Source of the DNA: Ignavibacteriota bacterium
Lineage (GTDB): Bacteria; Bacteroidota; Ignavibacteria; SZUA-365
Direction: 5' to 3'
Assembly (NCBI GenBank): GCA_016218045.1
Contig: JACRFB010000031.1
Coordinates: 1-64,000, forward strand
DNA: 64,000 bases
Below the pieces are notes generated by a model that saw only the letters and a program-made list of their open reading frames with translations, searched no databases and was not told the origin of the DNA. Shown here piece by piece: positions 1 to 64,000 of the stretch. Numbering within the stretch: position 1 is the stretch's first letter; the number at the start of each line of letters is the position of its first letter. A program made the translations under genes and the position numbers.

Positions 1-445
1 CAATAGCCGAGTCACAAAGATCTTTCGAATCCGTAGAGATAAGAATATACACGAGAGTATCACTGAGCTGTAGAATGTCGACTATTCCGTCCGCACCCTC
101 GCCACCGGTCAAGAGAGTGGAGAAGGCTTTCGCTCCGGTTGAAGCTGCAGACGTTGTGGCTGCTTCGTTCTTGGAGTACTTCTTGTTGGATGAGGACGTG
201 CGCGGACGTACCGCAGCCCCGTCCGCTGCTGTTATGCTGCGCCGGTACTGTGTGATACGCGCGTGATCCGCGACAGAGGATCGTGAGGAGTCCATGACGG
301 CAGCCGTGACCGTCTCGATGGACCCGGAATTCTGCGCTACTGCAGCGGCGGAGAAGAGAACCATGGCGGACACGAGCATCGTCCCCACAAAGAGAAACGA
401 ACTGCTCGCGAGCCGTGTGGAGAAGACAGCGTTACTCCTGCCCAC
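1..445 (-). CDS. Secreted protein of unknown function, truncated at the left edge
   Basis: The reverse strand is open without a stop from beyond position 556 to the window edge, so this is the N-terminal part of a gene that continues outside. I placed the start at the GTG ending at 445. It gives a short basic segment followed by a long hydrophobic run ending in SAAAVAQ, a plausible signal peptide with cleavage after AQ. An ATG at 379 is the alternative but would leave almost no basic N-region. The visible mature part is rich in Ser, Thr and Ala and shows no motif I recognise. By eye it is less GC-rich than its neighbours. A TAnnTTTG promoter box lies upstream at 556-563 on the same strand. 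Function unknown; T9SS cargo or an outer-membrane protein would both fit. Confidence 0.55.
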   Translation of the reverse strand, partial: MGRSNAVFSTRLASSSFLFVGTMLVSAMVLFSAAAVAQNSGSIETVTAAVMDSSRSSVADHARITQYRRSITAADGAAVRPRTSSSNKKYSKNEAATTSAASTGAKAFSTLLTGGEGADGIVDILQLSDTLVYILISTDSKDLCDSAI

Positions 446-555
446 TCGTGAGGCAACGATTCTGTGATCTCTCTGGCCGTGACTGCGCACTCTGCGTCTC
501 TCCCGATACGTGCTGCGGATGATGGACACCGTAACCTCGTTCAGCGTCGAAAGCA

Positions 556-563
556 CAAAGGTA
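556..563 (-). promoter_or_regulatory. Bacteroidota-type -7 box
   Basis: TACCTTTG on the minus strand matches the TAnnTTTG consensus of Bacteroidota housekeeping promoters. It lies about 110 bases upstream of the start chosen for the truncated minus-strand gene. I found no convincing TTG at the -33 position, so this rests on one element. Confidence 0.4.
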
Positions 564-646
564 GCGCGTGCGAGGATTAATTTCACGCGCGGGGTGTTGG
601 TGTCGTCCGGCGGGCTCACGGCCGGGGCGGTGTCACGGCGCTCATT

Positions 647-702
647 GTCTAATCGTCTAATCGTCTAATCGTCTAATCGTCTGATCGTATATTCGTCTGA
701 TC
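647..702. repeat. Seven tandem 8-bp units, GTCTAATC type
   Basis: Seven consecutive 8-bp units: four GTCTAATC, then GTCTGATC, GTATATTC and GTCTGATC. The array lies in the 423-base gene-free stretch 446-868 between the truncated minus-strand gene and sucD. That stretch otherwise holds a palindrome (717-743), a second 8-bp array (748-787) and two promoters. No start and stop pair here looks like a gene. One of about a dozen 7/8-bp arrays in the window. Confidence 0.85.
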
Positions 703-716
703 GCGGCGCTGTGCGC

Positions 717-743
717 GTAGGGCGAACTGCCGTTCGCCCCTAC
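717..743. repeat. Palindromic element GTAGGGCGAAC / GTTCGCCCCTAC
   Basis: Arms at 717-727 and 732-743 pair around a 4-base loop (TGCC), with one extra C in the right arm. No U-tract follows, so it does not look like a terminator. It sits between two short tandem arrays and upstream of the sucD promoter. The GTAGGGGCGAAC-type palindrome reminds me of small dispersed palindromic elements in some bacterial genomes, but I see only this copy in the window. Confidence 0.5.
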
Positions 744-747
744 AGAT

Positions 748-787
748 GTCCCGCTCTCCCGCTGTCCCGCTGTCCCGCTGTCCGTCC
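748..787. repeat. Five tandem 8-bp units, GTCCCGCT type
   Basis: Units GTCCCGCT, CTCCCGCT, GTCCCGCT, GTCCCGCT and a decayed GTCCGTCC. The reverse complement (AGCGGGAC/AGCGGGAG) is the same unit that forms the 28-unit array at 54452-54675, so this is a distant second copy of that family in the opposite orientation. The right end touches the -33 element of the sucD promoter. Confidence 0.8.
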
Positions 788-790
788 ATT

Positions 791-820
791 TTGTCCCGCC
801 GCTGATTCTCTGTACATTTG
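791..820 (+). promoter_or_regulatory. Bacteroidota-type promoter of sucD
   Basis: TTG at 791-793, a 19-bp spacer and TACATTTG at 813-820 match the TTG / TAnnTTTG architecture of Bacteroidota sigma-factor promoters. Transcription would begin a few bases after 820, leaving a leader of about 40 bases before the ATG at 869. The spacing is the same as in the promoter at 11630-11659. Confidence 0.7.
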
Positions 821-868
821 CGACGATTTGTCTTTTTTCACAGCGTAACAGCACATCCGGAGTGGAAC

Positions 869-1978
869 ATGAGCATTCTCGTGAACAAAAAGAGCCGCAT
901 CGTGGTGCAGGGTATTACCGGCGGCGAGGGTACCTTCCACGCGCAGCAGATGATGGAATACGGCACACGTGTCGTTGCAGGCGTGACGCCGGGCAAGGGC
1001 GGTACCGAGCATATCGGCGTGCCCGTGTTCAACACAGTGCGCGAAGCCGTGCTGGCGACGAAGGCCGATGTGTCGCTGATCTTTGTGCCGCCCGCATTTG
1101 CGGGTGACGCGATTCTCGAGGCGGCCGATGCGGGTGTGGCGCTGATCGTCTGTATCACCGAAGGGATTCCGACACGCGACATGATACGCGCGTTCGACTA
1201 TGTGAAGAGCAAGGGCGTGCGGCTTGTCGGTCCCAACTGCCCCGGTGTCATCTCGCCGGGCGAAGCGAAAGTCGGCATCATGCCGGGCTTCATTCACAAG
1301 AAGGGCCATGTCGGCGTGATCTCGCGCAGCGGAACACTGACCTACGAAGCGGTCAAACAGCTCACCGATCTCGGCATCGGACAGTCGACGTGCATCGGCA
1401 TCGGCGGTGATCCCATCATCGGCACGCAGTTCATCGACGCGCTCGCGCTGTTCGACGCCGATCCCGACACCGACGCCGTCGTGATGATCGGCGAGATCGG
1501 CGGCACGGCCGAGGAAGAGGGCGCCGCCTATGTGAAGAAATACATGACCAAACCCGTCATCGGTTTCATCGCCGGACGCACAGCGCCTCCGGGACGCCGT
1601 ATGGGCCACGCAGGCGCCATCATCGCCGGCGGCAAGGGCACTGCAAACGAGAAGATGGCCGCGATGAAAAAAGCCGGCATCCACGTCGTCGAGAATCCGG
1701 CACTCATCGGTATCACCGTCGCCAAGGCGCTGCAGCTCGAACAGCAGGGCCAGGGCCGCGGTGAAACATCCGCACCCAAGAAGGTCACAAAACCCGTCGC
1801 GAAAAAAGCAGCGAAGCCCGTCGCAAAGAAAGCAGCGAAGCCCGCCGCGAAGAAAGCAGCAAAGCCCGCCGCAAAGAAAGCAGCGAAGCCCATCGCAAAG
1901 AAAGCAGCGAAACCCGCCGCGAAGAAAGCAGCGAAGCCCGCCGCGAAGAAAGCAGCGAAGCCCGCCGCGAAGCGCTGA
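869..1978 (+). CDS. sucD: Succinyl-CoA synthetase (ligase) alpha subunit with lysine-rich C-terminal tail
   Basis: Catalyses the TCA-cycle step succinyl-CoA to succinate coupled to NDP phosphorylation, with a beta subunit (SucC) that is not encoded in this window. The ATG at 869 gives the canonical N-terminus ([18 protein letters not shown]) and lies downstream of the promoter at 791-820; open frame further upstream would overlap the promoter. The CoA-binding Rossmann part is followed by the ligase domain with the active-site histidine in GHAGAII (His247). The family core ends near residue 296. Residues 308-369 are an additional tail made of KPxAKKAA octapeptides, not part of the usual enzyme. 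A strong terminator follows at 2002-2036, so the gene is probably monocistronic. Identity is certain for the core; the tail's role is unknown. Confidence 0.95.
1790..1975 (+). repeat. 24-bp coding repeats encoding (KPxAKKAA)n tail of SucD
   Basis: Seven full 24-bp repeats and a partial eighth encode [56 protein letters not shown] and KPAAKR. The composition (Lys, Ala, Pro only, apart from V/I) is that of histone H1-like tails and of bacterial nucleoid proteins such as HupB- or Hc1-type tails. The copies differ by few bases, so recent expansion or contraction by slippage is likely. Confidence 0.9.
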
Positions 1979-2001
1979 CGCGACACATCGCGTTGTATGA
2001 C

Positions 2002-2036
2002 GACGGCCCCGTCATTTCGGATGGGGCCGTCTTTTT
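2002..2036 (+). terminator. Rho-independent terminator after sucD
   Basis: Perfect 9-bp stem GACGGCCCC (2002-2010) / GGGGCCGTC (2023-2031) with a 12-base loop, followed by five T residues. It lies 23 bases after the sucD stop. Confidence 0.85.
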
Positions 2037-2039
2037 ATT

Positions 2040-2090
2040 GGGGACGGGGGACGGGGGACGGGGGAGTAGGGAGTGGGGAGTAGGGAGTGG
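2040..2090. repeat. G-rich 7/8-bp tandem array
   Basis: Three GGGGACG heptamers pass into GGGGAGTA, GGGAGTGG-type units. It begins directly after the sucD terminator. The rest of the spacer up to 2221 holds only scattered inverted copies of a GGAGACAG-like motif around 2130-2200, which could pair, and no gene. Confidence 0.7.
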
Positions 2091-2221
2091 AAAATTTGTC
2101 TGTTCTGACTCATCACACGACCGTGAGGAAACAGGAGGAATGGATCAGGAGACACGAATGGAATCAGCTCCTGTCTCCTGTATACTGTCTCCTCACACGC
2201 TCCTAGTAAATCAAACTACCC

Positions 2222-2258
2222 ATCTACCGATCTACCATCTACCGATCTACCATCTACG
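2222..2258. repeat. ATCTACC(G) tandem array
   Basis: Alternating 8- and 7-bp units ATCTACCG, ATCTACC, ATCTACCG, ATCTACC, ATCTACG. The array ends four bases before the stop codon of the minus-strand response-regulator gene, so it would lie in the 3' end of that transcript. Confidence 0.75.
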
Positions 2259-2261
2259 CCA

Positions 2262-3632
2262 CTACACTCTCCCTTTCAATTCTTCGGGGGTGATTCCGAG
2301 TTCGTCAATTTTTCTGTAGAGCGACGACAGCCCGATATTCAACACTTTGGCCGCCGCTTCCTTGTTGAACTGCGCCTTCTGCATGATTTCGAGAATGTGT
2401 TTTTTCTCGTAATGCCGTATGGCCTCGCGGAGATCATCGGGCAGCGGGACGGCGTCGCCGCTCGCGCGGAGGGCAAGAGGCAATTCACTCGACGTGACGG
2501 TGTCGCCATCACAAAAGATCACGGCGCGCTCGATCACGTTCTCGAGTTCACGCACGCCGCCGCGCCAGGGATGCGCCATCAAGGCGCGCATCGCGGCATT
2601 GTCGACGCCGCGGACGCTCTTGCCCATCGCCCCACCGTACTTGGCGAGAAAATGTTCCACGAGCAGCGGGATGTCCTCGCGGCGGTCGGACAGGGGCGGC
2701 AGATGTATTTCGACAACATTCAGGCGGTAGTAAAGATCTTCGCGGAAACGCCCCTCCTGCACGCGTGCAAACAGATCCTGGTTCGTCGCGCTGAGTATGC
2801 GCACATCCACACGCACGGCGATTGTTCCTCCTACCGGAAGCACCTCGCGTTCATCGAGGGCGCGCAGCAGTTTCACCTGCAGATGCAACGGAATCTCGCC
2901 CACCTCGTCGAGGAACAGTGTGCCGCCGTCCGCAAGCTGGAACACGCCGAGCTTGTCCTGAAACGCGTCGGTGAAGGCGCCGCGCTTGTGCCCGAACAAT
3001 TCCGACTCGATGAGCGATTCGCTGATCGCGCCGCAGTTGATGGGCAGAAAGACGCCGTCGCGCCGCTCGCTGTTGTAGTGGATCGCGCGCGCGACGAGTT
3101 CCTTGCCCGTGCCGCTCTTGCCGGTGATGAGCACATTGCTGCGTGTCGCCGCCACCTTCCCGATCAGCGAAAACACCTGCTGCATGCGCGGCGACTTGCC
3201 GATGATCGCATCGAAGGCGGCATCGTCACGCAGGCGGCTGCGCAGCACTTCGTTCGCGCGCAGGGCTTCACGGTGCCGGAAGAGATGGCGGAGTCGGTTG
3301 AGCAACTCCTCGATCTCGATGGGCTTGATGATGTAATCGTAGGCGCCGCTGCGCAGGGCCTGCACCGCGGTGTCGACCGAGGCGTACGCGGTCATGATCA
3401 TGACCGTGGTCTGCGGAAACCAGTCGCGCACGCGGCGGAGCAGTTCGAGTCCGTCGATGCCGGGCATACGGATGTCGCTGAGAACCACGTCGTAGTCGGT
3501 CGTGGAGAGCTGCGCCAGCGCCTCCTCGCCCGAATCAACCGCGGCCACGGTGTAGCCCGCGTCCGTGAGCAGCATCGCGATGGCGTCGCGGATGTCCTGT
3601 TCGTCTTCGACTATGAGTATGCGTTTTGCCAT
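2262..3632 (-). CDS. NtrC-family sigma-54-dependent response regulator
   Basis: A 456-residue transcriptional activator with the full three-domain layout. The receiver domain (about 1-120) has phosphoacceptor Asp53 and acidic Glu9/Asp10. The AAA+ sigma-54 interaction domain (about 140-370) has Walker A GKSGTGKE at 171-178 and Walker B GGTLFLDE. A Fis-type helix-turn-helix closes the C-terminus. The sigma-54 contact loop reads GAFTDA (218-223) instead of GAFTGA, a variant found in other family members. It lies 8 bases downstream of the histidine kinase gene on the same strand, so the two form an operon and a cognate pair. The target genes are unknown; the presence of this protein implies an RpoN elsewhere in the genome. 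Confidence 0.93.
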   Translation of the reverse strand: MAKRILIVEDEQDIRDAIAMLLTDAGYTVAAVDSGEEALAQLSTTDYDVVLSDIRMPGIDGLELLRRVRDWFPQTTVMIMTAYASVDTAVQALRSGAYDYIIKPIEIEELLNRLRHLFRHREALRANEVLRSRLRDDAAFDAIIGKSPRMQQVFSLIGKVAATRSNVLITGKSGTGKELVARAIHYNSERRDGVFLPINCGAISESLIESELFGHKRGAFTDAFQDKLGVFQLADGGTLFLDEVGEIPLHLQVKLLRALDEREVLPVGGTIAVRVDVRILSATNQDLFARVQEGRFREDLYYRLNVVEIHLPPLSDRREDIPLLVEHFLAKYGGAMGKSVRGVDNAAMRALMAHPWRGGVRELENVIERAVIFCDGDTVTSSELPLALRASGDAVPLPDDLREAIRHYEKKHILEIMQKAQFNKEAAAKVLNIGLSSLYRKIDELGITPEELKGRV

Positions 3633-3640
3633 GGGTGGGA

Positions 3641-4723
3641 TCAGTGTGTGTCTTTCCGGTACGGGAGCACGATGGTGAAGGTGCTGCCGACTCCGGGTTC
3701 GCTCGTCACATCGATGCTGCCGTCGTATCGTTTGACGATGCCGTAGCTGACCGAGAGTCCGAGCCCCGTGCCTTTGCCCATGGGTTTGGTGGTGAAGAAC
3801 GGATCGAAAATGCGCGGGAGGATGTCCGCCGGAATGCCGTGACCCGAATCCGCGATGCTGATACGCGCGTTGTGCGCGTCGGCAGATGTGCGCACGGTGA
3901 TGCGGCCCTGGCCGTTCATCGCGTCGATCGCATTGATGAGCAGGTTGAGAAACACCTGCAGAATCTGGTCGGGCACGAGATGGATCACCGGCAGGGCGGG
4001 ATCGCAGACGCAGTCGTACGTGATGCTGCGGCTGCGGTGATCGTACTGCACGAGCCGGATGGCTGTGGCGAGAATGTCGTTCACCTGCACAGGCGCCGGC
4101 ATCGAGGGGGCGGGGCGGGAGAAGTCCACCAGCTCGCGCACGATGCGCGCGATGCGGTCGATGCTCTTCTTCACATGCTGCAACTGCTCGGTCGTGAACG
4201 GATCCTCCGTGCGCCGTTCCAGCACCTGCACGATGGCCGATATCGAAGTCAGCGGATTCCCGATTTCGTGCGCGACCCCCGCCGCAAGCTGGCCGATGAC
4301 GGCGAGGCGTTCGGCATGGACGGCTTCCTTCTTCGACGTGTCGTTCAGCACGGCACCGATCCAGCGCCGCGTGCCCGCTTCCAGACTCATGGCCTCGAGC
4401 GAGTTTTCCAGCTCCGCCAGAATCTCGCCTCTCTCCTCGTAACGCTCGTGTATCAGAATCGACGCGGAGACCGCCTGCAATTGGCAGAAGGCGGCGCCGC
4501 TGCAGAATATGGGCGCGATGTTGAACCAGTGCTGGAGCTCATCACCAAGCGGCGGCGCGTACGGCGGATCGAAGGGCAGATGCGCCAGGATCGCCTCGTA
4601 GGGCGGATCCGGAAAGTGCGATTCCGGCCGCTTCCGCTGCACCGAATTCCAGAGTTCTGTCCACTTCTCGAGAATCTCCGGCCGGTGCCTTTCGATGAAG
4701 GATGTGACTGTCAAACGCTCCAT
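3641..4723 (-). CDS. Cytoplasmic sensor histidine kinase, partner of the NtrC-type regulator
   Basis: A 360-residue kinase of the NtrB/ZraS type. The phosphorylated histidine lies in GVAHEIGNPL (His152). The ATPase part shows the N box (NLLINAIDAM), G1 (DSGHGIP), F box (FDPFFTTK) and G2 (GTGLGLS). No transmembrane segment or signal peptide is present, so sensing is cytosolic. The N-terminal 125 residues are not a PAS domain I can recognise; they include a cluster of aromatic residues and two cysteines (in IFCSGAAFCQ) that could bind a ligand or metal, which is inference. First gene of a two-gene operon. Confidence 0.92.
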   Translation of the reverse strand: MERLTVTSFIERHRPEILEKWTELWNSVQRKRPESHFPDPPYEAILAHLPFDPPYAPPLGDELQHWFNIAPIFCSGAAFCQLQAVSASILIHERYEERGEILAELENSLEAMSLEAGTRRWIGAVLNDTSKKEAVHAERLAVIGQLAAGVAHEIGNPLTSISAIVQVLERRTEDPFTTEQLQHVKKSIDRIARIVRELVDFSRPAPSMPAPVQVNDILATAIRLVQYDHRSRSITYDCVCDPALPVIHLVPDQILQVFLNLLINAIDAMNGQGRITVRTSADAHNARISIADSGHGIPADILPRIFDPFFTTKPMGKGTGLGLSVSYGIVKRYDGSIDVTSEPGVGSTFTIVLPYRKDTH

Positions 4724-4904
4724 CTCTCAAGCTAGAGAGCAGTCGGGGCAAATCCAAACAATTGCACCCGGGACAATCGTCCGGCGGGAAAACTGCATCG
4801 CACATACGAACATATGCTATTCGTGAAATATTTCGTATATTGTTCTGCTCGAGACTGGCAGGTCTCGCCCACCTTTACCATCCCGCACATCGGAGGCATC
4901 TTCC

Positions 4905-6449
4905 ATGTCCTTTTCACAGAGAATGAAGGATTTCTTCTCGCGCCGGAGCAACGTGCAGCTCGGCGGCGGCGAGAAAGCAATACAGAAGCAGGTCGCAATG
5001 GGGAAACTGACCGCGCGCGACCGCATCACCGCGCTGCTTGATCCCTACTCCTTCCACGAGTACGATCTGTTTGTCGAGCACAAGTGCCAGGACTTCGATA
5101 TGGACAAGAAGCAACTGGCGGCCGACGGGGTCATCACCGGAACGGGCAAGATCTCCGGGCATCCCGTCTGCATCTTCGCGCAGGACTTCACCGTCGCGGG
5201 CGGGTCGCTCGGGCTCATGCACGCGAAGAAGATCACCAAGATCATGGATCACGCCATGAAGCTCGGCATTCCGCTCATCGGCATCAACGATTCGGGCGGC
5301 GCGCGCATACAGGAGGGCGTCAACTCGCTCGCGGGCTACGGCGAAATCTTCTACCGCAACACGCTCGCCTCGGGCGTGATCCCGCAGATCTCCGTCATAC
5401 TCGGTCCCTGCGCCGGCGGGGCCGTGTATTCACCCGCGCTGACGGACTTCGTCTTTGTCGTGGACAAGATCTCGAAGATGTTCATCACCGGACCCGAGGT
5501 GATCAAGACCGTGCTCGGCGAGGAGATCTCGATGGAGGATCTCGGCGGTGCGCGCGTCCACACCTCGATATCGGGCAACGCGCATTTCTTCGCTGAGAGC
5601 GAACTCGAATGTTTCGAGCAGATCAAAAAACTCGTCACTTTCATCCCCTGGAACAACCGCAAGAAGGCCGATCCCTTCCCGGTGAAACCGCCCAAGCCGC
5701 AGTTCGACATCGACCGCATGATTCCCTCGGAACCGACGCAGCCGTACGACATTCGCGATGTGATTCGCGGCCTCTGCGACGATTCCGACTTCTTTGAAAT
5801 TCAGGCGGGCTGGGCCGCAAACATCGTGATCGGATTTGCGCGCCTCGGCGGGCAGACCGTTGGCGTGATCGGCAATCAACCGCTGGTTCTCGCGGGTGTG
5901 CTCGATGTGGACTCGTCCGACAAGGCCGCGCGTTTCATCCGCTTCTGTGACGCCTTCAACATCCCGCTCATCACCCTCGTCGACCTCCCCGGCTATCTGC
6001 CCGGCGTCGATCAGGAACATGCGGGCGTCATACGTCACGGCGCCAAGGTGCTGTACGCGTACAGCGAGGCGTCGGTGCCCAAGGTCACCGTGATCCTGCG
6101 CAAGGCCTACGGCGGCGGCTACATCGCCATGTGTTCACGTCATCTCGGCGCGGACTTCGTCTTCGCGTGGCCCACCGCCGAGATCGCGGTGATGGGACCC
6201 GAGGGAGCAGCGAACATCATCTTCCGCGCGGAGATCGCCGCCGCGGAAAATCCCGACGCGATGCGCAAACAGAAGGTGGCCGAGTACACCGAGAAGTTCG
6301 CGAATCCCTTTATCGCCGCCGCGAACGGGCACGTCGACGCGGTCATCGCGCCGAAGGAAACACGCGAGTACGTGATTCACGCCATCGAAATTTCGGAACA
6401 CAAGTCCGAACCCCGTCCACGCAAGAAACACGGTATCCCTCCGTTCTAG
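4905..6449 (+). CDS. Biotin-dependent acyl-CoA carboxyltransferase (propionyl-CoA carboxylase beta / methylmalonyl-CoA decarboxylase alpha type)
   Basis: A 514-residue carboxyltransferase with both crotonase-like halves, typical for PccB/MmdA. The acyl-CoA site is GINDSGGARIQEG with the GPCAGGAVYSPA oxyanion region. The second half has VDLPGYLPGVDQEH and LRKAYGGGYIAM for carboxybiotin. An SD-like GGAGG lies 8 bases before the ATG. The biotin carrier gene follows after 3 bases, so both are co-translated. No biotin carboxylase and no membrane beta-subunit gene is nearby. The complex could therefore be either an acyl-CoA carboxylase using a distant biotin carboxylase or a sodium-pumping methylmalonyl-CoA decarboxylase. 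Together with SucD this points to succinate/propionate interconversion, which is inference. Confidence 0.9.
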   Translation: MSFSQRMKDFFSRRSNVQLGGGEKAIQKQVAMGKLTARDRITALLDPYSFHEYDLFVEHKCQDFDMDKKQLAADGVITGTGKISGHPVCIFAQDFTVAGGSLGLMHAKKITKIMDHAMKLGIPLIGINDSGGARIQEGVNSLAGYGEIFYRNTLASGVIPQISVILGPCAGGAVYSPALTDFVFVVDKISKMFITGPEVIKTVLGEEISMEDLGGARVHTSISGNAHFFAESELECFEQIKKLVTFIPWNNRKKADPFPVKPPKPQFDIDRMIPSEPTQPYDIRDVIRGLCDDSDFFEIQAGWAANIVIGFARLGGQTVGVIGNQPLVLAGVLDVDSSDKAARFIRFCDAFNIPLITLVDLPGYLPGVDQEHAGVIRHGAKVLYAYSEASVPKVTVILRKAYGGGYIAMCSRHLGADFVFAWPTAEIAVMGPEGAANIIFRAEIAAAENPDAMRKQKVAEYTEKFANPFIAAANGHVDAVIAPKETREYVIHAIEISEHKSEPRPRKKHGIPPF

Positions 6450-6452
6450 GCC

Positions 6453-6770
6453 ATGGAAGACAATCAGAATTTCAAGACCTTCACGGTCGACGACACGCCC
6501 TACAAAACGTTGTACACGGCGAAGTTCGAAAAGCGGAAGCCGTACACACCTCCCGATCCGAAGCTGGTGCTCGCCTACATCCCGGGTATCATCTTCGAAC
6601 TCCACGTGGCGGAAGGACAGCGTGTCACGCGCGGACAGAGTCTGCTGATACTCGAGGCCATGAAAATGAAGAACGACGTGGTGTCGCCCTGTGACGGCAC
6701 CATCAAACGCATCTTCATTCATCAAGGCCAGATGGTGGGCAAGAATCAGCGGCTGATAGAATTCGAGTAG
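6453..6770 (+). CDS. Biotinyl-domain carrier protein
   Basis: A 105-residue biotin carboxyl carrier protein. The biotinylation site is the Lys in EAMKM, about two thirds along the chain, inside a typical hammerhead fold (YIPGIIFELHVAEGQ ... VVSPCDGTIKRI). The first 35 residues are polar and lack the long Ala/Pro linker of AccB. It starts 3 bases after the carboxyltransferase stop and is the carrier for that enzyme. It converges on the pyruvate kinase gene, with a paired 8-bp repeat array between them. Confidence 0.93.
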   Translation: MEDNQNFKTFTVDDTPYKTLYTAKFEKRKPYTPPDPKLVLAYIPGIIFELHVAEGQRVTRGQSLLILEAMKMKNDVVSPCDGTIKRIFIHQGQMVGKNQRLIEFE

Positions 6771-6789
6771 TGGTTGCGACCGAGTCTGG

Positions 6790-6883
6790 GGCGTAAAGGC
6801 GTAAAGAGGTAAAGGGGTAAAGATGTGAGAAAAAACTCTCCGTCTCACGCGTTTACCTCTTCACCCCTTTACCTCTTTACGCC
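6790..6883. repeat. Facing 8-bp arrays (GGCGTAAA family) between convergent genes
   Basis: Left arm 6790-6829 has five 8-bp units: GGCGTAAA, GGCGTAAA, GAGGTAAA, GGGGTAAA, GATGTGAG. Right arm 6844-6883 has five units in reverse complement: CTCACGCG, TTTACCTC, TTCACCCC, TTTACCTC, TTTACGCC. The arms can fold into a roughly 40-bp imperfect hairpin around a 14-base loop that starts with a run of A. The right arm includes the stop and last codons of pyruvate kinase. It may act as a two-way terminator. The same family is found at 21877-22120. Confidence 0.85.
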
Positions 6884-8298
6884 GTAACGACCTGAATCAA
6901 ATTCGTCCCCGCGCGCGCGCCCAGCGGCGTGCCGGCGGTGACAACAAGCACATCGCCGGGCTTGACGAGGCCGGACTCGCGCGCGGAGCGCACAACCTCG
7001 CGCACCGGATCGGCAGTGCCGGGCAGGGGCGCAATGAGAAAGGCCTCAACACCCCAGGTGAGCGCAAGCTGCCGCAGGGTGTTCTCGTCGTCGGTGAAGG
7101 CGAAGATGGGTGTCGCGGGGCGATGCCGCGCGATGAGCCGGGCGGTGCTGCCCGACGACGTCAGTGTGATGATTGCGGCCGCGCGCACCTGCGCGGCCAG
7201 TGCACAGCATGCATGGCCGATCGCGTCGGCGGTGTTCATCACGGTGTCGGAGGGTGTTTCGTGCAGCGGCTGCGCGGCGGGGAAGTGCTCCTCCGTGGTG
7301 CGGATGATGGCCGCCATGGTGCGCACGGCGTCGAGCGGATAGCGGCCCACGCTGGTTTCACCGCTCAGCATCACGCAGTCGGTGCCGTCGATGACGGCGT
7401 TGGCGACATCACTGGCCTCGGCGCGAGTGGGGCGCGGATTCGTGATCATCGACTCGAGCATCTGCGTGGCGGTGATCACGGGGCGGCCGTAATAATTGCA
7501 GCGTGCGATGATGCGCTTCTGCAGGACGGGCACCTGTTCGGCGGGCATCTCGAGTCCGAGATCACCGCGCGCAACCATGACGGCGTCGGATTCCCGCACG
7601 ATATCCTCGATGTCCTCCACTCCCTCCCAGCGTTCGATCTTGGCGACGATCGGCACCACGCGGCCCTGCTCGCGCATCATGGTGCGCAATGCGAGCACGT
7701 CCTGTTCCGACGCCACGAAGGAGAGCGCGATCGCATCGACACCGCGGGTGAGTCCGAACACGGCGTCCTGCACGTCCTTCTCGCTGATCGCGGGCGCCGA
7801 GATGCGCGCTCCCGGCACGATGATTCCCTTGGAATCTTTCAGCGTGCCGCCCTTGACCACACGCGTGAGCACGTCGGGACCGCGGACCTCCTCCACGCGC
7901 AGGATGAGATAGCCGTCGTCGAGCAGCATCGTGTCGCCCGCGCGCACATCCTCGGCAAGCCCCGCGTACGTGCAGCCCACGCGGGTCGAATCGCCCTCGG
8001 GCAGGTCTTCGACGGTGATGACAAAGCGCGCGCCGTCGTCGAGTGTTGCCGCGCCGCCGCGCAGACGGCGCGTGCGGATTTTCGGACCCTGAAGATCGAG
8101 CAATATCGCGACGGGTTTTGACGCGAGCCGCGAGGCCTCGCGTACATCGTCGATGGCCTGCCCGTGCTGTTCGTGCGTGCCGTGCGAGAAGTTGAGGCGG
8201 GCAACGTCCATGCCGGCCCGGATCAGGTCCGTGAGTCGTTCGAGACCCGCCGTGGCGGGTCCGAGCGTGCATACGATCTTTGTCTTGCGTGTCGGCAT
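6877..8298 (-). CDS. pyk: Pyruvate kinase
   Basis: Transfers phosphate from phosphoenolpyruvate to ADP in the last step of glycolysis. The 473-residue protein starts at the ATG at 8298, giving MPTRKTKIVCTLGPA, the usual N-terminus. Open frame further upstream lacks similarity. Visible sites are the substrate-binding lysine in PIVAKIE, the metal-binding segment MVARGDLGLEMP, ITATQMLESM and LSGETSVGRYP. The C-terminal domain ends within a tandem repeat array, so its last codons are part of that repeat. It lies 84 bases downstream of the sirtuin gene and is probably the last gene of the penicillin acylase/sirtuin operon. Confidence 0.96.
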   Translation of the reverse strand: MPTRKTKIVCTLGPATAGLERLTDLIRAGMDVARLNFSHGTHEQHGQAIDDVREASRLASKPVAILLDLQGPKIRTRRLRGGAATLDDGARFVITVEDLPEGDSTRVGCTYAGLAEDVRAGDTMLLDDGYLILRVEEVRGPDVLTRVVKGGTLKDSKGIIVPGARISAPAISEKDVQDAVFGLTRGVDAIALSFVASEQDVLALRTMMREQGRVVPIVAKIERWEGVEDIEDIVRESDAVMVARGDLGLEMPAEQVPVLQKRIIARCNYYGRPVITATQMLESMITNPRPTRAEASDVANAVIDGTDCVMLSGETSVGRYPLDAVRTMAAIIRTTEEHFPAAQPLHETPSDTVMNTADAIGHACCALAAQVRAAAIITLTSSGSTARLIARHRPATPIFAFTDDENTLRQLALTWGVEAFLIAPLPGTADPVREVVRSARESGLVKPGDVLVVTAGTPLGARAGTNLIQVVTA

Positions 8299-8382
8299 GT
8301 TGGTCGTCCCTGCGGTTCGGAGTTCAGAGAAGTATGAGAAGGGAAACGTGCCGGCCTGTCCGGCCGGTACCACGACGCGGAT

Positions 8383-9126
8383 TCAGGCGGTGAGCCGCAG
8401 GCGCCGGACGTCCTCGAGCAGCGCGGGGAGCACAACACCCGACGGCCCCTCGATGCACTCGTGCATCTGCCGCGCGATGGCCGAGGGCCGCGGATTGATC
8501 TCGACCGTGTACGCGCCGCCGTTGCGCGCCACTGTCGGGAGCTGTGCCGCGGGATACACCTCGCCGGAGGTGCCGATGGATAAAAACACCTGGCAGCGCG
8601 CGGCCGCGTCCCAGGCCTCGCGCACTTCCTGCTGCGGAAGCTGCTCGCCGAACCACACCACCGAGGGGCGCACGAGTCCGCCGCAGGCGGTGCAGCGCGG
8701 CGGATGCGCGTGGTCGTCGGCTTCGCCGCCGTACGGGGTCCGGCACGACTGGCAGTGGTTGTGCAGGATGCTGCCGTGCAGCTCCAGCAACCTCCTGCTG
8801 CCCGCGCGGCGGTGCAGGCCGTCGACATTCTGCGTGATGAGGGTAAAATCCGAGTACAGGGTCTCAAACTCCGCTAATGCCGCGTGTCCGGGATTCGGCG
8901 CGACGTCGGCGATGATGCCGCGGCGGAATTCGTACCAGGACCACACGAGATCGGGATTGCGCAGGAAGGCGTCGGCGTTGGCGAGTTCCTCTGGCCGGAA
9001 CTGCGACCAGAGCCCGCCCGGATCCCTGAACGTGGGCACGCCGCTTTCGGCCGACACGCCCGCGCCGGTGAGCACGGCGACCGACGTGGCGCGTGAGAGC
9101 AGCTCGATGAGACGGGTGGAAAACAT
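8383..9126 (-). CDS. cobB: Sirtuin, NAD-dependent protein deacylase
   Basis: A 247-residue sirtuin of the bacterial CobB/SIRT5 type. Motifs in order are GAGVSAESGVPTFRD (NAD), TQNVDGLH with the catalytic His in LELHGSI, a four-cysteine zinc site (CQSC ... CTAC), VWFGE and GTSGEVYPAA. Tyr65 and Arg68 in WYEFRRG match the Tyr-x-x-Arg pair that lets class III sirtuins accept succinyl and malonyl groups, so a desuccinylase activity is plausible. It sits 15 bases after the penicillin acylase gene and before pyruvate kinase on the same strand. The gene symbol follows the bacterial naming of the family. Confidence 0.93.
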   Translation of the reverse strand: MFSTRLIELLSRATSVAVLTGAGVSAESGVPTFRDPGGLWSQFRPEELANADAFLRNPDLVWSWYEFRRGIIADVAPNPGHAALAEFETLYSDFTLITQNVDGLHRRAGSRRLLELHGSILHNHCQSCRTPYGGEADDHAHPPRCTACGGLVRPSVVWFGEQLPQQEVREAWDAAARCQVFLSIGTSGEVYPAAQLPTVARNGGAYTVEINPRPSAIARQMHECIEGPSGVVLPALLEDVRRLRLTA

Positions 9127-9141
9127 GCGTGTGGACGACGG

Positions 9142-11553
9142 TCAGCGTGAGGGGGAAAGGGTGAGCCGATGCCAGGACGACACACGAATGGCCGCGAGGT
9201 TTGTGACGAGGCGGTGATATGCGCCGTTTTGCCAGAGGATGGCCTGGTCCGCATAATGCGGACTGAGCGGTTCGCCCGACTGTCCCGTGGGAAGCACGAT
9301 GTAACACGTGTCGATGGAGGCCGCGTCGACGATAAGACGCACCGCCGCACCGACCGCGGCATCGTAGGGACGCGCGATGGCGAACTCGCCATTGTTGATG
9401 GTGCTCGTATTGCCGGCGACCGGGAAGGGCCCGACATTCAGCAGGCGCCCGAGGGAGCGCAGCTCGCCGAGAGGATGCCGGAATGTGACGGTGTGCAGCG
9501 CGCCCCACGACCATTGGTCCATCGATGGACCGAGCCGCCGCGAGAGGTCGAGCAATGCGAGCATCACACTTTTGCGCAGTATGTCGTCGCGGGTCTCGAT
9601 GCCGGCGGTGCGGACGTCGTCGAACCAGGTCGCGGTGGTGTCGGAAAGGAGACGCGGCAGGACGCGGACGGGCACGTTCGACACCGTCGTGTACAGGCGG
9701 TATGTTGCCTCGCCCATCTCGTCTTCGAACGTGGCCTTTGCGAGCTGCACAAAACTCGCGTTGAGCAGCGCGGCGCCCAGCGACGTTTCCGTCATGCGTC
9801 CGTCCCACTGCGCGAGCAGATTCATGGCGCGTGTCAGTTCGATGGGCCGCGACGGCATGCGCGCAAGGGCAAGCACAAACGCATCACGGAGGGCGGGAGC
9901 GCTTTCCGATCCGACATCCATCTGCATGAGACGGAAGTCGCGCGCGGCATAGGCCTTGCGCTGCGCCAGCAGGCGTGTGATACGTTGCGCCCGCGCGTCG
10001 CTCTCCCACAACGCGGTCACGTAGTACGGCAGCGCGGGATTGATCGGATTGTTTGCGTTGGCGAAGGCGTCGCCTTCGATCATCGCGGCGCGCGGCAGTT
10101 CCTCGTACGGCACAAAGCCGCGCCAGTCGCCGACGCCGTCCCAGCCGTCCGACGGCAGCACGGCTCCCGCGGCGGGACGCAGGGGAATACGGGCGGCGAG
10201 CGTGTAGCCGAGCGCACCGTGCCTGTCGGCAAAGGTGAAGTTCTGTCCGGGCACACCGAAGTCGCGCAGGGCGGCGACAAATTCCGCCCAGCCGCGGGCG
10301 CGGTTCACGCGGGCCATGGCGCCCACCTCGTCGCTGCGTTCCGCCCCCGCCCAGCGCATCGCAAGCGGCACCGCGCCGATGGCCGTGGGTGCACCGGGCC
10401 GCGCGGGATGTACACCGTCGATGACTGGTCCGTGGGCGGTTTCGTACACGACATGTTCGACTGCCGCGCTGTCGCGGACGAGTATCGAATCGATGCGCAC
10501 GCGCAGGCGCCGCGAGGCGCCGCGGTATTCGTAGGTGGAGTCGGCAAAGCTGATGCGCTCGCGGAAAAAGTCCACGTCATCAACCATGGCGTTGGTCACA
10601 CCCCACATGATGTGGTCGTTGTGCCCCGCCACGATGCCGGGCGCTCCGGCGATGGTGATGCCCGCGACATTGATTCCCGGGCAGGACATGTGCATCACAT
10701 ACCAGCGCGCGGGCTGTGCATGCGGCAGATGTGTGTCGTTGGCGAGTATCGGGAGTCCGGTGGCGGATTTTGCGCCTGTGACCGCCCAGCAGTTGCTGCC
10801 TATGGCGGAACCCGACATGCCCAGCATCGAGCGTGTGTCGAGCACGCCGCGCAGGAAGGCCTGTCCCGCCGGAGGCGGCGGTGTGCGCGCGGGCAGAATG
10901 GCGCGGGCAAACGCGTCGTCGAGCGGCAGCACCTCGCGGGCTTTCGCCTCGCCGAGCCGGGAGGCGAGGTCGCCGAAGGTCAGATCCGTCCACCACGACA
11001 GGGCCAGCTCCCAAGCCACAAGACGGGACACGGCGAGGCAGTCCGCTATCGACCATGCCTCCGGTTCGTATTGCAGGATGTCGAATTCGACAGGGTAACG
11101 GCCCGCGCGCGCCTTGATGGCCGCGTTCACGCCGTCGCAATACGCCGCGAGGATGGAGCGTGTCTCCGGGGCGAGGTGCCGGGCGAGTGTGTCGGCGATG
11201 CGCCCGATGCCGACGGTGCGCATCAGCTTGTCCGACTCCACGGCACGCGCCCCGAAAATTTCGGCGAGGCGGCCGCGCGCGTAGCGGCGGTAGAGATCCA
11301 TCTGCCACAGGCGGTCCTGCGCATGCACGTAGCCCGCCGCGCGGTACATGTCGGCCTCGCTGGACGCGAGAATGTGCGGCACCCCGACTTCATCGCGGAA
11401 CACTTCCACCTGCGACGCGAGTCCGCCCAGTTCGGCGTTTCCATCCTCGTCGGGCAGCGACCGCACGAGGATGTGATAGACGGCAAAAATTCCCGCCGGC
11501 AGCAGCGCCGCGGCGAGAAAGAGCGGACCCAATATTCGTGCGCGGGAACTCAT
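9142..11553 (-). CDS. Penicillin acylase family (Ntn) amidase, membrane-anchored or periplasmic
   Basis: An 803-residue N-terminal-nucleophile hydrolase made as a precursor. An N-terminal hydrophobic segment (about 8-30) exports or anchors it. The alpha chain shows VFRDEVGVPHILA and GYVHAQDRLWQMDL. The predicted self-cleavage site is before Ser253 in IGSNCWAV, which would become the catalytic N-terminal residue of the beta chain; conserved LANDTHL and AGHNDHIMWGVTN follow. Substrates are not predictable: acyl-homoserine lactones, beta-lactams and other amides are all known in the family. First gene of the likely operon acylase-sirtuin-pyruvate kinase. Confidence 0.92.
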   Translation of the reverse strand: MSSRARILGPLFLAAALLPAGIFAVYHILVRSLPDEDGNAELGGLASQVEVFRDEVGVPHILASSEADMYRAAGYVHAQDRLWQMDLYRRYARGRLAEIFGARAVESDKLMRTVGIGRIADTLARHLAPETRSILAAYCDGVNAAIKARAGRYPVEFDILQYEPEAWSIADCLAVSRLVAWELALSWWTDLTFGDLASRLGEAKAREVLPLDDAFARAILPARTPPPPAGQAFLRGVLDTRSMLGMSGSAIGSNCWAVTGAKSATGLPILANDTHLPHAQPARWYVMHMSCPGINVAGITIAGAPGIVAGHNDHIMWGVTNAMVDDVDFFRERISFADSTYEYRGASRRLRVRIDSILVRDSAAVEHVVYETAHGPVIDGVHPARPGAPTAIGAVPLAMRWAGAERSDEVGAMARVNRARGWAEFVAALRDFGVPGQNFTFADRHGALGYTLAARIPLRPAAGAVLPSDGWDGVGDWRGFVPYEELPRAAMIEGDAFANANNPINPALPYYVTALWESDARAQRITRLLAQRKAYAARDFRLMQMDVGSESAPALRDAFVLALARMPSRPIELTRAMNLLAQWDGRMTETSLGAALLNASFVQLAKATFEDEMGEATYRLYTTVSNVPVRVLPRLLSDTTATWFDDVRTAGIETRDDILRKSVMLALLDLSRRLGPSMDQWSWGALHTVTFRHPLGELRSLGRLLNVGPFPVAGNTSTINNGEFAIARPYDAAVGAAVRLIVDAASIDTCYIVLPTGQSGEPLSPHYADQAILWQNGAYHRLVTNLAAIRVSSWHRLTLSPSR

Positions 11554-11629
11554 GCGGAACGTGGCGTGATCATCGTTTCAATCTAGTATTCCCGTCAGGC
11601 AAAACAAACGCCGCGCCGGGTTTCCGCAC

Positions 11630-11659
11630 TTGCATGAGGAGTGGAAAACGCTATATTTG
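11630..11659 (+). promoter_or_regulatory. Bacteroidota-type promoter of the PD40-OmpA gene
   Basis: TTG at 11630-11632, a 19-bp spacer and TATATTTG at 11652-11659. It also decides the start of the gene behind it: an in-frame TTG at 11664 would lie at or before the transcription start, whereas the GTG at 11691 is well placed. Confidence 0.75.
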
Positions 11660-11690
11660 ACACTTGTTCAGCTCACCACACAGTACTTCC

Positions 11691-13208
11691 GTGAATCTGC
11701 TCCGGCGATTGCTTCCGCTTCTGGTGCTCGGTACATGCACCGCACTCGCGCAGCGTTGGGACTACAGCGAACGCGAGAACCTCGGGGCGATGATCAATAC
11801 ATCGTTTGATGAAGTGTATCCGATCATCTCGCCGGACGGGAGCATCCTGTACTTTGTCCGCAAGGATTATCCGCAGAATGTCGACGGTCCGAAGGCCGAC
11901 ATCTGGATCAGCGAGCGTCTCCCCGATTCGACCTGGGGCATAGCGCGGAACATCGGCGCCCCGCTCAACACGGGCGGCTTCAACTACGTCTGCCACGCAT
12001 TCCCCGACAACAACACCCTGCTTCTCGGCAATCACTATCTGCCGGACGGCAGGCAGGAACCGGGCATCTCGCTCGCGACACGCGCGCGCAGCGGGTGGAG
12101 TCCGCCGCGGAATCACACGATACGGGGCTATGTCAACACGTCGAAGTATGCCGAGTTCACCATGTCGCCGGATCAGAGCGTGCTGCTCCTGTCCATCGAA
12201 AACAGGAACACCCTGGGCGGACGCGATCTGTTTGTCTCCTTCCGGGAAGACGATACAACATGGTCCGAACCCTTCAATGCCGGGGCGCCGTTGAATTCGG
12301 CGACCGACGACATCACGCCGTTTCTGGCCGCCGACGGGAAGACGCTGTACTTTTCGAGCGGCCGATCGGGCGGCTTCGGCAGCAACGACGTGTATTTTTC
12401 GCGCCGGCTCGACGACACATGGCTCTCGTGGGGAGATCCCCAGAACATGGGCTACCCGATCAACACACCCGGCTGGGATGCCTACTATTCCGTGCCCGCC
12501 AACGGCGAATTCGCATATTTTGTATCCACCATGTCCGGCAGTGGCCTCAGCGACATTTTTCGTGTGCGATTGCCGAAGCACGAGAAGCCGACTCCGGTGC
12601 TGATGCTCACGGGCATCGTAAAGGACTTCGACCACAAGCCGCTGCCCGCGAAGATCTATTATCAGACGATGTCGGACTCGTCGCGGCGGGGCACCGCCGT
12701 TGCGCATCCCGCGACAGGAGCCTTCACGATCGCGTTGCCGGCAGGCGAGCAGTGGCAGTTCCGCGCCGAACTCGAGGGGTATTACCCGATCAGCGAATAC
12801 ATCGATCTGCGTGAATTGGAGGAATACAGCACCGAGACGCGCGATCTCGTTCTCGCCCCGATAACACGCGGCAGCACGATTCTGCTCAACAACCTGTTTT
12901 TCGACTTCGACATGGCGACGCTGCGTCCCGAATCCGTGTCGGAACTGCAGCGCCTCACGCGCCTCCTTCGCTCGCAGCCCGAGATGCGCATACAGATCAA
13001 CGGGCACACTGACAGCGTCGGCACCATCCAATACAACGAGTCGCTGTCGCAGGCGCGTGCGCAGGCCGTGGTGGATTATCTGATCTCGCAGGGCATTCCC
13101 GCGGCGCGTATGCAGGCGCGCGGTTACGGCAAGGCCGTCCCTGTCACGAGCAATGCGACAGAGGCGGGCAGGCAGCGCAACCGCAGGGTCGAATTCACCA
13201 TACTCTAG
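11691..13208 (+). CDS. Outer-membrane-associated PD40 propeller / OmpA-like protein (PorE-like architecture)
   Basis: About 505 residues from the GTG at 11691, with a signal peptide ending in CTALAQ. Next come PD40/WD40-like blades (SPDGSILYFV, SPDQSVLLLS, AADGKTLYFSSGRSGG), then a carboxypeptidase-regulatory-like beta domain (about 300-385) and a C-terminal OmpA peptidoglycan-binding domain (INGHTDSVG ... RNRRVEF). The order propeller, CRD, OmpA is that of the T9SS protein PorE, except that the N-terminal TPR part is absent. The role as a T9SS-peptidoglycan anchor is inference from this order and from the many T9SS cargos nearby. A generic OmpA-family envelope protein is the alternative. It has its own promoter. 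Confidence 0.85.
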   Translation: MNLLRRLLPLLVLGTCTALAQRWDYSERENLGAMINTSFDEVYPIISPDGSILYFVRKDYPQNVDGPKADIWISERLPDSTWGIARNIGAPLNTGGFNYVCHAFPDNNTLLLGNHYLPDGRQEPGISLATRARSGWSPPRNHTIRGYVNTSKYAEFTMSPDQSVLLLSIENRNTLGGRDLFVSFREDDTTWSEPFNAGAPLNSATDDITPFLAADGKTLYFSSGRSGGFGSNDVYFSRRLDDTWLSWGDPQNMGYPINTPGWDAYYSVPANGEFAYFVSTMSGSGLSDIFRVRLPKHEKPTPVLMLTGIVKDFDHKPLPAKIYYQTMSDSSRRGTAVAHPATGAFTIALPAGEQWQFRAELEGYYPISEYIDLRELEEYSTETRDLVLAPITRGSTILLNNLFFDFDMATLRPESVSELQRLTRLLRSQPEMRIQINGHTDSVGTIQYNESLSQARAQAVVDYLISQGIPAARMQARGYGKAVPVTSNATEAGRQRNRRVEFTIL

Positions 13209-13295
13209 CGCGGCGCGCGGCGTTTCTATGCGGAATTCTCGCGAAAGCTCTATAGCTTGCACGCGGTGCCGCCCTGCAACCACGCGCCACACGCC

Positions 13296-13586
13296 ATGAA
13301 ATCCTCCGACGATATTCACGTCTATTCCATCGACAACGTCCTTCGCCAGATCGAGGGCAACGAGAGCCAGCTCGGTTTTTACGAGGTGCGCTTCTACGTG
13401 TCGGGCTCGCGTCCGAGCCGTGTTCCGACGGAGCAGATCGACACGTTTTACTACTATCCCTCGGGCGGCACACTGCGCGACCTCGAACTGAACATCGTGT
13501 TTTACGAACCGCGCCTCGACCGCTATCACGCCATAGCGCGGCAGTCGAAGAAATCCGCCGACGACGATCGCGAGAGCCTGCCATGA
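13296..13586 (+). CDS. Small conserved-looking protein of unknown function
   Basis: A 96-residue soluble protein starting at the ATG at 13296 (MKSSDDIHVYSIDNVLRQ). It has no signal peptide, transmembrane segment or cysteine. The middle has alternating hydrophobic and charged residues and a tyrosine-rich stretch (IDTFYYYPSGG). I recognise no family. Its last codons overlap the start of the nitrilase gene by ATGA, so it is translationally coupled to it and likely the first gene of the nitrilase-DUF374-lpxK-lipoprotein operon. Confidence 0.75.
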   Translation: MKSSDDIHVYSIDNVLRQIEGNESQLGFYEVRFYVSGSRPSRVPTEQIDTFYYYPSGGTLRDLELNIVFYEPRLDRYHAIARQSKKSADDDRESLP

Positions 13587-14380
13587 GTCATCGTGTCGCC
13601 GCCTTCCAGTTCGCGCCCGATTTCATGGACACGACCCGCAACGTCGCGCGCATCGAAAACGCGATCGCGACTCTCGATGCGGCCATCGGTGTTTTTCCCG
13701 AGCTGTGCAGCACCGGCTACTGGTTCCGTTCGCGGGAGGAGCTGCTATCGCTCGCTGAAACAGCGGACGGATCCTTTGTCACCATGCTGCGCGACCATGC
13801 GCTGGCGCGCAAAACCATCCTGGTCGCGGGCTTCGCGGAACGAGACGGGGACGCGGTGTACAACACGGCTGTGACGGTGCTCCCCGACGGCGCACGACAC
13901 GTGTACCGCAAGACACATCTCTTCGCAGGAGAGAAAACGATCTTTGCTCCGGGCGACACCGGATTCCCCGTGGTGCGGCACGAGGGCCTCAGTCTCGGTG
14001 TGATGATCTGTTACGATTGGCGTTTCCCCGAGGCGGCGCGCACCCTGGCGCTGCGCGGCGCGGACGTGATACTGCATCCCTCCGCTCTCGTGGCACTCCC
14101 GCGCCTGTGGAAGCCGGTTATGCGCACGCGCGCCTTCGAGAACCGTGTCGCCACGGTCACCGCCAACCGCACCGGCACCGAATGGCACGGCGAGGCCTCG
14201 CTCACTTTCCACGGGTCGAGCCAGATCGTCGATGTCAACGGCGACGTGCTTGCGGAGACCGGCACGGACGAGGAAGGATGGATCGCCGCCGAGATCGATC
14301 CGACACGGGCCCGCCGTAAGGCGTTTTCGGAATGGAACGACATCTTCCTCGACCGGCGTCCCGACATGTACGACCTATGA
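13583..14380 (+). CDS. Carbon-nitrogen hydrolase (nitrilase superfamily)
   Basis: A 265-residue cytosolic amidase of the nitrilase superfamily. The catalytic triad is visible as Glu40 (FPELCST), Lys in VYRKTHLF and Cys in MICYDWRFPE. The short single-domain form resembles omega-amidase/YafV-type enzymes that repair or degrade small amides, but the substrate cannot be read from the sequence. The start codon overlaps the preceding small gene (ATGA). The DUF374 gene follows after about 20 bases. Confidence 0.9.
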   Translation: MSHRVAAFQFAPDFMDTTRNVARIENAIATLDAAIGVFPELCSTGYWFRSREELLSLAETADGSFVTMLRDHALARKTILVAGFAERDGDAVYNTAVTVLPDGARHVYRKTHLFAGEKTIFAPGDTGFPVVRHEGLSLGVMICYDWRFPEAARTLALRGADVILHPSALVALPRLWKPVMRTRAFENRVATVTANRTGTEWHGEASLTFHGSSQIVDVNGDVLAETGTDEEGWIAAEIDPTRARRKAFSEWNDIFLDRRPDMYDL

Positions 14381-14402
14381 GCACAGCGCGGAAGCACATG
14401 TG

Positions 14403-15038
14403 ATGATGCGCCTGCTGCCCCTGTTCCGCGTTCTGCTCGAAACGCTGCTGCGCTCGCTGCGCGTGACCGTGCAGGGCGGCGGTTATCTCGAGGAGCTGCG
14501 CGCGGCGCGCGCGCCCTTTGTGCTCGTATTCTGGCACGGCTCGATGCTGCTGCCCTGGTGGATGATGCGCCGCTCCGGCGCGTCGGCGCTGGTGAGTTTG
14601 AGCCGCGACGGCGAATTCCTTGCGCGCCTGCTTGCCTCGTGGGGTTTCAGGGTGCTGCGCGGCTCGAGCAGCCGCGGGGGCCGCGAGGCGATGGACGCGA
14701 TGCGCGGCGAGTTGCGCGACGGGCGCGTGCTCTGTGTGACGCCCGACGGTCCGCGCGGTCCGCGTCTCGAGATGAAAATGGGCGCGGTGCGGGCGGCGCA
14801 GACCATGCGCGTGCCGCTGCTGTGTGTTGCGGTCGGGTATCACCGCAGCCGCACCCTGCGCAGTTGGGACCGCTTCGACGTGCCCTTTCCCTTCACGCGC
14901 GCGCGTGTGGAGTTTCTGCCGCAGATCACGATTGATCCCGCGCTCGAGGGCGAGGCGCTCGAGATGCGGCGGCTCGAGATCGAGAAGGCCCTGCTCGCGT
15001 TGCACAGGCGCGCAACCTGCGGCATGCAGGACGAGTGA
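14403..15038 (+). CDS. DUF374 / lysophospholipid acyltransferase-like protein
   Basis: About 211 residues from the ATG at 14403 (a GTG at 14400 is possible). The N-terminal helix is hydrophobic. The conserved motifs of the DUF374 branch of the LPLAT superfamily are present: FVLVFWHGSMLLPWW with the catalytic-type His, SLSRDGE and VTPDGPRGPR. Related proteins in this superfamily acylate lipid A or phospholipids. The gene is directly followed by lpxK (12 bases), which supports a role in lipid A or another outer-membrane lipid. That role is inferred from context. Confidence 0.85.
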   Translation: MMRLLPLFRVLLETLLRSLRVTVQGGGYLEELRAARAPFVLVFWHGSMLLPWWMMRRSGASALVSLSRDGEFLARLLASWGFRVLRGSSSRGGREAMDAMRGELRDGRVLCVTPDGPRGPRLEMKMGAVRAAQTMRVPLLCVAVGYHRSRTLRSWDRFDVPFPFTRARVEFLPQITIDPALEGEALEMRRLEIEKALLALHRRATCGMQDE

Positions 15039-15050
15039 GGATACACGCGT

Positions 15051-16067
15051 ATGCTGTACCGGGCGGTGATTGCTGCAAGGAACATGTTGTACGACACGGG
15101 CGTGTTCCGCGTCGCGCGGCTGCCCGTGCCGGTGATTGCAGTCGGCAACATCTCGGCGGGCGGGACGGGGAAGACGCCGCTCGCGGCGGCGATTGCCGCG
15201 CATGCCCTCGCGCGCGGCTGCCGCGTCGCCTTTGTCACACGCGGATACGGGCGGCGCACACGCGGCACGGTGGTGGTGAGCGACGGCGCGGGGACCCTCG
15301 CGCACTGGCGCGACGGCGGGGATGAACCCGTGATGGTGGCGCGCGCTCTGCCGGCCCTTCCTGTAGTGGCCGACGAGCGGCGCGCGCGCGGCTGCCGTGT
15401 CGCGGTGGAGCGATTCGGCGCGGACCTGCTCGTGCTCGACGACGCCTTTCAGCACCGCGCCTGCGGGCGTGATGTCGACATCGTGGCCGTCGATGCCGCG
15501 CGTGATCCGTACAACGATCGCCTCCTGCCCTTCGGACGGCTCCGCGAACCCGTCTCGTCGCTTCGACGCGCGCACGCCGTTGTACTCACGCGCTGGCGCG
15601 ACGCGCCCGCCTGGCATGCGGCCGAGGCACGGCTCCGCGCCGAACTCGCCTGTCCCGTCGAGCGCGCGCTCTACGAGGTCTCGGCGCTGCGCGAGGCGGG
15701 CGGCGGCACGAGGAAGCCGGAATCACTCGCGGGGGTCGTCGTTGCCGCATTCTGCGGCATCGGGGCTCCGGCCGCCTTTGTCCGCACGCTCGAGGACCTC
15801 GGCGCGCGCGTGGCGGACTGCATCGACCATCCCGATCATCACGAGTATTCGGACGATGATATCCGAAATATCGGCGCGCGCGCCCGCGCAGCCGGCGCGT
15901 CGGTGCTTGTGACGACGGCGAAGGATGCCGTGCGTATGGAGGATCGGGCCGCGCTGGCGGGGGGACTGCCGCTCCTCGTGCTCGAGATGTGCGCCGAGCT
16001 TCCCGCGGACGGCGCCGTGCTTGCGTGTATCGACGCCGCGATCGACGAGCACCGGAGGAAGACATGA
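15051..16067 (+). CDS. lpxK: Tetraacyldisaccharide 4'-kinase
   Basis: A 338-residue enzyme that phosphorylates the 4' position of the lipid A precursor at the inner face of the cytoplasmic membrane. The P-loop is GNISAGGTGKTP. Typical neighbours FVTRGYGRR, GDEPVMVA and LVLDDAFQHR follow, and the C-terminal part has TTAKDAVRM. The length fits the family. It overlaps the next gene by 4 bases (ATGA). Its presence shows that the organism makes lipid A and has an outer membrane. Confidence 0.95.
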   Translation: MLYRAVIAARNMLYDTGVFRVARLPVPVIAVGNISAGGTGKTPLAAAIAAHALARGCRVAFVTRGYGRRTRGTVVVSDGAGTLAHWRDGGDEPVMVARALPALPVVADERRARGCRVAVERFGADLLVLDDAFQHRACGRDVDIVAVDAARDPYNDRLLPFGRLREPVSSLRRAHAVVLTRWRDAPAWHAAEARLRAELACPVERALYEVSALREAGGGTRKPESLAGVVVAAFCGIGAPAAFVRTLEDLGARVADCIDHPDHHEYSDDDIRNIGARARAAGASVLVTTAKDAVRMEDRAALAGGLPLLVLEMCAELPADGAVLACIDAAIDEHRRKT

Positions 16068-16681
16068 CACCGCGACACCTCATTCTGTGCTGCGCTGCCG
16101 CCGTGCTGCTAACCTCCTGCGGTGATCCGCCCGCGCCCGTCGTGACCGGGGCGGTGACGGACGCGCGCAGCGGCGACGCGCTCGCCGACGCGCGTATCCA
16201 CGCGACGGGCCGTTCAACACGCAGCAGCCGCGACGGCTACTACATGCTCGAAGGAGTCGGACCGGGCGACACGCTGCTCGTGACACGGCCGGGCTACGAA
16301 TCCTCCACACTAATATTACGCGCCGAACCCGGCGAAGGCCTCAAACTTCTGCGAAATGTGACACTGGCCCGCATCCCCGACACGGCCTACACGGCGACGG
16401 GTCCCGTCGATGTCGAGGCCTTTCTCGAGAATCGCGACCTGACACCCAAAAAGCTGTCGCCGAACGAGGCGCGGCTGCGTGTGATGGAAAAATTTCCCGG
16501 CTACAAAATTTCGCGCGGCCAGCTCGTGAAAGTGAGCGGGAACGAGGAGTGGCTCTTCGACATGCGCACGGGCAGGGCGTCGGTCACCGTGTATATCGAC
16601 GCGCACAGCGGCGCTGTGCGCAGCCTCGAAAGCGACGATCCCAATCTCGACCGCAAACTGCAGGACGCCGTCGGCCGCTGA
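16064..16681 (+). CDS. Lipoprotein with carboxypeptidase-regulatory-like and PepSY-like domains
   Basis: A 205-residue lipoprotein. The lipobox LTSC puts the lipidated residue at Cys19. Residues about 28-105 form a carboxypeptidase-regulatory-like fold (VTGAVTDARSGDALADARI ... SRDGYYMLEGV), common in FCB envelope proteins. The C-terminal 75 residues resemble a PepSY-type domain (EWLFDMRTGRASVTVYID followed by AHSGAV). The ATG overlaps the lpxK stop and is preceded by a good SD (GGAGGAAG at 16053-16060). Function unknown; an accessory envelope factor is likely. Convergent with the DksA-like gene. Confidence 0.8.
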   Translation: MTPRHLILCCAAAVLLTSCGDPPAPVVTGAVTDARSGDALADARIHATGRSTRSSRDGYYMLEGVGPGDTLLVTRPGYESSTLILRAEPGEGLKLLRNVTLARIPDTAYTATGPVDVEAFLENRDLTPKKLSPNEARLRVMEKFPGYKISRGQLVKVSGNEEWLFDMRTGRASVTVYIDAHSGAVRSLESDDPNLDRKLQDAVGR

Positions 16682-16703
16682 ACGAGGCGGACGGCACCGC
16701 GTC

Positions 16704-17033
16704 TCAGGCGCTCGTAAAGGCGGGCTGTGACGTGGTCGCGCGGCGGCGCAGGCCGTTCGCGCAGGATTCGCAGAAATGCGCCGTGGGGGCAGCGCGGAGA
16801 ATCGTCATCGGGATCGTGCTCTTACAGAAAATGCAGAGGCCGTACTCGTTGCGGTCCAACCGCTCGAGCGCCAGGCGTAATTCGTTCAGGCGCGGCTCGG
16901 ATTTGAAGGCGAGCCGTGCCAGCACGGATTCCGACGTGAGTCCCTGCATCGGTTCGTGATACACGTCCTGCAAAATCTCCGCAATGCGGACGAGAATGAT
17001 CTCTCGTATTTCTCCGTTGTGTGTCTGTGTCAT
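16704..17033 (-). CDS. DksA/TraR-type zinc-finger protein
   Basis: About 109 residues from the ATG at 17033; an in-frame ATG at 17045 would add four. The C-terminal half has a C-x2-C ... C-x2-C zinc finger (CIFCKSTIP ... HFCESC) preceded by DRNEYGLC, the pattern of DksA-family finger domains. The N-terminal half is helical and short, as in small DksA/TraR paralogues. Such proteins bind the RNA polymerase secondary channel. The coiled-coil tip aspartates of full DksA cannot be identified with confidence. Confidence 0.8.
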   Translation of the reverse strand: MTQTHNGEIREIILVRIAEILQDVYHEPMQGLTSESVLARLAFKSEPRLNELRLALERLDRNEYGLCIFCKSTIPMTILRAAPTAHFCESCANGLRRRATTSQPAFTSA

Positions 17034-17256
17034 TGTATGCGGCAACGTGGGTTCAAAACAAAGAACCGTGTGATCCGAAATTCTGGTGGTGGTGAATGTT
17101 ATGAGTGAATAAACGCGACCCCGCGGACAAAGTCAATACCATTTTTGCAGTTTCTTTGGAATCGCTTCCGGAATCACCACGCACCGCCGTCATCCGCCGG
17201 GCGTTTGTGGAAGCTTCGATGCCGGGGTATATTCCACACGAAACCACAGCACACCG

Positions 17257-18177
17257 ATGCGCACGCACTCGTACCTCTCCATAGCCGGCTCCCTGCTCCT
17301 CGCGGGGATCGTATGGCTTGCGGTCACGTTGAATAAAACATACACGACTCAGTTGCGTGTGCCCCTGGCGGTTGTCAATCTGCCGCAGGATGTCGCCATC
17401 GCCTCATCGCTGCCCGCGCATGTGGACGTGACGCTCGAAGGGCGCGGCTGGCAGCTTCTGATTCTTGCCACCGTCAGACCGCTGGTGTTCGAGATCCCCG
17501 GACCGCGCCTTGCCTCGAGCCGCCGCCTGCAGTTGAGCCGCTACCTCGAAGACGCGCTGCGTCTGCCGGAGGGTGTCACGGCGCGGCTGGTCGCGCCCGA
17601 CACCATCGACATCACGATCGACCGCTATGTGCGGAAAAAAGTGCCCGTGCGCCTCGCCGCCGAGGCGCTGCTGTTCCGACAGGATTTCGGACTAGCAGGT
17701 CCGATATCCGTGCTCCCGGACTCCGTCGAACTGTTCGGGGCCGACAAGGTGCTCCGCGGCATCGACAGTTGGCCCACCGAGGCGCGGCGCTACGAGGATC
17801 TGTCGAATCCGGTTGTGGATGAACTCGCGCTTGCGGATTCGCTCCCGGGCATCGTGCGTTTCAAGAGCGAACCCGTGAAGGTGTTTATCCCCGTCGAACA
17901 ACTGGCGGACGTCCTGTACGAGGGTATCGCGGTCTCGGTCACCGACGCGCCGCGCGACAGGCACATCCTGCTGGCCAATCCCTTCGTGGGCATACACGTG
18001 CGCGGCGGAGTGAACCGGCTCGCGACACTCGAGGCGCAGGACTTCACCGTGACGATTTCCTACGGCACGCTCGCGCAGGATACGACCGGCGCAGTGACGC
18101 CCGACGTGCATCTGCCCGACGGGGTCACGCTGCTGCGCGTCACGCCCCCGCGCATCCGCTACACCGTGCGCCAATAA
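17257..18177 (+). CDS. YbbR-like domain protein, membrane-anchored
   Basis: A 306-residue protein with one N-terminal transmembrane helix (about 8-24, AGSLLLAGIVWLAVTL) and an extracytoplasmic part made of repeated beta-rich units, each opening with a phrase such as VPLAVVNLPQDV or VPVRLAAEALL. This is the layout of YbbR/CdaR-type proteins of Bacteroidota. In Firmicutes CdaR partners the c-di-AMP cyclase CdaA; no cyclase gene is adjacent here. A weak TTG / TATATTCC promoter (17205-17235) lies upstream. The 223-base spacer to the DksA-like gene holds nothing else I can support. Confidence 0.7.
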   Translation: MRTHSYLSIAGSLLLAGIVWLAVTLNKTYTTQLRVPLAVVNLPQDVAIASSLPAHVDVTLEGRGWQLLILATVRPLVFEIPGPRLASSRRLQLSRYLEDALRLPEGVTARLVAPDTIDITIDRYVRKKVPVRLAAEALLFRQDFGLAGPISVLPDSVELFGADKVLRGIDSWPTEARRYEDLSNPVVDELALADSLPGIVRFKSEPVKVFIPVEQLADVLYEGIAVSVTDAPRDRHILLANPFVGIHVRGGVNRLATLEAQDFTVTISYGTLAQDTTGAVTPDVHLPDGVTLLRVTPPRIRYTVRQ

Positions 18178-18181
18178 ACGG

Positions 18182-18218
18182 CGCGGGCCGCGGCTCCTTG
18201 ATGGAAGCGCGGCCCGCG
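18182..18218. terminator. Terminator-like hairpin between convergent genes
   Basis: An 11-bp perfect GC stem (CGCGGGCCGCG at 18182-18192 with CGCGGCCCGCG at 18208-18218) and a 15-base loop, placed 4 bases after the YbbR-protein stop. It has no U-tract, so it may only stabilise 3' ends or act as a factor-assisted terminator for both convergent genes. Confidence 0.5.
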
Positions 18219-18246
18219 GAGTGATACCGGACGGAAGGGGAGATGC

Positions 18247-19488
18247 TCAGTCCAGAAAATGCACGAAGAGGCCGTCGCGCAGTTTCGGTTCGAACCACGT
18301 CGATTTCGGAGGCATGATTTTGCCCGCGTCGGCGATCGACATCAGTTCGTCGACCGAGGTCGGAAACATGCTGAAGGCACAACGCATTTCTCCCGAGTCC
18401 ACGCGCCGTTCGAGTTCGCCGAGTCCGCGTATGCCTCCGACAAAATCGATACGCTTGTCGGTGCGCGGGTCGTGTATGCCGAGCAGTCCGTCGAGCACGT
18501 ATTTCTGAAGCAGCGCCACGTCGAGCCGCTCGACGGGATCGTCGGTGTCGGTCAGCGCGGGGAGTGCGGTGAGAACATGCCACGCACCGTCAATGTACAA
18601 GCCGATTTCACCCTTGCGGGAGGGGCGGACCTGCGATGCGGTGGGCGTGACCGTGAACATGGCCGCCAGCTTGTCGAGGAATTCCGCGCTTGTCATGCCG
18701 TGCAGGTCCTTCACCACGCGGTTGTAGTCGAAGATGCGCAACTGGCTGCCGGGGAAATACACGGCGAGGAAGAAGTTGTACTCCTCGTCGCCCGTGTGCG
18801 CCGCATTTGCCGCCGCCCGTTCACGGCCCACGATGCCCGCGGCCGCCGAGCGGTGGTGTCCATCAGCGACATACAGGGTCGGAATATCCGCAAACAGGCG
18901 CATGATGGCGCCGGTGTCGGCCGGATCGGAGATGACCCACGACTGATGGCGTATGCCGTCGGTGGCGACGTGGTCGTTGTCGGGGTCGCCTGCGCAGACG
19001 CGCGAGACGATGGCGTCGATTGCGGGCACATCGCGGTAGGTGAGGAAGATCGGACCCGAATGCGCGTTGGTGACACGCACGTGATTGCAGCGGTCCTCCT
19101 CCTTGTCCTTCCGTGTGAATTCATGCTTCTTGATCGTGTCGATCCAGTACTCCTCGACGGACGCGCAGCCGACGAGACCGTACTGCGTGTGTCCGTTCAT
19201 CGTCTGCGCATACACGTACAGCGAGGGCGCTGCATCCTCCACCAGCACACCCGTGTCGATGAGGTGGTGCAGATTCTCGCGTCCCTTTTCGTACACACGC
19301 GCGTCGTGGAGAGGAATCGCGGGATCGAGATCGACTTCGGGCTTGCCGACGTGCAGGAACGACAGAGGATGCCCCGCCACCTCGGCGCGGGCTTCATCGG
19401 AGTTCAGGACATCGTACGGCTTCGCCGCGACCTCGGCGGCGTGGTCGGGGGTCGGGCGGAATGCGCGGAAGGGGCGGATGGTGGCCAT
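18247..19488 (-). CDS. DUF1015 family protein (serine-locus associated)
   Basis: A 413-residue cytosolic protein of the DUF1015 family. The family hallmark ADGHHR is present, with neighbouring SGPIFLTYRD and FNYNRVV-like FDYNRVVKDLHG segments. The N-terminus IRPFRAFRP and KPYDVL is typical. Its biochemical role is not known to me. The family often sits beside serine biosynthesis genes, as it does here (serA upstream on the same strand, serC divergent), so a link to serine metabolism is reasonable. A 7-bp repeat array separates it from serA. Confidence 0.85.
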   Translation of the reverse strand: MATIRPFRAFRPTPDHAAEVAAKPYDVLNSDEARAEVAGHPLSFLHVGKPEVDLDPAIPLHDARVYEKGRENLHHLIDTGVLVEDAAPSLYVYAQTMNGHTQYGLVGCASVEEYWIDTIKKHEFTRKDKEEDRCNHVRVTNAHSGPIFLTYRDVPAIDAIVSRVCAGDPDNDHVATDGIRHQSWVISDPADTGAIMRLFADIPTLYVADGHHRSAAAGIVGRERAAANAAHTGDEEYNFFLAVYFPGSQLRIFDYNRVVKDLHGMTSAEFLDKLAAMFTVTPTASQVRPSRKGEIGLYIDGAWHVLTALPALTDTDDPVERLDVALLQKYVLDGLLGIHDPRTDKRIDFVGGIRGLGELERRVDSGEMRCAFSMFPTSVDELMSIADAGKIMPPKSTWFEPKLRDGLFVHFLD

Positions 19489-19489
19489 T

Positions 19490-19612
19490 GGAAGGGGGAA
19501 GGGGAAAGGTGAAAAGGGAACGGTGAACGTGGAAAGTAGAACGTTGAATGTGGAAAGTAGGTAGAAAGTGGAACGTGGAACGTGTTACGTGGATACGTGT
19601 AACGTGTAACGT
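19490..19612. repeat. About seventeen mostly 7-bp tandem units (GGAACGT/GTAACGT type)
   Basis: The array starts as GGAAGGG, drifts through GAAAGGT, GAACGGT, GGAAAGT, AGAACGT and TGAATGT, and ends in GGAACGT, GGAACGT, GTTACGT, GGATACGT, GTAACGT, GTAACGT. Most units are exactly 7 bp. It lies between serA and the DUF1015 gene, both on the minus strand, and reaches the base after the DUF1015 start. Its last units match those at 54695-54771, and its middle units resemble those at 57343-57406. Confidence 0.75.
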
Positions 19613-19652
19613 TTCCGCCGCATCGATCCCTTCACACGAGCCACGGTCTGGA

Positions 19653-20561
19653 TCAGCCCGCGAGGCCGGCGATGACTTTCTCGGCGATTTCGATGGAGAC
19701 GCGGTCCTGCGCTTCCACGGTCTGCGCGCCGATATGGGGAGTGGCGCTGACGCGCGGATGCGCGATGAGGGCCTGCTGCGCCTCGGTGGCGGGTTCGTTC
19801 ACGAACACGTCGATGCCCGCGGCGTACACCTTGCCGCTGTTGAGTGCGTCGAGCAGCGCCGCCTCGTCCACCACGCCGCCGCGGGCGCAGTTGATCAGCA
19901 CCACGCCGTCCTTCATCATCGCGAATTCGGCGGCGCCGATGGTGGGTCCGGCCTGCTTGTCGAGCGGCAGATGCAGCGTGAGGAAGTCCGCGCGGCGGAT
20001 CACATCCTCCTTCGAGGTGATTTCGACGTCGAAACGCATCGGCGCGTAGAGCGGATCGAAGGCGATGACCTTCATGCCGAGGCCGATGCCGCGGCGCGCC
20101 ACTTCCTTGCCGATGCTGCCGAAGCCCAGCACGCCGAGTGTCTTGTTGTACAGCTCGATGCCCTTGGCATATTCCTTTTTCGGCCACTTGCCCTGGCGCA
20201 TTTCACCGCTGCTCTCGTGCAGGAAACGGCTCACGGCGAACATGTGACCGACCGCGAGTTCCGCGACAGAGATCGCCGATGCGCCCGGCGTGTTCAGCAC
20301 GGGAATACCCTTGCTCTTCGCGTACGCGACGTCGATGTTGTCGAGACCCACACCGCCGCGCGCGATCACCTTGAGTTTTGCGCCTGTGTCTATCACGTCC
20401 TTCGTGACCTTCGTGGCCGAACGGACGATGATCGCGTCATACTCGGGAATCGCGGCCAGGAGTTCCTCCGGCGTGAACTTGGTCTGATTCAGTTCGTGCC
20501 CTGCCTCGATGAGCAGTTTTGCGCCTTCTTTCGAAATGCCGTCGGGGATGAGGATTTTCAT
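19653..20561 (-). CDS. serA: D-3-phosphoglycerate dehydrogenase (short form without ACT domain)
   Basis: A 302-residue NAD-dependent dehydrogenase for the first step of serine synthesis. The Rossmann motif is GVLGFGSIGKEVA, the catalytic residues are in NCARGGVVDE (Arg), DVFVNEP (Glu) and ATPHIGAQT (His), and the N-terminal substrate site has VRSATKVTKDV. The C-terminal ACT regulatory domain of many SerA proteins is missing, so serine feedback through that domain is unlikely. It is divergent from serC, which gives the next step, across a 233-base spacer. Confidence 0.93.
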   Translation of the reverse strand: MKILIPDGISKEGAKLLIEAGHELNQTKFTPEELLAAIPEYDAIIVRSATKVTKDVIDTGAKLKVIARGGVGLDNIDVAYAKSKGIPVLNTPGASAISVAELAVGHMFAVSRFLHESSGEMRQGKWPKKEYAKGIELYNKTLGVLGFGSIGKEVARRGIGLGMKVIAFDPLYAPMRFDVEITSKEDVIRRADFLTLHLPLDKQAGPTIGAAEFAMMKDGVVLINCARGGVVDEAALLDALNSGKVYAAGIDVFVNEPATEAQQALIAHPRVSATPHIGAQTVEAQDRVSIEIAEKVIAGLAG

Positions 20562-20712
20562 GACGCGCTCCTGGTGCTTGTGTGGGAATATCAGTGGGAT
20601 GTGATGCGGAAACGTGCGGCCGCGGCGACCGGCGTCGGAGGGGGGAGGCGACAGCGGGAACCGCGCCGCAAAAGACAGTCGAAAAAATACCGAAAGACCC
20701 CGCGCCGAGCAA

Positions 20713-20739
20713 TTGATTCAAAAAAAATCGCTACGTTTG
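20713..20739 (+). promoter_or_regulatory. Likely serC promoter
   Basis: TACGTTTG at 20732-20739 fits TAnnTTTG. The nearest TTG (20713-20715) gives a 16-bp spacer, a little short of the 19 bp seen elsewhere in the window. It is 55 bases before the serC ATG, in the spacer shared with divergent serA. Confidence 0.5.
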
Positions 20740-20794
20740 TATGATGTTTTGCCCTTCCGTTCACACCCACACATAATTCTCAGGAGCACATTTC

Positions 20795-21877
20795 ATGGAA
20801 CGCGCGCACAACTTTTTCGCCGGCCCGGCCGTCCTTCCGTACTCGGTCGTGGAGGAAACCCGTGATGCGGTGATGAACTTCGCCAACCTCGGCGTGTCAC
20901 TCATGGAAGTCAGCCATCGTTCGAAGGAATTCGACGCCGTCATGCTCGAAGCGCAGAAGGACGCGCTCGAGATCATGGGCCTTTCCGCCGACGAGTACGA
21001 CTGCATGTTTGTCGGCGGCGGCGCCAGCACGCAGTTCGCCATGGTGCCGATGAACTTCCTGCACACGAAGGCCGACTATGTCGTGACCGGCGAGTGGGCC
21101 ACGAAGGCGGCGAAGGAAGCCCGTCTGTTCGGGGAAGTGGTGGAGGTCGCCTCGTCGCAGGACGCCAACTTCAACTTCATTCCCAAGACCCTCCCCTGGT
21201 CGTCCGACGTCGATTACGCGCATATCACCACGAACAACACCATCTATGGCACGCAGTGGCGCGCGACACCCGACGTGGGCGCGGTGCCGCTCGTCGCGGA
21301 CATGTCGTCGGACATGCTGAGCCGCGTTTTGGACTATTCGAAGTACTCGCTGATCTATGCGGGCGCGCAGAAGAATCTCGGTCCCGCCGGCGTGACCATG
21401 ATTGTCGTGAAAAAGGCCTGGGTCGAGGAGAAGGCCAAGAAGAACATCCCGACCATGCTCAAGTACAAGACCCATGTCGATAAGGGCTCGATGTACAACA
21501 CGCCGCCAGTGCTGCCGGTCTTTGTTGTCGGCCGCACGTTGAAGTGGATCAAGGCCATGGGCGGACTCGAAGCGATCGAAAAGAACAACGAGATGAAGGC
21601 AAAACTCATCTACGACGTCATCGACGGCTGCGGCGATTTCTACAAGGGCTCGGTGGCGGTGAAGGAAGACCGCTCGCTGATGAACATCACTTGGAATCTT
21701 CAGACCCCGGAACTCGAGGACAAGTTCATCGCCGAAGCGAAGAAACTGCGTATGCTCGGACTCAAAGGCCATCGCTCCGTCGGCGGCATCCGTGCATCCA
21801 CCTATAACTCCTGTCCCGTCGAATCGTGCAAGGCACTTGCCGCCTTTATGGAGGAGTTTTACAAGGCGAATAAATAG
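20795..21877 (+). CDS. serC: Phosphoserine aminotransferase
   Basis: A 360-residue PLP enzyme converting 3-phosphohydroxypyruvate to phosphoserine. The N-terminus HNFFAGPAVLP is the SerC signature. SHRSKEFD, GGGASTQFAMVPMN and the PLP-binding lysine in YAGAQKNLGPAG are all present. The C-terminus GLKGHRSVGGIRAS is canonical. It is divergent from serA. The stop codon is at once followed by an 8-bp tandem array and then a strong terminator. Confidence 0.96.
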   Translation: MERAHNFFAGPAVLPYSVVEETRDAVMNFANLGVSLMEVSHRSKEFDAVMLEAQKDALEIMGLSADEYDCMFVGGGASTQFAMVPMNFLHTKADYVVTGEWATKAAKEARLFGEVVEVASSQDANFNFIPKTLPWSSDVDYAHITTNNTIYGTQWRATPDVGAVPLVADMSSDMLSRVLDYSKYSLIYAGAQKNLGPAGVTMIVVKKAWVEEKAKKNIPTMLKYKTHVDKGSMYNTPPVLPVFVVGRTLKWIKAMGGLEAIEKNNEMKAKLIYDVIDGCGDFYKGSVAVKEDRSLMNITWNLQTPELEDKFIAEAKKLRMLGLKGHRSVGGIRASTYNSCPVESCKALAAFMEEFYKANK

Positions 21878-21940
21878 GCGTGAAGGCGTAAACGCGTAAA
21901 GGCGTAAAGAGGTAAAGGTGTAAAGAGGCAAAGGCGTAAA
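21877..21940. repeat. Eight tandem 8-bp units, GGCGTAAA family
   Basis: Exactly eight units: GGCGTGAA, GGCGTAAA, CGCGTAAA, GGCGTAAA, GAGGTAAA, GGTGTAAA, GAGGCAAA, GGCGTAAA. The first base is the last base of the serC stop codon. The terminator hairpin begins three bases after the array. Confidence 0.9.
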
Positions 21941-21942
21941 AC

Positions 21943-21990
21943 AGCGCCGTGTTGCATCACTCTCAGGAGATGCGACACGGCGCTTTTTTT
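21943..21990 (+). terminator. Rho-independent terminator of serC
   Basis: A 16-bp stem with one G-T wobble pairs AGCGCCGTGTTGCATC (21943-21958) with GATGCGACACGGCGCT (21969-21984), around a 10-base loop, followed by a run of six T after the stem. It is the strongest terminator in the window. Confidence 0.92.
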
Positions 21991-22088
21991 CTGGCATTGC
22001 GGGCCCGTTCTCTCACGCACGCTCCATGCTGGATGAACAAATCCCGTCTAGCGCCAATATCTGTAATATCTCGTCACCCTTTTTCCCC

Positions 22089-22120
22089 TTTACGCCTTTA
22101 CCTCTTTACGCCTTTACGAT
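22089..22120. repeat. Four inverted 8-bp units, TTTACGCC family
   Basis: TTTACGCC, TTTACCTC, TTTACGCC, TTTACGAT; decayed units may extend back to about 22073. It is the reverse complement of the array after serC and faces it across the terminator, mirroring the arrangement at 6790-6883. It ends 2 bases before the stop of the minus-strand dehydrogenase gene. Confidence 0.85.
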
Positions 22121-22122
22121 TT

Positions 22123-23082
22123 TCATTCGACGGCATTCGGTGCGGAGCGTCCGGCGAGGACCGCAAGAATATTCTCGGCGGCCATAACAGCCATACGTGC
22201 GCGGGTGTCGAAGGAGGCGCTGCCGATGTGGGGGAGGATGACGGCGTTGTCGAGAGCGCGCAGGGTTTCGGGCACGGCGGGTTCGTGCTCGTACACGTCG
22301 AAGCCCGCGCCGAAGATGCGGCGTGTGCGCAGTGCCTCGATCAGCGCCTCTTCATCGACCACCGGGCCGCGCGCGGTGTTGACGAGCACGGCGGTGGATT
22401 TCATGAGTGCCAGTTCGCGGGCGCCGATGAGATGCCGTGTTTCGTTGGTGAGCGGCACATGCAGCGACACGAAGTCGGAAGCCGCGAGCAGCTCGTCGAG
22501 CGGCAGGAAGCGTGCGCCGAAGTCGGACTCGAACGCGGCGTCGGGCGCGCGGTCGGTGTACACCACCGACATGCCGAAACCGCCCGCGCAGCGTTGCGCC
22601 ATGGCTCTGCCGATACGTCCCGCGCCCACGATGCCCACGGTGCGGCCCGAGAGATCAACGCCGCGGAACAGCATCGGCGCCCAGCCGTCGAAGGTGTGCG
22701 CGCGCAGCCAGCGGTCGCTCTCCGATATGCGCCGCGCGCAGTCGATGAGCAGCGCGAAGGCGATGTCGGCCGTGGCGTCGGTGAGCACCCCCGGCGTGTT
22801 TGTGACAACGATGCCGCGCGCGCGCGCGGCATCCACGTCGATGTTGTTGTATCCCACCGCGTAATTCGCCACGACTTTCAAGCGCGGCGCCGCGTCCAGC
22901 ACCGCGCGGTCGATGCCGTCGGTTAGCAGGCAGAGCAGGGCGTCGGCGTCCCGCACGCCGTCAAGCAGCTCGGCCCGCGTGATGGGCCTGTCGTGGGGGA
23001 AGATGTGCAGATCGGTGGCCGGACGGAGCAGGGCGAGACCCTCGTCGGGAATCATTCGTGTGCAGAAGACGGTGGGAGTCAT
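22123..23082 (-). CDS. D-2-hydroxyacid dehydrogenase (glyoxylate/hydroxypyruvate reductase type)
   Basis: A 319-residue NAD(P)-dependent reductase. The cofactor motif is GIVGAGRIGRAMA. Catalytic Arg is in NTARGPVVDE, Glu in DVYEHEP and His in LPHIGSAS. The N-terminal segment NYAVGYNNIDV is typical of glyoxylate/hydroxypyruvate reductases rather than of SerA. Placed near serA/serC it may act on hydroxypyruvate or glycerate; the exact substrate is not certain. Convergent with serC. Confidence 0.9.
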   Translation of the reverse strand: MTPTVFCTRMIPDEGLALLRPATDLHIFPHDRPITRAELLDGVRDADALLCLLTDGIDRAVLDAAPRLKVVANYAVGYNNIDVDAARARGIVVTNTPGVLTDATADIAFALLIDCARRISESDRWLRAHTFDGWAPMLFRGVDLSGRTVGIVGAGRIGRAMAQRCAGGFGMSVVYTDRAPDAAFESDFGARFLPLDELLAASDFVSLHVPLTNETRHLIGARELALMKSTAVLVNTARGPVVDEEALIEALRTRRIFGAGFDVYEHEPAVPETLRALDNAVILPHIGSASFDTRARMAVMAAENILAVLAGRSAPNAVE

Positions 23083-23451
23083 TCACGATGGTACGGAGTT
23101 TCGGACACAAGGCCAAGCGGCGCGGATCCATGTCCTACGCTCCGCGTTCCACATCCAGGCGCGCCTTGGCGGTTCCACGTCGGTGCTCCCCGTACTCGTG
23201 ACGGCGCGGCAGTAACACGCCGGCTTCGATACTTCACGCACGGACCGGTGCCCCGGGTCGTATCTGTGGCACCTCACAACGGCGAGATTCAACACAGGCG
23301 GATGGCGCGCTGAACCGCGGCCATGGCCGAGAGCTATTCTTTTCCGCCAGCCGCGGTATTTCATCTCCAGAGCGTAACCAGTCTCCATCCGCTCTTGTCT
23401 TTCTTTGTTCGAGTCGATACCTTCCTTTTTCATTCGTTCCAGTTCTACAAG
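23083..23451. other. Gene-free leader region of the giant secreted protein
   Basis: A 369-base spacer between two divergent genes. I see no gene in it. At 23123-23157 there are five decayed 7-bp units (CGGATCC, ATGTCCT, ACGCTCC, GCGTTCC, ACATCCA) whose reverse complement resembles the GGAACGT family at 19490-19612. A pyrimidine-rich stretch precedes the ATG at 23452. No good TAnnTTTG box is visible. Confidence 0.5.
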
Positions 23452-26400
23452 ATGCCCAAACCAGTGCCCGCTCTCCGTCGCGTGGCGGTGCCGGTTTTCC
23501 GGACCGGCCTCGTCCTGTTTTCCGTTGCCGTGATCTCACTGAGCATCTCCGCCCGGGCGACCGAGGCGCGCACCGCCGGCAATGTCGGGCCGCTGCGTGG
23601 TGAACACACCACGGCCCCGAAAGTGTCACGCTTCTCCTCGACCACGGGAGGCGCGTTCTTTTTTGTCGAGAACCGCGGCCAGTTTGCCGACATGGACGGT
23701 GCGCGGCGCCCGGATCTGCGCGCCGTACTCTTCGCGGGCGACATGCGCGTCTTTGTGCGTTCCGGTGGTTTCAGCTTCGTGCAGACAGCGCGCGAAACAC
23801 AGCGCGACATGCATGACGCACAGCACGAGAGCGGCGCGCCCGGGCTGGACGGCGGCACCTGGCGCCACGAGCGGAGCGACGCCGACTTTCTCGGCGCCAA
23901 TCCCGCGCCGCGTTTCCGCTTCGAGGACGAGCTGCCCTGGTACACAAACTTCTACACGCCGGGCGCCCCCGACGGCGTTACACACCTTGCGCCCGTGCGC
24001 CGTCTGGTGGTCGAGAATCTGTATAACGGCGTGGATTTGGTACTCACGGCCGGCGAGAAGGGACTGAAGTACGATTTTGTGGTCCGCCCCGGCGCTCGAT
24101 ATCAGGATATCAGGATCCGATACTCCTCTAATGTGTCGCCGCGCCTGCGCGCCGACGGCGGACTCTCGCTGCGCACGTCGCTCGGTGTCATCGAGGAGGA
24201 CGCGCCGCGCTGCTGGAACGAATCCGCCGTCGGACGGCGTGTGGTGGACGGACGTTTCATCCTCGAAGGACACGAGCTGCGCTTCGATATCCGCGGCGCG
24301 GCGGCAGGGGAGACGCTGGTCATCGATCCCTCGTTGTCGTGGAGTACCTATATCGGCAGCGCGGGCAATGATTACGCGGGTGCGGTGGATGTGGATCCGA
24401 GCGACAACGCCTGGGTGGTCGGCGCAACCACCGGCACAAATTTCCCGACAACCACGGGAGTTTTCCAGTACACCAAGACCGGCAACGCGCTCGACGGGTA
24501 CGCGATCAAGTTCTCGAGCAGCGGCGCGCGGCTCTGGGCCACGTATTACAGCGGCGCGAGCCTCTCGACCGGCGTGCGCTGCGATGCCAACGGCAATGCC
24601 ATCTACACGGGAGCGACCAATTCCTCCACTTTCCCCGTGAGCGCGGGCGCCTTCCAGAGCACACTCGCATCGGGCTACGACGCGTTTCTGATCAAGCTGC
24701 TCTCCGATGGCACACGCGGTTGGGCGACATTCTACGGCGGCAACGGTGGCGACGCGGGAATCGGGCTCACCTACGACGGCGGACAGTTCATCTATTTCAC
24801 CGGCCAGACCGCAAGCAGCAATTTCCCCGTCTCGACAGGCGCGTTTCAGACGACGTTCGGCGGCGGCAGCACCGACGCCTTCCTGGCGCGTTTCGACACC
24901 GCGGGCGCGCGGCAGTGGTGCACGTATATCGGCAGCAGCAGCGCGCAGTTCGGACACGGCTGCTCGATCGATTCGCTCGGCAACGTGATCGTTGTCGGCA
25001 CCACCGGCACGGGCTTCCCGACAACAACCGGATCGGCCTACCCGAATTACCCCGGCGGCACCACCAGCGGTTTTGTCATCAAGTTCGACGATCAGGGCTC
25101 GCGCATCTGGGGCACGTATTTCGGGACCAACACCACGGCGTATGATCTGATATGCGTCGGCGGCGATCCGATTTTTGTCGGATGGACGATAGGCAGCATT
25201 CCCGCGTCGACAGGCGCCTTCCAGACCGCCCGGAACGGGAGCGCGGAGGACGGCTTCATCGCGCGGCTGAACGCGTCGGGCAGCGCGGTGCTCTGGGCCA
25301 CCTACTTCGGCGGCAATCAACTGGAACACATCACCAGCATTCGCGTGGGCAATCACGGACGCCTGCACATGACCGGGTGTACCTACAGCGGCAATCTTCC
25401 CGTGACCGCGGGGGCGTATCAGACCGTGTACGCGGGCATGGAAGACCGCTTCGTCGCCATTTTCAACGCCGCCGGACAGCGCTGCTGGGCTTCGTACATC
25501 GGCGGAAACAATCAGGACTGGTGTTGGGTGGGCGCCTCCATCGGCGAGCGGCCCGAACACAGCATCGCCATCGGATCGAGCGGCGAGTTCTATGCCGTGG
25601 GTATCACCGCGGGAAATTTTCCGACAACATCCGGAGCGTTCCGCAGCACGACCAACGGCAACGACGAATCGTTCCTCATGCGCTTCGAGCCCGACTGCAT
25701 CGGCGCGCTCACCGCGCGCGCGGGCAACGACACGTCGGTGTGCCTCGGCGGCACCGCGCGGCTCGGCAACACCGCGCTTGCGTCGCCCTGCGCGCAGCCG
25801 CTCACGTATTCGTGGAGTCCGTCAACGGGCCTCAACCGCACCGACAGTTCGCATGTCGAAGCCACACCCACGGTGACGACCACCTACATCGTCACCGTCA
25901 CCGACGCAGACAACTGCACAGACGAGGACACCGTCACGGTGAACATCACCGACCTCGGCGCCGACATTCTGCCGAATCCCGCCAACATGTGCGCGGGAGG
26001 CACGCGGCTGCTGCAGGCGACCACCGGCTCGGGCTACACATACACGTGGTTCTTCAACGGCTCAGTGATCAACGGTGCCACCTCGTCCAGCTACCTCGCC
26101 ACACAGGCGGGCGATTACCGCGTGCGTATCGCGAGTCCCTCGGGCTGCTTCGATACATCCGACACACGCACGGTGTCGATCATTCCCGGTCCGGGCGCAA
26201 ATATCACGCCCGCGGGTCCGACCTCGTTCTGCGCTGGCGGCAGCGTGCTGCTGCAGGCCAATACCGGATCGAACTACACCTACATGTGGCAGCGCAACGG
26301 CACCACCATTCCCGGTGCAAACTCGTCGTCGTACACCGCCACGCAGGCGGGGAATTACCGCGTCATCGTCACCAACACCACAAGCTGCTCCGACACATCG

Positions 26401-29400
26401 TCGGCAATTACGGTGAGCATCATCGCGGGACCGGGGGCCACAATCACGCCCGCCGGACCCACCACGTTCTGCGAAGGCGGCAGTGTGCTGCTCGCGGCCA
26501 ACACCGGCAGCGGCTACACATACGCATGGCTGCGCGACATGGCGCCGATCAGCGGCGCAACATCGTCCACCTACCTCGCGACACAGAGCGGCAGCTACCG
26601 GGTGATCGTGACAAACAGCGCGGGATGTCCCGACACCTCCGCGGCGGTGGTGGTCACCGTGGTCGCCAAGCCGGGCGCGACGGTCACCGCCTCGGGCCCG
26701 ACCTCGTTCTGCGCGGGCGACCGCGTGCTGCTGAACGCAAACACCGGCACGGGGTACAGCTACAATTGGCAGCGGAACGGGTCCTCGATCGGCGGTTCGA
26801 GCGGGCCGACCTACACCGCGACACAGTCCGGCATCTATCGTGTGATCGTGACAAACAGCGCGGGGTGTATTGACACATCCGCGACCGTGCAGGTCACCGT
26901 GTTTCCGCGCCCCGTGGCGGGTCTGACGGCCGGCGGACCCACAACCTTCTGCATCCCCGACACCGTGGTGTTGACGGCCACGCCCGCATCGGGTGTCACG
27001 TATTCGTGGTTGAAAAACGACACCGCCGTCGCAGGCGCCGACACACGTCTGTTCCGCGCCATACGCAGCGGACTATACCGCGTGATTGTCACCGATGTGA
27101 ACGGATGTTCCGACACCTCGGCGGCGATCGCTGTGACAGCATACGAGCGCCCCGGCGCCACCATCACCGGCGGCCCGACATCCTTCTGCGAGGATCAACG
27201 CGCGATCCTCACGGCCAATGGCGGCGCGGGTCTGACGTACCTCTGGCAGCGCAACCGGCTCACCATCGCGGGCGCGACGTCGATAAACTTTGTCGCGACC
27301 ATGAGCGGCGCATACCGCGTGGTGGTGACCGGACCCGGCGGCTGCACCGATACGTCGGACGAAATCACCATCACGGTATTTCCCAAACCGCGCGTCACGG
27401 CGAGTGCCGCGGGACCCACCGTGTTCTGTGAGCCGGGCAGTGTGGTGCTGAACGCCAGCGCCGCAGGCACGGTGCGCTTCGAGTGGTGGATGAACGGATC
27501 ACCGTTGCCTGGAGAAACCACCGCATCGTACACGGCGCGACAGAGCGGCACGTACAGAGTTGTCGCCGTCGATGGAAACGGCTGCGCGGATACATCCGCT
27601 GCCATCGTTGTACGCGTGAATCCGCGCGCGGGCGCGGCAATCGATCCGCCCGGTCCGACCTCGTTCTGCCTCGGAGGCAGTCTGCTCCTGAACGCGACAA
27701 ACAAACCGGGCTACAGCTACATCTGGCAGCGCGACGGCACGATGATAGGCAGTGCGGCCGGCCCGGCGTATCGTGTCACACAACCGGGCAATTACCGTGT
27801 CATCATCACCACGCCGGAGGGATGCACCGACACGTCGGCGTACACGGTGGTGACCGTCAATCCGCTGCCCGACCAGCGCATCGAGGGCAAGACGTCGGTC
27901 TGCCCGAACAGCATCGCCTCGTATTTTATCAGCGACGCGTCCGGCTACGAGTTTGAGTGGTCCGCCGAAAACGGCATCATCCTCGCGGGGCGGACAAGCT
28001 CGCGCACCGATGTGCGCTGGCCCGCGCCGGGCACGGGACGCGTCCGCGTGCGTATCACCAACACTGCGACGGGCTGCGCCCGCGACACCATGCTCGATGT
28101 GTCGATCACAACATCGCTGCGTCCCGTCATCACGTCGAACGGTCCCGGCATCCTGTGCACGGGCGACACGCTGCTGCTCGACGCGGGAGCCGGCTACGCA
28201 ACGTACGAGTGGTTCCGCGACGGCAATCCCTTCGGGTCGCGCACACGTTTTGCGATTGTGCGCGAAGCGGGCGTGTACACCGTGGCCGTGAGTGATTCCG
28301 CGGGCTGTTCAGGCATCTCCGAACCGTATCAGGTGGCTGTCAATCCCAAACCCGTGGTGCGACTGGCCGCGAACGGACCCACAACGGTGTGTGAAGGTGA
28401 ACGTGTACAGCTCTTCGCCACATCCACGCCGGATGCCACATACACGTGGTATCGCGACGGGGGAGAGATACTCGGCGAGACCTCCGATTCGTTAACCGCC
28501 ACACAGCCGGGCAGATACCGTGTTGCGGGTGTGACCAAGGCGGGCTGCCGCGCGGAGTCGGATCCGGTGGACGTGATCGTGAAGGCCGCGCCCATCGCAA
28601 CACTTGCGGCGCTGGGACGCACCTCGTTCTGCGAGGGCGACAGTGTCACGCTGGTCGCCAAACCGGAGACGGGTGTCACGTACGGATGGCTGCGCGACGG
28701 TGCGCCCGTGGGCGGAAACAGCGGCCGTCTCGTCGCGCGGCAGGCGGGCCTTTTCCGTGTGATCGTCACCGATATCGCCGCGGGCTGCCGCGACACATCG
28801 GATGTGCTGGCCGTGGGCGTGTTTCCTCCCGCGACAATTCGTATCACGGGCGACAGCGTGCTCTGTGCCGGAAAACAGGGTCTGCTCCGCGCCAGCGGAA
28901 GCGCGGGACAATATCGCTGGACCAATGGCGAGACGACCGAAACCATAACTGTCAGTCAGTCCGGCTTCTACGAAGTGACGGTCACCGACAGCGGCGGCTG
29001 CACCGCCACGGCGGGCATACGCGTGATCGTCAATCCCGCACCAGTCCTGGTGATACAGGGTTCGCGCTCGATGTGCCGCGGGAGTCAGACCGTGCTAGAC
29101 GCTCGTCCGGGTTTTGTGTCGTACCGCTGGTCCACCGGCGCGACAACACAGCGCCTCACCGTCACCACACCGGGCGTCTACCGCGTTGATGTGACCGACA
29201 GCGCGGGGTGTACCGCGTCGGATTCCGCGACCGTGGTGGAGAGCGACCGGTTAACACCGACAATATCGGGCAACCTTGTCCTTTGTCCGGGAAGCACCGT
29301 GGAACTCGAGGCCGACTCCAACGACAGTTACGCGCGCTACATCTGGACGACGGAAGCCGACACCACCGTGCCGCTGGGCACGCTGCGGCGTTTCGCGGTG

Positions 29401-31008
29401 ACGCAGCCCGGACGCTACCTCGTGCGTGTCGTGGACCGGGGCGGCTGCTCGGGCTCGGCGCTCGCCGACGTGCGCGGCGCGACGGGCGGCGTGCGGATTC
29501 AAGGGCGCCTGCTCGTGTGCACCGGCCGCGCGCCCGACACACTCGATGCGGGGCCGGGTTTTGCCGCCTACCGCTGGAGCACACAGGCGGCGACGCGGAC
29601 CCTGCTTGTCACCGCTCCGGGCAGGTACAGCGTGGAAGCAACAGACAGCAACGGCTGTCGGTGGTCCGACACCGTAGATGTGGCCGAACGGCGTGTCGAG
29701 CCCGTCATTGCGGGTCAGACGACGATCTGCCGCGGCGCGTCGACTCGGCTCTCCGTCGTGTACACGGGCGCGTTGTCGTACGAGTGGTCCACCGGCGAAA
29801 CAACACGCGACGTCGTCATCTCGGATTCGGGCACCGTGTGGGCGCGTGTCGTCGATTCGTCCGGCTGCGAAGGCACGGCCTTTGTTACCGTTCGTACCGC
29901 GACGACACTGACACCCGTCGTGGCGGGTCCGCGCGCTTTGTGTCCCGGCGATTCGACGCTGCTTGATGCGGGTCCGGGTCTGCGCCTCTGCCTGTGGTCG
30001 GAACTCGACACGACGGTGATCCTCTCGGATGCGCGGTATTTCCGCACTGCGCGGGCGGGCAGTTTCGTGCTGCGCATAGCGGATTCGGGCGGCTGTGAAG
30101 GCATCGACACGATTCGTGTGAGTGTCCACACCGTGACACCTCCCGCGGTGTCCCGGTCGGGCGACACGCTCGTCTGTGACACGCGTGTCTCGTATCAATG
30201 GCTGCGCGGCGGAGTGATACTTCCCGGCGCCACAGCGCGGCAGTGTGTTGCCGCGGACAGCGGTGAATACGTGGTGCGCGTCGTGGACGCAAACGGCTGC
30301 ACGGCCGAATCGGCCCCTGTGCGTATCACGCGCGGCACGCCCGAAGCCGCGGTCGCCATCGGCTGTCCCGCCGACGTGCTGTATCCGCCGGGCGCGCTCG
30401 CGCTGGCCCGCGTGGAACTCGACGGTGTGAGCAATCTGCGTACCGGTGGCACGCAGGATTTCACCCTTTATGTATCCACAAATCCGAATATTCTGCTGCC
30501 GCTTTTTGCCGCGTCGCCCGCCGCCGGTGCGACGCTGCGGATACGCGGGAGCAGGAATCCGTCCCTCACGCGCGGACTTCTGGTCGAACTGCCTTTCCGT
30601 GTGGTGCTGGGCGATGCGCCCTGCGCGCCGCTGTCCATCGATTCGCTCATGTGGGACGATGGAACGCTGACGACCGTCGGCGCGGACAGTTGCAGCATCT
30701 GCGTCGAAATCTGCCGCGAAGGCGGCGAGCGGCTGTACAGCGATGCGGGCGCACTTTCCCTGGGCGCGCATCCGAATCCCTTCAACGCCGTGTCGACCGT
30801 CGAATTCACACTGATCGAAGCGGGGGCGAGCGAGGTGGCCGTGTACGACATGCTCGGCAGGCGTGTCGCAACAATCGCGCGCGGCGAATTCCAGCCCGGC
30901 GCCTACGTCGCGCGTTTCGACGCCACAACATTGGGCAGCGGCAGCTACATATGCGTACTGCTCACGCCCTCCGCCACCCGCACGCTGCTCCTCGACGTGT
31001 TGAAATAG
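23452..31008 (+). CDS. Giant secreted protein: SBBP propeller, Ig-like array and T9SS sorting domain
   Basis: 2,518 residues from the ATG at 23452, where a signal peptide starts (MPKPVPALRRVAVP and a hydrophobic run). Next is an N-terminal domain with the phrase FFFVENRGQF (about 66-290), as found in front of SBBP repeats. About residues 297-750 form SBBP propeller blades (TYIGSAGNDYAG, NFPTTTGVFQ and relatives). From about 830 to 2230 there are roughly 18 Ig-like units of 70-95 residues, each opening with GPTSFC or a variant and closing with GCxDTS; the paired cysteines suggest one disulfide per unit. Residues about 2438-2518 are a type A T9SS sorting domain (HPNPFNAVSTVEF, VAVYDMLGRRVATI). 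It is likely a surface adhesin or gliding-type filament. The phosphoesterase gene follows after 21 bases. Confidence 0.92.
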   Translation: MPKPVPALRRVAVPVFRTGLVLFSVAVISLSISARATEARTAGNVGPLRGEHTTAPKVSRFSSTTGGAFFFVENRGQFADMDGARRPDLRAVLFAGDMRVFVRSGGFSFVQTARETQRDMHDAQHESGAPGLDGGTWRHERSDADFLGANPAPRFRFEDELPWYTNFYTPGAPDGVTHLAPVRRLVVENLYNGVDLVLTAGEKGLKYDFVVRPGARYQDIRIRYSSNVSPRLRADGGLSLRTSLGVIEEDAPRCWNESAVGRRVVDGRFILEGHELRFDIRGAAAGETLVIDPSLSWSTYIGSAGNDYAGAVDVDPSDNAWVVGATTGTNFPTTTGVFQYTKTGNALDGYAIKFSSSGARLWATYYSGASLSTGVRCDANGNAIYTGATNSSTFPVSAGAFQSTLASGYDAFLIKLLSDGTRGWATFYGGNGGDAGIGLTYDGGQFIYFTGQTASSNFPVSTGAFQTTFGGGSTDAFLARFDTAGARQWCTYIGSSSAQFGHGCSIDSLGNVIVVGTTGTGFPTTTGSAYPNYPGGTTSGFVIKFDDQGSRIWGTYFGTNTTAYDLICVGGDPIFVGWTIGSIPASTGAFQTARNGSAEDGFIARLNASGSAVLWATYFGGNQLEHITSIRVGNHGRLHMTGCTYSGNLPVTAGAYQTVYAGMEDRFVAIFNAAGQRCWASYIGGNNQDWCWVGASIGERPEHSIAIGSSGEFYAVGITAGNFPTTSGAFRSTTNGNDESFLMRFEPDCIGALTARAGNDTSVCLGGTARLGNTALASPCAQPLTYSWSPSTGLNRTDSSHVEATPTVTTTYIVTVTDADNCTDEDTVTVNITDLGADILPNPANMCAGGTRLLQATTGSGYTYTWFFNGSVINGATSSSYLATQAGDYRVRIASPSGCFDTSDTRTVSIIPGPGANITPAGPTSFCAGGSVLLQANTGSNYTYMWQRNGTTIPGANSSSYTATQAGNYRVIVTNTTSCSDTSSAITVSIIAGPGATITPAGPTTFCEGGSVLLAANTGSGYTYAWLRDMAPISGATSSTYLATQSGSYRVIVTNSAGCPDTSAAVVVTVVAKPGATVTASGPTSFCAGDRVLLNANTGTGYSYNWQRNGSSIGGSSGPTYTATQSGIYRVIVTNSAGCIDTSATVQVTVFPRPVAGLTAGGPTTFCIPDTVVLTATPASGVTYSWLKNDTAVAGADTRLFRAIRSGLYRVIVTDVNGCSDTSAAIAVTAYERPGATITGGPTSFCEDQRAILTANGGAGLTYLWQRNRLTIAGATSINFVATMSGAYRVVVTGPGGCTDTSDEITITVFPKPRVTASAAGPTVFCEPGSVVLNASAAGTVRFEWWMNGSPLPGETTASYTARQSGTYRVVAVDGNGCADTSAAIVVRVNPRAGAAIDPPGPTSFCLGGSLLLNATNKPGYSYIWQRDGTMIGSAAGPAYRVTQPGNYRVIITTPEGCTDTSAYTVVTVNPLPDQRIEGKTSVCPNSIASYFISDASGYEFEWSAENGIILAGRTSSRTDVRWPAPGTGRVRVRITNTATGCARDTMLDVSITTSLRPVITSNGPGILCTGDTLLLDAGAGYATYEWFRDGNPFGSRTRFAIVREAGVYTVAVSDSAGCSGISEPYQVAVNPKPVVRLAANGPTTVCEGERVQLFATSTPDATYTWYRDGGEILGETSDSLTATQPGRYRVAGVTKAGCRAESDPVDVIVKAAPIATLAALGRTSFCEGDSVTLVAKPETGVTYGWLRDGAPVGGNSGRLVARQAGLFRVIVTDIAAGCRDTSDVLAVGVFPPATIRITGDSVLCAGKQGLLRASGSAGQYRWTNGETTETITVSQSGFYEVTVTDSGGCTATAGIRVIVNPAPVLVIQGSRSMCRGSQTVLDARPGFVSYRWSTGATTQRLTVTTPGVYRVDVTDSAGCTASDSATVVESDRLTPTISGNLVLCPGSTVELEADSNDSYARYIWTTEADTTVPLGTLRRFAVTQPGRYLVRVVDRGGCSGSALADVRGATGGVRIQGRLLVCTGRAPDTLDAGPGFAAYRWSTQAATRTLLVTAPGRYSVEATDSNGCRWSDTVDVAERRVEPVIAGQTTICRGASTRLSVVYTGALSYEWSTGETTRDVVISDSGTVWARVVDSSGCEGTAFVTVRTATTLTPVVAGPRALCPGDSTLLDAGPGLRLCLWSELDTTVILSDARYFRTARAGSFVLRIADSGGCEGIDTIRVSVHTVTPPAVSRSGDTLVCDTRVSYQWLRGGVILPGATARQCVAADSGEYVVRVVDANGCTAESAPVRITRGTPEAAVAIGCPADVLYPPGALALARVELDGVSNLRTGGTQDFTLYVSTNPNILLPLFAASPAAGATLRIRGSRNPSLTRGLLVELPFRVVLGDAPCAPLSIDSLMWDDGTLTTVGADSCSICVEICREGGERLYSDAGALSLGAHPNPFNAVSTVEFTLIEAGASEVAVYDMLGRRVATIARGEFQPGAYVARFDATTLGSGSYICVLLTPSATRTLLLDVLK

Positions 31009-31029
31009 CGCCACAAACTTCCGCCAACG

Positions 31030-32022
31030 ATGCAGCGATTCTCGGCCGTAGTAATTACCGCCTCCTGTCTGCTCCTGCTCCAGGGAGCTTCCTCCCCGGG
31101 GCAGCAGCGCGGACACAGTGGCGGCGCGGGGACGTCACCTCCGCGGCCCGCGGCAGGGCGGTCGGTGCTCGCCTTCATCAGCGATACACAGACGCCCACC
31201 TGGTACGAGTCCATTTTCCTGCGACGCGACGACAACGAGGCCGCCAGGGACGAGCTGTTCCGCGACATCCTGCGCGACACAACGATAGCGGCGGTATTTC
31301 ATCTGGGCGATCTCACAGAGGCGGGATCACGTCCGACCGCATGGGGCTGGATCGACCATGCGCTGCACGCGCTCGATTCCGCGGGTCTGCCGCTGTACCT
31401 CACGCCGGGTAATCACGAGTACATGTGGTCGAGCGAGGAGGGCATGGCCCAACTGCGCGCGCGTTTCCCACGGCTGCACACGACGCATGGTGTCGCCGGC
31501 GCGGGCGGCATCGCCGTCGTCCTGCTCAACTCGAATTTTTCGGAGATGGACGAGCACGCGAAGGCCGAACAGCGCCGCTGGTACGAACACACGCTCGACA
31601 GTCTCGACCGCGATCCCCGGACGCGCGCGGTCATAGTCGGCACGCATCATCCGCCGTACACGAACAGCAGGGTGGTGTCGGCGTCGAAGGACGTGCGGAA
31701 GGCCTTTCTTCCGCGCTTTCACAGCAGCCGCAAGGCACGCCTGTTTGTGTCGGGCCACGCCCATGCGGTGGAACATTTTCGCGAGGGCGGGAAGGATTTT
31801 CTCGTGACCGGCGGAGGAGGAGGCCTCTTGCAGCCGTTACGGACAGGGGAGGGACAGCAGTGGATCGATCACACACCCTTCCATTCAGAACGCCGTCCCT
31901 TTCACTGGATGCGCTGCCGGCTGGTGAAGGACACGCTGCGTATCACGATACGCGGCAGGCAGCCGAACCGATCCGGCATCGCCCCCGTGTATCGAATCGC
32001 GATACCGTTGCCGCGCTCCTGA
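31030..32022 (+). CDS. Exported calcineurin-like metallophosphoesterase
   Basis: 330 residues with a signal peptide (cleavage near QGASSPGQ). The binuclear-metal motifs are in order: FISDTQ, HLGDLTE, GNHEYMW, GTHHPP and SGHAHAVEH. The first motif reads D-x-Q where most family members have D-x-H, as in some purple-acid-phosphatase-like branches. The substrate is unknown. It lies directly behind the giant T9SS protein and just before the phosphate-uptake pair, which suggests extracellular phosphate release or surface modification. It has no T9SS domain, so it is probably periplasmic. Confidence 0.87.
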   Translation: MQRFSAVVITASCLLLLQGASSPGQQRGHSGGAGTSPPRPAAGRSVLAFISDTQTPTWYESIFLRRDDNEAARDELFRDILRDTTIAAVFHLGDLTEAGSRPTAWGWIDHALHALDSAGLPLYLTPGNHEYMWSSEEGMAQLRARFPRLHTTHGVAGAGGIAVVLLNSNFSEMDEHAKAEQRRWYEHTLDSLDRDPRTRAVIVGTHHPPYTNSRVVSASKDVRKAFLPRFHSSRKARLFVSGHAHAVEHFREGGKDFLVTGGGGGLLQPLRTGEGQQWIDHTPFHSERRPFHWMRCRLVKDTLRITIRGRQPNRSGIAPVYRIAIPLPRS

Positions 32023-32139
32023 CCGTTTCCACGCATACGGGCGGGTTTGTTTCCGAGCCGAAATTCCACGAATTTTACGTGCTGTATTGAATCCGGCAGC
32101 GTGCCGGGACTCCATTCCATCCTCAGATCACACAGGCCC

Positions 32140-32763
32140 ATGTTTCGAGGAATTCTTCCCAAACACTACGAGTTTTTCGATTTCTTCGACGAACACATCG
32201 CGCTCACCATCACGGTGTGCAACGAGCTGCTCGACGCGACCTCGAAGGACGCGAATCTCGCGCAGAAGGCGAACACGATCAAGGAACTCGAGCACCGGCT
32301 CGACGACATCACGCACCGCTGCACCGATGCGCTGCACCGCACCTTCATCACCCCGATCGAGCGCACCGACATACACGCGCTGATCAAGCGCCTCGACGAT
32401 GTGGCCGACAACATCAACAACGCCGTGTCGCGCATGGTGCTGTACGAGGTTGTGGAGGTCCGCTACGAGGCGAAGCAGATCGCCAGCGTGTTGTGCCAGG
32501 CCGCGATCAAGATTCAGGCCGCCCTGATGCTGTTGCGGAGTCTGAAGGAGCCCGAAAAGATCAGCGTGATCTGCCGGGAGATCCGCGGCCTGGAGGACGA
32601 GGGTGACGCGCTGTTGAGCGCGGCGCTCATCCGTCTCTTCAAGGAAGGCGAACCCATGCTTGTGATCATGTGGAAGGAAATTTTCGAGCGGCTCGAGAAG
32701 GCGATCGATCGCTGCAAGGACATCGCGAACCTCATCGAGGGCGTGGTGATCGACGCCGCCTGA
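32140..32763 (+). CDS. DUF47 (PhoU-like) protein, partner of the Pit transporter
   Basis: 207 residues from the ATG at 32140 (MFRGILPKHYEFFDFFDEH), all-helical, of the DUF47/TIGR00153 family that resembles PhoU. The N-terminal phrase and acidic metal-binding residues such as LEHRLDDITH and EGDALL support this. DUF47 genes are commonly placed before pit genes and are thought to control low-affinity phosphate uptake. The gap to pit is 61 bases. The 117-base upstream spacer has a small hairpin (CCGGCA/TGCCGG) but no clear promoter. Confidence 0.9.
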   Translation: MFRGILPKHYEFFDFFDEHIALTITVCNELLDATSKDANLAQKANTIKELEHRLDDITHRCTDALHRTFITPIERTDIHALIKRLDDVADNINNAVSRMVLYEVVEVRYEAKQIASVLCQAAIKIQAALMLLRSLKEPEKISVICREIRGLEDEGDALLSAALIRLFKEGEPMLVIMWKEIFERLEKAIDRCKDIANLIEGVVIDAA

Positions 32764-32824
32764 CGGCGTTTCCCCGTCGTTGTAGTCCACCAGGTCCCTC
32801 CTCGTTACAGATTCCGGGAAACGC

Positions 32825-33856
32825 ATGTCCATCGAATGGATCATCATCGTCAGCACCATCGCCATCGCGCTGCTGTTTGACATCATCAACGGATTTCACG
32901 ACGCCGCGAATTCCATCGCGACGGTTGTATCGACACGTGTCCTTTCGCCGCGCTTTGCCGTGTTGTGGGCAGCATTTTTCAACTTCATCGCGATGTTCAT
33001 CTTCGCGCCGAAGGTGGCTGACACCATTGCCAAGATCGTGATCATCGACGCGGGCGATCCGGCCTTTGTGTACGTCGTGCTCACCGGCCTTATCGGCGCC
33101 ATCGTCTGGGACCTCATCACCTGGTGGTGGGGCCTGCCCACGAGTTCGTCCCACGCGCTCATCGGCGGCTTCGCTGGCGCGGGCATCGCACACGCGGGAT
33201 TCGACGTCATCCGCTGGCACAAACTGGTCGAGACCCTGGCCTTTATCCCCCTCGCGCCACTGTTCGGCGTTGTTGCGGGTTTTGGCTTTATGGTACTCGT
33301 GTACTGGGCCTTTCGTCGCTGGCGACCGAAGGACGTGGACAAGGTGTTCCGCAAAGGGCAGCTTGTGTCGGCCGCGCTGTACTCGCTCGGGCACGGCGGC
33401 AACGACGCGCAGAAGACCATGGGCATCATCGTGGCGCTGCTCATCGCGGCGGGCATCTACTCGAAGGACACGCAGCTCTCGCTCACCGACCCGCACACGC
33501 TCTGGATCATCCTTTCCTGCCATCTCGCCATGGGTGTCGGCACCGCGCTTGGCGGCTGGCGCATCGTGAAGACGATGGGCATGAAACTCACGAAGCTGAA
33601 ACCGGTGCACGGCTTCTGTGCCGAGACCGCCGGCGCCGCGACACTTTTTATGGCCACCTTCCTCGGCATCCCCGTCTCGACGACACATACCATCGCCGGG
33701 TCCATCGTCGGCGTGGGCGCGACCACGAACGCTTCAGGCATAAAGTGGGAAGTCGCGATGCGCATCGTGATGGCCTGGGTGGTCACCATCCCCTCGGCCG
33801 CACTTGTCGCGGTGATCTGTTTCGAAATAGCGAAGTGGATACATCCGGGCTTCTAA
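32825..33856 (+). CDS. pit: Low-affinity inorganic phosphate transporter, Pit family
   Basis: A 343-residue integral membrane protein with about ten hydrophobic helices and the two inverted Pit signatures: GFHDAANSIATVV near the N-terminus and GHGGNDAQKTMG in the middle. PTSSSHALIGG and PVSTTHTIAG are the other paired conserved loops. It takes up phosphate by proton or sodium symport. Second gene of the DUF47-pit operon. Confidence 0.95.
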   Translation: MSIEWIIIVSTIAIALLFDIINGFHDAANSIATVVSTRVLSPRFAVLWAAFFNFIAMFIFAPKVADTIAKIVIIDAGDPAFVYVVLTGLIGAIVWDLITWWWGLPTSSSHALIGGFAGAGIAHAGFDVIRWHKLVETLAFIPLAPLFGVVAGFGFMVLVYWAFRRWRPKDVDKVFRKGQLVSAALYSLGHGGNDAQKTMGIIVALLIAAGIYSKDTQLSLTDPHTLWIILSCHLAMGVGTALGGWRIVKTMGMKLTKLKPVHGFCAETAGAATLFMATFLGIPVSTTHTIAGSIVGVGATTNASGIKWEVAMRIVMAWVVTIPSAALVAVICFEIAKWIHPGF

Positions 33857-33922
33857 GCCGCCCTCCGGACCTCCGCCGCGCGGCGCTCCGGCGTGCGCTG
33901 CACCCGCCCGCCCTCACGCGAT

Positions 33923-33960
33923 AAAAAAAAGACCGGCGCCTCCGAAAAGGCGCCGGTCTT
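33923..33960 (-). terminator. Terminator of the M16 peptidase gene (minus strand)
   Basis: A perfect 13-bp stem pairs AAGACCGGCGCCT (33929-33941) with its complement at 33948-33960, around a 6-base loop. Read on the minus strand it is followed by eight T (forward A run 33923-33930). It ends the minus-strand peptidase gene and may also stop pit transcripts, though less strongly because no U-tract exists in that direction. Confidence 0.88.
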
Positions 33961-34004
33961 CGTATGCGGTCCGCGCGGGAACGATACACGCGGCGCGCAC
34001 GGTG

Positions 34005-36728
34005 TCAGCGCACCGGCTCGCCGTTCTCGTTCACGATCACAACCTTGCCCCAGTTCAGGGAACGCACGCCCGCCTCGATCTTGTCGAGATCGCCCACAAC
34101 CACGGTGATCGCCCTGTTGAAGTCGAGGTGTTTTTTGGCCGCCTGCGTCATGGTGGACGGCGTCTGCGCCGCGATTGCCGGCACAAATTTCCCGGCCTCG
34201 TCGAAGGGCAGGCCCAGCGTGACGAGCTGCGACAACTGTCCGAGCACGCCGCTGTTGCTCTCGAAATTCTGCGAGAAGCTGCGTGTGAGAATGTTCTTCG
34301 TTCCCTCGGCTTCCTCGGGTGTCACCGGGATGGGTCCGGCGATGCCCTCGATCTCCTTGCGGAATTCGACGAGCGATTCCTTTGTGAAGCGTGTGTGAAC
34401 TCCCGCCGATGCGGTCCACACGCCGTAGGCGCGCTGATTGCTCATGCCTGAACGCGCGCCGTATGTGTAGCCCTTGTCCTCGCGGAGATTCAGATTCACG
34501 CGCGACGCAAAGGTGCCGCCAAGCAGATTGTTCATGGCCAGCAGCGCGTGGTAGTCGGGTGTCGAGCGCGGGGGAGCGAGGGCGCCGATGCGGATCTGCG
34601 ACTGCGGTGCGCCGGGACGGTCGACCAGGTACACGACGTGTTCGGACGGTTCCTTCGCCGCCGGCATCACCTTCGCGGGCGCGGCGCCCTTCTTCCACGA
34701 GCCGAGCCACTTTTTCGCGAGAGCCGTCGCCTCGTCGAGCGACACGTCGCCGGTGAAGATCAACACCGCGTTGTCGGGCTTCCAGTAGGTCTGGTAATTT
34801 TTTGTCAGATTCTCGAGCTTCAGCGCGGCAAGCGAGGATTCGGTGCCTTCGTCGGGAATGCCGAGCGGATGTGTGGCGCCAAAAAGAATGCGGCTGAACA
34901 CGCGGTCGGCCACGGCGCCGGGATTGCTCTTCTGACGCTTCACGGCGTCGATCGCGAGTTTGCGCTGGCGCTCGAATTCGTCTTTCGGGAAGGCAGGATT
35001 CAGCACGATGTCGGCCATGATGTCGAAAGTCGCGTCGAGCTTTGCCTTCGTGGATGTCAGCGACACGGCGGATCCCTGCTTTCCACCCCCGACACTCACG
35101 CGCGATCCGAGGCGGGCTTGATCGTCGGCGATCTGCAGGGCGCTGCGTTTTGCCGTACCCTCGTCGAGCATGGCGGCGGTCATCGATGTCTCGCCCGCAT
35201 TGTCCGCTGTTTCGAGGAGGTTGCCGGATTTGATGAGAAGCTGCGCGTTCACGAGCGGAAGGTCGTGACGTTCGGACACGACGATTTCGAGTCCGTTCGG
35301 GAGTGTGGCGGTTTTTACGGCGGGAGGCGCGTAGGGCGCAACAGCCGCAATGGCGGGCGGGGCGCTGCGGTCGAAGTCCTTCGTGTCGGGCCGGCCCGAG
35401 GTCTCGGGCACAATCTCGATCTCGAGGCGCGGCTTGCCGGCAATCCAGGCCGTGAACGCAGCCTTCACTGCCTCGGGCGTGACGTCGCGGTAGCGCTGCA
35501 GGTCCTTGCGGAAGTAGTCGGGATCACCGACAAAAGTGTTGTAGCCGCAGAGACGGTCGCCGATGCCGCCGAAGCCGCCAAGACGTTCGAGGCCGCCGAT
35601 CATGCGGGTCTCGACACGCGCGCGCTCCTGGGCGAGGTCGTCGGCGTCGGGGCCCTTCTGTGCGAAGGCCGCAAGTTCGCGGTCCACCACCGCGCGAATC
35701 TCGTCGAGGGACTTGCCCGGCCGGGCGGTGACGGTGATCGCGAACTCGCCGCAGATTTCACTCGCGGAATTGGAGACGCTCACGTCGGATGCGAGTTCCT
35801 GGTCGCGCACGAGAGCGCGGTAGAGAATGGACGATTTGCCCGATCCGAGGGCGGCGGCGGCCATGTCGAGCGGTGCCTCCTCGGGGGCGTACATCTGCGG
35901 AACAGGGTAGCGAAGATAGAGGCGGGCCTGCGGCACACGGTCGGTGGCGTGTATACGTTTTGTTGTGGTGAAGGACGGTATGCTGACGCGCGGACGCGAC
36001 AGCGGCGGTCCGGCGGGAATCGGACCGAAGTACTTCTGCACGAGTTTTTTCGCCTCGGCCACATCGAAGTCGCCGCTGAGGGTCAGCGTGCAGTTGTTGG
36101 GCGTGTACCATGTGCGGAAGAAGTTCTTCACGTCGTCGAGTGTCGCCGCGCCGAGATCCTCGAGCGAGCCGATGACGGTGTGCGCGTACGGATGGCCCGC
36201 GGGATAAAAGTGCTCGGCCACGAGATACTGCACGGCCGAGTACGGGCTGTTGTCGCCCTGGCGCTTTTCGTTCTTCACCACGTCCTGCTGATTCTTGAAG
36301 GCCTCGTCGGTCACGGCGTCGAGTAGAAAGCCCATACGGTCGGATTCGAGCCACAAGGCGTATTCGAGCGCCTCCTTCGGGACTGTCTCGAAATAGTTCG
36401 TCCGGTCTTCGGTCGTGGATCCGTTCGCGCGGCCGCCGGCCTGGCTCACGAGCGCGAGATACTCACCCTTCACGTGTTTTGAACCCTGAAACATCATGTG
36501 CTCGAACAGATGCGCAAAGCCGGTGCGGCCCGGCGCCTCGTTCTTCGAACCGACATGGTACCAGAGGCACACGCCGACGGCGGGTATCTTTTTGTCCACA
36601 TGAAGAATCACATCGAGGCCGTTGGCCAGGGTGTACTTTTCAAAGGGGATGGTGGGGAGTTCCTGGCTGTGTGCAACAACCGTTGCGAACAGTAGGAGGG
36701 GAATGGTGCTGAGGAAACAACGTCGCAT
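34005..36728 (-). CDS. M16 family zinc metallopeptidase, exported, two-domain
   Basis: 907 residues with a signal peptide (FATVVAHSQ). The first M16 domain has the inverted zinc motif HLFEH (His73, Glu76, His77) after PGRTGFA, with the distal metal ligand likely the Glu in VVKNEKRQ. The second half is an M16-like domain without the motif, as in pitrilysin/PqqL-type single-chain enzymes. It acts in the periplasm on peptides or misfolded proteins. It converges on the pit gene across a good terminator. Confidence 0.93.
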   Translation of the reverse strand: MRRCFLSTIPLLLFATVVAHSQELPTIPFEKYTLANGLDVILHVDKKIPAVGVCLWYHVGSKNEAPGRTGFAHLFEHMMFQGSKHVKGEYLALVSQAGGRANGSTTEDRTNYFETVPKEALEYALWLESDRMGFLLDAVTDEAFKNQQDVVKNEKRQGDNSPYSAVQYLVAEHFYPAGHPYAHTVIGSLEDLGAATLDDVKNFFRTWYTPNNCTLTLSGDFDVAEAKKLVQKYFGPIPAGPPLSRPRVSIPSFTTTKRIHATDRVPQARLYLRYPVPQMYAPEEAPLDMAAAALGSGKSSILYRALVRDQELASDVSVSNSASEICGEFAITVTARPGKSLDEIRAVVDRELAAFAQKGPDADDLAQERARVETRMIGGLERLGGFGGIGDRLCGYNTFVGDPDYFRKDLQRYRDVTPEAVKAAFTAWIAGKPRLEIEIVPETSGRPDTKDFDRSAPPAIAAVAPYAPPAVKTATLPNGLEIVVSERHDLPLVNAQLLIKSGNLLETADNAGETSMTAAMLDEGTAKRSALQIADDQARLGSRVSVGGGKQGSAVSLTSTKAKLDATFDIMADIVLNPAFPKDEFERQRKLAIDAVKRQKSNPGAVADRVFSRILFGATHPLGIPDEGTESSLAALKLENLTKNYQTYWKPDNAVLIFTGDVSLDEATALAKKWLGSWKKGAAPAKVMPAAKEPSEHVVYLVDRPGAPQSQIRIGALAPPRSTPDYHALLAMNNLLGGTFASRVNLNLREDKGYTYGARSGMSNQRAYGVWTASAGVHTRFTKESLVEFRKEIEGIAGPIPVTPEEAEGTKNILTRSFSQNFESNSGVLGQLSQLVTLGLPFDEAGKFVPAIAAQTPSTMTQAAKKHLDFNRAITVVVGDLDKIEAGVRSLNWGKVVIVNENGEPVR

Positions 36729-36796
36729 GGATGCTCCGGATTGGTGCTGGTGCGAGGAGGGAACCGGAATCTAACATTCTCGCTCCGAACGGGAAA

Positions 36797-36880
36797 GAGG
36801 GAAGAGGGAAGGGGGAAGGGGGAAGGGGGAAGAGGGAAGAGGGAAGAGGGAAGGGGGAAGGGGGAGGGGGGAAGAAAAAA
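36797..36880. repeat. Twelve tandem 7-bp units, GAGGGAA/GGGGGAA
   Basis: Exactly 7-bp units: GAGGGAA x2, GGGGGAA x3, GAGGGAA x3, GGGGGAA, GGGGGAG, GGGGGAA, GAAAAAA. This strand-asymmetric purine array lies in the 339-base spacer (36729-37067) between the divergent M16 peptidase and the metzincin-like T9SS protein. It could form triplex or G-rich structures. The rest of the spacer holds a weak promoter and no gene. Confidence 0.9.
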
Positions 36881-36896
36881 CTGTACACGTATGCAG

Positions 36897-36927
36897 TTGA
36901 CTTCCGCTGGAGTCTGTAGTAGTTTTC
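36897..36927 (+). promoter_or_regulatory. Weak promoter candidate for the metzincin-like gene
   Basis: TTG at 36897-36899, 20-bp spacer, TAGTTTTC at 36920-36927, one mismatch from TAnnTTTG. It directly follows the purine array and would give a leader of about 130 bases before the ATG at 37068. Confidence 0.35.
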
Positions 36928-37067
36928 ATGTGCAATATCCCAATACGCACTTACCACGTACCCGATGCCATGAGTTACCATGGCCCCGGTGTGCGCGCAC
37001 GGACCTCATCCGCGGAGTTACTCTCTTCACTCGTGTCACTATCCATCATTTTCAAAGCGAGGCAAGT

Positions 37068-40000
37068 ATGAGACACCGGTTCCGATTCGTCCTGCTACTT
37101 CTGGCGTGTATCACCGCAGGCGCGGTGGCGCAGGACGCCATTCCGTCACCGCAGTTCGTGCCGCCCGACCGGCTCACGAACGGAGAAACCGCGTACTACC
37201 GCGACATGGCGGTTATCGAAACTTCGTGCAGCGACTGGGCCGAGGTCCGGGCGCTCTGGACCTCCTTAACGGAGAAAGGGGCCTTAATCTCCGTTATCGC
37301 GTCGCCGCAGCGCTGGCTCGGCTGGGTGCCGCCCGCGGCGCGCCCCATCGTCGGCGCCGCAACCGTTCCGACGGCCACCGGCCATGTCGGCGTGCGGAAC
37401 ATCTCGTATTCCAGTCTCGAACACCGGAAGAACAATCCGGGACCCATCCTCTCCGCTGCCTCCGACGATGACGCCGCCGAGGCGGTGGTCGAGTATCTCG
37501 ACTTCATCAAACGCACAAAAACCACGGAAGAGCTGCAGCGCATCGAAGACCGCGCGCTCGAACTCGAACATCTTGCCGGCACAATCGAACAGCCGGACTG
37601 CGTCGATGCCAAACCTGTGCCGCAGGGCGTCATCGTCAAGCGCGGCGATGCCACGCAGGGCGGACCCGCCCCCGAAATCGCGCGGCGTTCACGTCCTGTC
37701 GGACTCATCGTCCACAGCAGTTTTTTCCTCGAGAGCCAGTCGGGCTCCGGATCATGGAACTGGGACAACACGGTGTACAATCGCTACCGTTCCTTCTACC
37801 TCGACGGCTTGACGTACTGGACGGGCCTCGCGGCGAAGTACGGTCAGACGGCTTCCCACATCTGGCTCAATTACTCCCCGTCGTCGTGGGTCACCCAGAT
37901 CAACGGCGAGCCCGTCACCGTGGGCGAAAACGGCTTTGTTCCCGTGGTGGTGAACCGCCTGTACCCGCCGTCCCCCTGGGATATCATCGACGGTTCTCTA
38001 CCGCTGAGCTGGGTGGGAAACAGCGGCCTCGAACAGCGCCACGCCTGGGGCTGGTATTACAACAACAAACGCCGCGCGGCATACAGCGCCGACCAGTCCA
38101 TTTTCGGATGTATCGCGTGGAAGGGAACGCCCAATGAAGGCATATGGCCGCACGCCGTCAACGTCAACTGGGGCAACGGCGACATCGAGGGCATCTACTT
38201 CGCGATGGATGTGCGCTACTGGCAGGCCGGACTCGATCCCTACGCCGCGCCCGACAGGAACGTCGTCGCGCACGAGATCGGCCATCTCTGGGGCAGCCCC
38301 GACGAATATCGCGACGACAACTGCAGTTGGTCGTATCGCGGCGCGGCGAACATAAACTGTCAGACCGAGCGCTCGGCCTCCTCGCTGGGTCGCCCGGGAT
38401 TAAACGTGTTCGGCTTCGACGCAATGATGGTGGGCAACTTCCTGCTCGGCACAAGCAGCGTGCAGCCGGTGCATACAGGGCTGTTGAACGCGGCCAACGC
38501 GACACCGCTGCGCTGCATCACCACGCAGCCCGCCAACGGCCAGTTCACGATCAAGGCCTGCGATCTCTCGTCGTATGGCAAGGCGACACGCAGTTTCTCG
38601 AAACCCATGTGTTTCCCGCTCGAGTATGACCACTGCAACAAATTATCAGTGCCGCTCACGCGCAACATCTCGGGCGCGACCTGGTACTTCGATTATTGGG
38701 AAGTGAAACGTCAGAACGGCGCCACGACCAACATCGACTGGTACGCCAACGAGCTGCCCTCGAACGCGTACTCGTCCTCCAAAGCCAATCCCGTCACCGA
38801 CATCAAGGCGGTGTACACCAACAGTCCGCCCGACATTTTCACCGCCAATTCCACCGTGCAGGCATGGCTCGCCCCCGCATCCACATCCGCGGCCGGTTCG
38901 CTCGCGCTTGCGGTGCGCTGGCGCAGCAAGTACAACATGAATGACGCGCAGACCAAGGTCGAATGGGAGCGCAGCGCCGGAACATGGGTGGAAGTGACTC
39001 CGACGTTCGGGCCTTTCCCGGTGAATGTCAATCAGTGGACGGGTGTTCACATCACGCAGTTGCCGGGTGTAAGCGGCAACATCGCAGTGGCGGCGAACAC
39101 GCAGTACCGCTTCCGCATCGTGGGCATCTTCAACACCGTGCGCGGCACCGTGTCGAACATCGCCGAGATACGCACGCGCCCCTCGTCGCCGGCCGACACC
39201 GCCTACTGCAACGACGCGTACGAACCCAATTCGCTTGCGTCGCCGCGCATGCTGACAAGTTCCGGACCGGGCATGACGCCGTACACGATCGAAGCCGCCT
39301 GCCCGTTGAGCCCGTATCCCGCGGAGTTCACCTGGTTCGTTCCGAAGAACGATTACTACCGGCTGACGGCCATCAACCTCAGCGGAATGTCGTTCGGCGA
39401 GAAGGTGTTGCTGACGCTGAAGGTCAGTCCCGGCTCCGATTTCCGTCCGAAGTTCCGCGCGAAGCGCGCCGGAGAGGCCACGTACATCAACGCGACCTAC
39501 GCGGGCGGCGACCGCTACCGCATAGCGCTCATCAATGACGGCGAGTACATCCTCAGTGTCGAGCCCGAAATCTCGAGCTACATCAGCAATCGCTTCGTCG
39601 AACCGTCGGACGGGCATTTCGGCTTCGGCGAATACAGTCTCAGCGTCGAGCGCGTCGAGAATGTGCCGCCGCTTGTGAGCGTGTGTCCCGAGTGTATCAA
39701 GCTGCATGTGACACGTCCCTTCCCGGGCATCCTCATTTCGAAGATCCCCGGTGACGCGTTCGACAAGGGACTCGACCGCCGCACGCCGCTCCTGCAGGAC
39801 ATCCACTTCATTCCGCCTCCGGGATTCATCTTCGACGGCTGGGATCTGCCGAAGCCGGAAATTCTCGAGGACCAGTCAAAGAACCCGACCAAGATCGTGA
39901 TCGGACCGAACACGCCCGCGGGCGAGTACGAGATCGGTGCGAAATTGCGGCCGGTTCCGCAGGACCGGGCCGAACTGTCGATCATCTATCCGCAGGGCCC

Positions 40001-42164
40001 GGAAGGTCCGCTCGAAGACCGCACCACGCATCCCATCGGGACCGTCGTGAATGTGCAGGCAAATTCATCCATAAAGTACCAGTTTATCGGATGGAGCCAC
40101 GACACGGTCGCGACCACCAATCCGCTTCCCGTGACGATGTGGCGCAACAAGCGGCTCATCGCGTTGTGGCGCGAGAAGCCCTGCCAGCCCGAGCAGATGG
40201 TGCCCTGGCAGCATCGTATTTCCTTCACAAACGCGCGGCAGGGCAACGTCCTGCTCGAGTACGGCATGAACGCCACGGCCGGCGACGGGCTCGAGGCGGG
40301 CCAGATCGATCTGCCGCCGTTCCCGCCCGCGGGCACCTTCGACATCCGCTGGATCAACATTGGCGGCTCGCAGGGCAGCACCACCGATCTCCGCGCCCTG
40401 GCGCAGAGCTTCACCTATCTCGGCCGTGTGCAGACAGGCGCCGGCACGGCTCCCGTGAGCATGACCTGGGGTCTGCCGCCAGCACCGCCCAACGCAACGT
40501 TTATGCTGTATGTGCAGGGTGAAGCGACGCCGTTCGACATGCGCAGCACGACGAGCTACACCTTTGCCGCGGAAGGAACCTACCAGATACGTATCGAGGT
40601 GAAGATCCCGTCGTGTCCGCCGCGGACAAAGGATCCCGAGGTGGTGGTTGTGCCGCAGCGCAACGATCCCAAGGGTTTCCCCTGCACCGAGTTGGGCTTC
40701 CAGTTCCGCGACCGCAAGACCAACGTGCTGTATCCGCTGTACAATCCCTTCCAGTTCCTGTTCTACGAAAAGGGAACGGGCGACGAAGTGAAGCCGGTGC
40801 GTTTCAGCGAGATCTCGCAGCTTCCCGACTTGACGCTGTTCCGTCTCTGCATGGATCCGGCTCCGACCGATCCCGAGCGCGAAATCATCATCGTGAACGA
40901 CGAGCAGGATGAGGAGTCGAAAGACGAGACCATCCGCGTGAAGATCCCGATCCCGACGCCTCCGGGCACCGGCAATCCCACACGGTTCGTGCAGCAGCAC
41001 AGCCGCGAATGGGAGCTGGTCTCGCTGCCGCTCGACGTCAAAACTCCGGATACGGACGTCCTTTTCTCGGATCCGATGACACGCCTCTACGGCTTCAACA
41101 CCGCAACGCCGGGTTATGAAGCCGCCGCGGCGATGACCTTCGGCGACGGCTACTGGCTGAAGACGATGGACCCGTCCACAACCTACTATGGTTTCGAGAA
41201 GCTGCTGTTCGAATGGAATACGCTCAGCGGTATCGGTGAGACGGGCGCGAACGGATGGAATCTCATCGGCTCGCTCTCGAAACCGATGTCCGTCGCAAGC
41301 ATCACGCAGACGCCCGCGGGCAGCATGCGCTCAATTTTCGGGTACAATCCGGCAACCGGCTACGTCGTTCCCTCGAACATAGAGCCGGGCAAGGGGTATT
41401 GGGTGCGCATGGATCGCGGCGGCAAGCTGAAAATGCAGACCAGTCTCACCGGTCCGGGCGGACCGTCCGCGTACAGCAAAGCCGTGGCCTCGCTCAACGT
41501 CACCGGACGTCTTTCCGCCAGCACCGACGACGGACGCAGGCGCGATCTCGTGGTGACCAGCAGCGTGATGAACGCACAGACCCTCAACGATCTGCAGTTG
41601 CCGATGCTGCCGCCCGACGGAAACTTCGACGCGCGCACCGAATACGGCACGCTGTTCCTCTCGCCGGGCATGACGGGCATTGACCTGCGCGCCAATGGTG
41701 CTGTGACGCTTGCGTTCGAACCGTTGGTACCGGTCGCGGCGGGATACGAACTCGTCGACGACAAGGGCGCCGTGCTTGCGACATTCAACGGCACGACTCC
41801 CGCGTCAGCGACGATCCGTGTCGACGGCGTCACGCGAGTCTTCCTCAAGATCGCCATCGCCGCCGAAGGCGCCTTTGCCCTCGAGCAGAACTTCCCGAAT
41901 CCCTTCGCTCCAACGAGCGACGGTGCGACGACACTCACCGTGTCGCTTTCCCGTCCGTCCAACACACGGGTTGCCGTGTACGACATGATGGGCCGCGAAG
42001 TGCGGGTGCTGCTCGATCAGGATCTTCCGGCCGGTGTGAAACACGTGCGCTGGGACGGCAGGGACGCGAGCGGATCGTTCGCGGCGCCCGGTTCGTACCT
42101 CGTGCGTCTGCAGTCGGTTGAAGGCACGTTGACGCGCACCATGTTACTTACCAAGACACGCTAA
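37068..42164 (+). CDS. Large secreted protein with metzincin-like zinc site and T9SS sorting domain
   Basis: 1,698 residues from the ATG at 37068, which starts a clear signal peptide (LLLLACITAGAVAQ). Residues 402-412 read HEIGHLWGSPD, the metzincin pattern HExxHxxGxxD with His402, Glu403, His406 and Asp412; FDAMMVGNF about 50 residues later could supply the Met-turn. Downstream come beta-sandwich regions, one fibronectin-like (about 580-690), then phrases like FIGWSHD ... LIALWRE of InlB/bacterial-repeat type and two WxLxS-type units (REWELVSLPLD, NGWNLIGSL). The type A T9SS domain covers about 1604-1698 (LEQNFPNPFAP, VAVYDMMGREVRV). It is a probable surface or released protease. The next gene follows after 13 bases. 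Confidence 0.88.
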   Translation: MRHRFRFVLLLLACITAGAVAQDAIPSPQFVPPDRLTNGETAYYRDMAVIETSCSDWAEVRALWTSLTEKGALISVIASPQRWLGWVPPAARPIVGAATVPTATGHVGVRNISYSSLEHRKNNPGPILSAASDDDAAEAVVEYLDFIKRTKTTEELQRIEDRALELEHLAGTIEQPDCVDAKPVPQGVIVKRGDATQGGPAPEIARRSRPVGLIVHSSFFLESQSGSGSWNWDNTVYNRYRSFYLDGLTYWTGLAAKYGQTASHIWLNYSPSSWVTQINGEPVTVGENGFVPVVVNRLYPPSPWDIIDGSLPLSWVGNSGLEQRHAWGWYYNNKRRAAYSADQSIFGCIAWKGTPNEGIWPHAVNVNWGNGDIEGIYFAMDVRYWQAGLDPYAAPDRNVVAHEIGHLWGSPDEYRDDNCSWSYRGAANINCQTERSASSLGRPGLNVFGFDAMMVGNFLLGTSSVQPVHTGLLNAANATPLRCITTQPANGQFTIKACDLSSYGKATRSFSKPMCFPLEYDHCNKLSVPLTRNISGATWYFDYWEVKRQNGATTNIDWYANELPSNAYSSSKANPVTDIKAVYTNSPPDIFTANSTVQAWLAPASTSAAGSLALAVRWRSKYNMNDAQTKVEWERSAGTWVEVTPTFGPFPVNVNQWTGVHITQLPGVSGNIAVAANTQYRFRIVGIFNTVRGTVSNIAEIRTRPSSPADTAYCNDAYEPNSLASPRMLTSSGPGMTPYTIEAACPLSPYPAEFTWFVPKNDYYRLTAINLSGMSFGEKVLLTLKVSPGSDFRPKFRAKRAGEATYINATYAGGDRYRIALINDGEYILSVEPEISSYISNRFVEPSDGHFGFGEYSLSVERVENVPPLVSVCPECIKLHVTRPFPGILISKIPGDAFDKGLDRRTPLLQDIHFIPPPGFIFDGWDLPKPEILEDQSKNPTKIVIGPNTPAGEYEIGAKLRPVPQDRAELSIIYPQGPEGPLEDRTTHPIGTVVNVQANSSIKYQFIGWSHDTVATTNPLPVTMWRNKRLIALWREKPCQPEQMVPWQHRISFTNARQGNVLLEYGMNATAGDGLEAGQIDLPPFPPAGTFDIRWINIGGSQGSTTDLRALAQSFTYLGRVQTGAGTAPVSMTWGLPPAPPNATFMLYVQGEATPFDMRSTTSYTFAAEGTYQIRIEVKIPSCPPRTKDPEVVVVPQRNDPKGFPCTELGFQFRDRKTNVLYPLYNPFQFLFYEKGTGDEVKPVRFSEISQLPDLTLFRLCMDPAPTDPEREIIIVNDEQDEESKDETIRVKIPIPTPPGTGNPTRFVQQHSREWELVSLPLDVKTPDTDVLFSDPMTRLYGFNTATPGYEAAAAMTFGDGYWLKTMDPSTTYYGFEKLLFEWNTLSGIGETGANGWNLIGSLSKPMSVASITQTPAGSMRSIFGYNPATGYVVPSNIEPGKGYWVRMDRGGKLKMQTSLTGPGGPSAYSKAVASLNVTGRLSASTDDGRRRDLVVTSSVMNAQTLNDLQLPMLPPDGNFDARTEYGTLFLSPGMTGIDLRANGAVTLAFEPLVPVAAGYELVDDKGAVLATFNGTTPASATIRVDGVTRVFLKIAIAAEGAFALEQNFPNPFAPTSDGATTLTVSLSRPSNTRVAVYDMMGREVRVLLDQDLPAGVKHVRWDGRDASGSFAAPGSYLVRLQSVEGTLTRTMLLTKTR

Positions 42165-42177
42165 GGAGGACACATCC

Positions 42178-43284
42178 ATGAAACGCATCGTTTATTCCCT
42201 GCTTCTCGGCGCATGCGCGATACTGGCGACGTCCGGCCTAGCGCGTGCGCAGGAGCTGCGCGGCGCGCAGCTCGAGATCACCGTCTCGAATCTGCTCGGA
42301 CGCACCGAGGTGCTGACCCTCGGCATCCTCGAGGGCGCGACAACGGGTTTGGATCAGTCCCTGGGCGAGTCGGAGCTTCCTCCGCCTCCGCCCCAGGAGG
42401 TCTTCGACGCCCGTGTCGCAAGCACGCCCGGCAAATCCAATCTGGGCACGGGTTCGCTTCGCGACTTCCGTCCGGTCACCGCCGCGCTGCTCTATACCGA
42501 GACCTACGTTATCGCCTTTCAGGGCGGTCTCGGCGCTACGAAGGTGAAACTCGAGTGGCAGAATCCATTGCCCGGTCGAGTCACAAAGATCACCGTCGAC
42601 GGCGTGGATCTGACCAACAAATCCGAGACCGAGTTCTCCTTCCCCACGGGGCAGGTGACCGTGGTTCTTTCCTTCGACAATTCCCCGCTGTCATTCACGG
42701 CGAATCCGTCACCGCTGGTTTTCGACGCGAACAACCGCGATCCGCTGCCTGTGAAATCGCTCGAGATCATCCCCGCGGGTGACACGCGCGCACAGTGGCA
42801 GTTGACGAGTGATGTGGACTGGCTCGAGATCGAACCCGCCTCCGGCGAGGGGCGGCAAACCGTGTCCGTCGCCATCCGCACGGGGCTGCTGCCCGCGGGC
42901 GCGTACAATGGCACAATCCTCGTACGCTCCTTCGTCTATCCCGCACGGGCGGATGTACCGGTGCGCCTCAACTTCACAGTCGGGGCCGACGCGCCGCCGC
43001 TGCCCGACGGCATGTCGCTGTCGCAGAACTTTCCGAATCCGGGGAGGGGACTGACCGCCATCGAGGCGGGCATCTCGTCGCAAGTGCCGTCGTCCGAAAC
43101 ACCCACGTTTGTGATCCGCGATCTCGCGGGCCGCGACGTGCTCGATTTGAGCGCGCGGCTTCGCAGGGAGGGCGGCGCACAGACTGTCGTGTTCGACGCC
43201 TCGGCGCTTCCTGCAGGCACGTACACATACACGCTCAGGCATGGCGCGCATGAAATCTCGCGCACCATGGTCATCGTGAAATAA
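42178..43284 (+). CDS. Secreted protein with BACON-like domain and T9SS sorting domain
   Basis: 368 residues with a signal peptide ending SGLARAQ. The middle (about 175-275) has a BACON/choice-of-anchor-like beta sandwich (WQLTSDVDWLEIEPASGEG, PAGAYNGTILVRS). Residues about 281-368 form a T9SS sorting domain, slightly unusual at its start (LSQNFPNPGRG). A strong SD (AAGGAGG at 42163-42169) overlaps the end of the upstream gene, so the two are translationally linked. The product may bind the upstream protease or the surface; no catalytic motif is visible. Confidence 0.85.
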   Translation: MKRIVYSLLLGACAILATSGLARAQELRGAQLEITVSNLLGRTEVLTLGILEGATTGLDQSLGESELPPPPPQEVFDARVASTPGKSNLGTGSLRDFRPVTAALLYTETYVIAFQGGLGATKVKLEWQNPLPGRVTKITVDGVDLTNKSETEFSFPTGQVTVVLSFDNSPLSFTANPSPLVFDANNRDPLPVKSLEIIPAGDTRAQWQLTSDVDWLEIEPASGEGRQTVSVAIRTGLLPAGAYNGTILVRSFVYPARADVPVRLNFTVGADAPPLPDGMSLSQNFPNPGRGLTAIEAGISSQVPSSETPTFVIRDLAGRDVLDLSARLRREGGAQTVVFDASALPAGTYTYTLRHGAHEISRTMVIVK

Positions 43285-43295
43285 TTCCACCGGTT

Positions 43296-43323
43296 GGGAC
43301 CGGCGCATCATGGCGCCGGTCCC
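43296..43323. terminator. Terminator-like hairpin behind the BACON-domain gene
   Basis: A perfect 11-bp stem, GGGACCGGCGC (43296-43306) with GCGCCGGTCCC (43313-43323), loop ATCATG. No U-tract follows, so it may only attenuate read-through into the next gene, which starts 24 bases later. Confidence 0.5.
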
Positions 43324-43346
43324 GCCTTATTCCATGCGGTACTGAC

Positions 43347-46193
43347 ATGAAACACATACCGATATACCTCGCCCTGTGTGTTGTGCTCTCGATTCACGGC
43401 CGCGCGCAGTATTCGCTGGTCAATCAGGCGATGACGCTCACGGGCTCCGGGTACGTATCCGTTCCGTATGCGGGCGCGTTCAACGCCGATCTGAACCAGA
43501 CGGGAATGTTGAGCATCGATGCGTGGGTGAATCCGACAGTGTTGTCCGGATATCAGACCATCGTCGGCAACGACTACGTGACAGGCTACTATCTAGGCAT
43601 CACGCCAAGCGGGCAGGTGCGCTTTTATCCGCGCGGCGGGACGTTGTACGACAGTCCGGGCACCATCGCGGCGAACACCTGGACACATGTGGGTGTGTCG
43701 TTCAACGCGCGGAAGGGCGATGTACGCGTGTATATCAACGGCGTGCTGAACGGCAGCACCACCATCGCGTCCGGCAGCGTCGGGTACGTCACCTCGGGCG
43801 ACCTGCGCATCGGGGCCGACAGGCAGTCGGGTTCACCCGCGTATTATTTCACCGGTCGCATCGACGAGGTGCGGATCTGGAATGCCGAGATTAGTTTTTC
43901 GAGCGCGGCGGGCCTGCTATACAAGGTGCCGCACGCCGTGTACAACGGACTGCATGGAGCCGACCTCGCCGCGGGCTGGCGCTTGAACGGCACTGCCGAC
44001 GGCGTCGACGGACAGTACGGCGGTTCCGCTTCCGGCTCGGGCGTCTCCTTCTCGGGCGCCTCGCTGCCGCCGCATTACACACGCATCGGCGCGCTGCTCA
44101 CGAATGTGCAGCCCATCACCGCCGCGGGGACGCAGGACTATTTCACCATCCCGCACGATGCATCGGTGTCGCTGCTGCAAAATTACACTCTCGAGTGCTG
44201 GGTGAAACCCTCGTCCACAAACGGCAGCACGTCGTATCAGACCTTCATCTCGAAGAGTTCGATCTACATGAATCAATGGACGTACTGGCTGGGGCTCAAC
44301 AAATCCACCGGCAAAGTGCGCTTTGTGCCGAACGGCGATTTTGCCGACGGGCTTGAATCGTCTCCGACTCTGACAACCGGCGTGTGGACACATGTGGCTG
44401 CGCGCTACACGGTGTCGGGAAACAGCCGCATCGCGCAGATCTTCATCAATGGGGCGCCCGCGGGCAGCAAGTCGTATTCGCGCAACGCGACGGCCAACCA
44501 ACTGCCCGTGCTGATAGGTCGCAGCGACGCCTCCGCCATGCCGGGCAACGGCTACGGCTACTCGGGCGTCATCGACGAGGTGCGCCTCTGGAACACCGCG
44601 CGCAGCGACGACGAGATCGCGAACAATCACCGCCTCGAGCTGAGCGGATCCGTCGCGGGCCTCGTCGCGTCGTATCATTTTGACGGCGACGTGCTCGATG
44701 CCTCCGGCACGGGAAACAACGGGTTCCATACTCTCGCGCCGTCCTCGATCGCCTATTTCCTCGACGCCTCGGATCTGCCCCCGCGTCCGACGATCACGGT
44801 CATCGCGGCGAACGGCGGCGAGACATGGACCATCGGCAGCACGCGCACGATACAGTGGAGCGCGTCGAATCTTTCGAAGGTGAAGATCGAACTCTCGCGC
44901 GACAATGGCGCGACCTATGCCGAAGTGCTCACGCCGTCGGTGAACGCGTCGCCCGGTTCACTGAACTGGGTGGTGACCGGACCCGAGACCGACAATGCAC
45001 GGATCCGTGTCACAACCACGACGTCCACCAGCGTGGCCGACGAGAGCAACACATCCTTCCGCATCATACAACCGCCGCCGGTGCTGCTGGTCTCGCCCTC
45101 GTCGCTGGTGTTCGCCGCGCCGCAGGCGGGTGCAGCGCCCCCGCCGCAAAAGCTGTACATAAGCAACACGGGTGGAGGCACGCTCACCTGGTCGGCCGAC
45201 GTCGGCATCACGCCATGGATCGCGGTGAGCCCCACAGCAGGATCCTCGAACACCGATTCGTTGGAGGTGACAATCACCGACACGAATCTGCCCGAGGGAT
45301 CATACAATGCGACCATCACGTTTGGAGGCAACGCCTCCAACATCCCCGTGTCTGTTCCGGTCACGTACCGTGTCACAAAGAAGCAGATCGTCTCCATTTC
45401 CGGCCGTGTGCTGTCGCCCGCGGGCGCTCCGCTGGCGGGTGTGGAAATTGGCGTGTTCGGCTCGATCAGCGCCTCGAGCAGCACCGACGGCACGGGTTTC
45501 TACATTGTGCCGGGTCTGCCCGCGGATTCGTACAATGTGATTCCGTCGAGTCCCTTCTACGATTTTGCGCCGCCGACACGCAGCTATCCCTCGCTGACCG
45601 GCGACGTGACCGACGCGAACTTCACCGCCACTGCGAAACGCGGCAAGGTGATGCTGCGCTGGCGCGAGGGGTGGAACCTGATCTCCTTCCCCGTAATCCC
45701 GGATATTACGGACCTCAAACTCCTCCTTCCCGCCTGCGAACTGCCCGCGTACCTGTACTCGGCCGCGAAGGGATACGAGGAAACGAGCACCGTGCAGTTC
45801 GGCAGAATGGAGATGTGGCTCAAGTTCAAGGGCAGTGACAGTGCCGAAGTACAGGGCCTGCTTCTCCCCGCGGTGCAGAAGATCGTGTCGGCGGCCGACG
45901 GTGGGTGGCATCTGATCGGCGTGCCGAGCGGACCCGTCGATGTGAGCGCCATGACACAGTCGCCATCGGGTATCATCGGCCAGATGTACGAGTACGATCC
46001 GTGGCTTGGGTACATTCCGCCCGTCGGTGGCGTGCTGCGTCCGGGCCGCGCCTACTTCATGCGCGCGATGGGTGACGGCAGCGTGCGTGTCGCCGCGCTC
46101 CGGCTCTTCTCGCCCTGGGTGCCGCTCCCGACGCTGCGGTACCCGAGCGCCGACGTGCTCCGCGACTATCCGCCCGCGCCCCCGCGCGAGTGA
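43347..46193 (+). CDS. Secreted protein with two LamG-type domains, no recognisable T9SS domain
   Basis: 948 residues with a signal peptide (VVLSIHGRAQ). Two concanavalin A-like LamG domains are at about 25-190 and 260-460 (each with ...TWTHVGVSFN or VWTHVAARY, and GRIDEVRIWN or GVIDEVRLWN). Then come a GGETWTIGSTRTIQWS unit, a BACON-like unit (SPSSLVFAAPQAG ... PWIAVSP), a carboxypeptidase-regulatory-like unit (ISGRVLSPAGAPLAGVEI) and a GWNLISFPV unit. The C-terminus (SADVLRDYPPAPPRE) lacks the sorting domain of its neighbours. It may be periplasmic, use another signal, or act as a complex partner. LamG domains suggest glycan binding. Confidence 0.85.
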   Translation: MKHIPIYLALCVVLSIHGRAQYSLVNQAMTLTGSGYVSVPYAGAFNADLNQTGMLSIDAWVNPTVLSGYQTIVGNDYVTGYYLGITPSGQVRFYPRGGTLYDSPGTIAANTWTHVGVSFNARKGDVRVYINGVLNGSTTIASGSVGYVTSGDLRIGADRQSGSPAYYFTGRIDEVRIWNAEISFSSAAGLLYKVPHAVYNGLHGADLAAGWRLNGTADGVDGQYGGSASGSGVSFSGASLPPHYTRIGALLTNVQPITAAGTQDYFTIPHDASVSLLQNYTLECWVKPSSTNGSTSYQTFISKSSIYMNQWTYWLGLNKSTGKVRFVPNGDFADGLESSPTLTTGVWTHVAARYTVSGNSRIAQIFINGAPAGSKSYSRNATANQLPVLIGRSDASAMPGNGYGYSGVIDEVRLWNTARSDDEIANNHRLELSGSVAGLVASYHFDGDVLDASGTGNNGFHTLAPSSIAYFLDASDLPPRPTITVIAANGGETWTIGSTRTIQWSASNLSKVKIELSRDNGATYAEVLTPSVNASPGSLNWVVTGPETDNARIRVTTTTSTSVADESNTSFRIIQPPPVLLVSPSSLVFAAPQAGAAPPPQKLYISNTGGGTLTWSADVGITPWIAVSPTAGSSNTDSLEVTITDTNLPEGSYNATITFGGNASNIPVSVPVTYRVTKKQIVSISGRVLSPAGAPLAGVEIGVFGSISASSSTDGTGFYIVPGLPADSYNVIPSSPFYDFAPPTRSYPSLTGDVTDANFTATAKRGKVMLRWREGWNLISFPVIPDITDLKLLLPACELPAYLYSAAKGYEETSTVQFGRMEMWLKFKGSDSAEVQGLLLPAVQKIVSAADGGWHLIGVPSGPVDVSAMTQSPSGIIGQMYEYDPWLGYIPPVGGVLRPGRAYFMRAMGDGSVRVAALRLFSPWVPLPTLRYPSADVLRDYPPAPPRE

Positions 46194-46245
46194 AAGAGAC
46201 CGCGGCGCCGTGAGGCGCGAGCGGAAGCGGCTTTTTCGTGTCGAC

Positions 46246-46281
46246 GAGCGGGCGGAGGAAACTCCGCCCGCTCTTGCTTTG
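46246..46281 (+). terminator. Terminator after the LamG protein
   Basis: A perfect 12-bp stem GAGCGGGCGGAG / CTCCGCCCGCTC closed by a GAAA tetraloop (46258-46261), followed by TTGCTTTG. The loop is of the stable GNRA type. Confidence 0.8.
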
Positions 46282-46436
46282 TATTGATCCGTGCATGATA
46301 TTCAGACAAGCAACCTCTCAATTATGGCATTACCACCGCGCGTCGTGCGCGGGGACCGAAGATCCGCACCGTACGAAGCGGACCTGAACTCGTCGGTCCG
46401 TGGTTCGCTCATCCCCACACAATCATCGAGGGCTTC

Positions 46437-48692
46437 ATGACATACAAACGTATCCTCTTTTCCGTATTGCTCGCCGTCACGCTGCTGGGTTTGACCCCGG
46501 TTGCGCAGGCGACCCACTTCCGCGGCGGAACGCTCACCTGGCAGCAGGCGGGTGGCAACAAGATCCGCTTCACGTTCAACGTGGCGTACCGGCGGTCGTT
46601 TCCGCTGTGGTCCTCCGTGATGCCCGGCGGCACGTTCAGCGACGCCGGCGACCGTTTCTACTTCGGCGACGGCGCGAATGTGGGACTCACGTTCACCGCC
46701 ACCGCCGTCGACCTGCCCAACGACATCGTGTTCGGCACGGCCGTCATCGAGCACATCTATCCGTCCACGGGGAATTTCATCGCGTACTTCACCGACTGTT
46801 GCCGCATCAGCACGCTGCGCGACGGCAACAACGACGCCAATTACCGCATGGAGACGAAGGTCAACGTGGGGTCGCCGTTTAACAACAGTCCGCTCATCTC
46901 CGCGCCCGGCATCGTGAACCTCGCCGTGGGACAGACGGCCGCCACGTTCAGTGTGGCCGCCACGGACCCCGACGGCAACGCCGTCTCGTACCGTCTCGCA
47001 ACCACAATCGAATCGGGACTCCCGACCGTCAGTCCCGTGGGACTGAGTCTCAACGGCAGCACCGGGCAGATCACGTTCAACACCGTCGGTACGACGGTGG
47101 GATGGACCTATGCGCTCGTGGTGGTTGCGGAGGACGGCACCTCGAAGGTGATGGCCGACTTCCTCATCCGCATCGTCGGGCCGTCGGCGTCGCCCGCGTT
47201 CATCGCGCCCACACCGACCGCGGGTGCCATCTTCACCGTCACTCCGCCGGGCAACACCGTGAACTTCACCGTGGCGGCGAGTGATCCCGACGCGGGAAGC
47301 GTGGTGTCGCTGCTGCCCTCGTCGCTCCCGCTCGGCGCAACGTTCACGCCGACGCTGTCGGGCGGTTCCACCGCATCGAGCGACTTCTCGTGGACTCCGT
47401 CGCTCGGGCAGCCGGGCACGTATCTCCTCACCTTCGTCGCGCGCGACAACGTGGGTGTGCAGGTGCAGCGCAGCTTCCAGGTCAACGTGCTGTGCCCGCT
47501 CAGCGTGACCCTCGCCGGTACCACGCCCGTCACCTGCCCCGGCGGCTCAGACGGCGCCATCGACGTGACGGTGACGAACGCCACGGCACCCGTGACGTAC
47601 ACGTGGACGGGACCGGGCGGGTACGCCTCGTCGTCGCTCGACATCAGCGGCCTCGCCGCCGGCACCTACGACCTCACCGTACGCGACGCGAACGCCTGCG
47701 TCGGCACGCTGCAGGTGGTGGTCGTGCAGGACGACGCGGTCGATCCGCAGATCACCGCACCGTCCGATGTGACCGTGTCGACGGATGCGGACCTGTGCAC
47801 AACCGCGGGCGTCAACGTGGTGCTCGGCACGCCGGCAACGTCCGACAACTGCACGGTGTCAACCGTGACAAACGACGCACCCTCCAGTTTCCCGATCGGT
47901 GCGACGATTGTGACATGGACCGTGACGGATCAGGACGGCAACGATGCCACCGCCACGCAGACCGTGACGGTCGAGGACAATCAGACGCCGGTCATCACTC
48001 CCGCGTCCGCGGCGACGATGTGGCCGCCGAATCATGCGTACGTGAGCTTCTCCGTGGCCGACATGATAACCTCGATCGGCGACAACTGCGCCACACTCGG
48101 CGCGGGTGATGCCGTAATCACATCCGCGTGGAGTGACGAAGCCGAGGATGCACAGGGTGGCGGCGACGGCAACACCGTCGACGACATCGTGATCGCGGCC
48201 GACTGCAAGTCGCTGCAGCTCCGCCGCGAAAGGCAGGGCGGTGGCAACGGCCGTGTGTATACCGTGAATCTCGCCGTGTCCGACGGCGCCGGCAACACCG
48301 GCACCGCGCAGTACCAGGTGAAGGTGCCGCACAACAACAACGGCACCGCCACGGACGACGGTCAGAACTACACGGAGAATTCCACGTGTGCAATCAGCAA
48401 GGCAGGCCGCGGCATCGCGGAGCTTCCCGCCGGCTACGCGCTCGAGCAGAACTATCCGAATCCGTTTAATCCGACCACGACGATCAGCTTCAGCATTCCG
48501 GCCGACAATGCCGTGCGCCTCGCGGTGTACGACATGTATGGCAGGGAAGTAGCCGTTGCAGCCGAAGGAACCTTCACCGCGGGCATGCACCGCGTAACTT
48601 TCGATGCGTCGGCCCTGCCGAGCGGCTCGTACATCTACGCGCTGCAGGCGGGATCCGTGCTCGTGCAGAAGACGATGCAGCTCGTGAAATAA
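46437..48692 (+). CDS. Secreted protein with SprB-type, HYR-like and T9SS sorting domains
   Basis: 751 residues with a signal peptide (GLTPVAQA). The N-terminal domain starts THFRGGTLTW. Then come cadherin-like/Ig-like units (NSPLISAPGIVNLAVGQTA, VAATDPDGNAVSYRL), a SprB repeat (GGSDGAIDVTVTNATAPVTY), and an HYR-like unit with paired cysteines (ITAPSDVTVSTDADLC ... ATQTVTVED). Residues about 669-751 are a type A T9SS domain (LEQNYPNPFNPTTTISF, VAVYDMYGREVAV). SprB repeats are known from gliding adhesins of Bacteroidota. It is separated from the upstream gene by a terminator, so it probably has its own promoter. Confidence 0.9.
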   Translation: MTYKRILFSVLLAVTLLGLTPVAQATHFRGGTLTWQQAGGNKIRFTFNVAYRRSFPLWSSVMPGGTFSDAGDRFYFGDGANVGLTFTATAVDLPNDIVFGTAVIEHIYPSTGNFIAYFTDCCRISTLRDGNNDANYRMETKVNVGSPFNNSPLISAPGIVNLAVGQTAATFSVAATDPDGNAVSYRLATTIESGLPTVSPVGLSLNGSTGQITFNTVGTTVGWTYALVVVAEDGTSKVMADFLIRIVGPSASPAFIAPTPTAGAIFTVTPPGNTVNFTVAASDPDAGSVVSLLPSSLPLGATFTPTLSGGSTASSDFSWTPSLGQPGTYLLTFVARDNVGVQVQRSFQVNVLCPLSVTLAGTTPVTCPGGSDGAIDVTVTNATAPVTYTWTGPGGYASSSLDISGLAAGTYDLTVRDANACVGTLQVVVVQDDAVDPQITAPSDVTVSTDADLCTTAGVNVVLGTPATSDNCTVSTVTNDAPSSFPIGATIVTWTVTDQDGNDATATQTVTVEDNQTPVITPASAATMWPPNHAYVSFSVADMITSIGDNCATLGAGDAVITSAWSDEAEDAQGGGDGNTVDDIVIAADCKSLQLRRERQGGGNGRVYTVNLAVSDGAGNTGTAQYQVKVPHNNNGTATDDGQNYTENSTCAISKAGRGIAELPAGYALEQNYPNPFNPTTTISFSIPADNAVRLAVYDMYGREVAVAAEGTFTAGMHRVTFDASALPSGSYIYALQAGSVLVQKTMQLVK

Positions 48693-48712
48693 CATCAGTC
48701 AGTGTCACACAG

Positions 48713-48742
48713 CGGCGGGCCGTCCTCCGGGATGGTCCGCCG
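48713..48742. terminator. Possible terminator between convergent genes
   Basis: A 9-bp stem with one wobble, CGGCGGGCC (48713-48721) with GGTCCGCCG (48734-48742), followed by TGTGTATTTT. It lies between the SprB-type protein and the convergent outer-membrane gene. Confidence 0.55.
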
Positions 48743-48827
48743 TGTGTATTTTGGATGCACTTTCACCGAAAAACGTGACAAGCGGAGATGTGTCAGGAGG
48801 AGCGAGGACCTAGGATCAAGGAGTGCA

Positions 48828-49670
48828 TCACCACATACCCGCGATCCGCATGCCGATATGCAGCGTGCTGAAATTCATGGTGTGCGGCGGCAGAAGGATT
48901 TCGGTGTCCGTTTCGACGGCTGAGGATGTTGTGACACGACCACCCGCCACCTCGAGGTCCGGCATCCAGCGGAACACAACTCCGAGGCCGATCAGCAGTG
49001 TACGCGTGATGCGCCACTCCGCTACCCCCAGGAGAAGGAGCCCGGTTTGCGGTGCGGTGTATGAATACCCTGATGTGGTCGAACTGTACCACCAGCGATC
49101 ACCAGATCCGGGAGTGTCACCAAAATCCACCGAGACGTCCGTGACACCGGCACCCACGCCGAATGTGAATCGCACGATCTTGGATCCCTGCGGGCGAGGC
49201 CATGGTTCGGCCGTGACCAGTGCGTAGTACCCCATGCTGGAGTGCCGTACACGCAGGCTCACCTGTCTCCTCTGATGATTGTATCCGGAGGCATCAACGT
49301 ACGGTTCCGAGCCGATGAACCGGCCGTGTGTGGCAAGTGCGGCCCCGAAGCCCCAATGCGACACACCCGTCCACTCCGCAGTGAGCAAAATTCCGCCGCC
49401 AGGAGTCACATTGCGGTAGCCGCTGAAGGTGTCTCCTCTACTCGGCCGCACATCGAAGTACATCGTACCCGTGAAAAAATCCTGATACGCGCCGCTGGCC
49501 GACATCACGCCCGCACCGTAGAAAACCCCGGCACGGAAAATCGTCCGCGCCGTGTCATCTCCCGTCGCGGAGAGCATCGCGGGTGATAACAGGCCCGCGA
49601 CGAGCAGGAGATATCCCGCGACAGAATTGCGCGATCCTCCGCGTGGCGAAGGGTGAGGCGGTATGTTCAT
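48828..49670 (-). CDS. Predicted outer-membrane beta-barrel protein, unknown function
   Basis: 280 residues from the ATG at 49670; open frame before it overlaps the upstream gene's stop. A signal-type segment (YLLLVAGLLSPAMLSA) is followed by alternating beta strands ending in aromatic residues (GFGAALATHGRF, FTFGVGAGVTDVSVDFG, LLIGLGVVFRWMPDLEV), a pattern of small outer-membrane barrels. No family is recognised. It is the third gene behind the two paralogues upstream on the same strand (20-base gap), so the three are likely one operon. Confidence 0.7.
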   Translation of the reverse strand: MNIPPHPSPRGGSRNSVAGYLLLVAGLLSPAMLSATGDDTARTIFRAGVFYGAGVMSASGAYQDFFTGTMYFDVRPSRGDTFSGYRNVTPGGGILLTAEWTGVSHWGFGAALATHGRFIGSEPYVDASGYNHQRRQVSLRVRHSSMGYYALVTAEPWPRPQGSKIVRFTFGVGAGVTDVSVDFGDTPGSGDRWWYSSTTSGYSYTAPQTGLLLLGVAEWRITRTLLIGLGVVFRWMPDLEVAGGRVTTSSAVETDTEILLPPHTMNFSTLHIGMRIAGMW

Positions 49671-49690
49671 CAAGTCGCTTCTCCCATGCA

Positions 49691-50998
49691 TCAGAAATAA
49701 TACGAGAAATTGAAGAACGGCATCCATGCGATGTCATCATCGGGCGATGAGAGAATGCCGATGTCGCCGGACGTCCGATGGCCGAAGAAACGGAATCCGA
49801 GAACCATGGGCACGTGTCCCCTTCCCGGTATGTATCCCAGATCAGCCATGACCTTCAGTCCCTCGCTCAGTCGGAGCTGTCCGCACAGGCCGAGCAGCTC
49901 GCTCCCTCTCCCGTCCTTGCCGAGCGTCGCATACGAACCGATCATACTGAGATTTACATCGGCGTCTCCCGTAGTCATAACGACGAACGGCAGCAGAGGT
50001 ATGGCATCCTGGCCGCCGATAGCTGTCAACCCCGAGGCGCCCAAGGCGAAGGCGAATCCATCCGAGGGATCGACGAGTTGCGCCTTGAATCCGAAGTGCA
50101 GAACAAGGCCCTCACTGAAAAGTCCCGGTACGAGAAAGGTACCCGTCGTGAGCGTGACCTGATCCGACACGCCGATTCCGACAGAGGTGAGACAGAATTC
50201 ATCGAATGCGAGATAGGTCGTACCCGACCTGACCGTGTATGCTGTTGGGAGCAGGAAACCCCGGAAACTGCTTGGATCGCCGTACCCGTATTCAGATCCC
50301 TTCGAGGCGGGGAAAACACGCGCGGCCGTGTCGCGGGACACCGCCCGCGCGGGAAGAGGAATATCGTCGGTGTCGTCGCTTTGCACAGCGAGGATTTCCG
50401 AGACAGGTGTTTTCACGATGCCGACACCTTGGACAACCACCGTCCATGTCGCGGAATCGATGACTGACACGCGTCCTTTCAACACGCTCCCGTTGCGCAG
50501 GCGCACCAATACCGTTTTGGACGAGTCCGCGCTGGCATGTGACAGGGCGTTGGCGCCGATGGGTGTGCCCAGTGCGAGCGGCGTCATCGCGCGCAGCCGG
50601 CCGACATCGATGCCGAGTTCCGCCGCGGACACGGACGTCCCGAGTTGCAGCGCCGCCGCTGTACCGCCCATGGTGTGCGTGCCCGCGACGAGGGCGTCGT
50701 GGTTCGTGATACGTTCAGCGATCTGTCGCAGCACCTGCTCGCGATATTCGATAAGCGTGTCGCGTCGGCCGTCGCTTCGCTCGATCTTTCCGTAGCACCG
50801 CCCGCCATGCATGAAGAAGAGTCCGGATTGAAAATCCGGAATCGAGCGAAACAACACGTACTTGTCGCGTTCAGCGCGCTCGAGCACCTGTCCCACCATC
50901 GGACTCAGGATTATGACGCGAACGCTGTCCTGCGCACGGGCGATCAGCGGAAGGATTACCGCACACACGACACAAATGGCTATGCGGAACGGGCTCAT
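49691..50998 (-). CDS. Outer-membrane-type protein, paralogue B of a tandem pair
   Basis: 435 residues with a signal peptide (ILPLIARAQ). Its layout matches the gene upstream. A first part has ERDKYVLFRSIPDFQS and DTLIEYREQ. A small Sm-like beta unit follows (RNGSVLKGRVSVIDS ... PVSEILAVQSDD). The C-terminal barrel-like half opens with DPSSFRGFLLPTAYTV and ends in an aromatic residue (NFSYYF), as expected for an outer-membrane barrel. Function unknown. Arisen by tandem duplication with the gene at 51045-52400, but the two are well diverged. Confidence 0.75.
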   Translation of the reverse strand: MSPFRIAICVVCAVILPLIARAQDSVRVIILSPMVGQVLERAERDKYVLFRSIPDFQSGLFFMHGGRCYGKIERSDGRRDTLIEYREQVLRQIAERITNHDALVAGTHTMGGTAAALQLGTSVSAAELGIDVGRLRAMTPLALGTPIGANALSHASADSSKTVLVRLRNGSVLKGRVSVIDSATWTVVVQGVGIVKTPVSEILAVQSDDTDDIPLPARAVSRDTAARVFPASKGSEYGYGDPSSFRGFLLPTAYTVRSGTTYLAFDEFCLTSVGIGVSDQVTLTTGTFLVPGLFSEGLVLHFGFKAQLVDPSDGFAFALGASGLTAIGGQDAIPLLPFVVMTTGDADVNLSMIGSYATLGKDGRGSELLGLCGQLRLSEGLKVMADLGYIPGRGHVPMVLGFRFFGHRTSGDIGILSSPDDDIAWMPFFNFSYYF

Positions 50999-51044
50999 GC
51001 AGTGGCCTTCTTCTCAACAGTGGCGGCTAGGCAATGCCCAGCGC

Positions 51045-52400
51045 TCAGAAGAAAATCGTGAAGTTCGCGAAGGGAATGCCCGTGCCGATGTCGAAATTTC
51101 CTTCACCGACAAGAAACATGAGACCGACATCCCCCGACATACGCGCACCAAAAAAGCGCACGCCGATTAAACCCGGCACCACATCTGCTCCGGGCACATA
51201 CGCCGCGTCGAACATCAGTTTGACTCCGGGCCCCACACGCGTCTGGCCTGAGACTCCCAGAAGTGTGCCGGTGTCGCCATCCTCGCCGAGAATGGTCGTC
51301 ATGCCCCCGACCATGCTGATATTCGCGTCGTAGTTGCCGGTGGTCACGACGATATACGGGAGCAATGGCAGGCCTGATTCACTGCCTATTGAAGTCAAGC
51401 CCGCCAGACCCATCGACATGGCGGTGCCGCCGCCGCCGAATAATTGCGCCTTGAGGTTGAAATGGAGAATCAGCCCGGATTCGTCGAACATCTCGAAGAG
51501 TGTAAGGAAGGTGCCCCCGCTCATCATGAAGCCGTTTGCAACGCCGCCGCCCACGGTCCCGATAACGATCATGTCGTCGCTGAAATACCATTCGCCGCGC
51601 GGCACGGTGTACGCCGTGGGCAGAACAAAACCGCGAAACGAACTTGGATCGGAGAAACGGAATGGCGATCCCTCCTGAGCGGGCAGCACTGCCACCGCGT
51701 CGTCTTTTTCCGGCGCGGGGGTTTCTGTTCCGGTCGCAGCACCAAGATTCACGGAGAGCACTTCGGCGACGGGGACGGTCATCACCCCGAGTCCATCGGC
51801 ATCAATACGTAACGTGGTCGAATCGAGCGAGAGCACGCGGCCTTTGATCACACTCCCGCTGCGCAGAAACACATTGGCTCTTTGTGACGAAACATCCGTC
51901 GCGGGAGCCGCGGCGGGAAGATCTGTCCCATGACCGGCAACCGGAAGATCGGTGGCGGGAGGCAGCACGAGGACGAGTGGTGTCACGGCCTTGAGCCGGG
52001 CCTTGTCCACACCGAGCGCGGTGAGAGGTACGGTTTCGCCCTGAAGCAGCACTGCCGGCTTCGAGCCCATCGTGTAGCGTCCGGCCGACAGCAGGTCGTG
52101 GTTGTCGATCCTTTCCGCCATCTGGAGCAGCGCGCGTTCACGATACTCGATGAGTGTGTCACGTGCCGCCTCGCCCGCGCGCAGACCGACGGCAGCATAA
52201 TACCTGCCGCTGTGCGAGAAGAATGTCGCGGACTGGAAGTCGGGCAAACTCCGGAACAGGCCGTACATATCGCGTTCTGCCCGGTCGATATCCGTTCCCA
52301 CACGCGGGCTGATTATCACGATGCGCGCGCTGTCCTGCGCGTGCATCACGGCCGGGAGCAACACGGCCAGAACCGCCAGAATCAAACTGTACCTCTGCAT
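51045..52400 (-). CDS. Outer-membrane-type protein, paralogue A of a tandem pair
   Basis: 451 residues from the ATG at 52400, which begins a signal peptide (ILAVLAVLLPAVMHAQ); open frame further upstream has no similarity to its partner. Shared features are ERDMYGLFRSLPDFQS, DTLIEYRERAL, the Sm-like unit (RSGSVIKGRVLSLDSTTLRI ... PVAEVLSVNLG) and a barrel-like half opening DPSSFRGFVLPTAYTV and ending FANFTIFF. A Pro/Ala/Thr-rich linker (ATDLPVAGHGTDLPAAAPAT), absent from the partner, sits before the Sm-like unit. First gene of the three-gene set. Function unknown. Confidence 0.75.
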   Translation of the reverse strand: MQRYSLILAVLAVLLPAVMHAQDSARIVIISPRVGTDIDRAERDMYGLFRSLPDFQSATFFSHSGRYYAAVGLRAGEAARDTLIEYRERALLQMAERIDNHDLLSAGRYTMGSKPAVLLQGETVPLTALGVDKARLKAVTPLVLVLPPATDLPVAGHGTDLPAAAPATDVSSQRANVFLRSGSVIKGRVLSLDSTTLRIDADGLGVMTVPVAEVLSVNLGAATGTETPAPEKDDAVAVLPAQEGSPFRFSDPSSFRGFVLPTAYTVPRGEWYFSDDMIVIGTVGGGVANGFMMSGGTFLTLFEMFDESGLILHFNLKAQLFGGGGTAMSMGLAGLTSIGSESGLPLLPYIVVTTGNYDANISMVGGMTTILGEDGDTGTLLGVSGQTRVGPGVKLMFDAAYVPGADVVPGLIGVRFFGARMSGDVGLMFLVGEGNFDIGTGIPFANFTIFF

Positions 52401-52551
52401 GCCTCGCTCCTCCATGGTGCCCGGAATCGGTGCAGCAAAAAGGTAGCGGTTTCCGGGAAGAGGCGCAATGAGGAATAGAGAAGCGTGTGAGGACCGTTCC
52501 ACGGTACGAAACGATTTTTGTACATTGCCGCGATCCATCAACGGGACGTCC

Positions 52552-54444
52552 ATGGCTTCTCTTTCGCAACGATTCAAATACCGGTTCGACAATTTTATGG
52601 CCCGCGGCACGGGGGCGCTCATCGGCGGACTCGGCGCGCTCGCGCTCATGCTGCTGCTCCTCGTTGTCGGTGCGCTCTGGCTGCTCGGCGCGGTCCCGCA
52701 GGACGCGGGCGGACACTCGCTGTGGGGCATGACCTGGCTCACCTTCATGCGCATGATCGACACGGGCGCGATCAGCGGCGACAGCGGCACGGCGCTGTAT
52801 GTGGCCCTGATGTTCCTCGCAACTCTCGGCGGCATCTTTCTCATGAGCACACTCATCGGTGTGCTGAACAGCGGCATAGAGGCGCGTCTCGCAACGCTGC
52901 GGCGCGGCCGTTCGCGCGTGCTCGAGCAGAATCACACGGTCATACTCGGCTGGTCGCCCATGGTGCACGCGATCATCTCCGAGCTGGTCATCGCCAATGC
53001 CAACCGTCCGCGCGCCTGCATCGCCATTCTTGCGGACCGCGATAAAGTGGAGATGGAGGAGGAGATCCGCGAGAAAATCCCCGACACACGCGGCACACGC
53101 ATCGTATGCCGTTCGGGTGATGCGATCGACCTCGACGATCTCGAGATCGTGAATCCGCGCGAAGCGCGCGCCATCGTGATACTGGCGCCGGATTCCGGGA
53201 ATCCCGACGCGCAGGTGATCAAGATGATTCTTGCCCTCACGAACAATCCGCGCCGCAAGGAGGGGAAATATCACATCGTGGCCGAGATACACGACGAGCG
53301 GAACCTCGAGGTGGCAGCTCTTGTCGGCAGGGACGAAGTGGAGCTGGTGCTGGCCGACGATCTGATCTCGAAGATCACCGCGCAGACTTGCCGGCAGTCG
53401 GGCCTCTCGGTGGTGTACAACGAGCTGCTCGATTTCGACGGCTGCGAGATATACACACGCGCCTGTCCGGAACTTGCCGGACGCAGCTACGCCGAGGTGG
53501 TGATGGCCTACGACACCTCCGCGGTGATCGGGATTCTGCGTGCGGGACGCGACGTGTATGTGAATCCTCCCGCTGACACTCCGTTTGCCGCCGACGATCA
53601 CGTCATCGCCATCACCGAAGACGACGACACGCTTGTGCGCGCCGCGGCGGCGCCGCAGGTGGACGAGGCGGCGATGGTGTGGTCCGCCGCCGAGGTACCC
53701 CTGCGAGAAACGACACTGATGCTCGGGTGGAACAGGCGCGGTCCGCGCATTCTGCGCGAGCTTGATCGATACGTGGGCATGGGATCCGAGATGATTGTCG
53801 TCTCCTCGCTGGCAGGCACGGAGGATGAACTCGAGCAGACCATCGAAACGCTGAAGAACACCACCACACGTTTCATCCACGCCGACACGACCTTGCGCGC
53901 CACGCTCGACACGCTCGACTGCGCGCGATTCGACCACATCATCCTGTTGAGCTATGCGGAGGCCTATCCCGCGCAGGAGGCCGATGCGCGCACGCTGATG
54001 ACGCTGCTGCATCTGCGCGACATCGCCGACCGTTCCGGCCGGTCCTTCAGCATCGTGAGCGAGATGCTCGACTCGCGCAACCGCGCATTGGCCGATGTGA
54101 CACGCGCCGACGACTTCATCGTGAGCAATCTCATCGACAGCCGGCTGCTCGCGCAGATCGCCGAGAACAAACATCTTGCGTCCGTGTTCCGCGAAATCTT
54201 CGATGCCGACGGCTCGGAGATCTACATCAAACCCGCGGAGCAGTACATCCGCCCCGGCACGGCCGTCACATTTGCCACCGTCGTCGCCTCCGCCTTGCGC
54301 CGTGGTGAAACCGCCATCGGCTACCGCCTCCGCGCTCACGCCTCCGACCCGTCACGCGCCTACGGTGTTTTGATCAATCCCACTAAATCGCATCCGATTA
54401 CCCTGAATGCGGGCGACCGCGTGATTGTACTCGCCGAGAATTGA
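52552..54444 (+). CDS. CASTOR/POLLUX-like ion channel with paired RCK-type domains
   Basis: 630 residues from the ATG at 52552. Two transmembrane helices (about 22-47 and 80-105) flank a pore-like loop (WLTFMRMIDTGAISGD). The large cytosolic part has two Rossmann/RCK-type halves: TVILGWSPMVHAIISEL with later VEIH-like HIVAEIHDE, and TLMLGWNRRGPRILREL with later FSIVSEML. The repeated 'LGW' phrase is characteristic of the CASTOR/POLLUX/DMI1 family, whose plant members are nuclear-envelope cation channels; bacterial members are uncharacterised. It may gate K+ or other cations. A large 8-bp array follows directly. Confidence 0.85.
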   Translation: MASLSQRFKYRFDNFMARGTGALIGGLGALALMLLLLVVGALWLLGAVPQDAGGHSLWGMTWLTFMRMIDTGAISGDSGTALYVALMFLATLGGIFLMSTLIGVLNSGIEARLATLRRGRSRVLEQNHTVILGWSPMVHAIISELVIANANRPRACIAILADRDKVEMEEEIREKIPDTRGTRIVCRSGDAIDLDDLEIVNPREARAIVILAPDSGNPDAQVIKMILALTNNPRRKEGKYHIVAEIHDERNLEVAALVGRDEVELVLADDLISKITAQTCRQSGLSVVYNELLDFDGCEIYTRACPELAGRSYAEVVMAYDTSAVIGILRAGRDVYVNPPADTPFAADDHVIAITEDDDTLVRAAAAPQVDEAAMVWSAAEVPLRETTLMLGWNRRGPRILRELDRYVGMGSEMIVVSSLAGTEDELEQTIETLKNTTTRFIHADTTLRATLDTLDCARFDHIILLSYAEAYPAQEADARTLMTLLHLRDIADRSGRSFSIVSEMLDSRNRALADVTRADDFIVSNLIDSRLLAQIAENKHLASVFREIFDADGSEIYIKPAEQYIRPGTAVTFATVVASALRRGETAIGYRLRAHASDPSRAYGVLINPTKSHPITLNAGDRVIVLAEN

Positions 54445-54451
54445 CGCGGAC

Positions 54452-54675
54452 AGCGGGAGAGCGGGACAGCGGGAGAGCGGGACAGCGGGAGAGCGGGACA
54501 GCGGGAGAGCGGGACAGCGGGAGAGCGGGACAGCGGGACAGCGGGAGAGCGGGAGAGCGGGACAGCGGGAGAGCGGGACAGCGGGAGAGCGGGACAGCGG
54601 GACAGCGGGAGAGCGGGACAGCGGGAGAGCGGGACAGCGGGAGAGCGGGACAGCGGGAGAGCGGGACAGCGGGAG
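54452..54675. repeat. 28 tandem 8-bp units, AGCGGGAG/AGCGGGAC
   Basis: Twenty-eight units without a length change. They use two variants, ending G or C, that alternate almost perfectly (a 16-bp higher unit) except for CC at units 10-11, GG at 12-13 and CC at 18-19. It starts 7 bases after the channel gene's stop. Because 8 is not a multiple of 3 every frame gives the same kind of open peptide, but nothing suggests translation. Together with the next array it fills the 347-base spacer 54445-54791. The same unit, inverted, is at 748-787. Confidence 0.95.
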
Positions 54676-54694
54676 AGTGATTATCTTGTCGTTT

Positions 54695-54771
54695 GTCACG
54701 TGTTACGTGTCACCTGTTACGTGTCACCTGTTACGTGTCACTTGTTACTTGTCACTTGTTACTTGTAACGC
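54695..54771. repeat. Eleven tandem 7-bp units, GTYACNT type
   Basis: GTCACGT, GTTACGT, GTCACCT, GTTACGT, GTCACCT, GTTACGT, GTCACTT, GTTACTT, GTCACTT, GTTACTT, GTAACGC; all 7 bp, with C/T alternation giving a 14-bp higher unit. It lies 20 bases upstream of the next gene's ATG, so it would be in its leader or promoter region. Related to the end of the array at 19490-19612. Confidence 0.9.
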
Positions 54772-54791
54772 GAAATGTAAAAGGTCGATAT

Positions 54792-55955
54792 ATGTGGAAT
54801 CCAAGATTATATACTTTTGTTGTGCTGTGTGTGAGTTGGATATTGCTTGCCGGGACGGTGATGGGGCAGCAGCGCGAGCGTGTGTACGGGAAGAACAGGG
54901 TGTTGCACTCGAATGCCTGGTACGTGGAGCAGATGCGGTTGTGGCGTGAATACGCGGAAGCGAATCCGACCGATGCAGACGCGTGGCTTAATCTGTACCG
55001 TGCAAGCCGCAACGCGTACATCGTCGGTGAGGAAACCGACTCGTTGAATACGAAGGGCGCGAATCGTTTCGCGCGACTCGGCGCCATCGTGCGTTTGATG
55101 GAACGGCACGTGCCCGCATCCTGGCAGTATCATTACGCGATGTGGTTGAACGGGAACGGCAATCCTGCACGCGCGCCGTATCTCGAATACGCGGCGACAC
55201 ACGCCCGGGGAACGGCTGAACCGCAGCTCAGTCTGGCATATCTCCGCGAGCGATTGGGCGCGTACGCATCGCGTGACTCGGCGCTCGCCGCGTATTACCG
55301 GAGCGGCGAATTCTCGTCCGGGCTGCTCACCTACGCATATAATATGCTGGTGTCGATGGAGCCCGATGCTCTCGTCTTCACAGAAGGCGACAAGGACACC
55401 GACGGCATGTTGATTCTGCAGGGAAGCCGCGCGTTACGCCGCGATATACGGGTGCTCAATGTCAATCTGCTGCTCGAGGCGGCGTACCGTGACCGAGTCT
55501 TCGCGGAGCTTGGCATCGATCCGCTTCCGTTTGATCCGAGGGCTGATGATGCCTCCTTCGCCCGGTACAAGGCGTCGGTCGTTCGTCACGTCGCGGCGAA
55601 CCGCGGTGAGCGTCCGGTGTATGTGGCGGTGTCGGTTTCCGATGAGTATCGCGAGGCCATCGCGGGAAAACTCGGTTGCGTCGGCCTGGTCTATCGCTTC
55701 AGCGAGACGCCCCTCGATCATACCGCCGCACTCAAAAGGAATGTGGAACAGCACTTCCTTCTCGACGAACTGCGGGAGTATTTGCCGTACGACATCTCTC
55801 TCGGCAATCTCCGCGAATTCAATCTGAACTACCTCCCCGCTTTCGACATGCTCATCGGACACTACCGGGCAAGCGGCGACACCACACGCGCGGCGCGACT
55901 CTCCGATCTCACGCAACGCATCCGCGCGGACGCGCAAACGTTACATAACGAGTGA
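54792..55955 (+). CDS. Exported protein of unknown function
   Basis: 387 residues from the ATG at 54792, with a signal peptide (LLAGTVMGQ); open frame before it is only repeat. An N-terminal helical region has TPR-like spacing (NPTDADAWLNLYRASRNAY). The middle phrase LVFTEGDKDTDGMLILQGSR with RRDIRVLNVNLL resembles a segment of the large DUF2723 membrane proteins of Bacteroidota ('ngDnDt ... RpDVrvvN'). I cannot assign a function. It is flanked by a tandem array upstream and a convergent purD downstream. Confidence 0.7.
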   Translation: MWNPRLYTFVVLCVSWILLAGTVMGQQRERVYGKNRVLHSNAWYVEQMRLWREYAEANPTDADAWLNLYRASRNAYIVGEETDSLNTKGANRFARLGAIVRLMERHVPASWQYHYAMWLNGNGNPARAPYLEYAATHARGTAEPQLSLAYLRERLGAYASRDSALAAYYRSGEFSSGLLTYAYNMLVSMEPDALVFTEGDKDTDGMLILQGSRALRRDIRVLNVNLLLEAAYRDRVFAELGIDPLPFDPRADDASFARYKASVVRHVAANRGERPVYVAVSVSDEYREAIAGKLGCVGLVYRFSETPLDHTAALKRNVEQHFLLDELREYLPYDISLGNLREFNLNYLPAFDMLIGHYRASGDTTRAARLSDLTQRIRADAQTLHNE

Positions 55956-56012
55956 CAATCCTCTCCATCATCACATCGTCATTCCAGCGTCCCCACTCCC
56001 CGTCGCTCGGCC

Positions 56013-57296
56013 TTACAGCAGAGCTTTCCGTCCGATATCGGTGCGATAGTACGCACCGTCGAAGCGGATGCGCGCGACGGCGGAGTAGGCGAGTGTAATG
56101 GTGTCGCGCAGGTCGCGGCCGGGTCCGAGGGCGGTGACGCCGAGCACGCGGCCGCCGGCGGTGACGACGCCGTCACTGCCGAGTTTTGTGCCGGAATGGA
56201 AGACCAGGACGCCTTCGGCGTCGGGATCGATACTCTCGAGACCCGAGATACGCCTGCCTGTGTCATACGCGTCGGGATAGCCGCTCGCCGCCATCACCAC
56301 ACACACGGCATTGGCGTCGTGCAACGCGATGCGGTTGCGCTGCAGGTCGCCGCGCGCTATGTCGTCGAGCAGGCGCACGAGGTCCTCGTCGATGAGCGGC
56401 AGCACCACCTGCGTTTCCGGGTCGCCGAAGCGGCAGTTGAATTCGAGCACCTTGGGCCCTTCGTCGGTGAGCATGATACCCACAAACAGGACGCCTGTGA
56501 ATGGTACACCGTCGGCTTTCATGCCGTCGATCACGGGTTTGATGATGCGTATTTTTATGTCAGCCAGTACCTCGGTGGGGACAAACGGGGTCGGGGCGTA
56601 GGCGCCCATACCGCCGGTGTTTTTTCCCATGTCGTTGTCGAGGATGCGCTTGTGATCCTGCGCGGGTGCAAGTGTGACAAAACGGTTGCCGTCGGTGAGC
56701 GCAAAGACCGAGGCCTCGACACCCTCGAGAAATTCCTCGATGACCAGCGTGCGGCCCGCATCGCCAAAGGCCGCGCCGCTCAGCATCGCGTCCGCTTCGA
56801 GTCCTGCTTCGTCGTATCCTCGCGCAATCACCACGCCCTTGCCGGCCGCGAGGCCGCTCGCCTTCAGCACCACCGGATACGCGGCATCGCGGAGAAAGGC
56901 GCGCGCCTCGTCCTGCTCGCCTTCATGGAACACCTTGTAGGCCGCGGTCGGAATGTGATGCCTCCGCATGAAGTCCTTCGCGAAGGCCTTGCTCGTCTCG
57001 AGCTGCGCGGCCGCGCGTGTCGGTCCGAAAATTCTGAGCCCCTCGGCGCGGAAGGCATCGACGATGCCCTCGGCAAGAGGTGCTTCAGGACCCACCACGG
57101 TCAGGTCGATCCCGTGGTTCTTCGCCCAGACCAGCAGGCCCTGCACATCGGTCGCCGCGATCGGAACGTTCTCCGCCACCTGCGCCGTGCCGGCATTCCC
57201 TGGCGCGCAATACAGTGCCGGCGTGGATGGACTCTTGCTCAATTTCCAGCAGATCGCGTGTTCGCGGCCGCCGCTGCCGATGACGAGGATTTTCAT
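56013..57296 (-). CDS. purD: Phosphoribosylamine-glycine ligase
   Basis: 427 residues from the ATG at 57296 (MKILVIGSGGREHAICWKLS), the canonical PurD N-terminus. The ATP-grasp enzyme makes glycinamide ribonucleotide in purine synthesis. Typical segments are VGPEAPLAEGIVD, SKAFAKDFM, VVLKASGLAAGKGVVIA, GGMGAYAP, GDPETQ and ASGYPDAYDTG. No other pur gene lies next to it, but guaB is 3 kb away on the same strand. Confidence 0.95.
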   Translation of the reverse strand: MKILVIGSGGREHAICWKLSKSPSTPALYCAPGNAGTAQVAENVPIAATDVQGLLVWAKNHGIDLTVVGPEAPLAEGIVDAFRAEGLRIFGPTRAAAQLETSKAFAKDFMRRHHIPTAAYKVFHEGEQDEARAFLRDAAYPVVLKASGLAAGKGVVIARGYDEAGLEADAMLSGAAFGDAGRTLVIEEFLEGVEASVFALTDGNRFVTLAPAQDHKRILDNDMGKNTGGMGAYAPTPFVPTEVLADIKIRIIKPVIDGMKADGVPFTGVLFVGIMLTDEGPKVLEFNCRFGDPETQVVLPLIDEDLVRLLDDIARGDLQRNRIALHDANAVCVVMAASGYPDAYDTGRRISGLESIDPDAEGVLVFHSGTKLGSDGVVTAGGRVLGVTALGPGRDLRDTITLAYSAVARIRFDGAYYRTDIGRKALL

Positions 57297-57342
57297 GGTG
57301 GAAGTCGATAATGCGGAGAACAATGGCATGGTGGATGGGGAG

Positions 57343-57406
57343 GTAGAAAGTAAAAGGTAGAAAGTAGAAGGTAGAAAGTCGAATGTGATTACGTGGAACG
57401 TGAAAT
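57343..57406. repeat. Nine mostly 7-bp tandem units, GTAGAAA type
   Basis: GTAGAAA, GTAAAAG, GTAGAAA, GTAGAAG, GTAGAAA, GTCGAAT, GTGATTAC, GTGGAAC, GTGAAAT. It lies upstream of purD and shares GTGGAAC-like units with the array at 19490-19612. Confidence 0.8.
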
Positions 57407-57611
57407 ATGCTTCGTGCGCAATAGTCGGTGAACGATGAAGAAAAAACCTCCTGGCCTCCGTGCCTCCCTGTTGCTTTTCTCCGGCACTCCTATCGCTCGG
57501 TTACTCCTGTGTGTATTTTTTCTTGCGATCCCTCGGTCTTCGAGCCGCGAAGGAACGGCCGAAGGCCGTCATATAAGTCTCCGCTTCCTCCGTTCCTCCT
57601 GTGTGTTTTTT
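57407..57611. other. Gene-free pyrimidine-rich stretch with a direct repeat
   Basis: The rest of the 315-base spacer 57297-57611 has no gene. It has CCTCC-rich segments, a direct repeat CTCCTGTGTGT followed by T-runs (57504-57514 and 57597-57607), and a 6-bp hairpin ACGGCC/GGCCGT (57556-57570). The second repeat copy ends 4 bases before the minus-strand glycosyltransferase stop. These may be remnants of another short-repeat family. Confidence 0.5.
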
Positions 57612-58919
57612 TCATGGGATAACCTGATCCTCGTGCAGGACGTTGGCGAAGATTTTTGCGAGTTCGCCGGTGAGGTGGCGGCGGTCGAATTGTGCGAGGA
57701 ATGAGTCCGCGGGCGCGGGCAGTGAGTGTGCGCGCCAGCGGGCGTGCAGCGTTTCGAGATGCGCGGTCATGGCCTGGACGTCGGTTGGTTCCGAGAGGAA
57801 GGCCACACCCGATTTTTCGAGCGTGCGGCGGGCCTCGCCCTCGGGCACGCTTGCGAGAATGGGTTTGCGCGCCGCGAGGTATTCGTAGAGTTTACCTGTG
57901 GACGCAACATCCATGCCGCGCGACGATCCGATGGTCAGCCACAACACGTCGGCCGAGCGTGTCAGCCGCACACAGTCGCTGTGCGGAAGATAGCCCAGCA
58001 TGTGCACGCAGTCGTCGAGTTTCATGGCCGCGATTTTGCGGCGGTCCTCCTCGCGCGGGGTTCCGGCGAAAGAGACCATCACCTGTCCGCGCGCGCGCGG
58101 CGCGCGTTCGAAAAACCGCGACAGCGCCTCGAGAAAACTGTCGGGTCTGCGGTCGATGTAAAAGGTGCCGGTGTAGACGATGTGCATGCGGGTGGGGTCG
58201 GCGGAGACGACGGATCCCTCGAAGTCGGCGGGGTCGAATCCCTGCGGCAGTATGGTGACGTCGTTGTGCGACAGCAGGCGCGAACTTCCGAGCGTGAGTT
58301 CCTTCATGCGCCGGTTGATCGTCACGATATGATGCGCGTAACGCAGCACGCTCATTTCCATGCGGTGATGGAGGAAGCGGTGCAGCGGCGTCGGGTACGA
58401 GTGCAGCGGATTCTCGAGCCAGGGATCCCGGTAATCGAGCACAAGGGGCAGCCCGAGCTGCTTGCGCGCGTCGCGCGCGATGAGGAAACCGGTGAAGGGC
58501 GGCGCCGTCGCGAAGATCAGGTCGAAGGGATTCCGCTCGTGCGCCGCGCGCGCCGCGCGCAAGGCATGCCTGCGCCATCCGATCTTGTTGTCGGGCACGA
58601 GGAAAAAACTGCCGAGCTTTACCGCCGCGCCGTAAGAACGGCCCGAGGGCATCTGCACCACCTTCTTCTTGCGGAAAAGGTGCAGGGGATCGAGAGACGG
58701 CGTGCGCAGAATCTCGACGGGAAGCCCGTCGAGTTCGGCGAGCAGACCCTCGTCGCGCGCGAAGTACCCGCGGTCCTCGACGGTGAGAACTGTCGGTTCC
58801 CAGCCGAAGGAGGGCAGGTACTTGACAAACTTGAGCGTGCGCTGCACACCGCTGAGACCCAGAGGCGGGAAGTAATAGGCGATGACGAGCACGCGCCGCC
58901 TGCGTGTTTCGTTTCCCAT
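57612..58919 (-). CDS. Glycosyltransferase family 4-like protein
   Basis: 435 residues with two Rossmann halves (GT-B). The N-terminus VLVIAYYFPPLGLSGVQRTL is typical of the GT4 subfamily that builds surface polysaccharides. The C-terminal half has IVYTGTFYIDRRPDSFLEAL, HMLGYLPHSD and the donor-site region STGKLYEYLAARKPIL with the conserved Glu. The sugar donor is not predictable. It starts 3 bases after the M24 peptidase gene on the same strand and is probably in its operon. Confidence 0.9.
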   Translation of the reverse strand: MGNETRRRRVLVIAYYFPPLGLSGVQRTLKFVKYLPSFGWEPTVLTVEDRGYFARDEGLLAELDGLPVEILRTPSLDPLHLFRKKKVVQMPSGRSYGAAVKLGSFFLVPDNKIGWRRHALRAARAAHERNPFDLIFATAPPFTGFLIARDARKQLGLPLVLDYRDPWLENPLHSYPTPLHRFLHHRMEMSVLRYAHHIVTINRRMKELTLGSSRLLSHNDVTILPQGFDPADFEGSVVSADPTRMHIVYTGTFYIDRRPDSFLEALSRFFERAPRARGQVMVSFAGTPREEDRRKIAAMKLDDCVHMLGYLPHSDCVRLTRSADVLWLTIGSSRGMDVASTGKLYEYLAARKPILASVPEGEARRTLEKSGVAFLSEPTDVQAMTAHLETLHARWRAHSLPAPADSFLAQFDRRHLTGELAKIFANVLHEDQVIP

Positions 58920-58922
58920 CGT

Positions 58923-60050
58923 TTACAACTCGATGAGCGCGCGTGGCGCCTGTGTAAGCAGTTCGCCGCCGTCCGGTGCAAGCAGCACGTCGTCTTCGAT
59001 GCGCACGCCGCCTTTGCCGGGTATGTACACACCCGGTTCGACAGTGAAGACCATGCCGGTTTCGAGTGTGCCGGGCGAGAGGCGGCTCAAGCGCGGAAGT
59101 TCATGTACCTCGAGTCCGAGACCATGTCCGAGTGCGTGTGAAAAGTATTCGCCGTATCCCCGCGTATCGAGCACGGTCCGCGCGGCCGCGTCCACATCCC
59201 GCGTGTCGACGCCCGCCTGCGCCGCGTCGATGGCGGCACGCTGCGCGTCGAGCACGGCCGCATGCATGCGCCGCATCGCTGGCCGCGCGCGGCCCACGGA
59301 TATCGTGCGCGTGATGTCGCTCGCGTAGCCGCGCACCACACAGCCGAAATCCAACAGCAGAGGATCGCCCGCGCGCAGCGCGCGATCGGAGGGCTGGCCG
59401 TGTACAAGAGCGGAGCGCGGACCCGACACTACGATCGGTTCGAAGGCATCACGCTCGGCGCCGTGCAGACGCAGACGGTACGATATTTCGGCGGCAATCT
59501 CGCGCTCTCGCATGCCCGGACGCAGCCAATCGAGCAGCGACACAAACACGTCGTCGGCGATGCCAGCCGCCGCGCGTATGGCCGCGACTTCGTCGTCGGA
59601 TTTGATGGAGCGAAGCCGGTCGGGCATGCCCGACATATCCACAAACGATGCGCCCGCAAAAAGACTGCGCATGTGACGGTACTGTTGATGGGTTACCCGT
59701 GCGTACTCGAGTCCGATACGGGCGGGGGGTGTGCCGCGCAGACTGCGGCGCAGTGCCTCCGTCAGCAGCCCGTCGGCGGGCACGAGGATGCGCCACCCCG
59801 ACACTTCATCGCGCACCTGCGTGGCATACCGCGAATCCGTCGCCAGCACGCCGCCGCGCGGTGTCACATAGAGCAGGGCGTTCGATCCGGTAAAGCCGGT
59901 CAGATGCCGTATGCTCGGAAGATGGTGCAGGAGCAGCACATCGAGCTTGCGCGCACGCATAGAAACGCGCAGACGTTGCAGGCGCTCCGCACAGACTGTG
60001 GAAAACTGTGGATAACCTGTGCGAGTTTGTGGATAAGTGCGGCTTCTCAT
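58923..60050 (-). CDS. Xaa-Pro aminopeptidase-type M24 metallopeptidase
   Basis: 375 residues of the M24B family (creatinase/aminopeptidase P). The two-metal site is complete: Asp in LLLDFGCVV, Asp in ASDITRT, His in GHGLGLEVHE, Glu in FTVEPGVY and Glu in VRIEDDV. Similarity to the family begins around residue 20 (RLQRLRVSMRARKLDVLLL), which favours the ATG at 60050 over the one at 59960. However, the first 18 codons then consist largely of DnaA boxes (encoding TYPQTRTGYPQFST), so the true start is uncertain. It probably removes N-terminal residues before proline in cytosolic peptides. Confidence 0.88.
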   Translation of the reverse strand: MRSRTYPQTRTGYPQFSTVCAERLQRLRVSMRARKLDVLLLHHLPSIRHLTGFTGSNALLYVTPRGGVLATDSRYATQVRDEVSGWRILVPADGLLTEALRRSLRGTPPARIGLEYARVTHQQYRHMRSLFAGASFVDMSGMPDRLRSIKSDDEVAAIRAAAGIADDVFVSLLDWLRPGMREREIAAEISYRLRLHGAERDAFEPIVVSGPRSALVHGQPSDRALRAGDPLLLDFGCVVRGYASDITRTISVGRARPAMRRMHAAVLDAQRAAIDAAQAGVDTRDVDAAARTVLDTRGYGEYFSHALGHGLGLEVHELPRLSRLSPGTLETGMVFTVEPGVYIPGKGGVRIEDDVLLAPDGGELLTQAPRALIEL

Positions 60051-60162
60051 TTCTCGGAGTCGGGAAAACCCATTATTCGGCGCGTTTTCGCCGATTTTAA
60101 ACTGAAAATGATGCTAGCCGCAATGGGACACTCCACGGAAGCGGTGCGGGACTTGTGGATAA
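59997..60162 (-). other. DnaA-box cluster, candidate replication origin or DnaA-controlled region
   Basis: Three perfect TTATCCACA boxes on the minus strand, at 60007-60015, 60028-60036 and 60154-60162, and a TTTTCCACA near-box at 59997-60005, all in one orientation. The first two perfect boxes are 21 bp apart and the last is 126 bp on, close to whole helical turns. Between them, about 60062-60115 is clearly AT-richer than the surrounding DNA and could be an unwinding element. It lies between the stop of guaB and the beginning of the M24 peptidase gene. No dnaA or dnaN gene is in the window. Confidence 0.6.
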
Positions 60163-60169
60163 CCTGGCA

Positions 60170-61651
<1,482 letters not shown>

Positions 61652-61678
61652 TCAATCCTTCTGGCGAGTGAGCGTGGA

Positions 61679-62851
61679 TCAGGTAAAGGCGGCGATGCCG
61701 GTGATTTCCTGGCCGAGTATCAGGGTGTGTATGTCGTGCGTCCCCTCGTAGGTTTTCACCGATTCGAGATTGTTCATGTGGCGCATCACGGGGTACTCGT
61801 CGACGATGCCGTTGGCGCCGAGAATGTCGCGTGCCATGCGCGCGATGGTGAGGGCGATGTCGACATTGTTGCGTTTGGCGAGCGACACCTGCGCAAAGGT
61901 CATCGTGCCCGCGTCCTTCATTCGCCCGAGCTGCAGGCAGAGAAGCTGCGCCTTGGTGATTTCGGTGAGCATGTACGCGAGTTTTTCCTGCACAAGCTGG
62001 AACGACGCGATGGGCCGGGAAAATTGGGTGCGAGTCAGCGCGTACGAGCGCGCGGCGTGGAAACACGCCATGGCTGCTCCCACGGCTCCCCACGCGATGC
62101 CGTAGCGGGCCTGTGTCAGGCAGGCGAGGGGCGCGCGCAGTCCGCGCGCGTCGGGCAATCTGTTCTCCGCGGGGATGCGGCAGTTCTGGAAGACGAGTTC
62201 GGAGGTGACCGAGGCGCGGAGCGAATGTTTGCCCTTCATCTCGGGCGCGGTGAAACCGGGCGTCCCTTTTTCGACAAGGAAGCCATGCACCTCGCCGTCG
62301 AGTTTCGCCCAGACGAGGGCGACGTCGGCGACGCTGCCGTTGGTGATCCACATCTTTGCGCCGTCGAGCACGAAGCTGTCGCCGTCACGTCTCGCGCGCG
62401 TGGTCATGGAGCCCGGATCGGATCCGTGGTCGGGTTCCGTGAGTCCGAAGCAGCCGATCGCGTCCGTGCGCGCGAGGCGCGGCAGCCAGCGGCAACGCTG
62501 CTCCTCGCTGCCGAAGCGGAAGATCGGGTACATCACCAGACTGCTCTGCACCGACGCGAAACTTCGCAGGGCGCTGTCGCCGCGCTCCAGTTCCTGCATC
62601 ATGAGTCCGTACACCACGTTGTTCGACGCCGCGCAGCCGTAGCGTTCGGGAAGCGTGGCGCCCAACACTCCCAGATTTCCGAGCGACGGCAGCAGTTCCG
62701 CCGGGAAACGGCAGTTCCGGTTCGCGTCTTCGATGACGGGCAAAAGTTCGGCGCTCACCCAGGCGCGCACCGTGTTCCGCGCCAGAATTTCCTCCTCGCC
62801 CAGCAGTGTGTCGAGGTTGTAGAAATCCACTCCGGAAAACGTGTCGGTCAT
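61679..62851 (-). CDS. gcdH: Acyl-CoA dehydrogenase, glutaryl-CoA dehydrogenase type
   Basis: 390 residues. FAD enzyme with CFGLTEPDHGSDPGSM (flavin and substrate site), GAKMWITNG and the C-terminal TYEGTHDIHTLILGQ, where the Glu is the catalytic base. The last phrase and the overall reading are those of glutaryl-CoA dehydrogenase, which oxidises and decarboxylates glutaryl-CoA to crotonyl-CoA in lysine and tryptophan breakdown. Substrate assignment within the family is fairly but not fully secure. A weak TTTG / TAAGTTGC promoter lies on the minus strand at 62895-62926. Confidence 0.85.
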   Translation of the reverse strand: MTDTFSGVDFYNLDTLLGEEEILARNTVRAWVSAELLPVIEDANRNCRFPAELLPSLGNLGVLGATLPERYGCAASNNVVYGLMMQELERGDSALRSFASVQSSLVMYPIFRFGSEEQRCRWLPRLARTDAIGCFGLTEPDHGSDPGSMTTRARRDGDSFVLDGAKMWITNGSVADVALVWAKLDGEVHGFLVEKGTPGFTAPEMKGKHSLRASVTSELVFQNCRIPAENRLPDARGLRAPLACLTQARYGIAWGAVGAAMACFHAARSYALTRTQFSRPIASFQLVQEKLAYMLTEITKAQLLCLQLGRMKDAGTMTFAQVSLAKRNNVDIALTIARMARDILGANGIVDEYPVMRHMNNLESVKTYEGTHDIHTLILGQEITGIAAFT

Positions 62852-62962
62852 GTTGGCACTGTCGATGCGAGGGGGGGCGCGAGCGAATAGTACAGCAACT
62901 TATCGTTCACGGCCCGGAAATACAAACGCGCGCACCGCCCTGCGATTCTCGGACACCGGGAG

Positions 62963-62970
62963 TATATTTG
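62963..62970 (+). promoter_or_regulatory. Bacteroidota-type -7 box of the sulfatase-family gene
   Basis: TATATTTG fits TAnnTTTG and lies 45 bases before the ATG at 63016. No clear TTG at the expected -33 position. Confidence 0.5.
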
Positions 62971-63015
62971 CTGACCCGCACACACCGTCCTCCTCGGCAA
63001 CCGCTGCACGCGCCC

Positions 63016-64000
63016 ATGACACGACCCGTTCGCACGTCCATACTCCTGTTTCTCTTTCTGCTGCTCCTGTATTCCGGCCTGCGACTGGGTTTCTACTGGT
63101 CGAATCTCGACTTCTTCGAAGCCGTCCCCGGCGCGGATATCGCGGAGGGATTCCTGCATGGAGTGCGTTTCGACATCGCCGCGCTGTTCCTCGTGAACAT
63201 CCCTTTGCTTGTCCTCTACCTTCTGCCCTGGCAGCCCTCGCGGTATCGCTGGTATCGTGTCACACTGTTCACACTGTTCTGCGTCGTCAATCTCGCGGGC
63301 GTGCTGCTCAATGTGGCGGACTTCGCGTATTTCCCCACCGTGCAGCGCCGTCTGCTGTTTGAACCCTACGCCATGCTGCCCGACCTGCTGCGTATGCTCC
63401 CGGGCACAGTCGCCGCCTATCCTCTGACCACGCTGCTCTTTGTCGTGTTGGCAGCGGTCTTTGTTGCCGCCGCGTTACGCCTGGTCCGGTTCGCTCACAG
63501 GCGCGGCGGGGAGCGGCGCGGCCTCATCCGCGAATTCCTCTTTCTCGCGCTGGCCGTGGTGCTCGCGGTGATCGGCATACGCGGCGGATTGCAGCTCAAG
63601 CCCCTGCGGCAGTCGAACGCCTTCTTTTCGTCCGTGCCCGCCCTGGGCTGGCTCGCGCTCAACAGTACATATACGGTCGCGCGCAGCTACTTTCAGCCGG
63701 CACTTCCCACATACGCGTTTATGGCGGAAGACGAGGCGCGCGGCATCGTGCGCGAACTGTTTTTCGATGATCGCGAAGAGAGCATCGATACGGCCTTCGT
63801 GTTTCTGCGCAAACGCGCGGCGCAGGAGCCACGGCGTCTCAATGTGGTGATCATCATGATGGAAAGCTGGACCGCCTCCGACATCGGATCCATTTCCGGC
63901 GGACCCTCGCGCGCGCCGTTCTTTGATTCGCTTGCCGCCGACGGACTGCTCTTCACAAATTTTCTCGCCAACGGCCAGCGGTCCATCGAGGCGCTGCCGT
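63016..64000 (+). CDS. LTA synthase-like membrane sulfatase/phosphoglycerol transferase, truncated at the right edge
   Basis: The frame is open from the ATG at 63016 to the window end. Residues 1-200 contain about five hydrophobic segments, the first at 8-24 (ILLFLFLLLLYSG). After a linker the alkaline-phosphatase-fold catalytic domain begins with LNVVIIMMESWTASDIGS, where the Glu is the first metal ligand, and FFDSLAADGLLFTNFLANG follows. The catalytic Thr/Ser and later metal ligands may be cut off. Such proteins in Gram-negatives transfer phosphoglycerol or phosphoethanolamine to envelope glycans or lipids; which one is open. Confidence 0.88.
   Translation, partial: MTRPVRTSILLFLFLLLLYSGLRLGFYWSNLDFFEAVPGADIAEGFLHGVRFDIAALFLVNIPLLVLYLLPWQPSRYRWYRVTLFTLFCVVNLAGVLLNVADFAYFPTVQRRLLFEPYAMLPDLLRMLPGTVAAYPLTTLLFVVLAAVFVAAALRLVRFAHRRGGERRGLIREFLFLALAVVLAVIGIRGGLQLKPLRQSNAFFSSVPALGWLALNSTYTVARSYFQPALPTYAFMAEDEARGIVRELFFDDREESIDTAFVFLRKRAAQEPRRLNVVIIMMESWTASDIGSISGGPSRAPFFDSLAADGLLFTNFLANGQRSIEALP

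Follow-up and report, generated by a model that had tools for sequence, protein, structure and literature searches.

A tandem pair of predicted outer-membrane barrel proteins with an Sm/Hfq-like unit in an Ignavibacteriota bacterium belongs to a widespread, unnamed family

The oligogalacturonate and sialic-acid porins KdgM and NanC are 12-strand outer-membrane barrels, and their solved chains consist of the barrel alone, with neither the N-domain nor the Sm-like unit described below. In the COG4313 channel Pput2725 (4rl8), where a 12-strand barrel follows a short segment, about 14 N-terminal residues lie inside the barrel lumen. FapF, likewise a 12-strand barrel, possesses a periplasmic N-terminal part and a linker, and a helical plug tied to the periplasmic domain gates the channel (PMC5557850). 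The five-strand fold of Hfq, LSm and Sm proteins has a published counterpart in an exported protein, the 'nose' domain of the diheme cytochrome Kustd1711 (7zs1), whose fold is reported to be highly Hfq-like and whose charge is the reverse of that of Hfq (PMC11791136).

We analysed a 64,000-nucleotide stretch of a 4.77-Mb Ignavibacteriota genome (hereafter the window), in which three genes, A, B and C, lie on the minus strand within positions 48828–52400 (Table 1). An earlier note had described them as a three-gene outer-membrane cassette containing a tandem paralogue pair of a family that could not be named. The pair was placed correctly: A and B are 48% identical (E 7.7e-109, protein comparison), and each is the other's only full-length protein match in the genome. 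Identity is 57% over the N-domain (64/113), 42% over the Sm-like unit (20/48 aligned residues), 49% over the barrel (95/194 aligned residues) and 30–40% over the linkers. Both proteins share the same order of parts. A signal peptide precedes the N-domain of some 110 residues; one linker leads to the Sm-like unit of about 48 residues, and another, of low confidence, to a C-terminal half of roughly 195. Their signal peptides, which end in A-Q-D, together with the predicted barrel agree with the proposal that these are exported outer-membrane proteins.

Table 1. Coordinates of the genes and predicted protein parts in the window.
Feature	Position	Strand	Description
Gene A, 451 aa	51045..52400	(-)	Signal peptide, N-domain, Sm/Hfq-like unit and predicted 12-strand barrel
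Gene B, 435 aa	49691..50998	(-)	Same architecture as A
Gene C, 287 aa	48828..49691	(-)	Exported, beta-rich, final residue Trp, orphan
A N-domain, residues 22-136	51993..52337	(-)	Profile A6 match, E ~1e-37
B N-domain, residues 23-135	50594..50932	(-)	57% identical to that of A
A Sm/Hfq-like unit, residues 173-220	51741..51884	(-)	AlphaFold2 and Foldseek
B Sm/Hfq-like unit, residues 159-205	50384..50524	(-)	Five strands in the model
A barrel, residues 251-451	51048..51650	(-)	Starts DPSSFRGFVLPTAYTV; fold by homology to the B model
B barrel, residues 241-435	49694..50278	(-)	12 strands in the AlphaFold2 model

A and B are separated by 46 nt, whereas B and C overlap by one base (TGATG). The likely start of C is the ATG at 49691, giving 287 aa instead of the 299 aa of the full ORF. 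Since this ATG overlaps the stop codon of B, the two genes look translationally coupled, and C is probably co-translated with B. A simple scan found no promoter-like site. From its sequence C appears exported, and its beta-rich look and C-terminal Trp suggest that it may be barrel-like. Apart from C itself, no relative was found in 294 genomes of the class or 296 of the phylum, so that the A-B-C cassette is not a conserved unit; it is operon-like in this genome, and to that extent the cassette described earlier stands. C would be a lineage-specific envelope protein belonging to the A-B operon. The genes flanking A–C encode an ion-channel-like protein and a T9SS-sorted protein. When the neighbourhoods of 33 stretches were clustered, three clusters held ORFs of the window: the A/B family, T9SS-tail proteins and a 420-aa ORF (54693–55955), which recurs in two other loci (L067 and L072). 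A divergent Castor/Pollux-like gene did not recur among the 33 stretches, and plasmid records contained no match to B.

Structure prediction was applied to the whole of B and to residues 22–222 of A, and gave a 12-strand barrel for B and the Sm-like unit for both. The AlphaFold2 model of B, built from 20 sequences (mean pLDDT 75.8, pTM 0.52), has its twelve barrel strands between residues 261 and 434. The barrel-like half noticed earlier thus received a predicted fold, and its motif DPSSFRGF[V/L]LPTAYTV is present in both paralogues (residues 251–266 of A and 241–256 of B). The closest folds in VIA comparisons were KdgM (4fqe; Z 17.6, 2.3 Å over 159 residues), FapF (5o65; Z 17.3, 3.3 Å over 192), VhGalP (Z 17.1), NanC (Z 16.2) and the COG4313 channel (4rl8; Z 15.7, 3.1 Å over 187). 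The aligned KdgM and NanC chains begin with the barrel at residue 1 or 2. The FapF alignment runs from model residue 238, and in the 4rl8 alignment model residue 249 faces chain residue 2; judging from this start, the pre-barrel segment of A and B may also lie in the lumen. Because the matches are so varied, taking in autotransporters, a phospholipase and others, the barrel fold alone gives no function. KdgM and NanC share fold and strand number with the predicted A/B barrel at only 7–8% identity and with no Pfam match, and the COG4313 channel, which has neither N-domain nor Sm-like unit, shares 7% with no sequence-family match.

At E<=1 Pfam assigned neither A nor B to a family, leaving the KdgM/NanC and COG4313 profiles unmatched, and it gave no channel-type family for 15 relatives at the same threshold. 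A and B matched no channel family of known function by sequence. Searches of the PDB by sequence with B or C returned nothing useful, nothing in a viral fold library matched at E<=0.001, and NCBIfam and PHROGs offered nothing usable to name A, B or C. The view that the family could not be named therefore holds, and the likeness to known porins (KdgM, FapF and COG4313-type) exists at the level of fold and not of sequence family. No published description of the A/B family was found in the open PMC literature.

The Sm-like unit postulated in both paralogues was recovered in the models. Its five strands lie between residues 162 and 207 of the B model, and the model of A residues 22–222 (17 sequences, mean pLDDT 67.4) reaches a pLDDT of about 88–95 across the unit. 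In Foldseek the A unit superposes on Listeria Hfq with E 0.01, prob 1.00 and 1.3 Å over 48 residues (29% identity), and its VIA Z against Hfq and LSm chains is about 7, scores that are within reach of unrelated folds. The Kustd1711 cytochrome gave Z 7.4 (2.1 Å over 56). RimP ranked first in Foldseek for the A model, but with a poor 13-Å fit. The Hfq-like assignment rests on the low rmsd, the coverage of the whole unit and concordant, if weak, sequence matches to LSM, Hfq and SmD1 models and chains. Among the latter, Pfam Hfq_1 reached E 0.0029 in two of 15 relatives and LSM E 0.083 in one, whereas neither A nor B singly matched the Pfam LSM or Hfq models; a PDB profile search gave an LSM chain at E 0.016, yet gyrase A at E 0.011. 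The best curated NCBIfam matches among the 15 relatives were Lepto_7_Nterm (1.4e-7), TIGR02603 (2.2e-6) and LA_3334 (2.8e-6). They cover the Sm-like unit only, to which the match maps in A and in L003, where positions are shown; for the Sm-like stretch of A, Lepto_7_Nterm gave E 0.0034 and 17.1 bits against a curated cut-off of 43. On the models, then, the unit is Sm/Hfq-like. It shares its five strands with Hfq, LSm and Sm proteins and differs from them in being exported, fused to a barrel and near neutral in net charge. The Hfq fold of Kustd1711 is also exported, although it is inserted in a cytochrome c domain whereas that of A and B adjoins the barrel.

A first contig scan with B alone as query found no relative. 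A second scan, for which a tighter alignment served as query, yielded 25 loci from Kryptoniota, Ignavibacteriales, Melioribacteraceae, Chlorobiota, Gemmatimonadetes, Caldithrix, Cloacimonadales, Stahlbacteria and unplaced Bacteroidetes. Among 294 class genomes, the own genome included, 81 contain a barrel or N-domain match with B as single query. We collected 64 distinct barrel ORFs, in which the barrel match spans 120 residues or more and from which C-terminus duplicates had been removed, some of them cut by contig ends or frameshifts. The Sm-like unit was detected in 37 (two units in 4), the N-domain in 9 and both in 7, so that the commonest form is Sm-like unit plus barrel without N-domain. 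In the remaining 27 no Sm-like unit was detected by profile, some of these being cut or missed ORFs: in L086/L091 the unit is visible by eye, while the N-terminal part is a different one in L013, L015, L025 and L028. The existence of relatives without a detected unit indicates that the barrel does not depend on it. The earlier note had called an Sm-like unit in an exported outer-membrane protein unexpected; its frequency among the barrel relatives and the published precedent of Kustd1711 argue otherwise.

The three parts occur in one chain in A, B and five proteins (L003–L006 and L008) of a Kryptoniota-related family, f9, that shares this architecture. N-domain and barrel are also joined in L061 (Stahlbacteria) and in L086/L091, from another family of the phylum. 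In the barrel tree A and B are sisters (100/97), placed within a set of 12 rows (99/90) together with the five f9 proteins and five f5/f12 proteins that have a different N-terminal part. The N-domain label needs three changes on this tree, and the domain was therefore gained or lost more than once. A and B, which are among the rows that built profile A2, fit this profile of an Sm+barrel family of their own, whose barrel starts with DPxxxRxFxxPTA. The full profile A2 was matched in 15 of 16 genomes of the window's own order, and the barrels of that order that entered the tree sit in branches apart from A/B. A second tandem Sm+barrel pair was observed in G001 (L106). Outside the window's genome the three-part architecture was seen again in the Kryptoniota-related family, but the three-gene cassette was not; conserved neighbours of the f9 proteins were local synteny. 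A and B belong to a widespread, unnamed family, and therefore represent a useful new family and not an oddity.

The N-domain, alpha/beta in the AlphaFold2 model of B, has no Pfam or NCBIfam match above chance level and is scarcely covered by the fold-search rows. It is also found in many other exported proteins that lack this barrel, joined to several unrelated C-terminal halves; the genome of the window encodes a third N-domain protein (G000:C40). At three loci the gene after an N-domain gene encodes a protein of about 525 aa whose start is of lipoprotein type and which contains a conserved SCPYxYSWDG stretch. Pfam and NCBIfam gave this lipoprotein no match above chance level, and weak matches of its profile to viral proteases in the PDB (best E 0.07) were judged to be chance. 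Among the 294 class genomes, 61 match the lipoprotein profile (A5), 50 the N-domain profile (A6) and 19 both. In 10 of these 19, pairs identified by hand from the match lists lie on one contig and the same strand, 0.6–1.4 kb apart, with the N-domain gene first in seven (G213, G032, G069, G052, G289, G187, G156) and the lipoprotein gene first in three (G007, G118, G133); in the other nine the two genes are not adjacent. The seven best lipoprotein matches all fall within the 10 adjacent pairs, of which G032, G213 and G069 supplied rows of the lipoprotein profile and the other seven are independent of it. An Sm+barrel gene lies inside the N-domain/lipoprotein cluster in G069 and G213 and adjoins the lipoprotein gene in G011. 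The N-domain is thus tied by gene order to a lipoprotein family, a linkage that is new.

Architecture, predicted folds, the family with its spread and the gene linkage in relatives are shown here by computation. On this basis we consider it somewhat probable that A and B act as channels in the outer membrane, with a platform for assembly or docking formed in the periplasm by the N-domain and the Sm-like unit. What we infer is the gating of the pore, the role as a platform and the co-assembly of A with B. After cleavage of the signal peptide, the last 195 or so residues would make up the 12-strand barrel, inserted in the outer membrane. The conserved DPxxxRxFxxPTA, just before the first strand, would enter the periplasmic mouth or lumen and constrain the pore, a plug or constriction role proposed because its place is equivalent to that of the COG4313 N-terminus and the FapF plug. 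Flexible linkers would let the N-domain and Sm-like unit extend into the periplasm, where self-association of the Sm type or the binding of a partner would make them a platform. The platform would, in other species, dock the co-encoded lipoprotein; this cannot apply here, since the lipoprotein profile has no match in the window's genome. Parts that have genes of their own in other genomes are fused in A and B, and their presence in one chain here and in separate but neighbouring genes elsewhere suggests that these parts work together.

It is possible, if doubtful, that A and B are instead ordinary passive porins or hydrophobe-uptake channels of COG4313 or KdgM type, in which the N-domain and Sm-like unit merely anchor or stabilise the barrel with no dedicated partner. 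The closest folds are indeed 12-strand uptake channels, and many relatives consist only of Sm-like unit and barrel, and others show no Sm-like match at all; however, the attachment of the N-domain to unrelated C-terminal halves and its lipoprotein neighbour in 10 of 19 genomes suggest a partner. A secretion gate of FapF type, in which polypeptides would exit through a plugged 12-strand barrel under control of the periplasmic domain, appears improbable. FapF scores among the best folds, its alignment starts ahead of the first strand, and it shares with A and B a periplasmic N-terminal part, a linker and a segment before the barrel, besides having a plug (PMC5557850). Nevertheless, where FapF has a coiled coil, A and B have the alpha/beta N-domain and the Sm-like unit; the B model contains no long coiled coil, no FapF sequence match was obtained, and the two flanking genes examined include no fap, peptidase or amyloid-like gene. 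A channel for RNA or DNA export or uptake, with the Sm-like unit as its periplasmic nucleic-acid binder, is highly improbable: the fold is nearest to Hfq and LSm and the net charge of the B unit is +4, but that of the A unit is +1, the mean over 41 family units is -0.5, and the published exported Hfq-fold domain has a charge reversed relative to Hfq (PMC11791136).

Our preferred reading, a channel with a periplasmic platform, could be carried further. The N-domain protein, the Sm-like/12-strand barrel and the lipoprotein of about 525 aa might form one hitherto undescribed envelope machine of the Bacteroidota group, in which an Sm-type ring or platform gates the channel and of which A and B would be a fused and duplicated two-subunit version; we regard this as unlikely. 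The family provides a testable grouping for many outer-membrane proteins that lack annotation, and shows that in several phyla the Hfq/Sm-like fold commonly accompanies an outer-membrane barrel.

Gene A, the upstream member of the tandem pair encoding predicted outer-membrane barrel proteins, has as its divergent neighbour a 658-aa ORF, with 67 bases separating the two ORF starts. Castor/Pollux (PF06241, E 1.6e-29) and TrkA_N are both matched in this ORF, a putative ion-channel regulator. At about 54425-54700 of the window lie repeats in which both strands are open, and the ORFs found there read SGTAGERDSGRAGQRE and SRSPAVPLSRCP repeats. On the other side, C, the exported beta-rich protein gene, and the gene of a T9SS-sorted protein are arranged tail to tail.

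Flanking genes and a further N-domain gene of the same genome
Feature	Location	Strand	Domains or relatives
751-aa T9SS-sorted surface protein	window 46437-48692	+	Por_Secre_tail, SprB, HYR
658-aa ORF, divergent neighbour of A	window 52468-54444	+	Castor/Pollux, TrkA_N
420-aa ORF	window 54693-55955	+	relatives adjoin barrel genes in L067, L072
519-aa N-domain protein, third in the genome (G000)	L088 (G000:C40:54000-60000), 1767-3326	-	N-domain

The 519-aa N-domain gene is followed by a 464-aa ORF of similar look. In other genomes, N-domain genes occur in tandem runs of two to four (L051, L089, L092, L123/L127).

The barrel proteins of loci L067 and L072 are fused at their C-terminus to a second, different beta-rich domain. 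In genome G213, a barrel gene with two Sm units (L045, 1818-3112) is divided between two overlapping frames, a split that is a frameshift or an assembly error.
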